Below, piece after piece: positions 1 to 41,849 of a DNA stretch of 41,849 nucleotides (the stretch's first letter is position 1; every line of letters starts with the position of its first letter). The notes under the pieces are model-generated. The model searched no databases, was not told where the DNA came from, and saw only the letters and a program-made list of their open reading frames with translations. A program made the position numbers and the translations under genes. Origin of the DNA: a virus; the IMG/VR virus record IMGVR_UViG_3300025122_006252, positions 1 to 41,849 of that record; one strand, given 5' to 3'.

Positions 1-138
1 AATTTAATAAAAGGTTGTACTAAAAAATATATACATGGTCGCTTCCCAATAAATAAAGTTATGACGGTAATGTTAGTTAATCAATCTTTAAAAAAAGTGC
101 GCACAAAAATTGGAAAAACAATTTGGAAAAGTCAATAG
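1..138 (+). CDS. C-terminal end of an unidentified gene (left-truncated)
   Basis: Frame 1 is open from the left edge to a TAG at 136-138 and gives a basic, lysine-rich 45-residue tail. There is no internal start with a convincing ribosome site, so this is read as the end of a gene beginning outside the window. Its stop lies two bases from the stop of the leftward gene that follows, the tail-to-tail packing expected of real neighbours. Too little is present to name a family. It could be a chance open frame in AT-rich DNA. Confidence 0.4.
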   Translation, partial: NLIKGCTKKYIHGRFPINKVMTVMLVNQSLKKVRTKIGKTIWKSQ

Positions 139-139
139 G

Positions 140-883
140 CTAAAGATGTGAATGCTTACTATTATTATCTTCAATAAAATCAGTTAAAGATTCATAAGTT
201 GGCCCAATAGAGACTACAGGAAACCTTATGAGCAAAGAATGAATTAATCCCACCAATTCAAACTTATCATTTAAAATCATTGAACCTGAAGATCCTGGCG
301 CCGCCGGAAGTGTATACACAGAAACTCGATTAAGACCCCATTTATTTGTTGCTTCTCCATTATAAAAACCATCACCTATTGGCACCATTTGGTAATCAAA
401 GATTCCTATTGGCGCGCCAATATTATATATACGAGACCCAGGAAGAGGCTTATGAGACGCAATTTTAACGGAAGCCTTCCGAAGACCTCCAGCATATAAC
501 ATGCATATATCATTTATATTGTCTTTTACCATTACCTCGGCCTTATATTTTTTACCATCTATATCAATTAATTTAAATGTTGTAAAAAAAGCCGTTGGTT
601 CCGATGTACAAACATGAGCAGCAGTAATCACTAAACTTCCATTTTTAGTATTTTTAATTACAAAGCCAGATCCCATATATTTTGCGGTTTCACCAACTTT
701 CAAACATCTTTTAAATATACATATTTTATTTTCTTCTTTTACTGACACAAACATGAAAGAATCGCGAGGCAGGTGATGTGCTGTTTCTTCGCCCGTATAG
801 TTGTAAGTATTTTTATTATGATGATGTGTGTATGAACAAGTTGATAATAAAGACAGCAGAACTATCACTAAAAAATATTTCAT
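140..883 (-). CDS. Secreted trypsin-like serine protease
   Basis: A 247-residue protein with a hydrophobic N-terminal signal segment (about residues 3-15) ending at Cys16. LSTC resembles a lipobox, although Thr just before the Cys is unusual. The chymotrypsin-fold triad is visible: His90 in TAAH, Asp125 in NDICML and Ser199 in GSSGS. Extra cysteines (55, 60, 92, 127) could form disulfides outside the cytoplasm. It should cleave proteins in the periplasm or at the cell surface; the substrate is unknown. Its ATG overlaps the stop of the upstream gene by four bases, so the two are probably translated together. This pair is the only leftward unit in the window. Confidence 0.8.
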   Translation of the reverse strand: MKYFLVIVLLSLLSTCSYTHHHNKNTYNYTGEETAHHLPRDSFMFVSVKEENKICIFKRCLKVGETAKYMGSGFVIKNTKNGSLVITAAHVCTSEPTAFFTTFKLIDIDGKKYKAEVMVKDNINDICMLYAGGLRKASVKIASHKPLPGSRIYNIGAPIGIFDYQMVPIGDGFYNGEATNKWGLNRVSVYTLPAAPGSSGSMILNDKFELVGLIHSLLIRFPVVSIGPTYESLTDFIEDNNSKHSHL

Positions 884-1344
884 TTCTTAGCCAACTCCAG
901 TTTCCATTTTATTTCAACGTTTTCTTTTCCATATTTATCTTTAGTTATTTTTTCTTTATATTCTGCAATTACTTTCGCGCCCATGACTGTCCATCTCGTG
1001 ATTTCTTTTTCAGGGTTTAATTCAGAATAGCGCCCCATTGCTACATCAATTATAAATTGTATGCTAGCCTTTATTAAAGAAGCATCTTCCGTTTTTATCT
1101 GTGTAATAACATGCGTCTTTTTATCTTTATGGATTTTATCCAACCAGACAAAACATCTTGCAAATTTTGGTAAAATTTGCTTTTTGACTGAGGCTTCTTG
1201 CGAGTTGCTAACTTCGTATAGAAATCCTTTGATGGCGTTTACTTGCTGATCGTCCATTGCAGTACAGCCTTTTTTGCATAAAGAGATTTTAGCTTGAGCT
1301 AGAGTCGGAACAAGCAAGAGCATAAGTATTAATATTTTTTTCAT
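880..1344 (-). CDS. Small secreted hypothetical protein
   Basis: A 154-residue protein starting at the ATG on 1344, where it gives a clean Sec signal peptide (MKK, hydrophobic core, cleavage predicted after AQA near residue 18). A longer reading to 1446 would bury this signal. AGGAGG on the minus strand (1358-1363) lies 13 bases upstream, somewhat far for a Shine-Dalgarno site. The mature part has cysteines near its start (SLCKKGC) and one in FARCFVW, and is otherwise polar and lysine-rich. No family recognised. The four-base overlap with the downstream protease suggests a joint role, such as chaperone, inhibitor or co-secreted partner, but that is inference from position. Confidence 0.65.
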   Translation of the reverse strand: MKKILILMLLLVPTLAQAKISLCKKGCTAMDDQQVNAIKGFLYEVSNSQEASVKKQILPKFARCFVWLDKIHKDKKTHVITQIKTEDASLIKASIQFIIDVAMGRYSELNPEKEITRWTVMGAKVIAEYKEKITKDKYGKENVEIKWKLELAKK

Positions 1345-1421
1345 TTTTTTAAAAGAGCCTCCTAATATAACTATGAATGAAATAAAACAACAGTTCTTTT
1401 TCTTATTAAAATAATCAAAAC

Positions 1422-1429
1422 TATTTATA
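1422..1429 (-). promoter_or_regulatory. Candidate T4-type late promoter for the leftward secreted pair
   Basis: The minus strand reads TATAAATA, identical to the T4 late promoter -10 consensus recognised by gp55-type sigma factors. It lies about 80 bases upstream of the secreted-protein start at 1344, in a non-coding region. A gp55-like gene is present in the window. The octamer is all A/T and also occurs by chance in coding DNA here, so this is suggestive only. Confidence 0.4.
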
Positions 1430-1431
1430 AT
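1426..1431 (+). promoter_or_regulatory. Possible sigma70-type -10 box for phoH
   Basis: TATAAT lies 24 bases before the phoH ATG and overlaps the minus-strand late box. The best -35 candidate 17 bases upstream (TTATTA, 1403-1408) matches only three of six positions, so this would be a weak or activator-dependent promoter. phoH itself has no visible Shine-Dalgarno site. Confidence 0.3.
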
Positions 1432-1448
1432 GTGCATTAAATACAAAT

Positions 1449-1456
1449 TATTTATA
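1449..1456 (-). promoter_or_regulatory. Second TATAAATA box on the minus strand
   Basis: A second exact TATAAATA on the minus strand, 27 bases from the first, touching the first base of the phoH start codon. Two copies in about 110 non-coding bases is more than expected from composition alone. It may be a second late start site for the leftward pair or a coincidence of the AT-rich phoH leader. Confidence 0.25.
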
Positions 1457-2772
1457 TGGCGAAAAAAACTTATATTCTAGACACCAGCGTTTATCTCACA
1501 GACGCAAACGCAATAACTGCTTACCGAAACAACGATATAATAATTCCATTTAAAGTATTGGAAGAGGTCGACAAGCACAAAAAACGACAAGACAGCGTCG
1601 GCGCGAACGCTCGAAAAACAATCCGAACACTCGACACATTAAGAGAGCGCGGGTCTTTATACAAAGGAATTCGCTTGGCCAAAGGCAAAGGAATTATTTC
1701 TGTTAAAAGCTGCGACAAAAACACAAAAAATTTAGATTTGTACATCGCAGACAATGAAATAATCACAGTTGCACTAGAAGAACAGAAACGAAGTCCCCAA
1801 CGAAAAGTAATTCTTGTTTCACGCGATATTAATATGCGCGTTAAATGCGACGCACTGGGTCTTTTAACAGAAGACTATATTATTAATCAAGTAGTTAAAG
1901 ACACAGATCATCTGTATACAGGCTTTAAAACACATCTTGTGGACGAACAAATTATTGATCAATTTTATAATGGTGAAAAAATTTATTTAGACAAAGAAGA
2001 CATCAAGCTGCAACCAAACCACTTTTTGATGCTAGTTTCAAATTCAAATGAAAAGAAGACGGCGCTCGCAAGATTTTATAGTTATTCGCAACCGCTTAAA
2101 AGAGTCAATGGAGAATACAAGCAAGGAATTTGGAGTGTGCGCCCCCGCAATAAAGAACAAAGCTTCGCTTTCGAACTATTAATGGATCCAGATGTCAAAG
2201 TTGTAACTTTAGTTGGGAAGGCTGGTAGTGGCAAAACGCTTTTGACAATTGCTGCGGGCCTTGCACAAGTTGTAGAAGAATCCAAAGAATCTATATATAA
2301 AAGACTTATTATTTCTCGCCCAATTCAGCCGCTAGGAAAAGACATTGGCTATTTACCGGGGACTATGGAAGAAAAAATGATACCATGGTTAAGCCCCATC
2401 CAAGATAACTTAAGATATTTAATGGGAAATGATAAAGAAACCTTAAGAATGTATACTTCACAAGGTATAATAGAAATTGAAGCTTTGACTTATATAAGGG
2501 GCCGCTCAATCGCAGATGCTTTTATTATAATCGACGAGGCACAAAACTTGACAGCGCATGAATTAAAGACTATAATTACAAGAGTGGGCGAGAACACAAA
2601 AGTTATATTAACTGGAGACATCGATCAAATTGATAATGTATATGTTGATGAAACTTCAAATGGTCTAACGCACGCCGTCGAAAAATTTAAGAGTTATGAC
2701 ATATCAGGACATATTACTTTAGTAAAAGGAGAAAGATCTCAAGTTGCTACATTGGCAGCAAAAATTCTTTAA
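1456..2772 (+). CDS. phoH: PIN-PhoH family ATPase/ribonuclease
   Basis: A 438-residue, full-length PIN-PhoH (PhoH2-type) protein. Residues about 5-130 form a PIN domain with early acidic residues (LDTS, EEVDKHK), the fold of metal-dependent RNases. Residues about 230-438 are the PhoH ATPase: Walker A GKAGSGKT (about 254-261), Walker B IIIDEAQN (358-365) and a C-terminal TGDIDQID segment. Bacterial homologues couple RNA unwinding to RNA cleavage. PhoH genes are very common in marine phages; their role there is unsettled, and the tie to phosphate starvation is historical rather than shown here. The gene faces away from the secreted protease pair and begins the long rightward block. Confidence 0.93.
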   Translation: MAKKTYILDTSVYLTDANAITAYRNNDIIIPFKVLEEVDKHKKRQDSVGANARKTIRTLDTLRERGSLYKGIRLAKGKGIISVKSCDKNTKNLDLYIADNEIITVALEEQKRSPQRKVILVSRDINMRVKCDALGLLTEDYIINQVVKDTDHLYTGFKTHLVDEQIIDQFYNGEKIYLDKEDIKLQPNHFLMLVSNSNEKKTALARFYSYSQPLKRVNGEYKQGIWSVRPRNKEQSFAFELLMDPDVKVVTLVGKAGSGKTLLTIAAGLAQVVEESKESIYKRLIISRPIQPLGKDIGYLPGTMEEKMIPWLSPIQDNLRYLMGNDKETLRMYTSQGIIEIEALTYIRGRSIADAFIIIDEAQNLTAHELKTIITRVGENTKVILTGDIDQIDNVYVDETSNGLTHAVEKFKSYDISGHITLVKGERSQVATLAAKIL

Positions 2773-2777
2773 AAGGC

Positions 2778-2806
2778 TTGACAAGGTAATATATTACATA
2801 TATAAT
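2778..2806 (+). promoter_or_regulatory. Consensus sigma70-type promoter
   Basis: TTGACA (2778-2783), a 17-base spacer and TATAAT (2801-2806) match the bacterial housekeeping promoter consensus at all twelve positions. It sits in the 44-base gap after phoH. The expected start site, near 2812-2814, falls only a few bases before the ATG at 2817, so the transcript would lack the GGAGG that precedes that ATG. Confidence 0.65.
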
Positions 2807-2816
2807 GGAGGTAGAT

Positions 2817-3083
2817 ATGAGTACTGAAAATGAAAATCCGGATTTGCTTAAAACAGTGGAAAAATCCAATGAACTAAAAGAATGGCTTGTAGACTATGTA
2901 GGGAATAAATGCAATCCCGAATCTAACGAAGTCAACGTAGAAATGATAATCAAAATTATGGCCGAGGAGTTCCCAGAATTTCTTTTAGTTTTAGCCGAAG
3001 AGAATTTTATACGTGGATATCAGCAAGCACTCGCGGATGTCGATGAAGGAGAAAGATTGGCACAGAAAGAGGGAGTGGTCTAG
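2817..3083 (+). CDS. Hypothetical acidic protein
   Basis: An 88-residue acidic protein. The ATG at 2817 is preferred over the one at 2805 because GGAGG (2807-2811) stands five bases before it and because 2805 overlaps the -10 box. It looks helical, with an acidic C-terminal half, and has no recognised domain. It is followed two bases later by the metallopeptidase gene, probably in the same transcript. A product this small, first behind a host-like promoter, could be an early host-takeover protein, but that is inference only. Confidence 0.6.
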   Translation: MSTENENPDLLKTVEKSNELKEWLVDYVGNKCNPESNEVNVEMIIKIMAEEFPEFLLVLAEENFIRGYQQALADVDEGERLAQKEGVV

Positions 3084-3085
3084 CG

Positions 3086-3796
3086 GTGGATATGAATTAT
3101 ATTTCTAAAAGTGCTACTGCGGTTAAAAAGAATAGCAGAGAAAAATATATTTACGGAGATAAATTAGTTTTTGTAAAGGATCAACTTCCCTTTGGGTTTG
3201 ATTTGGATTATGTGCTTGAGACAATTGAGAATCTAATTCCACGTAACTTTTTTGAGAATATTGACACAATTTATGTAGGAAAATTTAAAGGCCTTGAAGG
3301 CGGAGATCTCCCATTCAATGCCAAATATAAAGATAATGCTTTATACGTGACAAACGAACAAGATAGCGAAAACGATATGTTGGATGACATTGTTCATGAA
3401 GTCGCCCATGCCGCGGAAGAACAATTTGAAGATCAAATCTATTCTGATCTCACGATAGAAAATGAATTCAAAGGAAAGCGGCGCACCCTTTATCATCTTT
3501 TGGATCAAGAAGGATTTGAGCCTTCTTTAGAGCAATTTGATAATATTGAATATGACAAGCCTTTTGATCGATATCTTTATAAAGTAGTGGAGTATCCCAC
3601 ATTAAGCACTTTAACAACCGGCTTATTTTATTCTCCATATTCTATTACGTCTCTTCGCGAATATTTCGCGAACGGGTTCGAAAATTACTTTTTAAGAGAT
3701 CAGAGCTACTTAAAGAAGATAAGTCCAGCGTTATATAGTAAAATTGCTGATTTATTTGATAACAACATAGGAGAACAACGAGATAATGAATATTAA
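3086..3796 (+). CDS. Putative zinc metallopeptidase (lethal factor-like fold)
   Basis: A 236-residue protein with HEVAH at residues 104-108, the HExxH zinc site, and a likely third ligand Glu192 in EYFANGFENYF. That arrangement resembles the ATLF/M34 (anthrax lethal factor-like) peptidases, which have HExxH followed by E-[FY]-F-A. No signal peptide is visible, so it should act in the cytoplasm or be packaged. The start is taken as GTG at 3086 with GGAG ten bases upstream; ATG at 3092 is the alternative. Its end overlaps the next gene by 11 bases. Target unknown: a host protein or a prohead/structural protein are both possible. Confidence 0.6.
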   Translation: MDMNYISKSATAVKKNSREKYIYGDKLVFVKDQLPFGFDLDYVLETIENLIPRNFFENIDTIYVGKFKGLEGGDLPFNAKYKDNALYVTNEQDSENDMLDDIVHEVAHAAEEQFEDQIYSDLTIENEFKGKRRTLYHLLDQEGFEPSLEQFDNIEYDKPFDRYLYKVVEYPTLSTLTTGLFYSPYSITSLREYFANGFENYFLRDQSYLKKISPALYSKIADLFDNNIGEQRDNEY

Positions 3797-4190
3797 ATTT
3801 ATTAACAAAACTACTGTTGCAATTACAGAATCTTTGCATTGGTATAGCAATCGACCAGAAATTAAATTGAGACAAATAATTCCACGAGATCAATTTGTTG
3901 ACGAGTTTAAAAAATTACACCCTTCTTATAATATTGAAAGCATAGAGGGCCCAGAAAACGTTTGTAATTTTAGAACTTTAGAAAATGCGTCGGCTACTTG
4001 GACACTTACTGTTTCAAAAAAAGGAAAAGCATCTGCTAAAAAAGCAGAACTGCCCACACCTAAAAAAGCAGTACCAAAGCCAAAGCCATCGCAGCCGTCC
4101 GCGAAAACAACAAAGCCATCGCAGCCGTCCGCGAAAACAACAAAGCCATCGCAGCCGTCCGCGAAAACAACAAAGTCTAAAGGTGACTAA
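3786..4190 (+). CDS. Hypothetical protein with a repetitive Lys/Pro/Ser C-terminal tail
   Basis: A 134-residue protein. Residues 1 to about 80 form a compact-looking domain I do not recognise. The rest is a basic, low-complexity tail rich in Lys, Pro, Ser and Ala that ends in three copies of the ten-residue unit PSQPSAKTTK. The tail is probably disordered and could bind nucleic acid or act as a flexible tether. An AGGAG 12 bases upstream supports the ATG at 3786. The gene overlaps its upstream neighbour by 11 bases, and its stop overlaps the next start by one base (TAATG). Confidence 0.65.
   Translation: MNIKFINKTTVAITESLHWYSNRPEIKLRQIIPRDQFVDEFKKLHPSYNIESIEGPENVCNFRTLENASATWTLTVSKKGKASAKKAELPTPKKAVPKPKPSQPSAKTTKPSQPSAKTTKPSQPSAKTTKSKGD
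4081..4170 (+). repeat. Three perfect 30-bp tandem repeats within a coding region
   Basis: Three back-to-back 30-base copies (4081-4110, 4111-4140, 4141-4170), identical at every base, plus five bases of a fourth. The unit is about 57% G+C, well above the surroundings, and being ten codons long keeps the frame. Perfect identity including silent positions implies recent duplication by slippage or recombination, so copy number probably varies between relatives. Confidence 0.95.
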
Positions 4191-4966
4191 TGCCCCACAT
4201 ATCTTTCTCAGAATTGAAGCTATGGAATGAGTGCCCTTGGAAACACAAAGTAGTTTACTTAGAAGGGGTTAAGGCCTTCGAAGGTAATGAACATACTGCG
4301 TTTGGAACAGCTATTCATTCTACATGTGAACAATTAGTTGAAAATAATATTTCAAATGCACCCGAGTACTTCCAGGAACAGTTTTTAAAAGAACTCCAAG
4401 AACTACCAAAAGATTATGAATTGAAAAAAGATCTTGTTGTTGGTATGCGAATGCAGGGATGCATGTTAATTGGCCACATTCTACCTTCATTAAAGGAATC
4501 TTTTGGAGATTATGAATTAGTTTCTGTTGAAGAGAAACTATATGTGCCCATTGAAGGATATAACGATTATAACTTTAAAGGATACATTGATTTAGTGTTA
4601 AAAACCTCCGATGGAAAGTATCACATAATCGATTGGAAAACGTGTTCCTGGGGTTGGGACACCAGGCGCAAAAGCGAAAGAATGACGACATACCAACTAA
4701 CATTATATAAGCATTTCTTTTGTATTAAACATGATATAGATCCGTCAAATGCAGACACGCACTTTGCACTCCTTAAAAGAACAGCCAAAAAAAATAATAT
4801 AGAAATATTTAAGGTTACAAGTGGTAATAAAAAAACTCAAAATGCCCTTAAATTATTGAATAAATCTCTTTATAATTTAACTAATAAAAATTATATTAAA
4901 AATCGCATGGCATGCCAAGGAAAATTTGGCCCCTGCGAATTTTTAAAATCACAACATTGTAACTAA
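4190..4966 (+). CDS. PD-(D/E)XK nuclease, RecB/Cas4-like, with probable Fe-S cysteines
   Basis: A 258-residue protein of the PD-(D/E)XK superfamily (PDDEXK_1/RecB-like). Visible motifs are an N-terminal SELKLWNECPWKHK, a G-x3-H site (GTAIH), Asp134 in GYIDLVLK and Asp148-x-Lys150 in IIDWKT. Cys15 and three C-terminal cysteines (242, 249, 257) are placed like the four ligands that hold an iron-sulfur cluster in Cas4 and AddB-type nucleases. No cas genes are nearby, so this is not a CRISPR locus. Similar stand-alone nucleases occur in T4-like marine phages, probably for recombination, replication or host-DNA degradation. It starts by a one-base overlap with the upstream stop. Confidence 0.8.
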   Translation: MPHISFSELKLWNECPWKHKVVYLEGVKAFEGNEHTAFGTAIHSTCEQLVENNISNAPEYFQEQFLKELQELPKDYELKKDLVVGMRMQGCMLIGHILPSLKESFGDYELVSVEEKLYVPIEGYNDYNFKGYIDLVLKTSDGKYHIIDWKTCSWGWDTRRKSERMTTYQLTLYKHFFCIKHDIDPSNADTHFALLKRTAKKNNIEIFKVTSGNKKTQNALKLLNKSLYNLTNKNYIKNRMACQGKFGPCEFLKSQHCN

Positions 4967-4975
4967 GAGGCAAAC

Positions 4976-6244
4976 ATGAGCGAAAAAATTAAGATCATGA
5001 CCATTAGTGATATGCCCTTTGCGCCTTCTGGCGTCGGCACACAAACAAGGTACATCATTGAGAGCATGCTAGAAACTGGTAAATATAAATTTATTAGTTT
5101 GGGGGGCGCGATGAAACATCCGGGCCACGACCCTATTAAAACTGAGGAATGGGGCGATGATTGGGTTACTTTTCCAGTTGATGGATATGGCACGCAAGAG
5201 ATTGTAAGATCTATTCTTAGACAAGAAAAGCCGAATATACTTTGGTTTATGACAGATCCAAGATTTTGGGGATGGTTGTGGGAAATCGAAAATGAAATTC
5301 GCCCGCTAGTTCCTATGGTTTATTACCACGTTTGGGATAATTATCCTTATCCAACCTATAATAAAAAGTTTTATGAATCAAATGATTTAATTGCAACAAT
5401 TTCTAAAGTAACTGATGACATTGTTAAAACAGTTTCCCCATCAGTAAAATCAATTTATGTGCCACACGCAGTAAACACAGAAGCATATAAAAAGTACGAT
5501 AAAGAAAAGGTTGTAGAATTTGCTAAGAACAGCTTTGGTGATAAATATGACCCGGATAAATTCATTTTCTTTTGGAACAATAGGAATGCACGTAGAAAAC
5601 AGAGTGGTTCTTTAATATTTTGGTTTAAGAAATTTTTAGATAAAGTAGGACATGATAAGGCTACTTTAATAATGCACACTGATGTTAAAGATCAGCATGG
5701 CCAAGATTTAGAAAAAATAATTAACCATCTTGAGTTAACCAATGGAGAAGTAATGTTTTCGCAACAGAAGATAGAGGCAGAAATGCTAGCACTATTATAT
5801 AATATGGCAGATTGCACGGTTAATATCTCAGATGCTGAAGGATTTGGATTGGCTACTTTAGAATCGTTGGCTTGCGAGACCCCCATTATTGTTAATATGA
5901 CAGGAGGTCTTCAAGAACAAGTAACAGATGGCAAAGATTGGTTTGGGATCGGTATAGAACCCGCTTCCCAAGCAGTTATCGGATCCCAGGAAATTTCATG
6001 GATTTATGAAGATAGACTTTCTGAAGAAGCAGTTGTTGGTGCCTTGTTGGAAATGTACAATAAGTCAGAAGAAGAAAGGCGTGAATTAGGAAAAAAGGGC
6101 CGTAACCATGTAATGACTAATTATAATTTTGATAATTTTATTCGGCAATGGGATGAAATATTTACGATGGTTTGCGAAGAATATGGCTCATGGGACACTC
6201 GAAAGCCATACAATAATCAATGGGTATTAAAGGAGATCGCATGA
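4976..6244 (+). CDS. Glycosyltransferase, GT4-like
   Basis: A 422-residue GT-B fold glycosyltransferase. The N-terminal acceptor half carries a glycine-containing loop (PSGVGTQTR). The C-terminal half carries the retaining GT4 donor signature EGFGLATLESLACETP, with the paired glutamates of the E-x7-E motif. It would transfer a sugar from a nucleotide donor to a growing glycan in the cytoplasm; donor and linkage cannot be read. It is the first gene of the glycan block, nine bases after the nuclease, with AGAGG before the ATG. Its stop overlaps the next start in an ATGA junction. Confidence 0.85.
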   Translation: MSEKIKIMTISDMPFAPSGVGTQTRYIIESMLETGKYKFISLGGAMKHPGHDPIKTEEWGDDWVTFPVDGYGTQEIVRSILRQEKPNILWFMTDPRFWGWLWEIENEIRPLVPMVYYHVWDNYPYPTYNKKFYESNDLIATISKVTDDIVKTVSPSVKSIYVPHAVNTEAYKKYDKEKVVEFAKNSFGDKYDPDKFIFFWNNRNARRKQSGSLIFWFKKFLDKVGHDKATLIMHTDVKDQHGQDLEKIINHLELTNGEVMFSQQKIEAEMLALLYNMADCTVNISDAEGFGLATLESLACETPIIVNMTGGLQEQVTDGKDWFGIGIEPASQAVIGSQEISWIYEDRLSEEAVVGALLEMYNKSEEERRELGKKGRNHVMTNYNFDNFIRQWDEIFTMVCEEYGSWDTRKPYNNQWVLKEIA

Positions 6245-8199
6245 AAAAGAAAATATTAGTTAGGGCGCCCGTATTAACACGCTCTGGTTATGGCGAACAC
6301 TCTAGATTTGTTTTAAGATCTCTTCGGGCACAAGAAGACATGTTTGATATTTATATACTTCCTGTTAATTGGGGGCAGTGTGGGTGGATTTATAATGACG
6401 ACGAAGAGAGAAGATGGCTAGATAAAATTATAACTAAAACTGCCCTATATCAACAGAAAGGAAACCCTCAATACGATATGAGTGTTCAAGTTACTATTCC
6501 GAACGAATGGCAACGCTTAGCTCCCATTAATGTTGGTGTTACAGCGGGGATTGAGACTACAAGAGTTGCTCCAGTGTGGCTTGAAAGAGCAAACATCATG
6601 GACAGAATTATCACTATCTCCAGCCATTCTAAAAATATATTTTTAAATACAGCGTATGATGCAGTGAACAAAGACACGGGACAAAAACTTCAGTTGCGGT
6701 GCAACAAGCCCGTAGAAATTGTGCATTACCCTGTAAAGGAATTTGAAGATACTGATTTAAATTTAAATTTAAAAACTGACTTTAATTTTCTTACAGTAGC
6801 TCAGTGGGGAATCCGCAAAAATATAGAAAATACAATTAAGTGGTTTGTAGAAGAGTTTATCGATCAAGAAGTCGGGCTCATCGTTAAAACTTTTGTAAAA
6901 GGCAATTCTGTAATTGATCGTATGCATACTGATACAGCAATCACAAATTTGTTAAAAAACTATAAGAATAAAAAGTGTAAAGTTTATTTATTGCATGGGG
7001 ACATAACAGACCAAGAAATACATTCTCTATATAAACATCCAAAAATTAAAGCATTTGTTTCACTTACTCACGGAGAAGGATTTGGACTCCCGCATTTTGA
7101 GGCAGCGTATTCTGGCCTACCAGTAATCGCGCCCGAATGGAGTGGCTATATTGATTTTCTTTGCGCACCAAAAAAAGACAAAAAGACCGGCAAAGAAAAA
7201 ATTAAACCACATTTTGTATGCGTAGATTATGATATACAGCCCGTACAAAAAGAAGCCCACTGGGACGGCGTTATTCAGTCAGATTCAATGTGGTGTTTTC
7301 CGCAGCAAGGATCATACAAAATGAAACTTCGCGAAGTATATAAAGATTATGGCAGATTTAAGAAACAAGCTAAAGATCTTCAAAAGTGGATTTTAGAAAA
7401 TTTTGAAGAAGAAAAGCAACTTAAACTATTGGCAGAACACATTTTAGGAGAAAAAATTGTTAAAGTGCACACCGAAGACCTTCCTAAAATTTCTCTCATA
7501 ACATCAGTTTACAACGGAGATGAATTTATTAAGCCTTTTCTGGAGGACATTACAAAACAAACAATATTTGAAGACAAGTGCGAATTAATTTTAATTAATG
7601 CCAACTCTCCTGGAAACGAAGAAGAAGTCATCAATGAATACTTGGAAAAATATCCTAATAATATAATTTATAAAAAGCTCGATACCGACCCAGGGATTTA
7701 TAGTGTGTGGAATATAGGCGTAGAAATGTCAACTGGAGAATATCTAACAAATGCAAACTTAGATGATAGAAAAGCGCCATGGTCACTAGAAAAGCATGCT
7801 AAAGAATTGTATATTAATGATGATGTGGACTTGGTTTATGCGGATATGTTAATAACTGATAAGCCAAATGAAACGTGGGAAAATAATTCTGCAAATGAAA
7901 GAAAATATAATTTTCCAGAATTTTCTTTTGACAACCTTAAGATGGTAAATATGCCACACGCGTCACCGATGTGGAGAAAATCTATACATAGAAAATATGG
8001 CTTATTTGAACAAAAATATAAGTCAGCAGGAGATTGGGAGTTGTGGCTCAGAGCCGCCTCAAAGGGGTCTAAGTTTAAAAAGATTAGCTCTTCTCCGCTT
8101 GGACTATATTATTTTAATCCTACTGGAATTTCTACAAACCCTGAGAACTTTTCTTGGAAGAGGAAAGAAGAAGAAGAAATTTATGAAACATACTCATAA
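6241..8199 (+). CDS. Two-domain glycosyltransferase (GT4-like plus GT2-like)
   Basis: A 652-residue fusion of two transferases. Residues 1 to about 410 form a GT-B module with HGEGFGLPHFEAAYSGLP near residue 277. From about 415 a GT-A/GT2 module begins (PKISLITSVYNG), with an acidic NLDDR metal site and a late GDWELWLRAASKG segment. Such fusions can add two sugars in sequence. The ATG at 6241 follows AAGGAG and overlaps the previous stop (ATGA), so it is preferred over the upstream in-frame start at 6220. The C-terminus overlaps the next gene by 17 bases. Confidence 0.85.
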   Translation: MKKKILVRAPVLTRSGYGEHSRFVLRSLRAQEDMFDIYILPVNWGQCGWIYNDDEERRWLDKIITKTALYQQKGNPQYDMSVQVTIPNEWQRLAPINVGVTAGIETTRVAPVWLERANIMDRIITISSHSKNIFLNTAYDAVNKDTGQKLQLRCNKPVEIVHYPVKEFEDTDLNLNLKTDFNFLTVAQWGIRKNIENTIKWFVEEFIDQEVGLIVKTFVKGNSVIDRMHTDTAITNLLKNYKNKKCKVYLLHGDITDQEIHSLYKHPKIKAFVSLTHGEGFGLPHFEAAYSGLPVIAPEWSGYIDFLCAPKKDKKTGKEKIKPHFVCVDYDIQPVQKEAHWDGVIQSDSMWCFPQQGSYKMKLREVYKDYGRFKKQAKDLQKWILENFEEEKQLKLLAEHILGEKIVKVHTEDLPKISLITSVYNGDEFIKPFLEDITKQTIFEDKCELILINANSPGNEEEVINEYLEKYPNNIIYKKLDTDPGIYSVWNIGVEMSTGEYLTNANLDDRKAPWSLEKHAKELYINDDVDLVYADMLITDKPNETWENNSANERKYNFPEFSFDNLKMVNMPHASPMWRKSIHRKYGLFEQKYKSAGDWELWLRAASKGSKFKKISSSPLGLYYFNPTGISTNPENFSWKRKEEEEIYETYS

Positions 8200-9163
8200 A
8201 CGATTTCTAGTTACCGGAGGATCTGGGTTTATTGGACATCATCTAATAAAACACATTTTAAAATATACAGATAGTGAAGTTGTTTCTTTAGATAGGATTG
8301 ATGTATCTAGTAATTTAGGAAGGCTACAAATTTTGTTAGATGATAACCCCACTTGGCGCAAAAGACTTAAAATTGTATGGCACGATTTAAAGTCCTCTTT
8401 AAATGATTACATAGCCGAGGAAATAGGCCACGTGGATTATGTTTTACATTTAGCTGCTAGTTCTCATGTCGATAGGAGTGTTAAAAATCCTCAGCAGTTT
8501 GTGTTGGACAACGTTGTCGGGACTACAAATTTATTAGAATATGCTAGACAGCATCTCAAAGATCTTAAAACATTTATAAATTTTAGCACAGATGAGGTTT
8601 ATGGCCCTGCCACCAACGGCGTAATATTTGATGAAAACGATAGACACAATCCATGTAATCCATATGCCGCTACGAAATCCGCCGCAGAACAAATTTGTAA
8701 TGCTTATTGGATGACATATGAGATTCCAATTATAACTACTCATACTATGAATGTTTACGGAATTAGACAGAGCAAAGAAAAATTTATCCCCCTGATTATT
8801 GATAAATTAAAAAATAACAAAAAGATTTTTATACATACAGATAAAGAAGGGAACATAGGCTCTAGAAAATATCTACATACGCAAGACGTCTCAGAAGCCA
8901 TACTTCTTTTATTGGATCAGGGGACTATTGGCGAAAAATATAATATTTCTTCTGATGTAGAAATTGATAATTTATCGTTAGCAAAAGAAATAGCAAGCAT
9001 CATGAATAAAGAATTGAAATATGAATGCGAGTATCCATCTAAAACAAGGGGCGCAAACGATGTTAGATATTCTATATCCGGAGAGAAGGTTAGAAAACTC
9101 GGATGGCGCCCAAAATTGTCGCTTCGAGAGGGCCTAAAAAAGGTAATAGATTATCATGTCTAG
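8183..9163 (+). CDS. dTDP-glucose 4,6-dehydratase-like sugar-nucleotide dehydratase
   Basis: A 326-residue extended SDR enzyme. It has the NAD-binding TGGSGFIGHH, STDEVYG carrying the Thr-Asp-Glu of the dehydratase active site, and YAATK (the Y-x3-K pair). These match RmlB-type dTDP-glucose 4,6-dehydratases, which make the 4-keto-6-deoxy sugars used for deoxy and amino sugars. No RmlA-type nucleotidyltransferase is seen nearby, so the activated sugar would come from the host. The ATG at 8183 is chosen because the Rossmann motif begins a few residues later; the open frame back to 7997 lies inside the preceding gene. A UDP-sugar dehydratase or epimerase of the same family is possible. Confidence 0.82.
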   Translation: MKHTHKRFLVTGGSGFIGHHLIKHILKYTDSEVVSLDRIDVSSNLGRLQILLDDNPTWRKRLKIVWHDLKSSLNDYIAEEIGHVDYVLHLAASSHVDRSVKNPQQFVLDNVVGTTNLLEYARQHLKDLKTFINFSTDEVYGPATNGVIFDENDRHNPCNPYAATKSAAEQICNAYWMTYEIPIITTHTMNVYGIRQSKEKFIPLIIDKLKNNKKIFIHTDKEGNIGSRKYLHTQDVSEAILLLLDQGTIGEKYNISSDVEIDNLSLAKEIASIMNKELKYECEYPSKTRGANDVRYSISGEKVRKLGWRPKLSLREGLKKVIDYHV

Positions 9164-9172
9164 GAATATTAT

Positions 9173-9961
9173 ATGGATTTGTGCACAGTAGTAAGTGAAA
9201 AATTTATTCCGCAAGCGATTAATCTTATAAAAAGCTATAAAGCGAATTCGTATGATAAGAAAATATATGTTTATTATTTTAAAACTCAAGAAAATACGCT
9301 AAAAGCGCTTACTAATCTTTTTCCAAATCAAATAATATTAAAAGAAGTGCCGAAAACATGTGACCATTCGCTTGAACCCAAAGTCTTCTTTTACAAAGTA
9401 TATGCGATAAATGATTGTTTAATCAACCGCTCTCACTCCTTTATTTACTCTGATTCTGCTAATTGCTTTGTGCAAAAAACCACGGATTTAGAATCAGACT
9501 TGGTCGACGAGTCGTTGTTTTTACCGTATACTCACATCCGGCTTTCGAATCAATACTGGACAACAAAAAAATGTCTACAAAAAATAGGCGCCGCCGGCGC
9601 AGAAATAATGCCACAATATTGGGCTGGATTCCAAGTGTATAAGAGAACTAGTGACAATATTGATTTTGTTTCAGATATGTTAGAATGTATGAAGGATCCA
9701 GACATTGCACTACCTGATATGTCTATCAAGCGACCAGATGGCTTAGATAACAAGTGTATAGAGCACCGCTGCGACCAATCTGTATTTTCAGTTTTAATAC
9801 ACAAACACAATAGACATCATTTTTTTGATATAAATAAAAACGAAAGATATGGAGATTGGCAAACAATTGTGCATTTTGACAATTCTTACGTGCACAATTT
9901 CAATAAAATGGTGCTTTCTCCCCGAGAGTCAAAGTTTGGAAATTTTAGATTTATTTCATAG
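9173..9961 (+). CDS. Probable glycosyltransferase (GT-A/DUF1647-like)
   Basis: A 262-residue protein that starts like a nucleotide-sugar binding domain (LCTVVSEKFIPQAINLIKSY). It contains YSDSAN in place of a classical DxD, and EHRCDQSVFSVL, a segment typical of GT8-like/DUF1647 proteins. No signal peptide. Position in the glycan block, nine bases after the dehydratase and with AGGA upstream, supports a transferase role. Family assignment is by motif resemblance only and the donor is unknown. Confidence 0.6.
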   Translation: MDLCTVVSEKFIPQAINLIKSYKANSYDKKIYVYYFKTQENTLKALTNLFPNQIILKEVPKTCDHSLEPKVFFYKVYAINDCLINRSHSFIYSDSANCFVQKTTDLESDLVDESLFLPYTHIRLSNQYWTTKKCLQKIGAAGAEIMPQYWAGFQVYKRTSDNIDFVSDMLECMKDPDIALPDMSIKRPDGLDNKCIEHRCDQSVFSVLIHKHNRHHFFDINKNERYGDWQTIVHFDNSYVHNFNKMVLSPRESKFGNFRFIS

Positions 9962-9969
9962 AGGGGTAT

Positions 9970-10818
9970 ATGAGAATATTAATACTGGGCGGAAATAGAT
10001 TTTCTGGAAAATTGATTGTAACACAACTCTACAAGTTAGGGCACAAAATAACAATCATGAACAGAAGCGGCACAGGCCCTGTGCCGTGCACTATTCTCAA
10101 GGGAGATAGAAACAACGCAGCGACTTTAAATGAGTTATTTGCTAAAAAACGGTTTGATTGTGTTATAGACATGTGTTTATACAATCTTGAACAAGCAAAA
10201 AAATCCTTACCAATATTTCAAAAAAACGCAGATAAATATATTTTTATTAGCAGCGTGGCTGTATATCGCAAAAATAATCTTTTTCCTATTAAAGAAATAA
10301 GTCCAACGGGCCCATGGCCAATGTTTGAAAATTATGGAGTCGAGAAGCAGGAAGTAGAACAATATATAACTAGTTTAAAAAACTTTCCGTACATTATCTT
10401 GCGGCCCACTTATATCATAGGAAAAAACAATCATCACAACAGGGAAGGATATTATTTTGATAAAGTTTTAAATAATGAACTGGTAGATTTAGATGGAGAC
10501 GGATCTGCTGTAGTATCATTTGTGTTTGCTGAAGATCTAGCTAGCATTGTTATTAAGTTGGCTACATCAGACAGCCGAACACGCCAGCTATATAATATTT
10601 GTAATGACGAATATGTGACAATAAAAGGCTTTGTTGAGATGATTTCCTCTATAGTAAACAAGCCTGTAGTTTTTAAGAACGAATCTCCACAGGCACCATT
10701 TAAAAATGAACATTGTTTTTTTTCAAATAAGAAGATCAAAAAGCACACAAACTACAAGTTTAAGACTTTAAAACAAGGATTAACAGAATTATATGAACAC
10801 AGTTATAAAATATCCTAG
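9970..10818 (+). CDS. NAD(P)-dependent epimerase/reductase-like atypical SDR
   Basis: A 282-residue Rossmann protein beginning RILILGGNRFSGK, the atypical-SDR nucleotide site. It has a serine-containing SSVAVY strand and YGVEK in place of the usual Y-x3-K region. It probably reduces or epimerises a nucleotide sugar made by the neighbouring dehydratase. Related atypical SDRs also include isomerases and non-catalytic NAD-binding proteins, so the reaction is open. GAGGGG precedes the ATG. The gene overlaps the aminotransferase gene by 26 bases, a strong sign of co-translation. Confidence 0.7.
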   Translation: MRILILGGNRFSGKLIVTQLYKLGHKITIMNRSGTGPVPCTILKGDRNNAATLNELFAKKRFDCVIDMCLYNLEQAKKSLPIFQKNADKYIFISSVAVYRKNNLFPIKEISPTGPWPMFENYGVEKQEVEQYITSLKNFPYIILRPTYIIGKNNHHNREGYYFDKVLNNELVDLDGDGSAVVSFVFAEDLASIVIKLATSDSRTRQLYNICNDEYVTIKGFVEMISSIVNKPVVFKNESPQAPFKNEHCFFSNKKIKKHTNYKFKTLKQGLTELYEHSYKIS

Positions 10819-11908
10819 AGCAAAGCCGTATTTTTCAAACGAAGCAAAAGAAAAAGCGGTTCTTTATCTTAAAGAGATATTAGAGACAGGCAATTTAGTT
10901 CAAGGGAAATATGTAAAAGATTTTGAAACTAGATTCGCAGCGTTTATAGGTACAAGATATGCTGTGGCGACCAATTCATGCACGTCTGCATTAGAAATAG
11001 TAATTAAGTCAGCCAGCATAAAAAACAAGAAAATATTGGTGCCGTCACAAACATTTGTCGCCACCGGTAACTCTGTTATTTCATCCGGCAACATCCCAGT
11101 TTTTATTGATATGAACGAGGATACTTTGTGCATGTCATTAAAGTCTATACAGAAAAACATGTCTAAAGATGTTGCAGCAATTATATTAGTACATATTGGA
11201 GGATTAATAACACCAGAATATTACGATATTAAATCATTTTGTGATAAACACAACATATTGATAATTGAAGATTCTGCTCATGCGATTGGGTCAAGCATTG
11301 ATAATCAAAAAGCCGGCTCGCTAGGAATTGCAGGTTGTTTTTCGTTTTATCCGACAAAAATTATGACTACTGGTGAAGGAGGCATGATAACCACCGACTC
11401 TAAAGAGTTAGCAGATTTATGCAGACTATACAGAAACCACGGCGGTGACGGGCAAAATTTTTACTATAGTTCATCAAATTATAGGATGACGGAGGTTAAT
11501 GCGTGTATAGGATTAACACAGATGGATGAATTGAATTCATTTATAGAAAATCGAAATAGAATTGCCTCTACATATAGTAGGCTATTGGCTGATGTGAAAA
11601 AAATAAAAATGCTTCCCACTTATAATAATATATTTAATTGTTATTGGAATATCTATTTTGTTTTAGAAAGCACTGTCAATAGATCAATTTTCGTATCTAA
11701 ACTATTAGAATCTGGGATACAAACAGGCGATGCATATTCGCCGCCCTGTCATAAACAAGAAGTATTTAAGAAATATATATCATCATGCCAAGATTTTTCT
11801 GTTACTAATGATATACTACAGCGACATATATCTTTACCAATGTATGTTGAATTAAAAGAAGACGAAATTAAATTTATTGTCACAAAGATAAAGGAAGCAT
11901 TGAAGTAA
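10793..11908 (+). CDS. DegT/DnrJ/EryC1-type sugar aminotransferase
   Basis: A 371-residue PLP enzyme of the DegT/DnrJ/EryC1 family, at the usual length. Lys189 in FSFYPTKIMTTGEGGM is the expected Schiff-base lysine, preceded by EDSAHAIGS. It would turn a 4-keto (or 3-keto) nucleotide sugar into an amino sugar using glutamate. Candidate substrates are the product of the dTDP-sugar dehydratase-like gene at 8183, or GDP-4-keto-6-deoxymannose from Gmd at 23355, which would give a perosamine-type sugar. The sequence does not decide between them. The stop overlaps the next start by one base (TAATG). Confidence 0.88.
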   Translation: MNTVIKYPRAKPYFSNEAKEKAVLYLKEILETGNLVQGKYVKDFETRFAAFIGTRYAVATNSCTSALEIVIKSASIKNKKILVPSQTFVATGNSVISSGNIPVFIDMNEDTLCMSLKSIQKNMSKDVAAIILVHIGGLITPEYYDIKSFCDKHNILIIEDSAHAIGSSIDNQKAGSLGIAGCFSFYPTKIMTTGEGGMITTDSKELADLCRLYRNHGGDGQNFYYSSSNYRMTEVNACIGLTQMDELNSFIENRNRIASTYSRLLADVKKIKMLPTYNNIFNCYWNIYFVLESTVNRSIFVSKLLESGIQTGDAYSPPCHKQEVFKKYISSCQDFSVTNDILQRHISLPMYVELKEDEIKFIVTKIKEALK

Positions 11909-12495
11909 TGAAAATAGCTATTCATCAGCCGGAACATTTTCCATATATGGGCTTTTTTCAAAAAATGCAATTAGCTGATTTGTTTGTAATATTAGATGAT
12001 GTACAGTACACAAAAGGAGGTTGGCAGAATCGTAATAAATTTTTAAATACAAACGGGGTAGAAGAATTTTTCACTATTCAAGTAGAACCACGTGCTAACA
12101 AAAAATTGATTAAAGATGTTCAAGCTGTAGACGGTTCGTGGAGAAAAAAAATAGTAAAAAAAATACAACAAAATTTTAAAGTAAACATGTCGAACATTTA
12201 TAATAAAAAAAAATTGATTGATATCAATTTAGATTCTATTATGTGGGGCCGTAAAAAGTTAAATATAAAAACAAAGATGATTATGAGTAGCGAATTGGGT
12301 ATTAATACAACACAAACTCAAAGAATATTAGATATTTGCAAAGCAGTTAATGCGTGCGAATATATATGTGGCCAGGGCGCCGTTGACTCAAATTATGGAG
12401 CCTATTTAGATACTTCGATGTTTACAGACATTAAGTTATCTATACATAAGCCAATATTAAAAAATTATTACTCTGTTATCTACAACGTACAATGA
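11908..12495 (+). CDS. WbqC-like family protein
   Basis: A 195-residue member of the WbqC family, recognised from the opening IAIHQPEHFPYMGFFQKM and the DDVQYTKGGWQNRN segment. WbqC-like proteins occur in O-antigen and amino-sugar clusters, often beside DegT aminotransferases as here. Their biochemical role is not well established; an acyl or amino group transfer during sugar modification has been suggested for the family. Slightly shorter than typical members of about 230 residues. Coupled to neighbours by one- and four-base overlaps. Confidence 0.8.
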   Translation: MKIAIHQPEHFPYMGFFQKMQLADLFVILDDVQYTKGGWQNRNKFLNTNGVEEFFTIQVEPRANKKLIKDVQAVDGSWRKKIVKKIQQNFKVNMSNIYNKKKLIDINLDSIMWGRKKLNIKTKMIMSSELGINTTQTQRILDICKAVNACEYICGQGAVDSNYGAYLDTSMFTDIKLSIHKPILKNYYSVIYNVQ

Positions 12496-13142
12496 AATTT
12501 TTAGACTACAAAAAAGTGCTATGTTTGTCACCTCACCCAGATGATGTTGAATATAGTATGCTTGGCACTATAATAAAATGCCATGAAACGTCCTTTTCCG
12601 TACTCTGCATGACAAAGGGGGGCACAAAATGCCTAAACACTGTAGATGACAATAGACTCGTCGAGGTTAAACGGGCATGGGAAACTGCCAACGCCTCTAA
12701 TGCCACAATATATTTTTCAAATTGTAGCCTGTTTGAAGATAAAGATAGAGATCCCGGCTGGGTTAATTACATAGAAAATAAATTTATTAAAGAAGGCAAC
12801 TATGATTGTATACTTATACCAACAAAAGACGACTCCATGTTTGAACACAGATTTGTAAACGGCCTCGCCGCGGCCCTGGCAAGGCACTCGCCCATATCAA
12901 TAATAGAATATCGCACGCCAAGCACTCTTAATTCATGGCAGCCAAATTTGTTTATTAATATTGGCAATTTTTACGATAGGAAACTAGAATCCCTTGACTG
13001 TTTTACGTCTCAGCAAGATAAAAGATATTTTACTAAATCTGCTTTAGATATGTTTCATATGAATTTTCAGTGTGGCAAAAAAGGAATTGATGTTGTAGAA
13101 CAATTTAAAATAATAGAAATATATGATATTATAGATAAATGA
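12492..13142 (+). CDS. PIG-L/LmbE-family deacetylase
   Basis: A 216-residue PIG-L family protein. The zinc-binding HPDD is at residues 15-18 and a downstream His119 in EHRFVNG fits the third ligand. Family members remove N-acetyl groups from GlcNAc-type sugars. Here it would expose an amino group on a cluster sugar or glycan intermediate, which could then take another substituent. The gene starts on an ATGA overlap with wbqC-like and ends on one with the next gene. Confidence 0.85.
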   Translation: MKFLDYKKVLCLSPHPDDVEYSMLGTIIKCHETSFSVLCMTKGGTKCLNTVDDNRLVEVKRAWETANASNATIYFSNCSLFEDKDRDPGWVNYIENKFIKEGNYDCILIPTKDDSMFEHRFVNGLAAALARHSPISIIEYRTPSTLNSWQPNLFINIGNFYDRKLESLDCFTSQQDKRYFTKSALDMFHMNFQCGKKGIDVVEQFKIIEIYDIIDK

Positions 13143-14011
13143 AAAAGTATTCAATATCCTCAGTCAACGAAAACCCAGAATATTTATTTTTTGTGCCAAT
13201 ATGGTGTACATTTTGGAAAAAAATAGGCTATCAACCATACGTTATAACAGTTAATAAAAACATTTCTAATGAATTGATGGAATTAGTTTCAAGTGCCACT
13301 GAAAAAGCAGAAGGGATTCTTAAGCGTTTTGAACATATTGATGGGTATAAAACATGCAATGTAGCACAAGTTTCTAGACTTTTTGCCGCCGCGGATCCTC
13401 TTTTTAAAGATGATGATTACATTATAACAGATGATATAGATAAATTTGTTATTTCCAAGCCATGGTTTAACCAACAAGATTTTTCGAAAGATATTCATAT
13501 TTTTGATCTAGACGAAACAAACTATACACGGCTCAAAATTGGTTATATTGGGATGAAGGCTAAACTTTGGAAAGAGGTTATCGGCATATCAAATGAAAGC
13601 TTTCGAGAAAATCTTAAAAAGTGCCTGGATAAAAGCCTTCTTAAGACTTCGGTTCGCGATGATTATCGTTATGGATCTCAGCGAGAAAAAGAAGTGGACG
13701 AAGCCTGGAATCTGGACGAATCGATTATAACTAAAAATGTTTTTAAAAGCCAATATTACCCTGATAAATGTCAATTAATTGTAAGGGGCGCCAATCAGTA
13801 TGGATTGAGGAATGGAAGAATTGATCGCACCGCTTGGAAGCAAACATTCATGCAGTATATAAGTAGTCGCATAATAGATGTACATTTGCATAGAAATCCC
13901 TACGAAGATGAACTTTGGAAGGACATTAAAATAATAATGTCATTGGTGTTTACGACAGATGAAATTAAATACTTTCAAGAATATAGAAACAAATTTATTA
14001 AGCTATTATAG
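13139..14011 (+). CDS. Putative GT-A-like glycosyltransferase
   Basis: A 290-residue protein with a probable GT-A core. A hydrophobic strand leads into YIITDDIDKF, which has the acidic cluster expected at a metal/nucleotide-sugar site, preceded by CNVAQVSRLFAA. The C-terminal part (HRNPYEDELW and following) is not recognised. No signal or membrane segment. It lies in the middle of the glycan block, coupled by an ATGA overlap upstream and one base from the next start. The assignment rests on that motif and context. Confidence 0.5.
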   Translation: MKKYSISSVNENPEYLFFVPIWCTFWKKIGYQPYVITVNKNISNELMELVSSATEKAEGILKRFEHIDGYKTCNVAQVSRLFAAADPLFKDDDYIITDDIDKFVISKPWFNQQDFSKDIHIFDLDETNYTRLKIGYIGMKAKLWKEVIGISNESFRENLKKCLDKSLLKTSVRDDYRYGSQREKEVDEAWNLDESIITKNVFKSQYYPDKCQLIVRGANQYGLRNGRIDRTAWKQTFMQYISSRIIDVHLHRNPYEDELWKDIKIIMSLVFTTDEIKYFQEYRNKFIKLL

Positions 14012-14012
14012 T

Positions 14013-14819
14013 ATGGAAAATTTTTTAGAACACAACATTAATATCCAAGAATATATCACTGGGAATAAGTTTATTGATATATGTGAGAAGTTAAATGTTA
14101 CTTTTTGTAAAACTGACTTTTTAGATGACTATTCTGGAACAGAACAATCGATCTATGTTACTCATAATAGTGATTATCATATTGACAAAGCTCGCTTCCT
14201 TAAAAAACCTAAAGGCGTTAAAAAATGGTTTGCGCTAAACAAAGACGTTGAAGATGAAAGAATAATCTCGCTTCCTATAGGTTTAGAAAGCATGTTTCTC
14301 AGGGTTAACCGCGCTAGTAAGCTGGGAAAATATTCGTCTCCCGGCTGGCCAAATGCAATCGAAAAGGCAAGTTATATTAGCACACTATCCAAACAAAAGC
14401 TTAAGCATGATAAATTAATATACCTTAACATAAACCCAGCTACATATCCAACAGAAAGACAAAAGATTTTAGATACATATAAAGATAAAAGTTGGATCAC
14501 TTATGATGAAAAAGTGCATTGGAAAAAGTTTTATAGAGATATGGCCGAGCATAAGTTTGTTTTTTCTCCACGAGGAAACGGTGGCGATTGCCACAGAACA
14601 TGGGAAGCACTTTATTTGCGAACAATCCCAATAGTTAAAGAGAGTACAGTTTTGAACGAATTCAAAGATCTTCCTATTTTATTTATTAAAAGTTGGGAAG
14701 ACATAAGTTATAATTATTTAAACGAGAAATATGAAGAATTGTCAGCCAAGGTATACGATCTTTCGAAAATGAAAATATCTTATTGGGAAAAAATAATTAA
14801 GGAATGTATAAATGAGTAA
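14013..14819 (+). CDS. Exostosin-like (GT47-type) glycosyltransferase
   Basis: A 268-residue protein. Residues about 180-205 read FSPRGNGGDCHRTWEALYLRTIPIV, the region conserved in exostosin-like GT47 transferases (a PRGNG-x-D-x-HR-x-WEAL pattern). Family members transfer sugars through a GT-B donor domain; this protein is short and keeps mainly that domain. The ATG at 14013, one base after the upstream stop, is preferred over the in-frame ATG at 13959, which lies inside the previous gene. The end overlaps the next gene by eight bases. Confidence 0.65.
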   Translation: MENFLEHNINIQEYITGNKFIDICEKLNVTFCKTDFLDDYSGTEQSIYVTHNSDYHIDKARFLKKPKGVKKWFALNKDVEDERIISLPIGLESMFLRVNRASKLGKYSSPGWPNAIEKASYISTLSKQKLKHDKLIYLNINPATYPTERQKILDTYKDKSWITYDEKVHWKKFYRDMAEHKFVFSPRGNGGDCHRTWEALYLRTIPIVKESTVLNEFKDLPILFIKSWEDISYNYLNEKYEELSAKVYDLSKMKISYWEKIIKECINE

Positions 14820-15558
14820 TGTATATGTAATTTCTACGGGTAGAAATGCAGATAGGTTTGTTGTTAATTGTGTAGAGAGTGTTTTAAACCAAACAATGAA
14901 ACCTAAATCTCACATTGTTGTAGACGATATAAGCGATGATGATACTGTTTTATACTTAGAAAAATATCAAAACACAAAGGGCATTGAAATAAAAATCAAC
15001 AAGGAAAGAAAGTATAGACTAAAAAATATTTATGAAAATGCCATAAATAAAGATCCTGAAGATATTATTTGTATTGTTGATAGCGATGATTGGCTAGCAA
15101 GAAACACAGCACTAGAAACAGTATATAAAGCATATGAAAAAGATGATAAGCTAGAGTATATTTATAGCAGATATATATTAACCCATGGCGAAATCGGATG
15201 TAGTATGCCAATCCCTAATAATAATTGGAATCCTTACGCGGAGCCTTGGATTACAAGCCACATGTCTACTTTTAAAGCTAAGGCACTCCAAAATGTTTCT
15301 ATTAATAATTTTTTAGATTGGAGTGGAGAATGGTTCCAAATAGCTACAGATCATGCGATGACGTTACCTATTTTATATAAACTTTGGAAAAGAGATGGTG
15401 ATTATTCTGCTGTTAGTTTTATAGATGAAGCATTATATATGCACACGTTTTATGGGAACCCTTCAAAACCGCGGTCAGGCACGCCGGAAGCTGAAGAGAG
15501 ATCTTCTATGGCCGTTAAATGTTCAACATTTATTAAACAAAGAGGATATGTACAATGA
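14812..15558 (+). CDS. GT2-family glycosyltransferase
   Basis: A 248-residue GT-A transferase. It has the typical opening (VYVISTGRNADRFVVNCVESVLNQT), VVDDISDDDT where GT2 enzymes bind the nucleotide, and the metal-binding VDSDDWL. It would add one sugar from a nucleotide donor with inversion. Overlaps with both neighbours (eight and four bases) place it firmly in the operon. Confidence 0.87.
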   Translation: MSNVYVISTGRNADRFVVNCVESVLNQTMKPKSHIVVDDISDDDTVLYLEKYQNTKGIEIKINKERKYRLKNIYENAINKDPEDIICIVDSDDWLARNTALETVYKAYEKDDKLEYIYSRYILTHGEIGCSMPIPNNNWNPYAEPWITSHMSTFKAKALQNVSINNFLDWSGEWFQIATDHAMTLPILYKLWKRDGDYSAVSFIDEALYMHTFYGNPSKPRSGTPEAEERSSMAVKCSTFIKQRGYVQ

Positions 15559-16688
15559 AAATTTATTGCATCCTTTGCGACGCGGCCCATTTTCCAATGC
15601 CCGTAATCTCCTCGGTCGCAAAGAAAAAAAATGCTACATTTCTGAGTCAAGTATCTAACAGTTGGACGTTATCTTCTTTGGCGCCGCTTTTTACCGGCAA
15701 ATTAACATCAGACATAATTGACCATGGTTTGGGGTGGCGGTCCATTACTAAAGAGTCAGTAATAGAAAATAAACAACCATGGTATAATGATGTTATTATG
15801 AACGAGATGCTTAAAAAGGACTGGGATGTACATTATCATAATAATACATATGCATACCAACTACTCTATGGAGATCCTAGAATAAAACAAACATCTACAA
15901 CTTGTTCGGAGGGCGAAGTTGAAAAAGCCGGCGCTTGGAGCGAAAAACGCATTGTTGATTTAATGTTCGGTACCGATGAGAAATCTAATGAATTCAACAA
16001 TAAAGAATTTAATTTTATAAAACAGATGCAAGAAGAGGCGCCCACCAAAAATAAATTTTATTTTATAAAGTATCATCATTTACATACAGCTATTGGAAAA
16101 AAACTTAACATAGAAGAAGCAAATCAAAAAATATTTGATTTAATAGATGCATGGGACTTTAATGAGCCAGATTCATTATTTGTTTTCTTCGCAGACCATG
16201 GAAATTATAGGCTAATTGATCCGTATTGTACGCCGCCACACGCATGGCTAACCTGGGCACTTGTTAAAGATAACACCGAAGATAAAAAAATAAACAAAAA
16301 ATTAATTTCAATAAGAGATTTATATACACTTTTTGCTGATAAAGTTGGCGTTGGTTACGATAAGATAGAAGATATTGAAAATATTTTTAGTCAGCAAAAT
16401 AGAGAGCGCGTGTTTTTTATGGAAGACGGGAGGTCAGTAATTGATAAGTCTTGTTCTACCACTGCATGTGCTATCAAAGCCATAGAGTGGGATGACAAAG
16501 AATATCCAAGCAAGTTCTTACAAGTTTCGTACCACAAGCCTCAAAATCAGTTTATAATGTTTTTATATGACGCCCCAGCGCAAAAATTAGAAATATGTGA
16601 AAACGTCGATATGGGTTTAAAACGAAAATTAATTAATAGATTTTCGTGGATTAATCCATGGATAAAGGAGTACAAAAGTGAAACTTAA
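15555..16688 (+). CDS. Sulfatase/alkaline-phosphatase superfamily hydrolase or transferase
   Basis: A 377-residue protein with the sulfatase-type alkaline phosphatase fold. Asp9 lies in the first strand, SWTLSSLAPLFTG (residues 36-48) is the nucleophile region, and ADHG with Asp214-His215 supplies metal ligands. The nucleophile position is Thr38 rather than the Cys or Ser converted to formylglycine in true sulfatases. Thr is typical of phosphodiesterases and phosphoethanolamine transferases of this fold. No membrane segments or signal peptide are seen, so it should be cytoplasmic. Lying two genes before a phosphonate pathway, it might act on phospho- or phosphono-groups of the glycan; this is inference. 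Confidence 0.65.
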   Translation: MKIYCILCDAAHFPMPVISSVAKKKNATFLSQVSNSWTLSSLAPLFTGKLTSDIIDHGLGWRSITKESVIENKQPWYNDVIMNEMLKKDWDVHYHNNTYAYQLLYGDPRIKQTSTTCSEGEVEKAGAWSEKRIVDLMFGTDEKSNEFNNKEFNFIKQMQEEAPTKNKFYFIKYHHLHTAIGKKLNIEEANQKIFDLIDAWDFNEPDSLFVFFADHGNYRLIDPYCTPPHAWLTWALVKDNTEDKKINKKLISIRDLYTLFADKVGVGYDKIEDIENIFSQQNRERVFFMEDGRSVIDKSCSTTACAIKAIEWDDKEYPSKFLQVSYHKPQNQFIMFLYDAPAQKLEICENVDMGLKRKLINRFSWINPWIKEYKSET

Positions 16689-17229
16689 TTGGAAAAAAAT
16701 TTGGATCGACAAGGGCAAAGCCACTACAGATGATTTACTAGTATTAGACGGGTACGAGAATACAAATATTAACGCTGCTTTTGTTGCTGAGAAAATCCAG
16801 CATGCTTTAGGTGTAGACACCAATTGTAGTGTTTTAGAGGTTGGCTGTGGCGCCGGAATGTTGGCACAATTTTTTAATTGTGATTATACTGGCATTGATT
16901 ATTCAGAAACATTAATTGAAAAACATAAGTTTCTTTTGGGAAATAATGTTTTTATAGCGGATGCTAACAAATTGCCTTTTGACAACAATGTTTTTGATTG
17001 TGTGTTTTCGTATAGTGTTTTTCAATATTTTCCAAGTAAAGAATACGCAAAAAAAACGATAAAAGAAATTTGTAGAGTTTCAAAAGGCCCAGTTTTTATT
17101 GGAGACTTACCTAGAGTTTCACATGATTTAAATCATCTTTTATATACTAAAGAAGAATTTCCAGGCTGGGAGACAAGTTGTGGTTTCTATAATAAAGATA
17201 GGTTTAACATTTATAGGAAAGAAGAATGA
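16678..17229 (+). CDS. SAM-dependent methyltransferase
   Basis: A 183-residue class I methyltransferase. SAM-binding motif I is VLEVGCGAG, followed by YTGIDYS and an acidic ADANKLPFD, then FDCVFSYSVFQYF. It starts with GTG, backed by AAGGAG about eight bases upstream, and overlaps the previous gene by 11 bases. It could methylate a sugar, or the amino group of the phosphonate made next door (N-methylated aminoethylphosphonates are known in nature), but nothing in the sequence fixes the acceptor. It is the last gene before the phosphonate cassette. Confidence 0.8.
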   Translation: MKLNWKKIWIDKGKATTDDLLVLDGYENTNINAAFVAEKIQHALGVDTNCSVLEVGCGAGMLAQFFNCDYTGIDYSETLIEKHKFLLGNNVFIADANKLPFDNNVFDCVFSYSVFQYFPSKEYAKKTIKEICRVSKGPVFIGDLPRVSHDLNHLLYTKEEFPGWETSCGFYNKDRFNIYRKEE

Positions 17230-17285
17230 AAACAATAAAAATTTATATAATTTTGGGAATATATGAAAATATTTGTCATAAATAA
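17226..17285 (+). CDS. Possible 19-residue leader ORF between the methyltransferase and pepM
   Basis: A 19-codon reading frame opens on an ATGA overlap with the methyltransferase stop and ends at a TAA eight bases before the pepM start, next to the AAGGAG that serves pepM. It fills the only sizeable gap (64 bases) in this part of the operon. It may be a coupling peptide, a remnant of a lost gene or chance; the peptide is hydrophobic and unremarkable. Confidence 0.2.
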   Translation: MKTIKIYIILGIYENICHK

Positions 17286-17293
17286 GGAGAATT

Positions 17294-18166
17294 ATGTTAA
17301 AAACAATTAAAGACTTATTAAATAATAAAGAAGAGGTAAACTTAGTGTGCGGCGCTAGCAACGCCATGATAGCTAAATTAGCTGAGAACGCGGGTTTTGA
17401 TGGCGTATGGCTCTCTAGTTTCGAGATGCACGCATGGAATAGATTTCCTGATGCCTCGATATTAAATGCTGCTGATTATGCCGACGCGATTAGCAAAATT
17501 GCCGATAGAATCAATATTCCAATACTAGTAGACGCCGACGAGGGCGGCCCAAGCGCGATTAATACAATAAGAATGGTTAGAGAATATTCTAAAGCCGGCG
17601 CCTGGGGAGTTTGTATTGAAGACAACCCCTCTCCCAAGAGATGTTCGTTTTATGGAATGAAAAAAGAACTTGAGAAAACCCCGACAACAGTAGGTAAAAT
17701 TAAGGCCGCCCTTGAAAAAAATAATAAAGATGGTTTTGCGGTTGTTGCAAGAACCGAAGCTTTAATTCAGGGCAGGGGAATTGATGTTGCCATTGAAAGA
17801 GCAAAAGCTTATACAGAGGCCGGCTGCGACGGCTTTTTGATTCACAACAAAAATAAAACACCAGATGAAGTAATGAAATTTTGTGATAGATATCATAAAG
17901 AGAACTTAACAACTCCCCTGGTTATTGTACCAACAACATATAATCAAATGACAGTTAATCAAATGAGAAATTGCGGCGTAAGTTTGGCCATATACGCAAA
18001 TTATTCTGTCAGGGCAACCGTTAAGGTTTTACAGAAGATGTTTCAAAGTGTTATTGAGTCTGAAACTCTTTCTGCGGGCAATGATTTTGTAGTGCCAATG
18101 ACAGCCATTTTTGACCTCATAGCGGTGGATGAAATGAAAGAGAACCAAGAAAAATATGGTTCATGA
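17294..18166 (+). CDS. pepM: Phosphoenolpyruvate mutase (first step of phosphonate synthesis)
   Basis: A 290-residue member of the PEP mutase/isocitrate lyase superfamily. It would rearrange PEP to phosphonopyruvate, forming the C-P bond in the cytoplasm. Visible are the metal-binding DAD at residues 80-82, the gating loop at 109-118, and later VVARTEALIQGRG and VIVPTTYN, which match PEP mutases. The usual gating-loop signature EDK-x5-NS reads EDN-x5-CS here (Asn111, Cys117), while the lysine before the last pair (Lys115) is kept. Isocitrate-type lyases have a Cys-Gly-His at this place, which is absent. The four genes downstream are the known next steps, making mutase much the likeliest function. 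AAGGAG precedes the ATG. Confidence 0.88.
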   Translation: MLKTIKDLLNNKEEVNLVCGASNAMIAKLAENAGFDGVWLSSFEMHAWNRFPDASILNAADYADAISKIADRINIPILVDADEGGPSAINTIRMVREYSKAGAWGVCIEDNPSPKRCSFYGMKKELEKTPTTVGKIKAALEKNNKDGFAVVARTEALIQGRGIDVAIERAKAYTEAGCDGFLIHNKNKTPDEVMKFCDRYHKENLTTPLVIVPTTYNQMTVNQMRNCGVSLAIYANYSVRATVKVLQKMFQSVIESETLSAGNDFVVPMTAIFDLIAVDEMKENQEKYGS

Positions 18167-18551
18167 GCTTTTTGACACACTAATAGAAGAGGGCTATAAT
18201 TTTTTTACTGGTGTCCCAGATAGCGTCCTTAAAACATTCCAGAATAAAATAATCTCATCAGAGTTTGATAATATAATAGCCACTCATGAGTCGCAAGCAT
18301 TAGCAATTGCTTTTGGCGCCGAACTAGCAGGTAAAAAAACATGCGTATATCTTCAAAATTCTGGTTTGGGAAACGCTATTAATCCTTTAACAAGTTTGTG
18401 TATTCCTTTTGATGTAAGGCCTTTATTAGTTATAGGCCACAGACACACGTTGCCTCAACACAAGGTTATGGGCGAGACCGACGAAAAGCTTTTAAATTTA
18501 ATTGGATATAAAAATTATATTCTGGTAAAAGGTGAAAATAATGTTAAGTAG
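18156..18551 (+). CDS. Phosphonopyruvate decarboxylase, PYR-domain (alpha) subunit
   Basis: A 131-residue protein equal to the N-terminal half of phosphonopyruvate decarboxylase. GVPDSVLKTF opens the TPP-dependent PYR domain, Glu45 in THESQA is the glutamate that activates thiamine diphosphate, and VYLQNSGLGNAINPLTSL is a hallmark segment. It would pair with the next gene product to convert phosphonopyruvate to phosphonoacetaldehyde, the irreversible step that pulls the mutase reaction forward. Most Ppd enzymes are single chains of about 370-400 residues; this one is split, as sulfopyruvate decarboxylase ComD/ComE is. It overlaps pepM by 11 bases. Confidence 0.87.
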   Translation: MVHELFDTLIEEGYNFFTGVPDSVLKTFQNKIISSEFDNIIATHESQALAIAFGAELAGKKTCVYLQNSGLGNAINPLTSLCIPFDVRPLLVIGHRHTLPQHKVMGETDEKLLNLIGYKNYILVKGENNVK

Positions 18552-19005
18552 AAAAGAGGCTATAGAATATGTTTTCGGTAAACACGGGGAGCAGTCAGTT
18601 TATGTGACAAACACCGGCTTTCTTTCTAGGGCGATATATAATCTATACCCGGGCAATAAAAATATTTTGTACATGCAAGGTAGTATGGGTTTATCTCCTG
18701 CGATTGCTTTGGGGATAGCAAAAAATACAACAAAAGACGTCATTGCTTTTGTTGGTGACGGATCACTGCTTATGCACTTGGGGATCACGCATACAATAAG
18801 AGATGAAAATTTAAGCAATTTATATGTTTATGTTCTTGATAATAATTGTCACGAATCAGTCGGGGAATATAATTGCGCCAACTTAGAGGAAAATTACCCC
18901 GGCGTAGCTAAAATATTACAGATCTCCAATGATGGCAAATCGCCACGCGTTGCTCTAGAATGTAAAACCAACATAAAACAGTTTAAAGAGTTTATAAATG
19001 GATAA
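18541..19005 (+). CDS. Phosphonopyruvate decarboxylase, TPP-binding (beta) subunit
   Basis: A 154-residue protein equal to the C-terminal half of Ppd. The thiamine-diphosphate/metal motif starts at Gly72-Asp73-Gly74 and ends at the NN of LDNNCHESVG (Asn101-Asn102). It completes the active site with the alpha subunit. The ATG at 18541 is chosen over the GTG at 18532 because AAAGG lies just upstream of it. It overlaps the alpha gene by 11 bases in a different frame, with its own ribosome site, so the split looks genuine rather than a frameshift error. The last eight bases overlap the transaminase gene. Confidence 0.87.
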   Translation: MLSRKEAIEYVFGKHGEQSVYVTNTGFLSRAIYNLYPGNKNILYMQGSMGLSPAIALGIAKNTTKDVIAFVGDGSLLMHLGITHTIRDENLSNLYVYVLDNNCHESVGEYNCANLEENYPGVAKILQISNDGKSPRVALECKTNIKQFKEFING

Positions 19006-20008
19006 TATTTTGTTAAATCCTGGACCCACCAACACTTTAGATAGTGTAAAAAATATTCAAACTAAATATTCAGATACATGTCACAGAACTGAAGAGTTTT
19101 TAGACTTGTTGGTAGAGACTAAAATTAATTTGCTTCGTCGGTTTAGCCTAGATGCTTCTTTTGATAGTTGGAATGTTTCTATCTTTGGGGGTTCTGGCAC
19201 CGCAGCGATGGAAGCTTTAATTTCTTCTCTTTTATCTAAAACAAATATTATAATAGCAGGAGAGTATGGAAAAAGAGCCGCAGAAATGATGTCACTGTAT
19301 AATATTGAAACAAAAAAATATTTTCCCAAAACAGAGAGTGATATATTAAAGATAAATTATAATACTTGGTTTTCTTCTAATCTATACTTTGTTGAAAATG
19401 AAACCACAACAGGGGAAAAGTTTTCTTTAGATGCAGTAACAAAAGTTTTTCCTAAAAGTAGATTGTACATTGATGCAACATCCGCTTTTGGCGCAACTAA
19501 CTATACAAAATATTTGAGCAATATTGATGCAATATCGTTTTGTTCAAACAAGTGCTTGCAGTCAACGCCGGGTTTAGGAATTGTAATTTGGAGAAAAAGG
19601 CTGGAAGTTTTCAAAAAAAGCTATTATTTAAACCTCGGTAACTATAGAAATAAAAAAGATTTACCATTTACGCCACCGGTGCAATCAGTCGCCGCACTTA
19701 ATTGCGCTCTAAAGATGAGCACATTAACTGAAAATGAAATGAACAGGCGCCGCGACCAATTGATTAGTGATTTACAGAAAAGCGATATTAAATGTATAAA
19801 TGAAAGACCCTCCAATTCGATTATAGGATTTGTTCATCCTAATAAAAACTACGAAGAACTAAAACATTTTTTAAAAAAAAGGAATATAATAATATATAAT
19901 GGAATAGAGAATATTAAAAACAGCTTTAGAATATCGACAATGAGCGTTAAATTCAATGATAAATATGATTTCATATTAGAGGCTCTAAATGATTCGTGTA
20001 TATATTGA
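18998..20008 (+). CDS. phnW: 2-aminoethylphosphonate:pyruvate transaminase
   Basis: A 336-residue fold-type I PLP enzyme of the PhnW family. It opens with LLNPGPTNT, has a GGSGTAAMEA cofactor loop, and Lys185 in FCSNKCLQSTPG is the Schiff-base lysine with the family's SNKC-[IL]-Q context. Although usually studied as a catabolic enzyme, the reaction is reversible. Beside PepM and Ppd it would aminate phosphonoacetaldehyde to 2-aminoethylphosphonate (AEP), probably using alanine. It is slightly shorter than typical members of about 360 residues. It overlaps both neighbours (8 and 20 bases). Confidence 0.88.
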   Translation: MDNILLNPGPTNTLDSVKNIQTKYSDTCHRTEEFLDLLVETKINLLRRFSLDASFDSWNVSIFGGSGTAAMEALISSLLSKTNIIIAGEYGKRAAEMMSLYNIETKKYFPKTESDILKINYNTWFSSNLYFVENETTTGEKFSLDAVTKVFPKSRLYIDATSAFGATNYTKYLSNIDAISFCSNKCLQSTPGLGIVIWRKRLEVFKKSYYLNLGNYRNKKDLPFTPPVQSVAALNCALKMSTLTENEMNRRRDQLISDLQKSDIKCINERPSNSIIGFVHPNKNYEELKHFLKKRNIIIYNGIENIKNSFRISTMSVKFNDKYDFILEALNDSCIY

Positions 20009-20405
20009 CATGGCAGCCGATTTATTTCATGTTGGACATTTGAATTTAATATGTCGTGCCAAGAGATTAGGAGACTACCTTATTGTAGGCGTACATTCAG
20101 ATAAAGATATTGGGAGTTACAAAAGAACACCAATAATAAATGAAAAAGATAGATATGAAATTATAAAAAGTTGTAAATATGTCGATGAAGTTATAGAGAA
20201 CGCGCCATTGAATATTTCTATGGAGTTCATAGAAAAAAATAAAATAGACATTGTAGCGCATGGTGACAATTTATCGCCCGCAGTCAAACAGCAACATGCA
20301 ATTCCTATGAAGTTGAATATAATGAAATATCTCCCCTCTACCAAGGGGATATCTACAACTGAAATAATTTCTAGGATAAAAAACGTGGAACCAGAAAATG
20401 AATAA
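19989..20405 (+). CDS. pntC: AEP cytidylyltransferase (PntC-like)
   Basis: A 138-residue nucleotidyltransferase of the small cytidylyltransferase class. HVGH at residues 14-17 is the CTP-binding HxGH, followed by GVHSD, a RTPIINEKDRYEII helix and the ISTTEII signature at 121-127. By itself it could be a glycerol-3-phosphate or phosphoethanolamine cytidylyltransferase. Directly after an AEP synthesis set and just before a LicD gene, the best fit is the PntC role, CTP plus AEP to CMP-AEP. Its first 20 bases overlap phnW and its last eight overlap the next gene. Confidence 0.82.
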   Translation: MIRVYIDMAADLFHVGHLNLICRAKRLGDYLIVGVHSDKDIGSYKRTPIINEKDRYEIIKSCKYVDEVIENAPLNISMEFIEKNKIDIVAHGDNLSPAVKQQHAIPMKLNIMKYLPSTKGISTTEIISRIKNVEPENE

Positions 20406-21837
20406 TTATTCGAACATAATTGACATCCCCGGAGCACTGGAAGGTATTGAAAATTATGTCGTGATCAAGAAATCAGATTATTTTCCAAACTATTATGATT
20501 TTAACGATGTTGACATTTTTTGTAGTAATCGAGAAAGCTTTATTAAAAAGCTAAAAGTTAATTTATCAAAGCAAATAGGAAGTGAATTTCGTGTACATGT
20601 TACCAAAAAAAAATATAACACTCACGTTGATATTTTCCCCCCGGACGCAAATAGATTAAATTTAAGGTTCGATGTATATGATTCTTTTCCGTATCAAAAA
20701 TTTTATACTAACCCACATTATTTTTTGTACATATTACATAATAAAAAAACAATTAAATATAGCGATATAGAAATACTGCTTCCATGTGATTTGGATGATA
20801 TTATTATAAGATTTTTTGAATGGAAGGAAAAGCCAGAAAAAACAAAGCACCTACTTTATGTAAAGAAACATTTAAAAGAATACCCGAACTTCATTAAAAC
20901 TGTAAAACAATATACCAATATATCAGAGCGCTCTCTAGACGTGCTTAAATTTAATTCTACTACAAGATATGATAATTTTATAATTTGGGGGAATGGTATA
21001 CCTTTTTCCCCTCAAATAGTAGAAATGATAAGAGAAGATCCTAATTTCGATATCATTACAATGAAAAGATTTCATACTGGTGATATGGGCACATTTATTA
21101 AAAAAATATACGATTGTGACCCCTATCCATGGGAGCATCTTGTCGCCAAAACACAATATTTATTAAAAAGCAAGCAAGAAATAATTTTTATTTTAGTTAA
21201 AAACAAAAACCCCAAAGAGATAGTCAAAGGAAAAGGAGAGTTTGAACACCTAGAGTGCACTAATGTTATTAATTTAAAAATAGCCATTAGGAACATGTTT
21301 AATCCAAAATGGACTCCCAACCGCACGTTGGCCCCATTAAACCCAGGCGTTTCGCACGATCATTGTATCCATGGGTCGGATCACGAAGGGCAAACGGAGC
21401 ATATTTTAAATGTTTTAGGATTACGTAGTTTAAATTTTTACAAAAGAAATGAAGAAAAGGATTATTACTTTCCCTATCACATAGACTATGTTCTTCCTGA
21501 AATAGTAGAAAAAAATATAAATGAATTACGAGCAAACATAATAGACGTCGGCCCGATACCAATTGAAAGCACGCCTCATTTTAAGTATGTTTGTGGGAAG
21601 AAAGAAGAATATATAAAATATTTTTATAACAACTTTGGGACAAAGCTGTGCGAAGATCATTTCCCGGAGAGCTTCGATAAATTAATTAACAATTTTAATT
21701 TTGACTATAGGCGCGTTGACGGAAGGGAAAGCGCCCCCATAATAAGCTCAACCAATGTTATTTTAGATGGTGTCCATAGGCTAGCCATTATGAAAAAGTT
21801 AAATCATAACAAAGTTAAGTGTTTTCAAATACAATAA
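20398..21837 (+). CDS. Unknown protein in the phosphonate cassette (nucleotidyltransferase-like N-terminus, ParB-like C-terminus)
   Basis: A 479-residue protein of no known function. Residues about 1-170 suggest a nucleotidyltransferase fold from two short acidic motifs (NDVDIFC near 40, HVDIFPP near 80) and a DDIIIRFFEW helix. The middle holds a His/Asp-rich segment with HDHCIHGSDHEG (about residues 319-330). The last 40 residues include SSTNVILDGVHRLAIMKKL, like the DG-x-HR box of ParB/sulfiredoxin-type NTP-binding domains. Its coupling on both sides, PntC by an eight-base overlap and LicD by a 12-base gap, ties it to CMP-AEP use. It might be a second transferase, a kinase-like activator or an acceptor-modifying enzyme. 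Very AT-rich. All function is inference. Confidence 0.6.
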   Translation: MNNYSNIIDIPGALEGIENYVVIKKSDYFPNYYDFNDVDIFCSNRESFIKKLKVNLSKQIGSEFRVHVTKKKYNTHVDIFPPDANRLNLRFDVYDSFPYQKFYTNPHYFLYILHNKKTIKYSDIEILLPCDLDDIIIRFFEWKEKPEKTKHLLYVKKHLKEYPNFIKTVKQYTNISERSLDVLKFNSTTRYDNFIIWGNGIPFSPQIVEMIREDPNFDIITMKRFHTGDMGTFIKKIYDCDPYPWEHLVAKTQYLLKSKQEIIFILVKNKNPKEIVKGKGEFEHLECTNVINLKIAIRNMFNPKWTPNRTLAPLNPGVSHDHCIHGSDHEGQTEHILNVLGLRSLNFYKRNEEKDYYFPYHIDYVLPEIVEKNINELRANIIDVGPIPIESTPHFKYVCGKKEEYIKYFYNNFGTKLCEDHFPESFDKLINNFNFDYRRVDGRESAPIISSTNVILDGVHRLAIMKKLNHNKVKCFQIQ

Positions 21838-21849
21838 GGAGAATATAGG

Positions 21850-22491
21850 ATGAGTTCGTTATATGATAGAGAGAGCACAGGAAAATGGTTTGGCACTAAA
21901 TATGAAAGAGCATACAACCAAGGAAGGTTGCGATCCACAAAATTACGAAAAGAAAATTTATCAATTTTAAATAAGGTTTTTAAAAGACATGATATCAAAA
22001 TGTTTTTAATGTATGGTACACTGCTTGGCGCCGTCAGAGATGGTGATTTAATAATAAATGATCGCGATGATGATGTAGGCATTTTATTGAAAGATAAAGA
22101 GAAATTTACAGATGAAGTAATGTCAGAATTAATTGATTTAAATTTTGAGTTGGTAAGAATTTCTAATCATGGAACAGACGTTCGAAGAAAAGAATTCGCC
22201 GGAGAAAAAACAAACGGCCACAACCATTCAATAACGCTTGGTCGCAATGAAATGAGTATTGATATATGTCTTTTTTCTGAGTACTCAGAAAATCAATATA
22301 TGTATTATCTCCCCACGATCCTTTTGGACAAAAGATATTTAGATAACCTTGAGGTGTTAACTTTAGACGGGGAGCCATACAACATTCCAACAGATTCTAA
22401 ATATTTACTTGAAGGCATTTATGGTAGCGATTGGCAGACTCCCCAATCTAATAAGTGGTGTACGAGCTGTAATGTAAAGTGGAGACGTTAG
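21850..22491 (+). CDS. licD: LicD-family phospho(no)diester transferase
   Basis: A 213-residue LicD protein. MYGTLLGAVRDGD (residues 54-66) followed by the acidic RDDDVGI (72-78) is the family's metal/nucleotide site, and YLLEGIYGSDW near the end is also typical. LicD enzymes move phosphocholine, or in PntC-linked systems AEP, from a CDP/CMP carrier onto sugar hydroxyls. With PntC upstream, the likely donor is CMP-AEP and the acceptor a sugar of the glycan built by this locus. AAGGAG stands about seven bases before the ATG. No membrane segments, so transfer would occur on the cytoplasmic side. Confidence 0.85.
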   Translation: MSSLYDRESTGKWFGTKYERAYNQGRLRSTKLRKENLSILNKVFKRHDIKMFLMYGTLLGAVRDGDLIINDRDDDVGILLKDKEKFTDEVMSELIDLNFELVRISNHGTDVRRKEFAGEKTNGHNHSITLGRNEMSIDICLFSEYSENQYMYYLPTILLDKRYLDNLEVLTLDGEPYNIPTDSKYLLEGIYGSDWQTPQSNKWCTSCNVKWRR

Positions 22492-22523
22492 TTTTATGAA
22501 GACTCACGAGATAGAAGAATAAA

Positions 22524-23330
22524 ATGATTACTTGCCACGGAGGCGGCCGCCTAGGCAATCATATGTTTCGTATTGCGGCAACATTAGGATTGGCATATAA
22601 AAATGGAACATTCGCTGTATTTCCTTATTTAAATTTTCCTTCACCTTGTGGCCGCACTACTTTAAGTTATTATTTGAAAACAATATTTCATTCTTTAAAT
22701 AGAAGCGGAGATCACAACATTTTTACTTATGAATTTCAAGAGCCGCCCTATACTAGCACGATTTATCATGAAATTCCTTTTATAGATGGTATGATATTGC
22801 GTGGCCACTTTCAGTCATATAAATATTTTGATTTTTGTAGAGATTTGATTATTAATAGCTTTAAATTACCAGAGTATATGATAGAAGAAATGGATAAAAA
22901 ATATAAGCACATTCTTAAGGCCGATACCACGTCAATACACATTAGAAGAGGAGATTATTTATCTTTAGTCGGCATTTATGAGATACTTGGTGTTGAATAT
23001 TATAAGCAAGCGCTTAAAATACTAGGAGATAATCAAGAAATTGTAGTTTTTAGTGATGATATTGAGTGGTGCAAAACAGCTTTAAACTTTATACCAAAAG
23101 AAAAGATTCACTTTATTGAAGGTGAAGAAGATGTTTGCGATCTTTATTTGATGTCCAAAGTAAAAAATAATATAATTTCTAATTCTACATTTTCATGGTG
23201 GGCCGCGTATCTAAATGAAAACAAAGATAAGAAAGTTATTGCACCATGGAGTTGGTTTGGCCCCAAAAGAGTTTCATGTAACTATAAAGAAACTGCTGAT
23301 TTAATACCAGAAAACTGGATAAGAATATAA
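22524..23330 (+). CDS. Alpha-1,2-fucosyltransferase-like (GT11)
   Basis: A 268-residue GT11 transferase. GGGRLGNHMFR near the start and HIRRGDYL (residues 139-146) form the GDP-fucose binding signatures, and NSTFSWWAAYLN is the third conserved block. It would add L-fucose, or a related 6-deoxyhexose from a GDP donor, to the glycan. GDP-mannose dehydratase follows directly, consistent with a GDP-6-deoxyhexose donor. The ribosome site is weak and a 32-base gap precedes it. Confidence 0.87.
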   Translation: MITCHGGGRLGNHMFRIAATLGLAYKNGTFAVFPYLNFPSPCGRTTLSYYLKTIFHSLNRSGDHNIFTYEFQEPPYTSTIYHEIPFIDGMILRGHFQSYKYFDFCRDLIINSFKLPEYMIEEMDKKYKHILKADTTSIHIRRGDYLSLVGIYEILGVEYYKQALKILGDNQEIVVFSDDIEWCKTALNFIPKEKIHFIEGEEDVCDLYLMSKVKNNIISNSTFSWWAAYLNENKDKKVIAPWSWFGPKRVSCNYKETADLIPENWIRI

Positions 23331-23354
23331 GGAACATAAAAGGAGGTTTTTAAA

Positions 23355-24320
23355 TTGTCAAAAAGAGCATTAATTACGGGTATATCAGGGCAAGATGGCA
23401 GTTATTTATCTGAATATCTTTTGTCCCTAGGGTATGAAGTTTATGGGCTTATTAGAAGAAGCTCAGTTGCGGAAAACCAAGATAGCAGGCTTGGGCACAT
23501 TAATGATAAAGTTAATACTTTTTATGCTGATATGTTAGATGTTCCTTCTTTAACCAGAGTTATAGGCGAAGTAAAGCCGACGGAAATTTATAATTTAGCT
23601 GCGATGAGTCATGTTCGCATTAGTTTTGATGTGCCATCTTTTACCATTCAAACGAATGCGATGGGTGTTCTCAACCTTTTAGAAATTTACAAATCACTCG
23701 TCCCTGAAGCAAAGTTTTATCAAGCTAGTTCTTCTGAGATGTTTGGTAATTCTGTCGATGAAGATGGTAGCCAAAGATTAACAACCCCCATGAACCCAGT
23801 AAGCCCATATGGTTGCGCCAAACTTTTAGCACATAATCTGGTTAGACACTATAGAAACGCTTATAATTTGCACGCATGTAACGGAATATTATTTAACCAT
23901 GAATCTCCGAGACGAGGTTCAAATTTTGTCACAAACAAAGTTGTTAAAACTGCAGTAGAAATAAAAAAAGGATTGAAAAACAAATTAGAACTTGGAAATT
24001 TAAATTCTTGTCGTGACTGGGGGCATTCAAAAGATTATGTACGAGCCATGCACATGATCCTCAATTATAAAAAACCAGATGATTTTATTGTAGCCACCGG
24101 AGAAACCCACTCTGTTAGAGAATTATGTGAATATGTATTTAATAGCCTAGGCATGGACTATAAAGACTATGTTGTACAAAACCCAATATATATGAGACCA
24201 GAAGAACTAGAATATCTGAAGGGAGATCCAACTAGGTTTATAGAGACGTTGGGTTGGAAGCCAGAGTATACATTTGAAAGCATGTTGGATGAAATGATTC
24301 AATATTGGGAGGAAAAATAA
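23355..24320 (+). CDS. gmd: GDP-mannose 4,6-dehydratase
   Basis: A 321-residue extended SDR. GISGQDGSYLSEYLL is the diagnostic Gmd nucleotide loop, SSSEMFG the active-site strand, SPYGCAK the Y-x3-K pair and NHESPRRGSNFVT the GDP-mannose recognition loop. It converts GDP-mannose to GDP-4-keto-6-deoxymannose, precursor of GDP-fucose, rhamnose or perosamine. It begins with an uncommon TTG, well supported by a full AGGAGG (23341-23346) eight bases upstream. Slightly shorter than typical enzymes of 340-370 residues. GDP-mannose must come from the host. Confidence 0.92.
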   Translation: MSKRALITGISGQDGSYLSEYLLSLGYEVYGLIRRSSVAENQDSRLGHINDKVNTFYADMLDVPSLTRVIGEVKPTEIYNLAAMSHVRISFDVPSFTIQTNAMGVLNLLEIYKSLVPEAKFYQASSSEMFGNSVDEDGSQRLTTPMNPVSPYGCAKLLAHNLVRHYRNAYNLHACNGILFNHESPRRGSNFVTNKVVKTAVEIKKGLKNKLELGNLNSCRDWGHSKDYVRAMHMILNYKKPDDFIVATGETHSVRELCEYVFNSLGMDYKDYVVQNPIYMRPEELEYLKGDPTRFIETLGWKPEYTFESMLDEMIQYWEEK

Positions 24321-24321
24321 A

Positions 24322-25200
24322 ATGGTAAATATTTTAGTTACAGGAGGCTGTGGATTTATAGGAAGCAATTTGGTTGATATACTTGTAGCAAACCCAGACA
24401 ACAATGTTATTGTAATTGATAACTTAGAGACTGGCAAAAAAGAAAATTGTAATAATAAAGCGAGATATATTTTTCAAGATATTAGGCACGTCTTTGAAAA
24501 CCCAGAATCCCTTGAGATACTTAAAAATGTTGATATTGTATTCCATTTAGCTGCCTTAGCGAGAATTCAACCAAGCTTTGAAAGACCAAATGAAACTTTA
24601 GATGTTAATGCAAGAGGAACATCATTAGTTTGTGAATACGCTAGAAAAAATAATATAAAAGTAATTTACGCAGGTTCTAGTTCTTTTTATGGTGGTGTTT
24701 ATTTGAATCCTTATGCTTTCTCAAAGTGGCAAGGAGAAGAAATATGTAAACTTTATTCTGAAGTATATGGGGTGAGTACAACAATTGCAAGGTTTTTTAA
24801 TGTTTATGGACCACGCCATTTACGATCTGGGCCATATGCCACAGTCATTGGTATCTTTGAAGAGCAAATGTTTCTTGATAAACCACTAACAATAACTGGA
24901 ACGGGGGAACAACGTAGAGATTTTACAAACGTTGAAGACATATGCAATGCCTTAATCGCGATGTCAGAGGGCGTCTGGAAAGGGGAGGTGTTTAATTTAG
25001 GTACAAGCACAAACCACTCTATTAATGAGTTGGCCACCATGTTTAAAGAAGACGTGAAATATATTCCCCAGCGCCCGGGCGAAGCCTGGACTACCTTAGC
25101 AGATATATCTAAAACAAGAGAGTTGCTGAATTGGAAACCCAAAGTAGAATTAAAAACTTGGGTTTCAAAATGGCTACAAGATAATAAATTCAATGCATAA
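24322..25200 (+). CDS. NAD-dependent sugar-nucleotide epimerase/dehydratase (GalE/WbpP-like)
   Basis: A 292-residue extended SDR with TGGCGFIGSN, SSSFYGG and YAFSK (Y-x3-K), and RFFNVYGPRH as in UDP-hexose 4-epimerases. It lacks the features expected of GDP-fucose synthase, so the second step to GDP-fucose is not obviously encoded next to gmd. It may epimerise a UDP-sugar or act on the Gmd product in a family-atypical way. It starts one base after gmd and is the last glycan gene. Confidence 0.82.
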   Translation: MVNILVTGGCGFIGSNLVDILVANPDNNVIVIDNLETGKKENCNNKARYIFQDIRHVFENPESLEILKNVDIVFHLAALARIQPSFERPNETLDVNARGTSLVCEYARKNNIKVIYAGSSSFYGGVYLNPYAFSKWQGEEICKLYSEVYGVSTTIARFFNVYGPRHLRSGPYATVIGIFEEQMFLDKPLTITGTGEQRRDFTNVEDICNALIAMSEGVWKGEVFNLGTSTNHSINELATMFKEDVKYIPQRPGEAWTTLADISKTRELLNWKPKVELKTWVSKWLQDNKFNA

Positions 25201-25216
25201 CAAAAAGGAGATTAAT

Positions 25217-25453
25217 ATGCCACAAGAAATGAATATGTCAGACCAAGCAGTAGGAGCCGTTATGATGGCCCTGCAAAAAAGCTTAATGGAACAAAGTGAT
25301 ATTGTTCCAGTATTAAAAGGATTTAAATTTAAACTTTCAGATCAAGGGCTAGCCGTAATGAACCCGCCAATTGTTAAGTTTAATGAAGAAACTCAAAAAA
25401 ACTTTCAAGAAAGCTTAGATCTTGAAACCCCAGAAGAATCTTCAAAACCATAA
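25217..25453 (+). CDS. Small hypothetical protein
   Basis: A 78-residue protein, Met- and Gln-rich at the start and acidic at the end. The ATG at 25217 is preferred because AAAAAGGAG lies a few bases before it; the in-frame ATG at 25193 overlaps the previous gene. No domain recognised. Its stop overlaps the next ATG by one base, so it belongs to the small-gene group that leads to the sigma factor. Confidence 0.6.
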   Translation: MPQEMNMSDQAVGAVMMALQKSLMEQSDIVPVLKGFKFKLSDQGLAVMNPPIVKFNEETQKNFQESLDLETPEESSKP

Positions 25454-25707
25454 TGCCCATCTATATTTATAGTTGTGATAACTGTGGAAGCGAATTAACA
25501 GTTAGTCACTCAATGACTGAAACAATGGAAGATTGCGATGTGTGCGAAATATCTAGCTCTTTATCTAGGAGGCCATCCATGTTTTCTAATATTAAAAGAA
25601 AACCAGAACAAAAACAAAAGGTTGGCAACTATGTTAAAAACTTTATAGAAGAAGCCAAAGAAGATCTAAGTCGACAAAAAGACACGTTGAGGAAAAAAAA
25701 TGATTGA
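25453..25707 (+). CDS. FmdB-like zinc-ribbon protein
   Basis: An 84-residue protein. MPIYIYSCDNCG opens an FmdB-type zinc ribbon with Cys8-x2-Cys11 and Cys28-x2-Cys31, followed by a basic helical tail. FmdB-like ribbons are small zinc-binding proteins of mostly unknown role; some act in regulation. Here the proximity to a late sigma factor may hint at a transcription-related role, but this is inference. It overlaps the next gene by eight bases. Confidence 0.7.
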   Translation: MPIYIYSCDNCGSELTVSHSMTETMEDCDVCEISSSLSRRPSMFSNIKRKPEQKQKVGNYVKNFIEEAKEDLSRQKDTLRKKND

Positions 25708-26002
25708 AATACTACTAGGAGTCTCCATTTTAATTAGTGGATTTTTAATATGGTATGTTGTTAAGCTAATAAAGAAATTTCTTAATATTTCTGAAGAGTT
25801 AGAAAACCTCTTCATTCTTTTAGAAGAATATTCAGAGCACGTAGAGGCCGTATATAATTTGGAAAGATTTTATGGCGATACAACATTAGAAAATTTAATG
25901 AAACACTCCAAGACCATAACTGAAACATCTAAAGACTTTCGTGCCATTTATGATGTAAATTATGATTTAGAAGAAGACGATGAGCACGAGGAGGAAGAAT
26001 AA
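25700..26002 (+). CDS. Small membrane-anchored hypothetical protein
   Basis: A 100-residue protein with one N-terminal hydrophobic segment (about residues 2-25), then a charged helical part and a strongly acidic C-terminus. Probably an inner-membrane protein with a cytoplasmic tail. No family recognised. It overlaps the zinc-ribbon gene and lies three bases before the sigma factor; its last codons contain the GAGGAGGAA that serves as ribosome site for that gene. Confidence 0.6.
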   Translation: MIEILLGVSILISGFLIWYVVKLIKKFLNISEELENLFILLEEYSEHVEAVYNLERFYGDTTLENLMKHSKTITETSKDFRAIYDVNYDLEEDDEHEEEE

Positions 26003-26005
26003 TGT

Positions 26006-26695
26006 ATGGCCAGGAAAAAAAATCACTACTTTACCAAAGTTCACGAACAAGCCATTATAGACTATTGCTTGACCACTGACTCAAAAGAAAGAAACGAACT
26101 ATACAACACATATATCGGCCCAGCATTTAGCGAATTAGTAGATAAAATTGTATACACTTATAAATTTACTAATCTCCCCAACTGCGATTATCTCAGAGAA
26201 GATTGTAAAAATTGGCTAATAACTGTATTAAATAAATATGATCCAGATCGTGGTTCTAAAGCCTTTTCTTATTTTAGCGTCATAACAAAGAATTGGTTTA
26301 TTCACAAAGTTAAAAAGAATGTACAAAAATCCAGACGAGAAGTAGTAATTGAAGATTTTTGCGCAACATCGAAACATCAACTAGGCGGCCAGCATCCTTT
26401 AGTGGTCTATAATACATTTATTTCAGATAGTATAAAAAATGAATTTTGGACTGCTTTTAAAAAACAAATAGAAGATTGGGAAAAATTACCCGTCCGCAGT
26501 AATGAAAAAAAAGTTATTCAAGCCGTTAAGATTTTATTTGAAGAGTCCGAAAATATAGAAATTTTTAATAAAAAAGCTATTTATTTATATATAAGGGAAA
26601 TTACGGGCCTAAACACTAAACAAGTTGTTAGCAGCTTAAACAGGATTAGAGCCCGATACAGGGATTTTAAAATTATATGGGACAAAGAAGAATAA
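26006..26695 (+). CDS. 55: Late-transcription sigma factor, T4 gp55-like
   Basis: A 229-residue sigma70-type region 2 protein resembling T4 gp55 and its marine phage relatives. Residues about 45-105 hold the core-binding and -10 recognition helices, with YDPDRGSKAFSYFSVITKNWFIHKV as the clearest match. There is no region 4, as in gp55. It would redirect host RNA polymerase to TATAAATA-type late promoters of virion genes. A good Shine-Dalgarno (GAGGAGG) precedes the ATG. It immediately precedes the structural gene run and overlaps the next gene by 19 bases. Confidence 0.82.
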   Translation: MARKKNHYFTKVHEQAIIDYCLTTDSKERNELYNTYIGPAFSELVDKIVYTYKFTNLPNCDYLREDCKNWLITVLNKYDPDRGSKAFSYFSVITKNWFIHKVKKNVQKSRREVVIEDFCATSKHQLGGQHPLVVYNTFISDSIKNEFWTAFKKQIEDWEKLPVRSNEKKVIQAVKILFEESENIEIFNKKAIYLYIREITGLNTKQVVSSLNRIRARYRDFKIIWDKEE

Positions 26696-26982
26696 AAAAT
26701 GTTGATGAATACATCAAAGAATCACTTACCAACATAAGAGATGATCGTGCAGTAACTTCCACTCTTTTAACTGAGTTGTTAATAGAAATGAAAAAAGCTG
26801 GAGACCTTGAAACACACAAACAACTAGGCCTAATCGCTTCTAAATATGTTGAAACTCTTCAACGATCAAACGAACAGCTAGTTAAAATTACTGCGCTATT
26901 AAGTAAAAAACAGGGCAGCAGTGTTGCACTAGATGAAAATGATAAACAAGAGCTTTTTGATTTAATTCAGGGAGAAAAGTAA
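26677..26982 (+). CDS. Hypothetical helical protein
   Basis: A 101-residue, largely alpha-helical protein with a likely coiled-coil middle (about residues 30-75). No known domain. The 19-base overlap with the sigma factor gene suggests translational coupling. A sigma-factor partner or a small virion protein are both possible; neither can be supported by motif. Confidence 0.55.
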   Translation: MGQRRIKNVDEYIKESLTNIRDDRAVTSTLLTELLIEMKKAGDLETHKQLGLIASKYVETLQRSNEQLVKITALLSKKQGSSVALDENDKQELFDLIQGEK

Positions 26983-26985
26983 TTC

Positions 26986-29900
26986 ATGGCAGAACGATCA
27001 CCTGATGCCTTCTCACACGATGGCAGCCTCTCCGACGCCGACTCGTTGCCGGACAAGGAAAAAAGCCAATTAATTACCAATCCAGTAAATGCTGCCGCTG
27101 CCTTCAATCTGGCCCCCGGCAGTTTTGGTTCTCTTGGCTCAAACATAGGCACATCTCCACGCCCGGGCCATTTGTGGGGGGATCCGGAGGCCAATATGCG
27201 ATCCATAATGAAAGCAGCATATACGCCAGATAATTTTGCAAAGACGGGCGACCTCCCTGGCATAATGCTACGAATAGATAATCCTTTTATAGACGGCCAT
27301 AAAACCGCCCTGGATACGGTTTTGGACTCAACGTTTACTATGGGCCACGCCAATAAATATAGGCTTACAACATATAAGATTCGTATACCAGAGCTTCATT
27401 TTATGCTGCCGGTCCCAAATAATATACAAAATCCATCTAAACAAGATCAGCTTATTATTGATTGTTATCCCACCGTTCAGGCAGCAGACGCAGATGCCCA
27501 ATTAAAAGGAGTTGTGCCTGGAGATCTTGTATGGGTACAAATAGGCAACACTGGAGCGCTAACAGATCTTTTTTATAAGGGCCCTCTTGATGAAGCCGGG
27601 ATGGCAAAGTGGAAAAAAGATTATCCGCACAGCCCCGCGGCAGACTACGGAAAGCTTCTAGAAGAATGTACAAAAGTTTATTCTAACGCCGGCGCCATAG
27701 GAGACGTGATTGGAAGAAGAAAGAATTTACCTAAATTAAGTACTGGCGGCTGCCCTGTCGTTTCTGGGATGGGAATATCTGAAAATAAAGTTATTACACC
27801 GCTAGAGCCAGAAAAATACAAAACATGGGTTGCAAACTTATTTCGAAACTTTCATAAAGAAGATTTATATGAAGGATTAATTTGGGCAGGAATTTGTGAA
27901 AACAATGGCCCCGATGATGATGTTGATATGTTGTCAGACGAAGGAAAAAAAGTGGCGCCGTCAGAACGCAAACCTGGACGTTCTACTATTATATATATGC
28001 CCATGGCCACCGACCCCAAAGGTCCGCTCGAAATAATATATTGGTTTCATGATAGTCTTGGCTTCGCAAACGAAAGAAAAGAGTGGGTTGACCTTTGGAG
28101 AGCCATAAAAGATATGCCCAAGAAAGACGAACTCACTGGCGAGCGCCGCAACTTTGTTTTAGTTATTCCTGAAATGTTATGGTCTAAACAAGGGTCTGAC
28201 CCGATTACTGGTCTTTTTAGGTTACGAACAGATGAACTTCCTAGTAAGTATAAAAGCACTGGCTCACCAAAAGCCTTGAGTTACCAAAACCGGCAATGGG
28301 CTGCGTGGGGCTACGACGGATATACTTTTGGTCAGTTTGGCGACGCCGCCGCCGGCGGCGGAACCGACTATAGCCTAATCAGAACCCCTATTTCATATCA
28401 GCCATTGCCTAAAGATCAAACACCCGTTGGTACCATCGGCGCCTACCCGGACCAAGACCCTAACCAAAAAATATCTGGAAATTGGCCAAAGCTTTATCAA
28501 GAAGTGATCGATCTTTTAAATAAGCACTTTGGCGTCACAGATCCAACAAATATTAAATATTTAACATTGATTGCAAATAAAAAAGGAGGTACCGCCATTT
28601 CTAATTTGGCGCGCATCGACCAACTTACTAGCCCAAAGCCATCAAGAATAGTACTAATTCACTCAGATTATAGTGGTATAAATGTTTTAGAAAATAATCC
28701 ATTTGGCGGACAACCGAAATGGGTGCCTAATTGGTATCATGATAATGATTTATTTCAAATTGTAAAAAGTGTCGATCCAGAAGACCCACCTCAAATAGAA
28801 ATACATCTAGCAGTAAAAGGACAAGGCGCTGATTTGCCTCGTTGGTCATTCGGATCTTTTTTGGGAGCTACTAATGCTCTTGAAACAGGGCCAAATCCGG
28901 ATTTTGCCCTCGGAGTGCATAAACTAAAATATTTTTATGAGAATAAACTTCTATCTAGCATTTTCTTGGAGGACCGGTTCTGGTGGTGGAAGGATATCTA
29001 TCCCATGGCCGGCCCCCCAGTCCCGTCAGACCCGACATTCCCCAGTAAATCTATACGATGCCTTCTTCAACAACTCCATTGCAACGGCCATAGTGCCGTT
29101 ACATCTTTTAACGGATCACACTCTAGACTGAAGAACCCTTTCCACAACATTATATATAAGAACTGGCAACAGAATGATCTATTGGGGGCCATAGCATGGC
29201 GCGGCCCGACTGTGCCCGTGGCGATAACAAAAGAAAAAACCTGCGCAGAAAGTGAACATACAAATACACTTATTGCAGACGAAGCTATTCCCGATAATAT
29301 AAAAAAGGTATTTGAAGATTTTGACGGGAAGGTAATTTTATATAGTTCCGAGTTGGTGGGGCCATCAAAAACTGTTGCGATACTTCAGCCGGAGGGCGCC
29401 TCCCCATTAAAAGAATATGAACTCATTTATTACTTTCATGGTGATACTGGTCTAAATGGTGCCTCAAAAACATATCAACCAGCATTAAAAAATGCGCTTA
29501 AAGCTATGATAGCCGAAGACCGAAATGTGATTGTTGTTTTAATGGACCTCGACCCCCATCCTATGAGCGCCAGTTCAAAACTTTGGAATAACTCAAATAA
29601 ACCACAAAGCACCTTTAATAATTTTCATCTAGAAGTTTTAACACAGATGTGGGCAAAATGGCAAGTATCGTGGAGTGAGCATTTTGGTGCGCTAGAAGAC
29701 AGTAGTTTTTGGAAAGGGCTCGCCCCTGAGCCCTCCAAAATCGCCTCCAAGTACCCCAATTACGATCCAATTACAGGGGAGCCGAATAAAGGCGACGACG
29801 ACGAACTCCTTGAGCAAAAATTAGCTGATATTCAGGCGTGGCTAGCGGCCTTAGAACAAGCCAAATCAGACTTTGAGAGCCAAACATTGCCAAACGAAGT

Positions 29901-31314
29901 AAAATTAAAGGACCCAGCGTTTTTTACAATTAAAGCCTTTGCCGGCGGTAGCCGAATGTTAATGCATGCTATACAAAATTTAGACCCTCAGTATAAAATA
30001 GTTGACGGAGCCACGGGAGGCCTCCGGAGAATAGATTTTCTTGATGCAAATTGGGGACCAGAATATGGAATAATTAACAAAATTTATAATACATGGGACA
30101 ATATTATCCCTGGTACAAATTTTGAAATTCAGCTAGTTGCTAGCTCAAAAATATTTGGTTCTCAAAAGATATCTGCCATTAAGCGCGCGGAAAAATATAT
30201 GCCCGGCGAAGTACATGAGAAGGTTGGTTTATGGATTATAAACACAGACACAGCACACGGCGCCGTACCATATAAATATTTTGCCGCTCCTAGCAAATTA
30301 AAAGGCGTAAATTTTCCAACATTACCGCCTCCGGATAAGCCACTTAGTGCTCCAATTATTTCATATGTAACATATGACAAGGATGGTTTAGCATACGCTC
30401 CTCTGGGCGCGCCCTATTATGGAAAAAGATTGCCAAACTATGATTTAAAAGATAGCGATATATTTATAAAAGGTAAGTTAAAAAATCATACACCATCAAC
30501 AAAATTGGTTGGCCAGACTAGAGGGTGTGAAGTTGGTTCTCGTGAAACTAAAAATAATACAAGAGATTTTGCATCAAAGCCAGTGCAGGGTGAACAGAAT
30601 TGTAAAATGAATCCACTAGGGCTTAAAGAATATAAAACATCACAATTTACGAATATTGAAATATCGCAAACAAAAAGAAAATTTTCATGGGCTACCAAAG
30701 AGTTTAGTGATTTTTTTAAAGGTCTAGATAGACCAATGTGGGCACAAACTAGTCCTTCGACAAAGTGGGTTGTTAAAGATATGTCCCCCCAACAAGCAAA
30801 TGGTGTAGATAAAGTTAAGAATTACACTTCGCACAGAGAAGGGATTGACGCCGATATAGTTTTACCACAATTAAATATGGAGACTTTAACGCCGACTCCA
30901 ATTGGGAAACCATCGTCCAAGAGAATTACACCAGAAGAGCTTGATGTTGACAAGGCCTTGGCATTTATACTATTATCAAAATTATATGGCGCAAAAATAA
31001 TTTTTTTAGACAAGAAGTTTTTTAAACAGTTGGAGGACAGGGCAATGTTTATTGCTACGGATGGTGTCTCTTCAGGTGCCACCGGAAAAATTTTAAAAAT
31101 GGATCCAGCACTTAAACCATTTTTTAAAAAATATTTGTTTGGAAAGCCTAAATTTGTTAAACGTTTAATGAAGCTTCTTCATCATAAACGCGGCCACGAG
31201 AGCCATTTTCATGTGAGAATAATTCGAAAATGGGGCTCTCATGAAACAAAAGATTATCCAAGATGGGCGATTAATCGTCTTAAAAAATTAGGGTGCGCGT
31301 ACCAACCTACGTAA
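26986..31314 (+). CDS. Giant virion protein with OB-like, duplicated hydrolase-like and MepA-like endopeptidase domains
   Basis: A 1442-residue protein, probably a baseplate or tail component that opens the cell wall. Residues about 100-210 look like the OB-fold of phage hub proteins (YKIRIPELHFMLPVP, then PGDLVWVQIG). Residues about 335-720 and 790-1100 are two diverged copies of an alpha/beta-hydrolase-like unit, sharing the IIYWFHDSLG/LIYYFHGDTG strand and later blocks. The second copy keeps Ser989 (AGGS) and His1091; the first has Thr536 and His702. The C-terminus carries a LAS/MepA metallopeptidase signature: His1283-x6-Asp1290 and His1407-x-His1409 in GHESHFHVR. That domain should cut peptidoglycan peptide crosslinks. 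The substrate of the middle domains is unknown. Confidence 0.72.
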   Translation: MAERSPDAFSHDGSLSDADSLPDKEKSQLITNPVNAAAAFNLAPGSFGSLGSNIGTSPRPGHLWGDPEANMRSIMKAAYTPDNFAKTGDLPGIMLRIDNPFIDGHKTALDTVLDSTFTMGHANKYRLTTYKIRIPELHFMLPVPNNIQNPSKQDQLIIDCYPTVQAADADAQLKGVVPGDLVWVQIGNTGALTDLFYKGPLDEAGMAKWKKDYPHSPAADYGKLLEECTKVYSNAGAIGDVIGRRKNLPKLSTGGCPVVSGMGISENKVITPLEPEKYKTWVANLFRNFHKEDLYEGLIWAGICENNGPDDDVDMLSDEGKKVAPSERKPGRSTIIYMPMATDPKGPLEIIYWFHDSLGFANERKEWVDLWRAIKDMPKKDELTGERRNFVLVIPEMLWSKQGSDPITGLFRLRTDELPSKYKSTGSPKALSYQNRQWAAWGYDGYTFGQFGDAAAGGGTDYSLIRTPISYQPLPKDQTPVGTIGAYPDQDPNQKISGNWPKLYQEVIDLLNKHFGVTDPTNIKYLTLIANKKGGTAISNLARIDQLTSPKPSRIVLIHSDYSGINVLENNPFGGQPKWVPNWYHDNDLFQIVKSVDPEDPPQIEIHLAVKGQGADLPRWSFGSFLGATNALETGPNPDFALGVHKLKYFYENKLLSSIFLEDRFWWWKDIYPMAGPPVPSDPTFPSKSIRCLLQQLHCNGHSAVTSFNGSHSRLKNPFHNIIYKNWQQNDLLGAIAWRGPTVPVAITKEKTCAESEHTNTLIADEAIPDNIKKVFEDFDGKVILYSSELVGPSKTVAILQPEGASPLKEYELIYYFHGDTGLNGASKTYQPALKNALKAMIAEDRNVIVVLMDLDPHPMSASSKLWNNSNKPQSTFNNFHLEVLTQMWAKWQVSWSEHFGALEDSSFWKGLAPEPSKIASKYPNYDPITGEPNKGDDDELLEQKLADIQAWLAALEQAKSDFESQTLPNEVKLKDPAFFTIKAFAGGSRMLMHAIQNLDPQYKIVDGATGGLRRIDFLDANWGPEYGIINKIYNTWDNIIPGTNFEIQLVASSKIFGSQKISAIKRAEKYMPGEVHEKVGLWIINTDTAHGAVPYKYFAAPSKLKGVNFPTLPPPDKPLSAPIISYVTYDKDGLAYAPLGAPYYGKRLPNYDLKDSDIFIKGKLKNHTPSTKLVGQTRGCEVGSRETKNNTRDFASKPVQGEQNCKMNPLGLKEYKTSQFTNIEISQTKRKFSWATKEFSDFFKGLDRPMWAQTSPSTKWVVKDMSPQQANGVDKVKNYTSHREGIDADIVLPQLNMETLTPTPIGKPSSKRITPEELDVDKALAFILLSKLYGAKIIFLDKKFFKQLEDRAMFIATDGVSSGATGKILKMDPALKPFFKKYLFGKPKFVKRLMKLLHHKRGHESHFHVRIIRKWGSHETKDYPRWAINRLKKLGCAYQPT

Positions 31315-31331
31315 AGGAGAAAAGATAAATT

Positions 31332-32342
31332 ATGGCGATACAAGGGAAACGAGATCCCAAGATGGCAGTTTGTGATAGCCCAAACCTAACGAAGGATCAA
31401 TTAGATTATTACGGCGTTGGAGGAGACACACCTAATCCTCAAAAACTTCCAGTACGAAAAGCTCCTAAGTTTGGAGAGAAAACAATTAAGGGACCGTACG
31501 GCTCATACATAACTTTAGGAGTTGATCGGTTAAATACTGTAAAAGATATTCCTTTGGGTGGTGGCCATGGACCATTGGGCCATTTTGCTTGTGCGCATAT
31601 TGATCTTGTGGCAGGCCTAAGCTCTGTAGACCAGAACAAAGGAAAAGTGACAGATGTGCCCCTTAACCCAGATGCATTTCGAGACGCGGCCCGAGTTTAT
31701 ATTTCTCAAATGTGTGATGTCGATAATCAATTTCAATGCGCGCAAGGTGGATCAGGGAATGTAACAGAAAGATCAGCCGTTGTCGCAAAAGCCGATTCAA
31801 TTAGAATAATTAGTCGCGACGGCGGCGTTAAAATTATATCGGGCGGAGACACACATAATTCAAAAGGCGAACCACTTCGTTCTGTGCCAACTATTGATTT
31901 AATTGGCGGCAACTACGGCGGCGCTGACACGGAAGTACTCAAATCCGCCCAACTGGCGTTGCAACCGGTTGTTCGCGGATCGCATCTAGTATTGTGCCTG
32001 CAGGAGGTTTTAAAGGATATTAAATTTTTGCAAAGTATGTATTATAAATTTTTTAATGCTCAAATGAACTTCAATGTTGCGGTAGAATTCCACACACACC
32101 CCGATCATGTAGCTCAAGCTATAGGCGCCTGCGCGAATGGAAATCCAAAAGCATTTGTTATGGGCGAAACAGGTTACTCGAAGGACACGATGACCGCGGG
32201 CGTCGTGCTCAATACTGTCGCGTCTGAACTGATGGCCATGAACACGGCCATGGGAGCGCTATTGGAGGGTACCAACGACGCGTTTCTCGAAAACCCCATA
32301 AGACCTGCACACATTAATAGTAGAAACGTTAAAACAAATTAA
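31332..32342 (+). CDS. Putative virion structural protein
   Basis: A 336-residue protein of no recognised family, rich in Gly, Asp and Ala. It contains a segment (AKADSIRIISRDGGVKIISGG) of alternating residues that looks like the beta strands of tail-spike or hub proteins. AAAGGAG lies 13 bases before the ATG. Its place between two giant virion proteins and upstream of baseplate genes supports a structural role in the baseplate or tail. Confidence 0.55.
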   Translation: MAIQGKRDPKMAVCDSPNLTKDQLDYYGVGGDTPNPQKLPVRKAPKFGEKTIKGPYGSYITLGVDRLNTVKDIPLGGGHGPLGHFACAHIDLVAGLSSVDQNKGKVTDVPLNPDAFRDAARVYISQMCDVDNQFQCAQGGSGNVTERSAVVAKADSIRIISRDGGVKIISGGDTHNSKGEPLRSVPTIDLIGGNYGGADTEVLKSAQLALQPVVRGSHLVLCLQEVLKDIKFLQSMYYKFFNAQMNFNVAVEFHTHPDHVAQAIGACANGNPKAFVMGETGYSKDTMTAGVVLNTVASELMAMNTAMGALLEGTNDAFLENPIRPAHINSRNVKTN

Positions 32343-32360
32343 ACAACATGAGAAATTAAT

Positions 32361-35300
32361 ATGACCGAATTAACTGAACCTATACGCTGGCACCTGCAAA
32401 CAACAACACATTTATCGAAAGATAAAAATTATTATATTGTTCCTGCATTTTATCCCAGAATTACCACCAACCCAGCTTTAGAAAAATTTATTGGAATTGA
32501 TGGTAAGCTACAAATTTATGGACCCGCGGGGCTGTTGGAAGACACCTCTTTTTTGAATTCTGCAAAAGTATGGGCTCTTGGAAAATTATCTAGTGATCTT
32601 GCCAAAGATGTAAACCATATACATGAAGAAGAAGCTAAAATTATAGGCTTTCTTCCAGAAGATAGCACAACCTATGATGAATATGGAAAAGGACAACCAC
32701 TAGCAAAACTGGCTGAGGCTTGGTACATGGAACCGCGCCCCCCCGAGTTTCAAAATTTATTTTTAAAAATAATGTTTGATAAGGCCTGGGTAGACGGTCT
32801 GCCCCCTAAAGTTGAGCCTTGTATAGACCTGGGCGAGACATCCCATACTGTAGTTTTACTTATAAAAACATTAAGAAAAGATTTAAGAAACTTGAGTATA
32901 ATACTAAATCATTTTGCTTATCGTATGCAAGAGTCTCGGGCAACAATGGTAGTACAGCCAAACGCACAAGTAGATTTTGATGCAGCCTGCGTAGCCGGCA
33001 AAGTAACTAAAATTCAAGTACTGTTAGATAAATTATTAATATTAAATAATAAACCCAAATTAAGCGAAAAAACGCCAGCGGCCCTGCAGTTTGGGTTTAG
33101 CTCTACATATGATTTACAATATGTTGCCTATAGCGATATGCCAGATTGTTTATGCGATAATGAGAGTGTTAAGCCGTATATTTTCCAGAAAGGGATTGAA
33201 AAATTAAAAGTCACAAACCCATTCGATTCTCAAACTGTTAATGCTCTTTTGTTTTATTTGCCGGAAATTAAAAGAAAATATTTTTCATATTTGGTGAGCG
33301 GTAGAAAAAAAGATCTTTTTGCTGCCCAAGAGTCTTGGCTCCAATTTGTAGACTCGTTTGTTTACCCGGGTGTACAGGTAATATTCGATACGTCCGAAAC
33401 CAAGGGCGAATATTTTCTAAAACAAATGAAAGAATTTGAAAAAGTAGCAGATTCAGTTGGAAATATTCTTAAACAAGGCTTGTATCAGATGGATCCAACC
33501 GTCGTTCTGGCACCCAAGCAACGACAATTACTTCTTGGTATGGCCAACGCAGAAGTAACAACCACCGATGACAAAACATTTATAAAAGCTTTAACCTCGG
33601 AAGTTTTTTCAGTTACTACTTTGTTTGACCGTCTCCTTAACCGGGTACCCCTTTTAGAGTTAATTAAGATTGCTATTTCTGCAATTGTTAAATGCACTTC
33701 CGATAACGAACTTAAACAAAAAATATGTAAAGCTGTTTTAGGAGCAATGCCCGCCTCAGAGGTCACAGCGAAAATTATTCCATGTTTGAGATCATCTGGC
33801 GAATCTTTAGCCGCTGATCATCTGGAGAGTCTGATAACCGGAAGAAAAATGGATATATATTCACAAGCAAAAAATAGATATCCAGAAAAATTTACTAAAT
33901 CACCAGCAGAAGCAATGTTTTCAGCGGTAGAGTTTGAAAAAGTTAATAATCTCTACTGTTCGGATCCCCTCTTCGCCGCATCTTTAGGGCGCCCCGCCGA
34001 CAACATATCAGAAGAACTACTTCTATGGCTCGAAGAACAAAGCTCAGAAGCTATCTGTGAGTGTGTGTTAACATCTTATGGGCCAGTAGAGCAGATTTGG
34101 GAACTTATCGAGGGTATGAAAGAGGACACAAGCGATATTATAGATATTCTTTCTAAAAACAAAGCTCAATCGATAGAAGACCAATCAACAACTTCAATTG
34201 ATCGTTTATTGAAGCGATTTGAAAAAATGATGAAAGCCCTCGACGATGATTTTGGCGGTACCATTGTACGTATGTTAGCGATGGCGGAGGCGCAGTTAAT
34301 GTTAGCTACCGTTGTATTGATTCTTCATCATGCTAAAAACTCATTTGTAGGAAGCCTTCAAAAAGATATATGCAACCCAGAAAACCCATTTACTGAAAAA
34401 AGCATGACAGACATGGTAATGAATTCTAGCCTTTTTGAAGACAAGAGTTTTCTTGAAATGAAACAAACCATAAAAGATATAGCAACGCTTGCTGGCCTTA
34501 GCGGAGATATAATGGATATAATATGCGGACTCGATGCGCTAGGAAGACAATTCACTCCGAGTGAACGGAAGCGGCTTTTTACTACTCCATGTGATGACAG
34601 CAGTTTCGATGCTGGATTTGAAAAAGCAAAATATACATTAGAAGCATGCGGCGTTACTCAAGGTATTCCAAACGAACCAACCGTGGTCGGTGAACCAGCG
34701 CCCGCCTCCCCAACAGCTGCAGCGTTAGCCGCAGAAGCCGGCTCAGAACTCGATCCCCAGTGCCCTGCCCCCCCCAGTGGCAAAATTTCTAATGATGCTG
34801 TCCACGCTTTTTGTAATGAGGTTGGAAAATATCTGGAGGCCACCCAACTTGAACAGGACATCGCAGATCATGAAGAGCTTGGGGCAAAGCTTGTTAATCT
34901 TTGCGACCCTGCAGGCGTCAACATGTTTGTGGAAACACTAGATGAAGAAGCGTTTAAAAAATTAGCAGCAAAAGGTAAAGAAGAGCTACTCAATGACGCT
35001 GTACAAATGCTGCAGACACTTGACCCAGAGAAATTAGAAAGTATGTTACCGCCTGCATTTTGTGGGCCCTGTGATCCCGCCCAACAAGGTAAAGAGCCCA
35101 TATCGAAATCTCACTCACCGCCAGTGGCCCTGGAGACCCTCACAAAAGCAAATAAAAAGCTTTATGAACAGATTAATAAGAAGTTTAATATAGATGTAGA
35201 TAGTTACAAACAAATTTTATTGGGCACCTCCGATATGCAACAATTTTTTACTAATTTAGCGGTAGCTACTACAAACCTGGAACTGGAAAAAATGGAGGAG

Positions 35301-38300
35301 TTAGGGAAGAAATTTTCTCCAGATGAAATGGCTGACATAAAAGACGAGATAAATGCACGAATGTTTGATGCAGCCAGTAAAGCCATCCCAGACGAAACGG
35401 CCGACGGTGAGCCAACGGTCACACATGTCGCTCCAAGACTGTTCGCTACTCTTTTAGAGGCCACTGGTAAAGATTTAGCGATTATAGAAGATACTCCGGA
35501 GTATAGTGTTTATAAATATAGTTTACTTGGTGGCCAGTCAAATTTATATTTCATATATAATTATGCCGGCGACACGATACAATTAGTGGATGGAGATATT
35601 AAAACAGGAGTTTTTTCAACATCATCCCAAATAAAAACTGTTTTAATTCGAGGATCCGATATTTTATTTGAACATCCGGCACCCGATTCGTCCGGCATGC
35701 CGAATTTGGTGGACGACACTTTGGATCCCGTCAAAGCTAAAAGCTCTAACATAGGCATTTTTGCGGACAGCATCAGCTCTATAGTACCCGGGTTCAATCT
35801 GCAATGGCTCGCAGATAATGAAACTTTTAAAATCGTTATTCAAAACCACCTTCCTACAATAAATCATTTAGTATTTGAAACCATTTTTGTAGGTGGAACA
35901 AAACAGGACTTATTTAAAAGTACTGTATTCAACAAAATACCGCTTACCGATAGAGAAGCAAGATTAATGTGTATTGAAGGCGCCGGCAAAATACCTCTTT
36001 TAGATCCAGAAAGCATCCTCGAAGAATCAGATAAAATACGACAACTTTTAGAATGCATTGTAAGCTTTTTTGACAAACCAACAGCCAATCAAATTGCTAG
36101 CATATTTGGGGCGTACAAACTATTAATAAAAGTTTGCATAGTTGAAGAGCTTTTAAAAAATATTTTTATGTTTGGTTTTGTAAGATTGGGCGAAATTCTC
36201 AGAACTGAGGCGCTCTTGAAGCTTTTACTGGAAAACATTACAACCACCGTAGAAACAATAATAGGAGGCACAGGGCACGCAGACTTATTAGACTATTCAT
36301 CAAAAGTTATAAATGGGCGCCAAATGGCTGGTGAAACATTTCCAATACCCCCCGGAAAACCGCCACCGTTACCGATACCCAGCGGAAATATGGAACCAAT
36401 AGCGCCATTATTTTCTGGAGAAGAGAGTTTAAAAATATTAGTTAGGGAGACCACAGTTGAAGTTGGAGATATTCTTGAAAGTCGCATTCAAAAAATTGTA
36501 GATCCAGATTGGAAAAAATCATTTATTGCAATTGATGACCCCGAAGGTGTCGGAACAATTAAAGATCGATTATTTGATTATGCGGTATTAAATGTTCCTG
36601 AGTACTGGTCCCCGAATTTATTTCCTTTGGAAGATTTTAAATTGGGCGAGGCTTCGGCTGGTTTAGTTGGTATGTCGTATCTTGGCCCCGACAAAAAATA
36701 TTTTGGTGGTGTTGAATGGCCAATTGGCTTTCTTGGAGACCACTCGGGAGTTAATTTTGATAACGTTAATGATTTTATAGAAAACGGTGGATGGCCTGCT
36801 AGAAGTTTGAACGCTAAGATTCCATGGTCTGGTGGCTTGTTTTATCAGCCATATTTAAAGATAAGATCACACATCCATTCATTCAAAGACTTTTGGAACA
36901 CGCTTAGATCTGTACTGGTCGAAGACTCGCCGGTGAAAGCGCAAGAGTGGGGACAGCCGCCAAGCCTTACCGACAACGAATGGTCCGCCATTCACAGTAA
37001 AGTAGTTAGTCTAGTTAACAAAATACCCGAAGCCATGACGAACAGCTCCGTCACGTCGGATCCCACTTTTCGAAAGTTTTTTGATCTTTTATTTGCCCCC
37101 AGAGTATTTTATATGGATCACGCAGAAAGACGCCCCTTTACACGTCTAGTTTCTTCATATATGCATGGCTTTGGCGACGGGGAATGGGGAGACGGAACGC
37201 CCGTCTGGTCCTGGTCCGGACTCGGCTCGGACGAACGCAATTATTATTATTGGAATAGGTATTCGTCTGGTGTGCCAATGTCTCAAAGATGGCATTGGGC
37301 TAACAGAGGTACTGTTTCAATCAATCTTGCTAGCTCAGGACTGCCAACAGGAAACGGCCTCACTCCCCAGAAACTGGGCCCACAACGCACAGCCAGTACA
37401 CCAGCGCTATTTGGGCTCACCAATATCGGCCCCAAAGATCCCACCGGAACACAGCCCACCCCCGCTACAGCTTTTTATTCTGAAATAAGTGCGTTTCTTG
37501 ATGACGTAAATCTTCAGCCCAGTTTCGTCACCTCAGCGCCCCCAGAGGCACAAGAGCTTCAAAAAGCAAAAGCGGCCGCCGGCTTCTGGTGGACACTTCA
37601 AAGTAAAATTTTTGGATCTCCAGCATCACACTGGTTCTCTTTTGACATAGGAATGCGATTAAATATGTTATTTCCCCTAGAAGGAAAAACGAGCGACTAT
37701 AAGACTTTTTTCGACTTAATACAACAATCCACGACCATTCCACAGTTCACCAAAGCCGAGTTGATCAACCATTACCATGAAAACAAAATGTTCATTTGGC
37801 AAAAAAATAATGATGAAGCCTATTTTTGTATGCCAATAGAAGATTATCACGAACCCGCAAAGGATAATTACGTAATCAAGAGTCTGTTAGGCGGCTACGT
37901 GGCGAATTCATCGGACAAGGACCTAACTTTAAATCATTATGGCAAAGCAATTGATTATGGATTTTACAGGTTTAAAGATGAGATTTTAGCTGATTTGAAA
38001 AAGAAGTTAGTTAATAAATTATTTCCATCGAATGCGTTTTTAACTAACGTTGTATCTGTCAAAGAATTAGCAGTAGCCACTACCTTGATATATCGACACT
38101 ATTTAGAACAAAGTTACCCTTTGACGAAACATGTGTTGTCCCCTGTCAAAGACCAGATCAAAAGCCATATAGCGGCGATGGCTGCAGCTATCAGAGGAGA
38201 TTATGGATATGTCGACGAGCGGGACCCTACAGCCAACCCCCCCGAAGCCGAGTTCGATGCCAAAAAGTTTTTCCTCCTTATCGTGCAAATGGCCGCAAAT

Positions 38301-39635
38301 ATGTTCGATCCGACATGGAAAACTCGATGGTTTCTACCCGGGCCCTTAACACCTATTGGAATACTGGCAAAAAGTTTAGCCACCAAATGGACAGAAGACG
38401 AAAGCGCAGTTACTGGTGAAATTACAGCCATAATCGAACCAGCATGTCCACCTGGGCTAACTTCCTCAGAAGAGGAAACTGCCGCCGCCAAAAAAGACGC
38501 AGAAGAAGAGGAAGCCGCAACCAAAGAGGGGCTTCTAGACGAAGCCTGCGATGTTAAAGGAGAACAATGCATCGATGACATCGAATTACCAGAGGTGCCC
38601 AGTATAGTGCAGGAATGGGTATTGCTCTTTCCACGTGTATCCGCCAGCGGATACGATTACACATCAGAGGGATTGATACTCGGTATGCGCTTTGGCCCAA
38701 GTACACAGTATTATTCCGATGCGCCGCCCAAGGTCCTCAACTTCGGTTCGGGCCCAAGCGATATGTATGAATACGTCATGGCTAACTGGGATGCATATGC
38801 GGCGGGCGGGCCGGCGGCCACGCCGATCTTTTTCCGTTCACCTTATTATCATTATGATAATGTTGATGAATTACAGGGTCTATCACTGGAAATGACTGAT
38901 AAAAATGGCCTGCCTTATTATGGCATACTGCCAGCCCCACGACCTCCGATAAGTGGCTGGGGCAAAGGCACCGAAAACGAGGTTCGCGCATACTTTCACA
39001 GTTGCCCGTCCTTACAGCAAGATTGGGCAGAATTTGGCATTCAGTCATGGGGAACGTTCGCAGACGATGGGACACCATATAACCTAGACCCGCCTGATCA
39101 CTGGACTGAGTACGGTCTTTCGAAAAACGAGATGTTCTGGCCGGCCCAAGACGGAGGCTTCTACGATGCCCCCGGCCATGCTGAGTACGCTCCATACTAC
39201 GCAACATTCCCGTTTGGAGAGATATATTTTAGAAATGCCGTACTACGCACTTTAGATTGGCACCATCCCGACTCAAATCTCTGGGAAAGCTGCCACTGGC
39301 CGGGCACACCGAACCAACAAAGATCTTTTGAGGCCGAATGCGGAAAGTGGTCTATCAATGCCGTGCCGGCCGCGTTCATCGGGCAAGGTGTTGAAAGCGC
39401 CCTCTGGGGCAAGCAGCCCGGCCTCGCGCCGGCGAACTCATTTTATGGCATAAAGGTAAAAACACAATCGAAACCCACCGGACAACTAATTAAAAAACTA
39501 GGGATAATGGTAGCACCTGCTTCCGGCGTAACCAAGCTCACCGACACCACCGGCCCGGATCAGGATAAACATTTCATGGGAACGAACTGCGGACCCAGCA
39601 TTCTGTCCGATATCGGCCTCGACGCCAAGTCCTAG
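32361..39635 (+). CDS. Giant (2424-residue) putative virion protein
   Basis: The largest gene in the window, with no recognised family. Residues 1 to about 1000 are mostly helical with several Cys; the middle is mixed. Around 1595-1640 there is a Trp/Tyr/Gly-rich segment (SWSGLGSDERNYYYWNRYSS). Residues about 2034-2080 are an acidic Glu/Ala linker, after which a 340-residue Tyr/Trp/Pro-rich domain closes the protein. That last domain is clearly GC-richer than the rest of the gene. Its place just before gp25 suggests a baseplate, tail fibre or tape-measure-like protein. A tape measure is less likely because long coiled coils are not evident. Each domain could have a separate origin. Confidence 0.6.
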   Translation: MTELTEPIRWHLQTTTHLSKDKNYYIVPAFYPRITTNPALEKFIGIDGKLQIYGPAGLLEDTSFLNSAKVWALGKLSSDLAKDVNHIHEEEAKIIGFLPEDSTTYDEYGKGQPLAKLAEAWYMEPRPPEFQNLFLKIMFDKAWVDGLPPKVEPCIDLGETSHTVVLLIKTLRKDLRNLSIILNHFAYRMQESRATMVVQPNAQVDFDAACVAGKVTKIQVLLDKLLILNNKPKLSEKTPAALQFGFSSTYDLQYVAYSDMPDCLCDNESVKPYIFQKGIEKLKVTNPFDSQTVNALLFYLPEIKRKYFSYLVSGRKKDLFAAQESWLQFVDSFVYPGVQVIFDTSETKGEYFLKQMKEFEKVADSVGNILKQGLYQMDPTVVLAPKQRQLLLGMANAEVTTTDDKTFIKALTSEVFSVTTLFDRLLNRVPLLELIKIAISAIVKCTSDNELKQKICKAVLGAMPASEVTAKIIPCLRSSGESLAADHLESLITGRKMDIYSQAKNRYPEKFTKSPAEAMFSAVEFEKVNNLYCSDPLFAASLGRPADNISEELLLWLEEQSSEAICECVLTSYGPVEQIWELIEGMKEDTSDIIDILSKNKAQSIEDQSTTSIDRLLKRFEKMMKALDDDFGGTIVRMLAMAEAQLMLATVVLILHHAKNSFVGSLQKDICNPENPFTEKSMTDMVMNSSLFEDKSFLEMKQTIKDIATLAGLSGDIMDIICGLDALGRQFTPSERKRLFTTPCDDSSFDAGFEKAKYTLEACGVTQGIPNEPTVVGEPAPASPTAAALAAEAGSELDPQCPAPPSGKISNDAVHAFCNEVGKYLEATQLEQDIADHEELGAKLVNLCDPAGVNMFVETLDEEAFKKLAAKGKEELLNDAVQMLQTLDPEKLESMLPPAFCGPCDPAQQGKEPISKSHSPPVALETLTKANKKLYEQINKKFNIDVDSYKQILLGTSDMQQFFTNLAVATTNLELEKMEELGKKFSPDEMADIKDEINARMFDAASKAIPDETADGEPTVTHVAPRLFATLLEATGKDLAIIEDTPEYSVYKYSLLGGQSNLYFIYNYAGDTIQLVDGDIKTGVFSTSSQIKTVLIRGSDILFEHPAPDSSGMPNLVDDTLDPVKAKSSNIGIFADSISSIVPGFNLQWLADNETFKIVIQNHLPTINHLVFETIFVGGTKQDLFKSTVFNKIPLTDREARLMCIEGAGKIPLLDPESILEESDKIRQLLECIVSFFDKPTANQIASIFGAYKLLIKVCIVEELLKNIFMFGFVRLGEILRTEALLKLLLENITTTVETIIGGTGHADLLDYSSKVINGRQMAGETFPIPPGKPPPLPIPSGNMEPIAPLFSGEESLKILVRETTVEVGDILESRIQKIVDPDWKKSFIAIDDPEGVGTIKDRLFDYAVLNVPEYWSPNLFPLEDFKLGEASAGLVGMSYLGPDKKYFGGVEWPIGFLGDHSGVNFDNVNDFIENGGWPARSLNAKIPWSGGLFYQPYLKIRSHIHSFKDFWNTLRSVLVEDSPVKAQEWGQPPSLTDNEWSAIHSKVVSLVNKIPEAMTNSSVTSDPTFRKFFDLLFAPRVFYMDHAERRPFTRLVSSYMHGFGDGEWGDGTPVWSWSGLGSDERNYYYWNRYSSGVPMSQRWHWANRGTVSINLASSGLPTGNGLTPQKLGPQRTASTPALFGLTNIGPKDPTGTQPTPATAFYSEISAFLDDVNLQPSFVTSAPPEAQELQKAKAAAGFWWTLQSKIFGSPASHWFSFDIGMRLNMLFPLEGKTSDYKTFFDLIQQSTTIPQFTKAELINHYHENKMFIWQKNNDEAYFCMPIEDYHEPAKDNYVIKSLLGGYVANSSDKDLTLNHYGKAIDYGFYRFKDEILADLKKKLVNKLFPSNAFLTNVVSVKELAVATTLIYRHYLEQSYPLTKHVLSPVKDQIKSHIAAMAAAIRGDYGYVDERDPTANPPEAEFDAKKFFLLIVQMAANMFDPTWKTRWFLPGPLTPIGILAKSLATKWTEDESAVTGEITAIIEPACPPGLTSSEEETAAAKKDAEEEEAATKEGLLDEACDVKGEQCIDDIELPEVPSIVQEWVLLFPRVSASGYDYTSEGLILGMRFGPSTQYYSDAPPKVLNFGSGPSDMYEYVMANWDAYAAGGPAATPIFFRSPYYHYDNVDELQGLSLEMTDKNGLPYYGILPAPRPPISGWGKGTENEVRAYFHSCPSLQQDWAEFGIQSWGTFADDGTPYNLDPPDHWTEYGLSKNEMFWPAQDGGFYDAPGHAEYAPYYATFPFGEIYFRNAVLRTLDWHHPDSNLWESCHWPGTPNQQRSFEAECGKWSINAVPAAFIGQGVESALWGKQPGLAPANSFYGIKVKTQSKPTGQLIKKLGIMVAPASGVTKLTDTTGPDQDKHFMGTNCGPSILSDIGLDAKS

Positions 39636-39695
39636 ATGGAGAAAGAATAGGCGAATAATTAATTTAATTGCTAATTATTAAAAAGGAATAAAAAA

Positions 39696-40106
39696 ATGGC
39701 AATTGGTTTCTCTCCAAGTTTACCTTTACGATATGATGGCCTTGATGGGTATTATAAATTAAATAAAACTTTGGCCGATGTTGTACAACAAAATTTAAAG
39801 ATGGTCGTATTGACCGCTCCCGGAGAGCGCATAATGCATCCAGATTTTGGAGTAGGCGCAAGAAACTTTTTGTTTGACCAGACGGAAGAAACCTATCAGA
39901 ATCTCAACACGAAGATAGTTCAGCAAGTAAGAAGATATATACCTTTTATCAGGATTATTAATATTGCACTGACAGACGTGCGCCTAGACGAGACAGCGAT
40001 ACATGACTATAAGGATACTCAATACATGGGCCTTGTAATAAAATATTATATTCCAAATTTAAACTTAAACGACACTTTAAAGATAACTGTCGCTACTAAT
40101 TTATGA
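39696..40106 (+). CDS. 25: Baseplate wedge protein, gp25-like
   Basis: A 136-residue protein of the gp25/GPW family (T4 baseplate wedge). The signature VLTAPGERIMHPDFGVGARNFLFD near residues 40-62 and the following helix-strand layout match the family and its usual length. It forms part of the sheath-initiating wedge core together with gp6 and gp53 homologues. A 60-base gap, partly an AT-only inverted repeat, separates it from the giant gene; AAAAGGA precedes the ATG. Confidence 0.92.
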   Translation: MAIGFSPSLPLRYDGLDGYYKLNKTLADVVQQNLKMVVLTAPGERIMHPDFGVGARNFLFDQTEETYQNLNTKIVQQVRRYIPFIRIINIALTDVRLDETAIHDYKDTQYMGLVIKYYIPNLNLNDTLKITVATNL

Positions 40107-40125
40107 TTATTAAGGAACGCTAAAG

Positions 40126-41849
40126 ATGCCAAAAATAAAACCATCTATAAATTATACTAGTCGAGATTTTAATTCGATTAGAGAAGATTTAGAGGCTTAC
40201 GTTAAGAGATATTATCCTGACAATTATAAAGATTTTACTGAGGCCTCTTTTGGCTCCTTAATGCTTGACACGGTTTCTTATGTCGGAGATATTTTATCTT
40301 TTTATGTAGACTATCAAACCAACGAATCATTTTTAGAAACAGCGATGGAGTTTAAAAATGTATTAAAATTGAGCAGCGAACTTGGATATAAATATAGCCC
40401 CTATCCATCTTCTTTTGGAATATGTAATTTTTACATAACAGTGCCAACGCAAGGCGGCTTTCCAGGCCCAGATGATGATTATAAACCAATTTTAAAGAAA
40501 GGGTCGACCTTCTACTCTACAGCAGATACTATTTTTACCTTGCTGGAAGATGTAGATTTTTCAAAAAGCACGAATCCGATTGTGTTAGCAGAACAAAATT
40601 CAGAAACAGGAGCCCCTCTTTCATATGCTATCCGAAGCGCCGGCCAAGTAGTATCTGGAGAACTAGCCATCCAAGAGGTTTCGATTGGCGATTTTGAAAA
40701 ATTTCTAAGAGTTAGACTGAATGGACGAAATATTAGTGAAATAGTTTCTGTGTTCGACGACAACGGGAATCAATTTTTCGAAGTCGACTATCTTACACAG
40801 AACATAGTACATGTGCCCGTATTAAATAAAGGCGATAATTCGTCTACAGTTCCTTATATAATGAAACCCGTTGCAGTTTCGCGGCGTTATATGGTTGATA
40901 GCACGCCCACCGGAGTCTTTCTACAGTTTGGCTACGGGAGCGAAGAGGCGCCGATATCATTGAAAGATCCTTCCGAAGTCATACTACAACTACACGGAAA
41001 AGATTATATTACAGATACCTCATTCGATCCATCTATTTTAAATGAGACAGATAAATTAGGAGTAGTCCCAGCAAACACTATTTTAACAATAATTTATAGA
41101 ATTAACACTAACGAAAATGTAAATACTCCGTCCAATGCTATTACTAGAGTTGGCACAACCGATTTTCAATTTAATGCACCAGAAGGACTACAAGAGACAA
41201 AAAAATCTTCTGTAATAAACAGTTTATCAGTCTTAAATGAAGACCCAATTATTGGAGATGTGACTCTAGTTTCCGCAGATGAAATAAAAGAAAGAGCCCG
41301 CGGCAATTTTGCGGCACAATATCGAGCTGTAACAAAACAAGATTATATTAGTATGGCTTATAATATGCCCTCTAAATACGGAAAATTTAAAAGATGCGCG
41401 ATTGAGCTAGATTCTGATTCTTATAATCAACGAAATTTAAATATATATGTTCTTTCTGAAAATACGGATGGTAATTTAATTATTAGCAACGATACCCTTA
41501 AAAGCAATTTAAAAACTTGGTTAAATCAATACAAAATGATTAATGACACCGTAGATATATTAAATGCTAAAATCGCCAATATAGGTATCGAGTTCAAGGC
41601 GCTAGCATTTTCAGGAGTTAATAAATATGATCTTTTGAATGAGGCCGTAACAGTTTTACGAAATGTTTTTGATAAGACATTTTATATTGGTGAACCATTA
41701 TTAATTACTGATGTATATCAAACTTTAAAATCAGTACCAGATTTAATGGACGTGATCGATGTTGATATTGTAGTAAAAAATGGCGCTGAATACGCAGATT
41801 CACCAATAAGTATTGAGGAGGCCCTCTCCGCAGACGGAAGATATGTTAT
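40126..41849 (+). CDS. 6: Baseplate wedge protein, gp6/J-like (right-truncated)
   Basis: An open frame from the ATG at 40126 to the window edge, 574 complete codons with no stop. The N-terminus (INYTSRDFNSIREDLEAYVKRYYPDNY, then SFGSLMLDTVSYVGDILSFYVDYQTNESFL) is the classical T4 gp6/baseplate J opening. Gp6 homologues form the dimeric ring that joins baseplate wedges. The order gp25-gp6 agrees with T4-like phages, where the two genes lie close together. The end of the protein lies outside the window. Confidence 0.9.
   Translation, partial: MPKIKPSINYTSRDFNSIREDLEAYVKRYYPDNYKDFTEASFGSLMLDTVSYVGDILSFYVDYQTNESFLETAMEFKNVLKLSSELGYKYSPYPSSFGICNFYITVPTQGGFPGPDDDYKPILKKGSTFYSTADTIFTLLEDVDFSKSTNPIVLAEQNSETGAPLSYAIRSAGQVVSGELAIQEVSIGDFEKFLRVRLNGRNISEIVSVFDDNGNQFFEVDYLTQNIVHVPVLNKGDNSSTVPYIMKPVAVSRRYMVDSTPTGVFLQFGYGSEEAPISLKDPSEVILQLHGKDYITDTSFDPSILNETDKLGVVPANTILTIIYRINTNENVNTPSNAITRVGTTDFQFNAPEGLQETKKSSVINSLSVLNEDPIIGDVTLVSADEIKERARGNFAAQYRAVTKQDYISMAYNMPSKYGKFKRCAIELDSDSYNQRNLNIYVLSENTDGNLIISNDTLKSNLKTWLNQYKMINDTVDILNAKIANIGIEFKALAFSGVNKYDLLNEAVTVLRNVFDKTFYIGEPLLITDVYQTLKSVPDLMDVIDVDIVVKNGAEYADSPISIEEALSADGRYV

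Follow-up and report, generated by a model that had tools for sequence, protein, structure and literature searches.

Can a bacteriophage make a compound with a carbon–phosphorus bond, and which glycan would then receive it? The question is raised by a viral fragment of 41,849 bases (IMG/VR record IMGVR_UViG_3300025122_006252), which was analyzed over its full length and is called the window here. Inside a block of glycan genes it carries a cassette resembling a pathway from PEP to the CMP ester of 2-aminoethylphosphonate (AEP).

Gene content and conservation of the cassette

An earlier note, made from the DNA letters alone, had described seven tightly spaced ORFs between 17294 and 22491, and their order, spacing and coordinates proved exact. 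All seven lie on the plus strand, as do the other window genes given with coordinates below. They encode a PepM-like protein of the PEP mutase/isocitrate lyase superfamily (17294..18166; PF13714, 3.7e-42), the alpha half of phosphonopyruvate decarboxylase (PpdA) with the N-terminal TPP domain and a GVPDS motif (18156..18551; TIGR03297, 3.4e-30), its beta half (PpdB) with the C-terminal TPP domain and GDG...NN (18532..19005; TIGR03297, 2.6e-25), a class V AEP transaminase (AEPT, 18998..20008; TIGR03301, 3.4e-45), a Pcyt2-like cytidylyltransferase (CyT, 19989..20405; PF01467, 1.7e-22), a protein without assigned family or profile match (20398..21837) and a LicD-family phosphotransferase, the proposed AEP transferase (21850..22491; PF04991, 6.2e-11). 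Successive gaps from PepM to LicD are −11, −20, −8, −20, −8 and +12 bp. By homology, these phage-borne genes would cover each step from PEP to CMP-AEP, as the note had proposed. The first five form the core of the cassette, an overlapping operon from 17294 to 20405.

Upstream of the cassette lie a PhoH-like gene (1456..2772; phrog_2765, 1.3e-111), conserved in the related contigs G001–G003, an exonuclease and glycan genes. Downstream follow a fucosyltransferase-like family 11 glycosyltransferase of the glycan block (22524..23330; PF01531, 1.8e-25), a GDP-mannose 4,6-dehydratase-like protein (23355..24320; PF16363, 1.2e-111), an NAD-dependent sugar epimerase/dehydratase (24322..25200; PF01370, 5.1e-47), small genes and a gp55-like late sigma factor (26006..26695; phrog_234, 1.1e-7) that is 54–62% identical to those of G001–G003. 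Homologues of the GDP-mannose dehydratase, about 66% identical, stand directly 3′ of the cassette in L030, L031, L032 and L034.

A search of viral contigs, which the note had proposed as a check, showed that the core recurs. A protein search yielded four related loci with identical core order, three of them with the same PhoH/exonuclease/glycosyltransferase and gp55 flanks. Scanning for the motif EDNPxPKRC added seven further contigs with PepM proteins 64–69% identical, whereas an alignment-based scan of viral contigs added none to those known, and searching genomes with the alignment of phage PepMs gave no hits. In total, the core is complete and in order on the window and eight other IMG/VR contigs (G001–G007, G010), not all of them independent, since PepM is identical in G005 and G010 and the sequences of G004, G007 and G009 are mutually close. 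In G006 (also L033) a methyltransferase gene between PpdB and AEPT interrupts the core. L002 is cut inside PepM and retains the remaining four core genes, and in G008 and G009 the contig stops partway through PepM.

Three PepM-bearing contigs also encode a gp23-type major capsid protein, namely G001 (191.7 bits), G004 (247.4 bits) and G007 (241.6 bits); no such gene occurs in the 41.8 kb window, itself a fragment. The G004 capsid gene is nearest to that of Flavobacterium phage immuto (73% identity over 44%). Gene content, order, conservation and linkage to phage genes are thus direct observations, and the cassette is borne by a lineage of T4-like phages. The T4 late-promoter octamer was not enriched. 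In the close pair L030/L031 dN lay far below dS (dN/dS about 0.04–0.15; dS was saturated in most other pairs), and the cassette is under purifying selection there. Together with the core order conserved on other viral contigs, this excludes a chance occurrence. The note had also considered that the contig might be a chimera joining bacterial and phage DNA near 17.2 or 22.5 kb. Such a gene set does occur in bacterial clusters, but the junctions of the cassette with the PhoH/exonuclease/glycosyltransferase and gp55 flanks are repeated on independent contigs, and gp23 accompanies PepM on the three contigs named above. We hence reject an assembly chimera, to which we would grant next to no probability.

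The PepM-like enzyme

The first gene had been called a PEP mutase, and superfamily, profile and fold all agree with this assignment, while the signature of the family is missing and ordinary catalysis by the predicted enzyme is uncertain. Among six models matched, TIGR02320 ranked first with 232.3 bits, under its equivalog cut-off of 319.55. The AlphaFold model (mean pLDDT 84, the motif loop being among its weaker parts) had PEP mutase 5unc as nearest fold (TM 0.88, E 8e-26), followed by phosphonopyruvate hydrolase (4e-23) and methylisocitrate lyase (1.6e-21). A BFVD fold search returned no PEP-mutase-like viral model, the top TM being about 0.5 or less. Residues D53, D80, D82, E109, R153 and H184 are invariant in a 15-row alignment; they are equivalent to the Mg and substrate residues Asp58, Asp85, Asp87, Glu114, Arg159 and His190, with roles taken from PMC7916636, and the Lys120 equivalent is likewise kept.

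The departure from the signature, missed in the earlier note, is both the most informative point of this analysis and its chief doubt. In the window PepM and every other phage PepM examined, EDNPSPKRCS replaces EDK(X)5NS, the motif by which the field accepts a PepM (PMC6697681, PMC8931226). Motif matches in L018, L024 and L027 were set aside as not of the phage type. The window enzyme has a Cys at position 117, which corresponds to Asn122 in the Mytilus enzyme. Most authors credit Asn122Thr for the difference between mutase and hydrolase, according to a review that itself doubts this (PMC7916636). A Pseudomonadota sample contained seven sequences with Thr at this position, which from the motif alone would be hydrolases. 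With a Cys-type clade, this residue, to which the difference between the two activities is attributed, would have a third natural variant. KRC is also the signature of lyases, as in L057 (EDQFSPKRCG). Mutase activity of the phage PepM is therefore not assured, given the Cys at the Asn122 position and the lyase-like KRC.

It is thus conceivable that the first enzyme is a lyase or hydrolase of the superfamily and that the pathway serves another phosphate or sulfonate headgroup, for instance via sulfopyruvate or phosphoethanolamine. The motif EDNPSPKRCS with its lyase-like KRC and the Cys in place of Asn122 would fit such an enzyme, the two-part TPP enzyme has a resemblance to the subunits of sulfopyruvate decarboxylase as well, and the CyT is closest to phosphoethanolamine cytidylyltransferase. 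PepM, both Ppd halves and AEPT all score under their NCBIfam equivalog cut-offs, which speaks against the CMP-AEP pathway. On the other hand, PepM is nearest to PEP mutase in sequence and fold, Ppd models outscore those of sulfopyruvate decarboxylase for both halves (clearly for alpha), the transaminase is of the PhnW/AepZ type, and Cys-type PepMs of Omnitrophota are fused to nucleotidyltransferases and in one genome stand beside Ppd and AEPT. We consider this alternative unlikely. PpdA and PpdB follow immediately 3′ of PepM on all contigs that reach that far, a linkage expected of a PEP mutase. Gene context, including the Omnitrophota Cys-type fusion beside split Ppd and AEPT, supports the view that the phage PepM would make a phosphonate.

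In 285 sampled Omnitrophota genomes, Cys occupies the Asn122 position of six proteins of the PepM family encoded in long open frames, where it is preceded by EDNP, EDAT or EDST; other PepMs of the phylum are canonical. Omnitrophota fusions with the pattern ED(N/A/S)xxPK(R/K)CS (L037–L042, L058) share the Cys with the phage PepM but are cellular, about 35–40% identical to it and extended by a nucleotidyltransferase domain, which was identified by profile in L029 and assigned to the other fusions by similarity to L029 or by length. In L058 a Cys-type (KKCS) fusion adjoins split PpdA/PpdB and an AEPT–nucleotidyltransferase fusion, so at least one Cys-type PepM is tied to AEP synthesis by context. 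L028/L029 are neighbored by a class III aminotransferase, a HAD phosphatase and an AMP-binding-like protein, and Ppd is absent. In the tree the phage PepMs form a single, fully supported clade on a long stem; a common clade with the Omnitrophota Cys-type proteins was neither demonstrated nor rejected (AU p 0.27).

Decarboxylase, transaminase and cytidylyltransferase

TIGR03297 is the best model for both Ppd halves. Neither half reaches the cut-off set for the full-length protein, which is what a split enzyme should give. PpdA matched TPP_enzyme_N (3e-6) and PDB 9iz3, a 'putative phosphonopyruvate decarboxylase alpha subunit' (9.5e-14), and PpdB matched TPP_enzyme_C (PF02775, 1.6e-11). A split Ppd is also found in the bacterial clusters L062, L063 and L065 and is hence not a phage invention. 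AEPT gave 155 bits with TIGR03301, best among eight models and below the equivalog cut-off of 360.8, and scored above the cut-off of PF00266. Its best PDB match was the PntC–AEPT fusion 6pd1 over the aminotransferase part (4.5e-24), and its catalytic Lys185 in SNKCLQSTPG is invariant.

The cytidylyltransferase had been called PntC-like, which is the wrong family. CyT matches PF01467 alone, with HxGH and GISTT-type motifs, and not the LicC-like PF12804 (NTP_transf_3). Its similarity decreases from phosphoethanolamine cytidylyltransferase (Pcyt2; 3elb, 1.9e-43) to choline-phosphate cytidylyltransferases (CCT) and the CyTase domain of Fom1 (5x3d, 1.6e-15), and we rejected PntC on these grounds. 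We infer that AEP would be its substrate.

Proposed pathway and acceptor

Catalysis, product, acceptor and purpose are deduced here from homology and gene context, and the chemistry first proposed for the cassette is probably right. The non-canonical PepM would convert PEP to phosphonopyruvate, and the two-subunit Ppd would draw this unfavorable equilibrium to phosphonoacetaldehyde, from which AEPT would form AEP, perhaps methylated afterwards. The phosphoethanolamine-type CyT would then combine AEP and CTP to CMP-AEP, and in this phage LicD might transfer P-AEP onto a glycan assembled in the cytosol by the neighboring sugar and glycosyltransferase genes. The acceptor would most likely be a glycan on phage structural proteins, with a host surface glycan as a close second. 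As best explanation of the whole locus, we lean slightly toward a phage that makes CMP-AEP, with a virion glycan as the likeliest target of decoration. That T4-like virions display AEP glycans made by their own Cys-type PEP mutase clade, excluded so far by the EDK(X)5NS filter, is a bolder proposition that we regard as rather doubtful.

A hint on the acceptor comes from the glycan block, which contains aminotransferase, dehydratase, epimerase, deacetylase and glycosyltransferase genes. No gene of this block in the window was recognizable as a flippase, a polymerase or a ligase, and a crude hydropathy scan gave no sign of polytopic membrane proteins; its isolated hits in epimerases resemble Rossmann strands. 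This modestly favors a cytosolic acceptor such as a virion protein, the absence of a flippase being a weak argument in a fragmentary record and with a host that might provide the export machinery. The same CMP-AEP pathway could instead place AEP onto host surface glycans and so block superinfection or shield the cell. Bacterial phosphonate clusters mostly serve cell-surface tailoring and LicD-like proteins go with surface glycan clusters (PMC6697681); for bacteria, defense against phage and grazers was proposed (PMC8931226). Against this stand the lack of recognizable export and ligation genes in the block and, presumably, the little time that lytic infection leaves for surface remodeling, and we rate decoration of the host as a possible but less probable outcome. 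A modification of phage DNA by AEP or by its CMP ester, rather than of protein or surface glycan, would be very improbable. The pathway looks cytosolic in a T4-like phage, and in Vibrio phage Va2 the genes for PepM and a Ppd-like enzyme are neighbors of ribonucleotide reductase genes; yet the window cassette lies within a deoxysugar/glycosyltransferase block away from nucleotide genes, and no DNA-modification gene was observed nearby.

Phosphonate on the virion would withstand phosphatases and could change adsorption or recognition. If functional, the cassette would make viruses direct producers of C–P bonds and a possible unrecognized source in aquatic phosphorus cycling. The motif filter would then undercount phosphonate producers, and surveys would have missed viruses as well as some bacteria.

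Comparison with known systems

The phage cassette shares with bacterial Pnt (phosphonyl tailoring) clusters, such as those of Treponema denticola and Atopobium rimae (PMC6697681), the genes for PepM, Ppd, AEPT, a cytidylyltransferase and LicD-like proteins or glycosyltransferases as well as the CMP-AEP logic. It differs by a stand-alone PF01467 CyT where Pnt clusters have PntC of PF12804, by a two-gene Ppd and by a PepM lacking EDK(X)5NS. In Fom1, a cytidylyltransferase–PepM fusion of fosfomycin synthesis, a PF01467 domain likewise uses CTP to activate the phosphonate made by way of PepM; the phage CyT, however, is a separate protein closer to eukaryotic Pcyt2, with AEP as presumed substrate in place of hydroxyethylphosphonate.

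No characterized phage with the complete pathway was known to the author of the earlier note. At the nucleotide level, megablast detected the cassette in none of 50,697 phage records, and the AEPT protein search gave weak matches only, outside convincing phage records. Among the phage records and papers searched, Va2 (MW073017), an isolated phage, is the only one to combine a PepM-family gene with a Ppd-like, full-length TPP enzyme. In contrast to the window, no AEPT was found there, the two genes are non-adjacent and share no operon, and the PepM is 22% identical to ours with the motif EDKNPSAKINS. Both genes (L009, 7143–8243 and 11944–13248) flank the ribonucleotide reductase genes of Va2. 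No phage phosphonate-synthesis operon was found in the open-access literature, a search that covered few subscription papers; its nearest mention is a predicted PepM–cytidylyltransferase fusion in a glycan block of a Borg extrachromosomal element (PMC12660748). Like the phage, the Borg is a mobile element, but an archaeal one with a fusion protein, and the passage on it describes no five-gene operon. Two gut 'Bacteriophage sp.' records of INPHARED marked UNVERIFIED (L010, L011; MT836947, MT837901) resemble bacterial phosphonate clusters, from which it follows that phage collections hold mislabelled DNA.

LicD and variable neighbor genes

The earlier note had proposed LicD as the attachment enzyme. 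Its family identity stands (PF04991, 43.3 bits against a gathering score of 22.6), but not its general role, as it occurs in the window, in G001 (two copies) and in G003 and in none of the other contigs searched. A profile search of G002, G004, G007 and G010 detected no LicD, so that the transfer step is not uniform among these phages and LicD was rejected as a core member. It lies outside the core together with the 20398–21837 gene. For the product of the latter we found no Pfam, PHROG, NCBIfam or PDB match and no viral relatives, which makes it specific to this phage among those compared; its single-sequence model (mean pLDDT 32) was useless. A C-terminal LDGVHR stretch faintly matches a domain of cassette-adjacent glycosyltransferase fusions in other phages, a weak, local similarity (single-target E 1.6e-4).

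Also overlooked before was a SAM-dependent methyltransferase abutting the cassette 5′ of PepM (16678..17229; PF08241, 2.6e-15), a probable tailoring enzyme of the pathway. Its homologue in G006/L033, inserted between PpdB and AEPT, is 46% identical, and we think that the gene probably belongs to the cassette. The variable neighbor genes suggest tailoring in general.

Further genes recur near the cassette in other contigs. A PhyH-type (2-oxoglutarate/Fe) dioxygenase is encoded in three cassette phages (L003:9256–9990, L033:9231–9959, L035:10682–11410), in L003 immediately 5′ of PepM. In L032 (9541–10383) and L034 (8573–9415) CyT carries a fused cupin-like domain, which in others forms a separate gene 3′ of the cassette, e.g. 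L030:11171–11575. Near and 5′ of PepM, where LicD was not seen, a nucleotidyltransferase-resembling protein with a NIVILAxGPPKPNRNRHLE-like start recurs (C-terminus of L003:5806–8535, L030:7301–8002, L032:6189–6863, L033:9959–10624). Finally, G006 encodes on the minus strand a RuBisCO-like protein (L033:7031–8167; PF00016, 8e-36) that overlaps the PepM start by 4 bp and whose closest PDB entries are RuBisCO and RuBisCO-like proteins.
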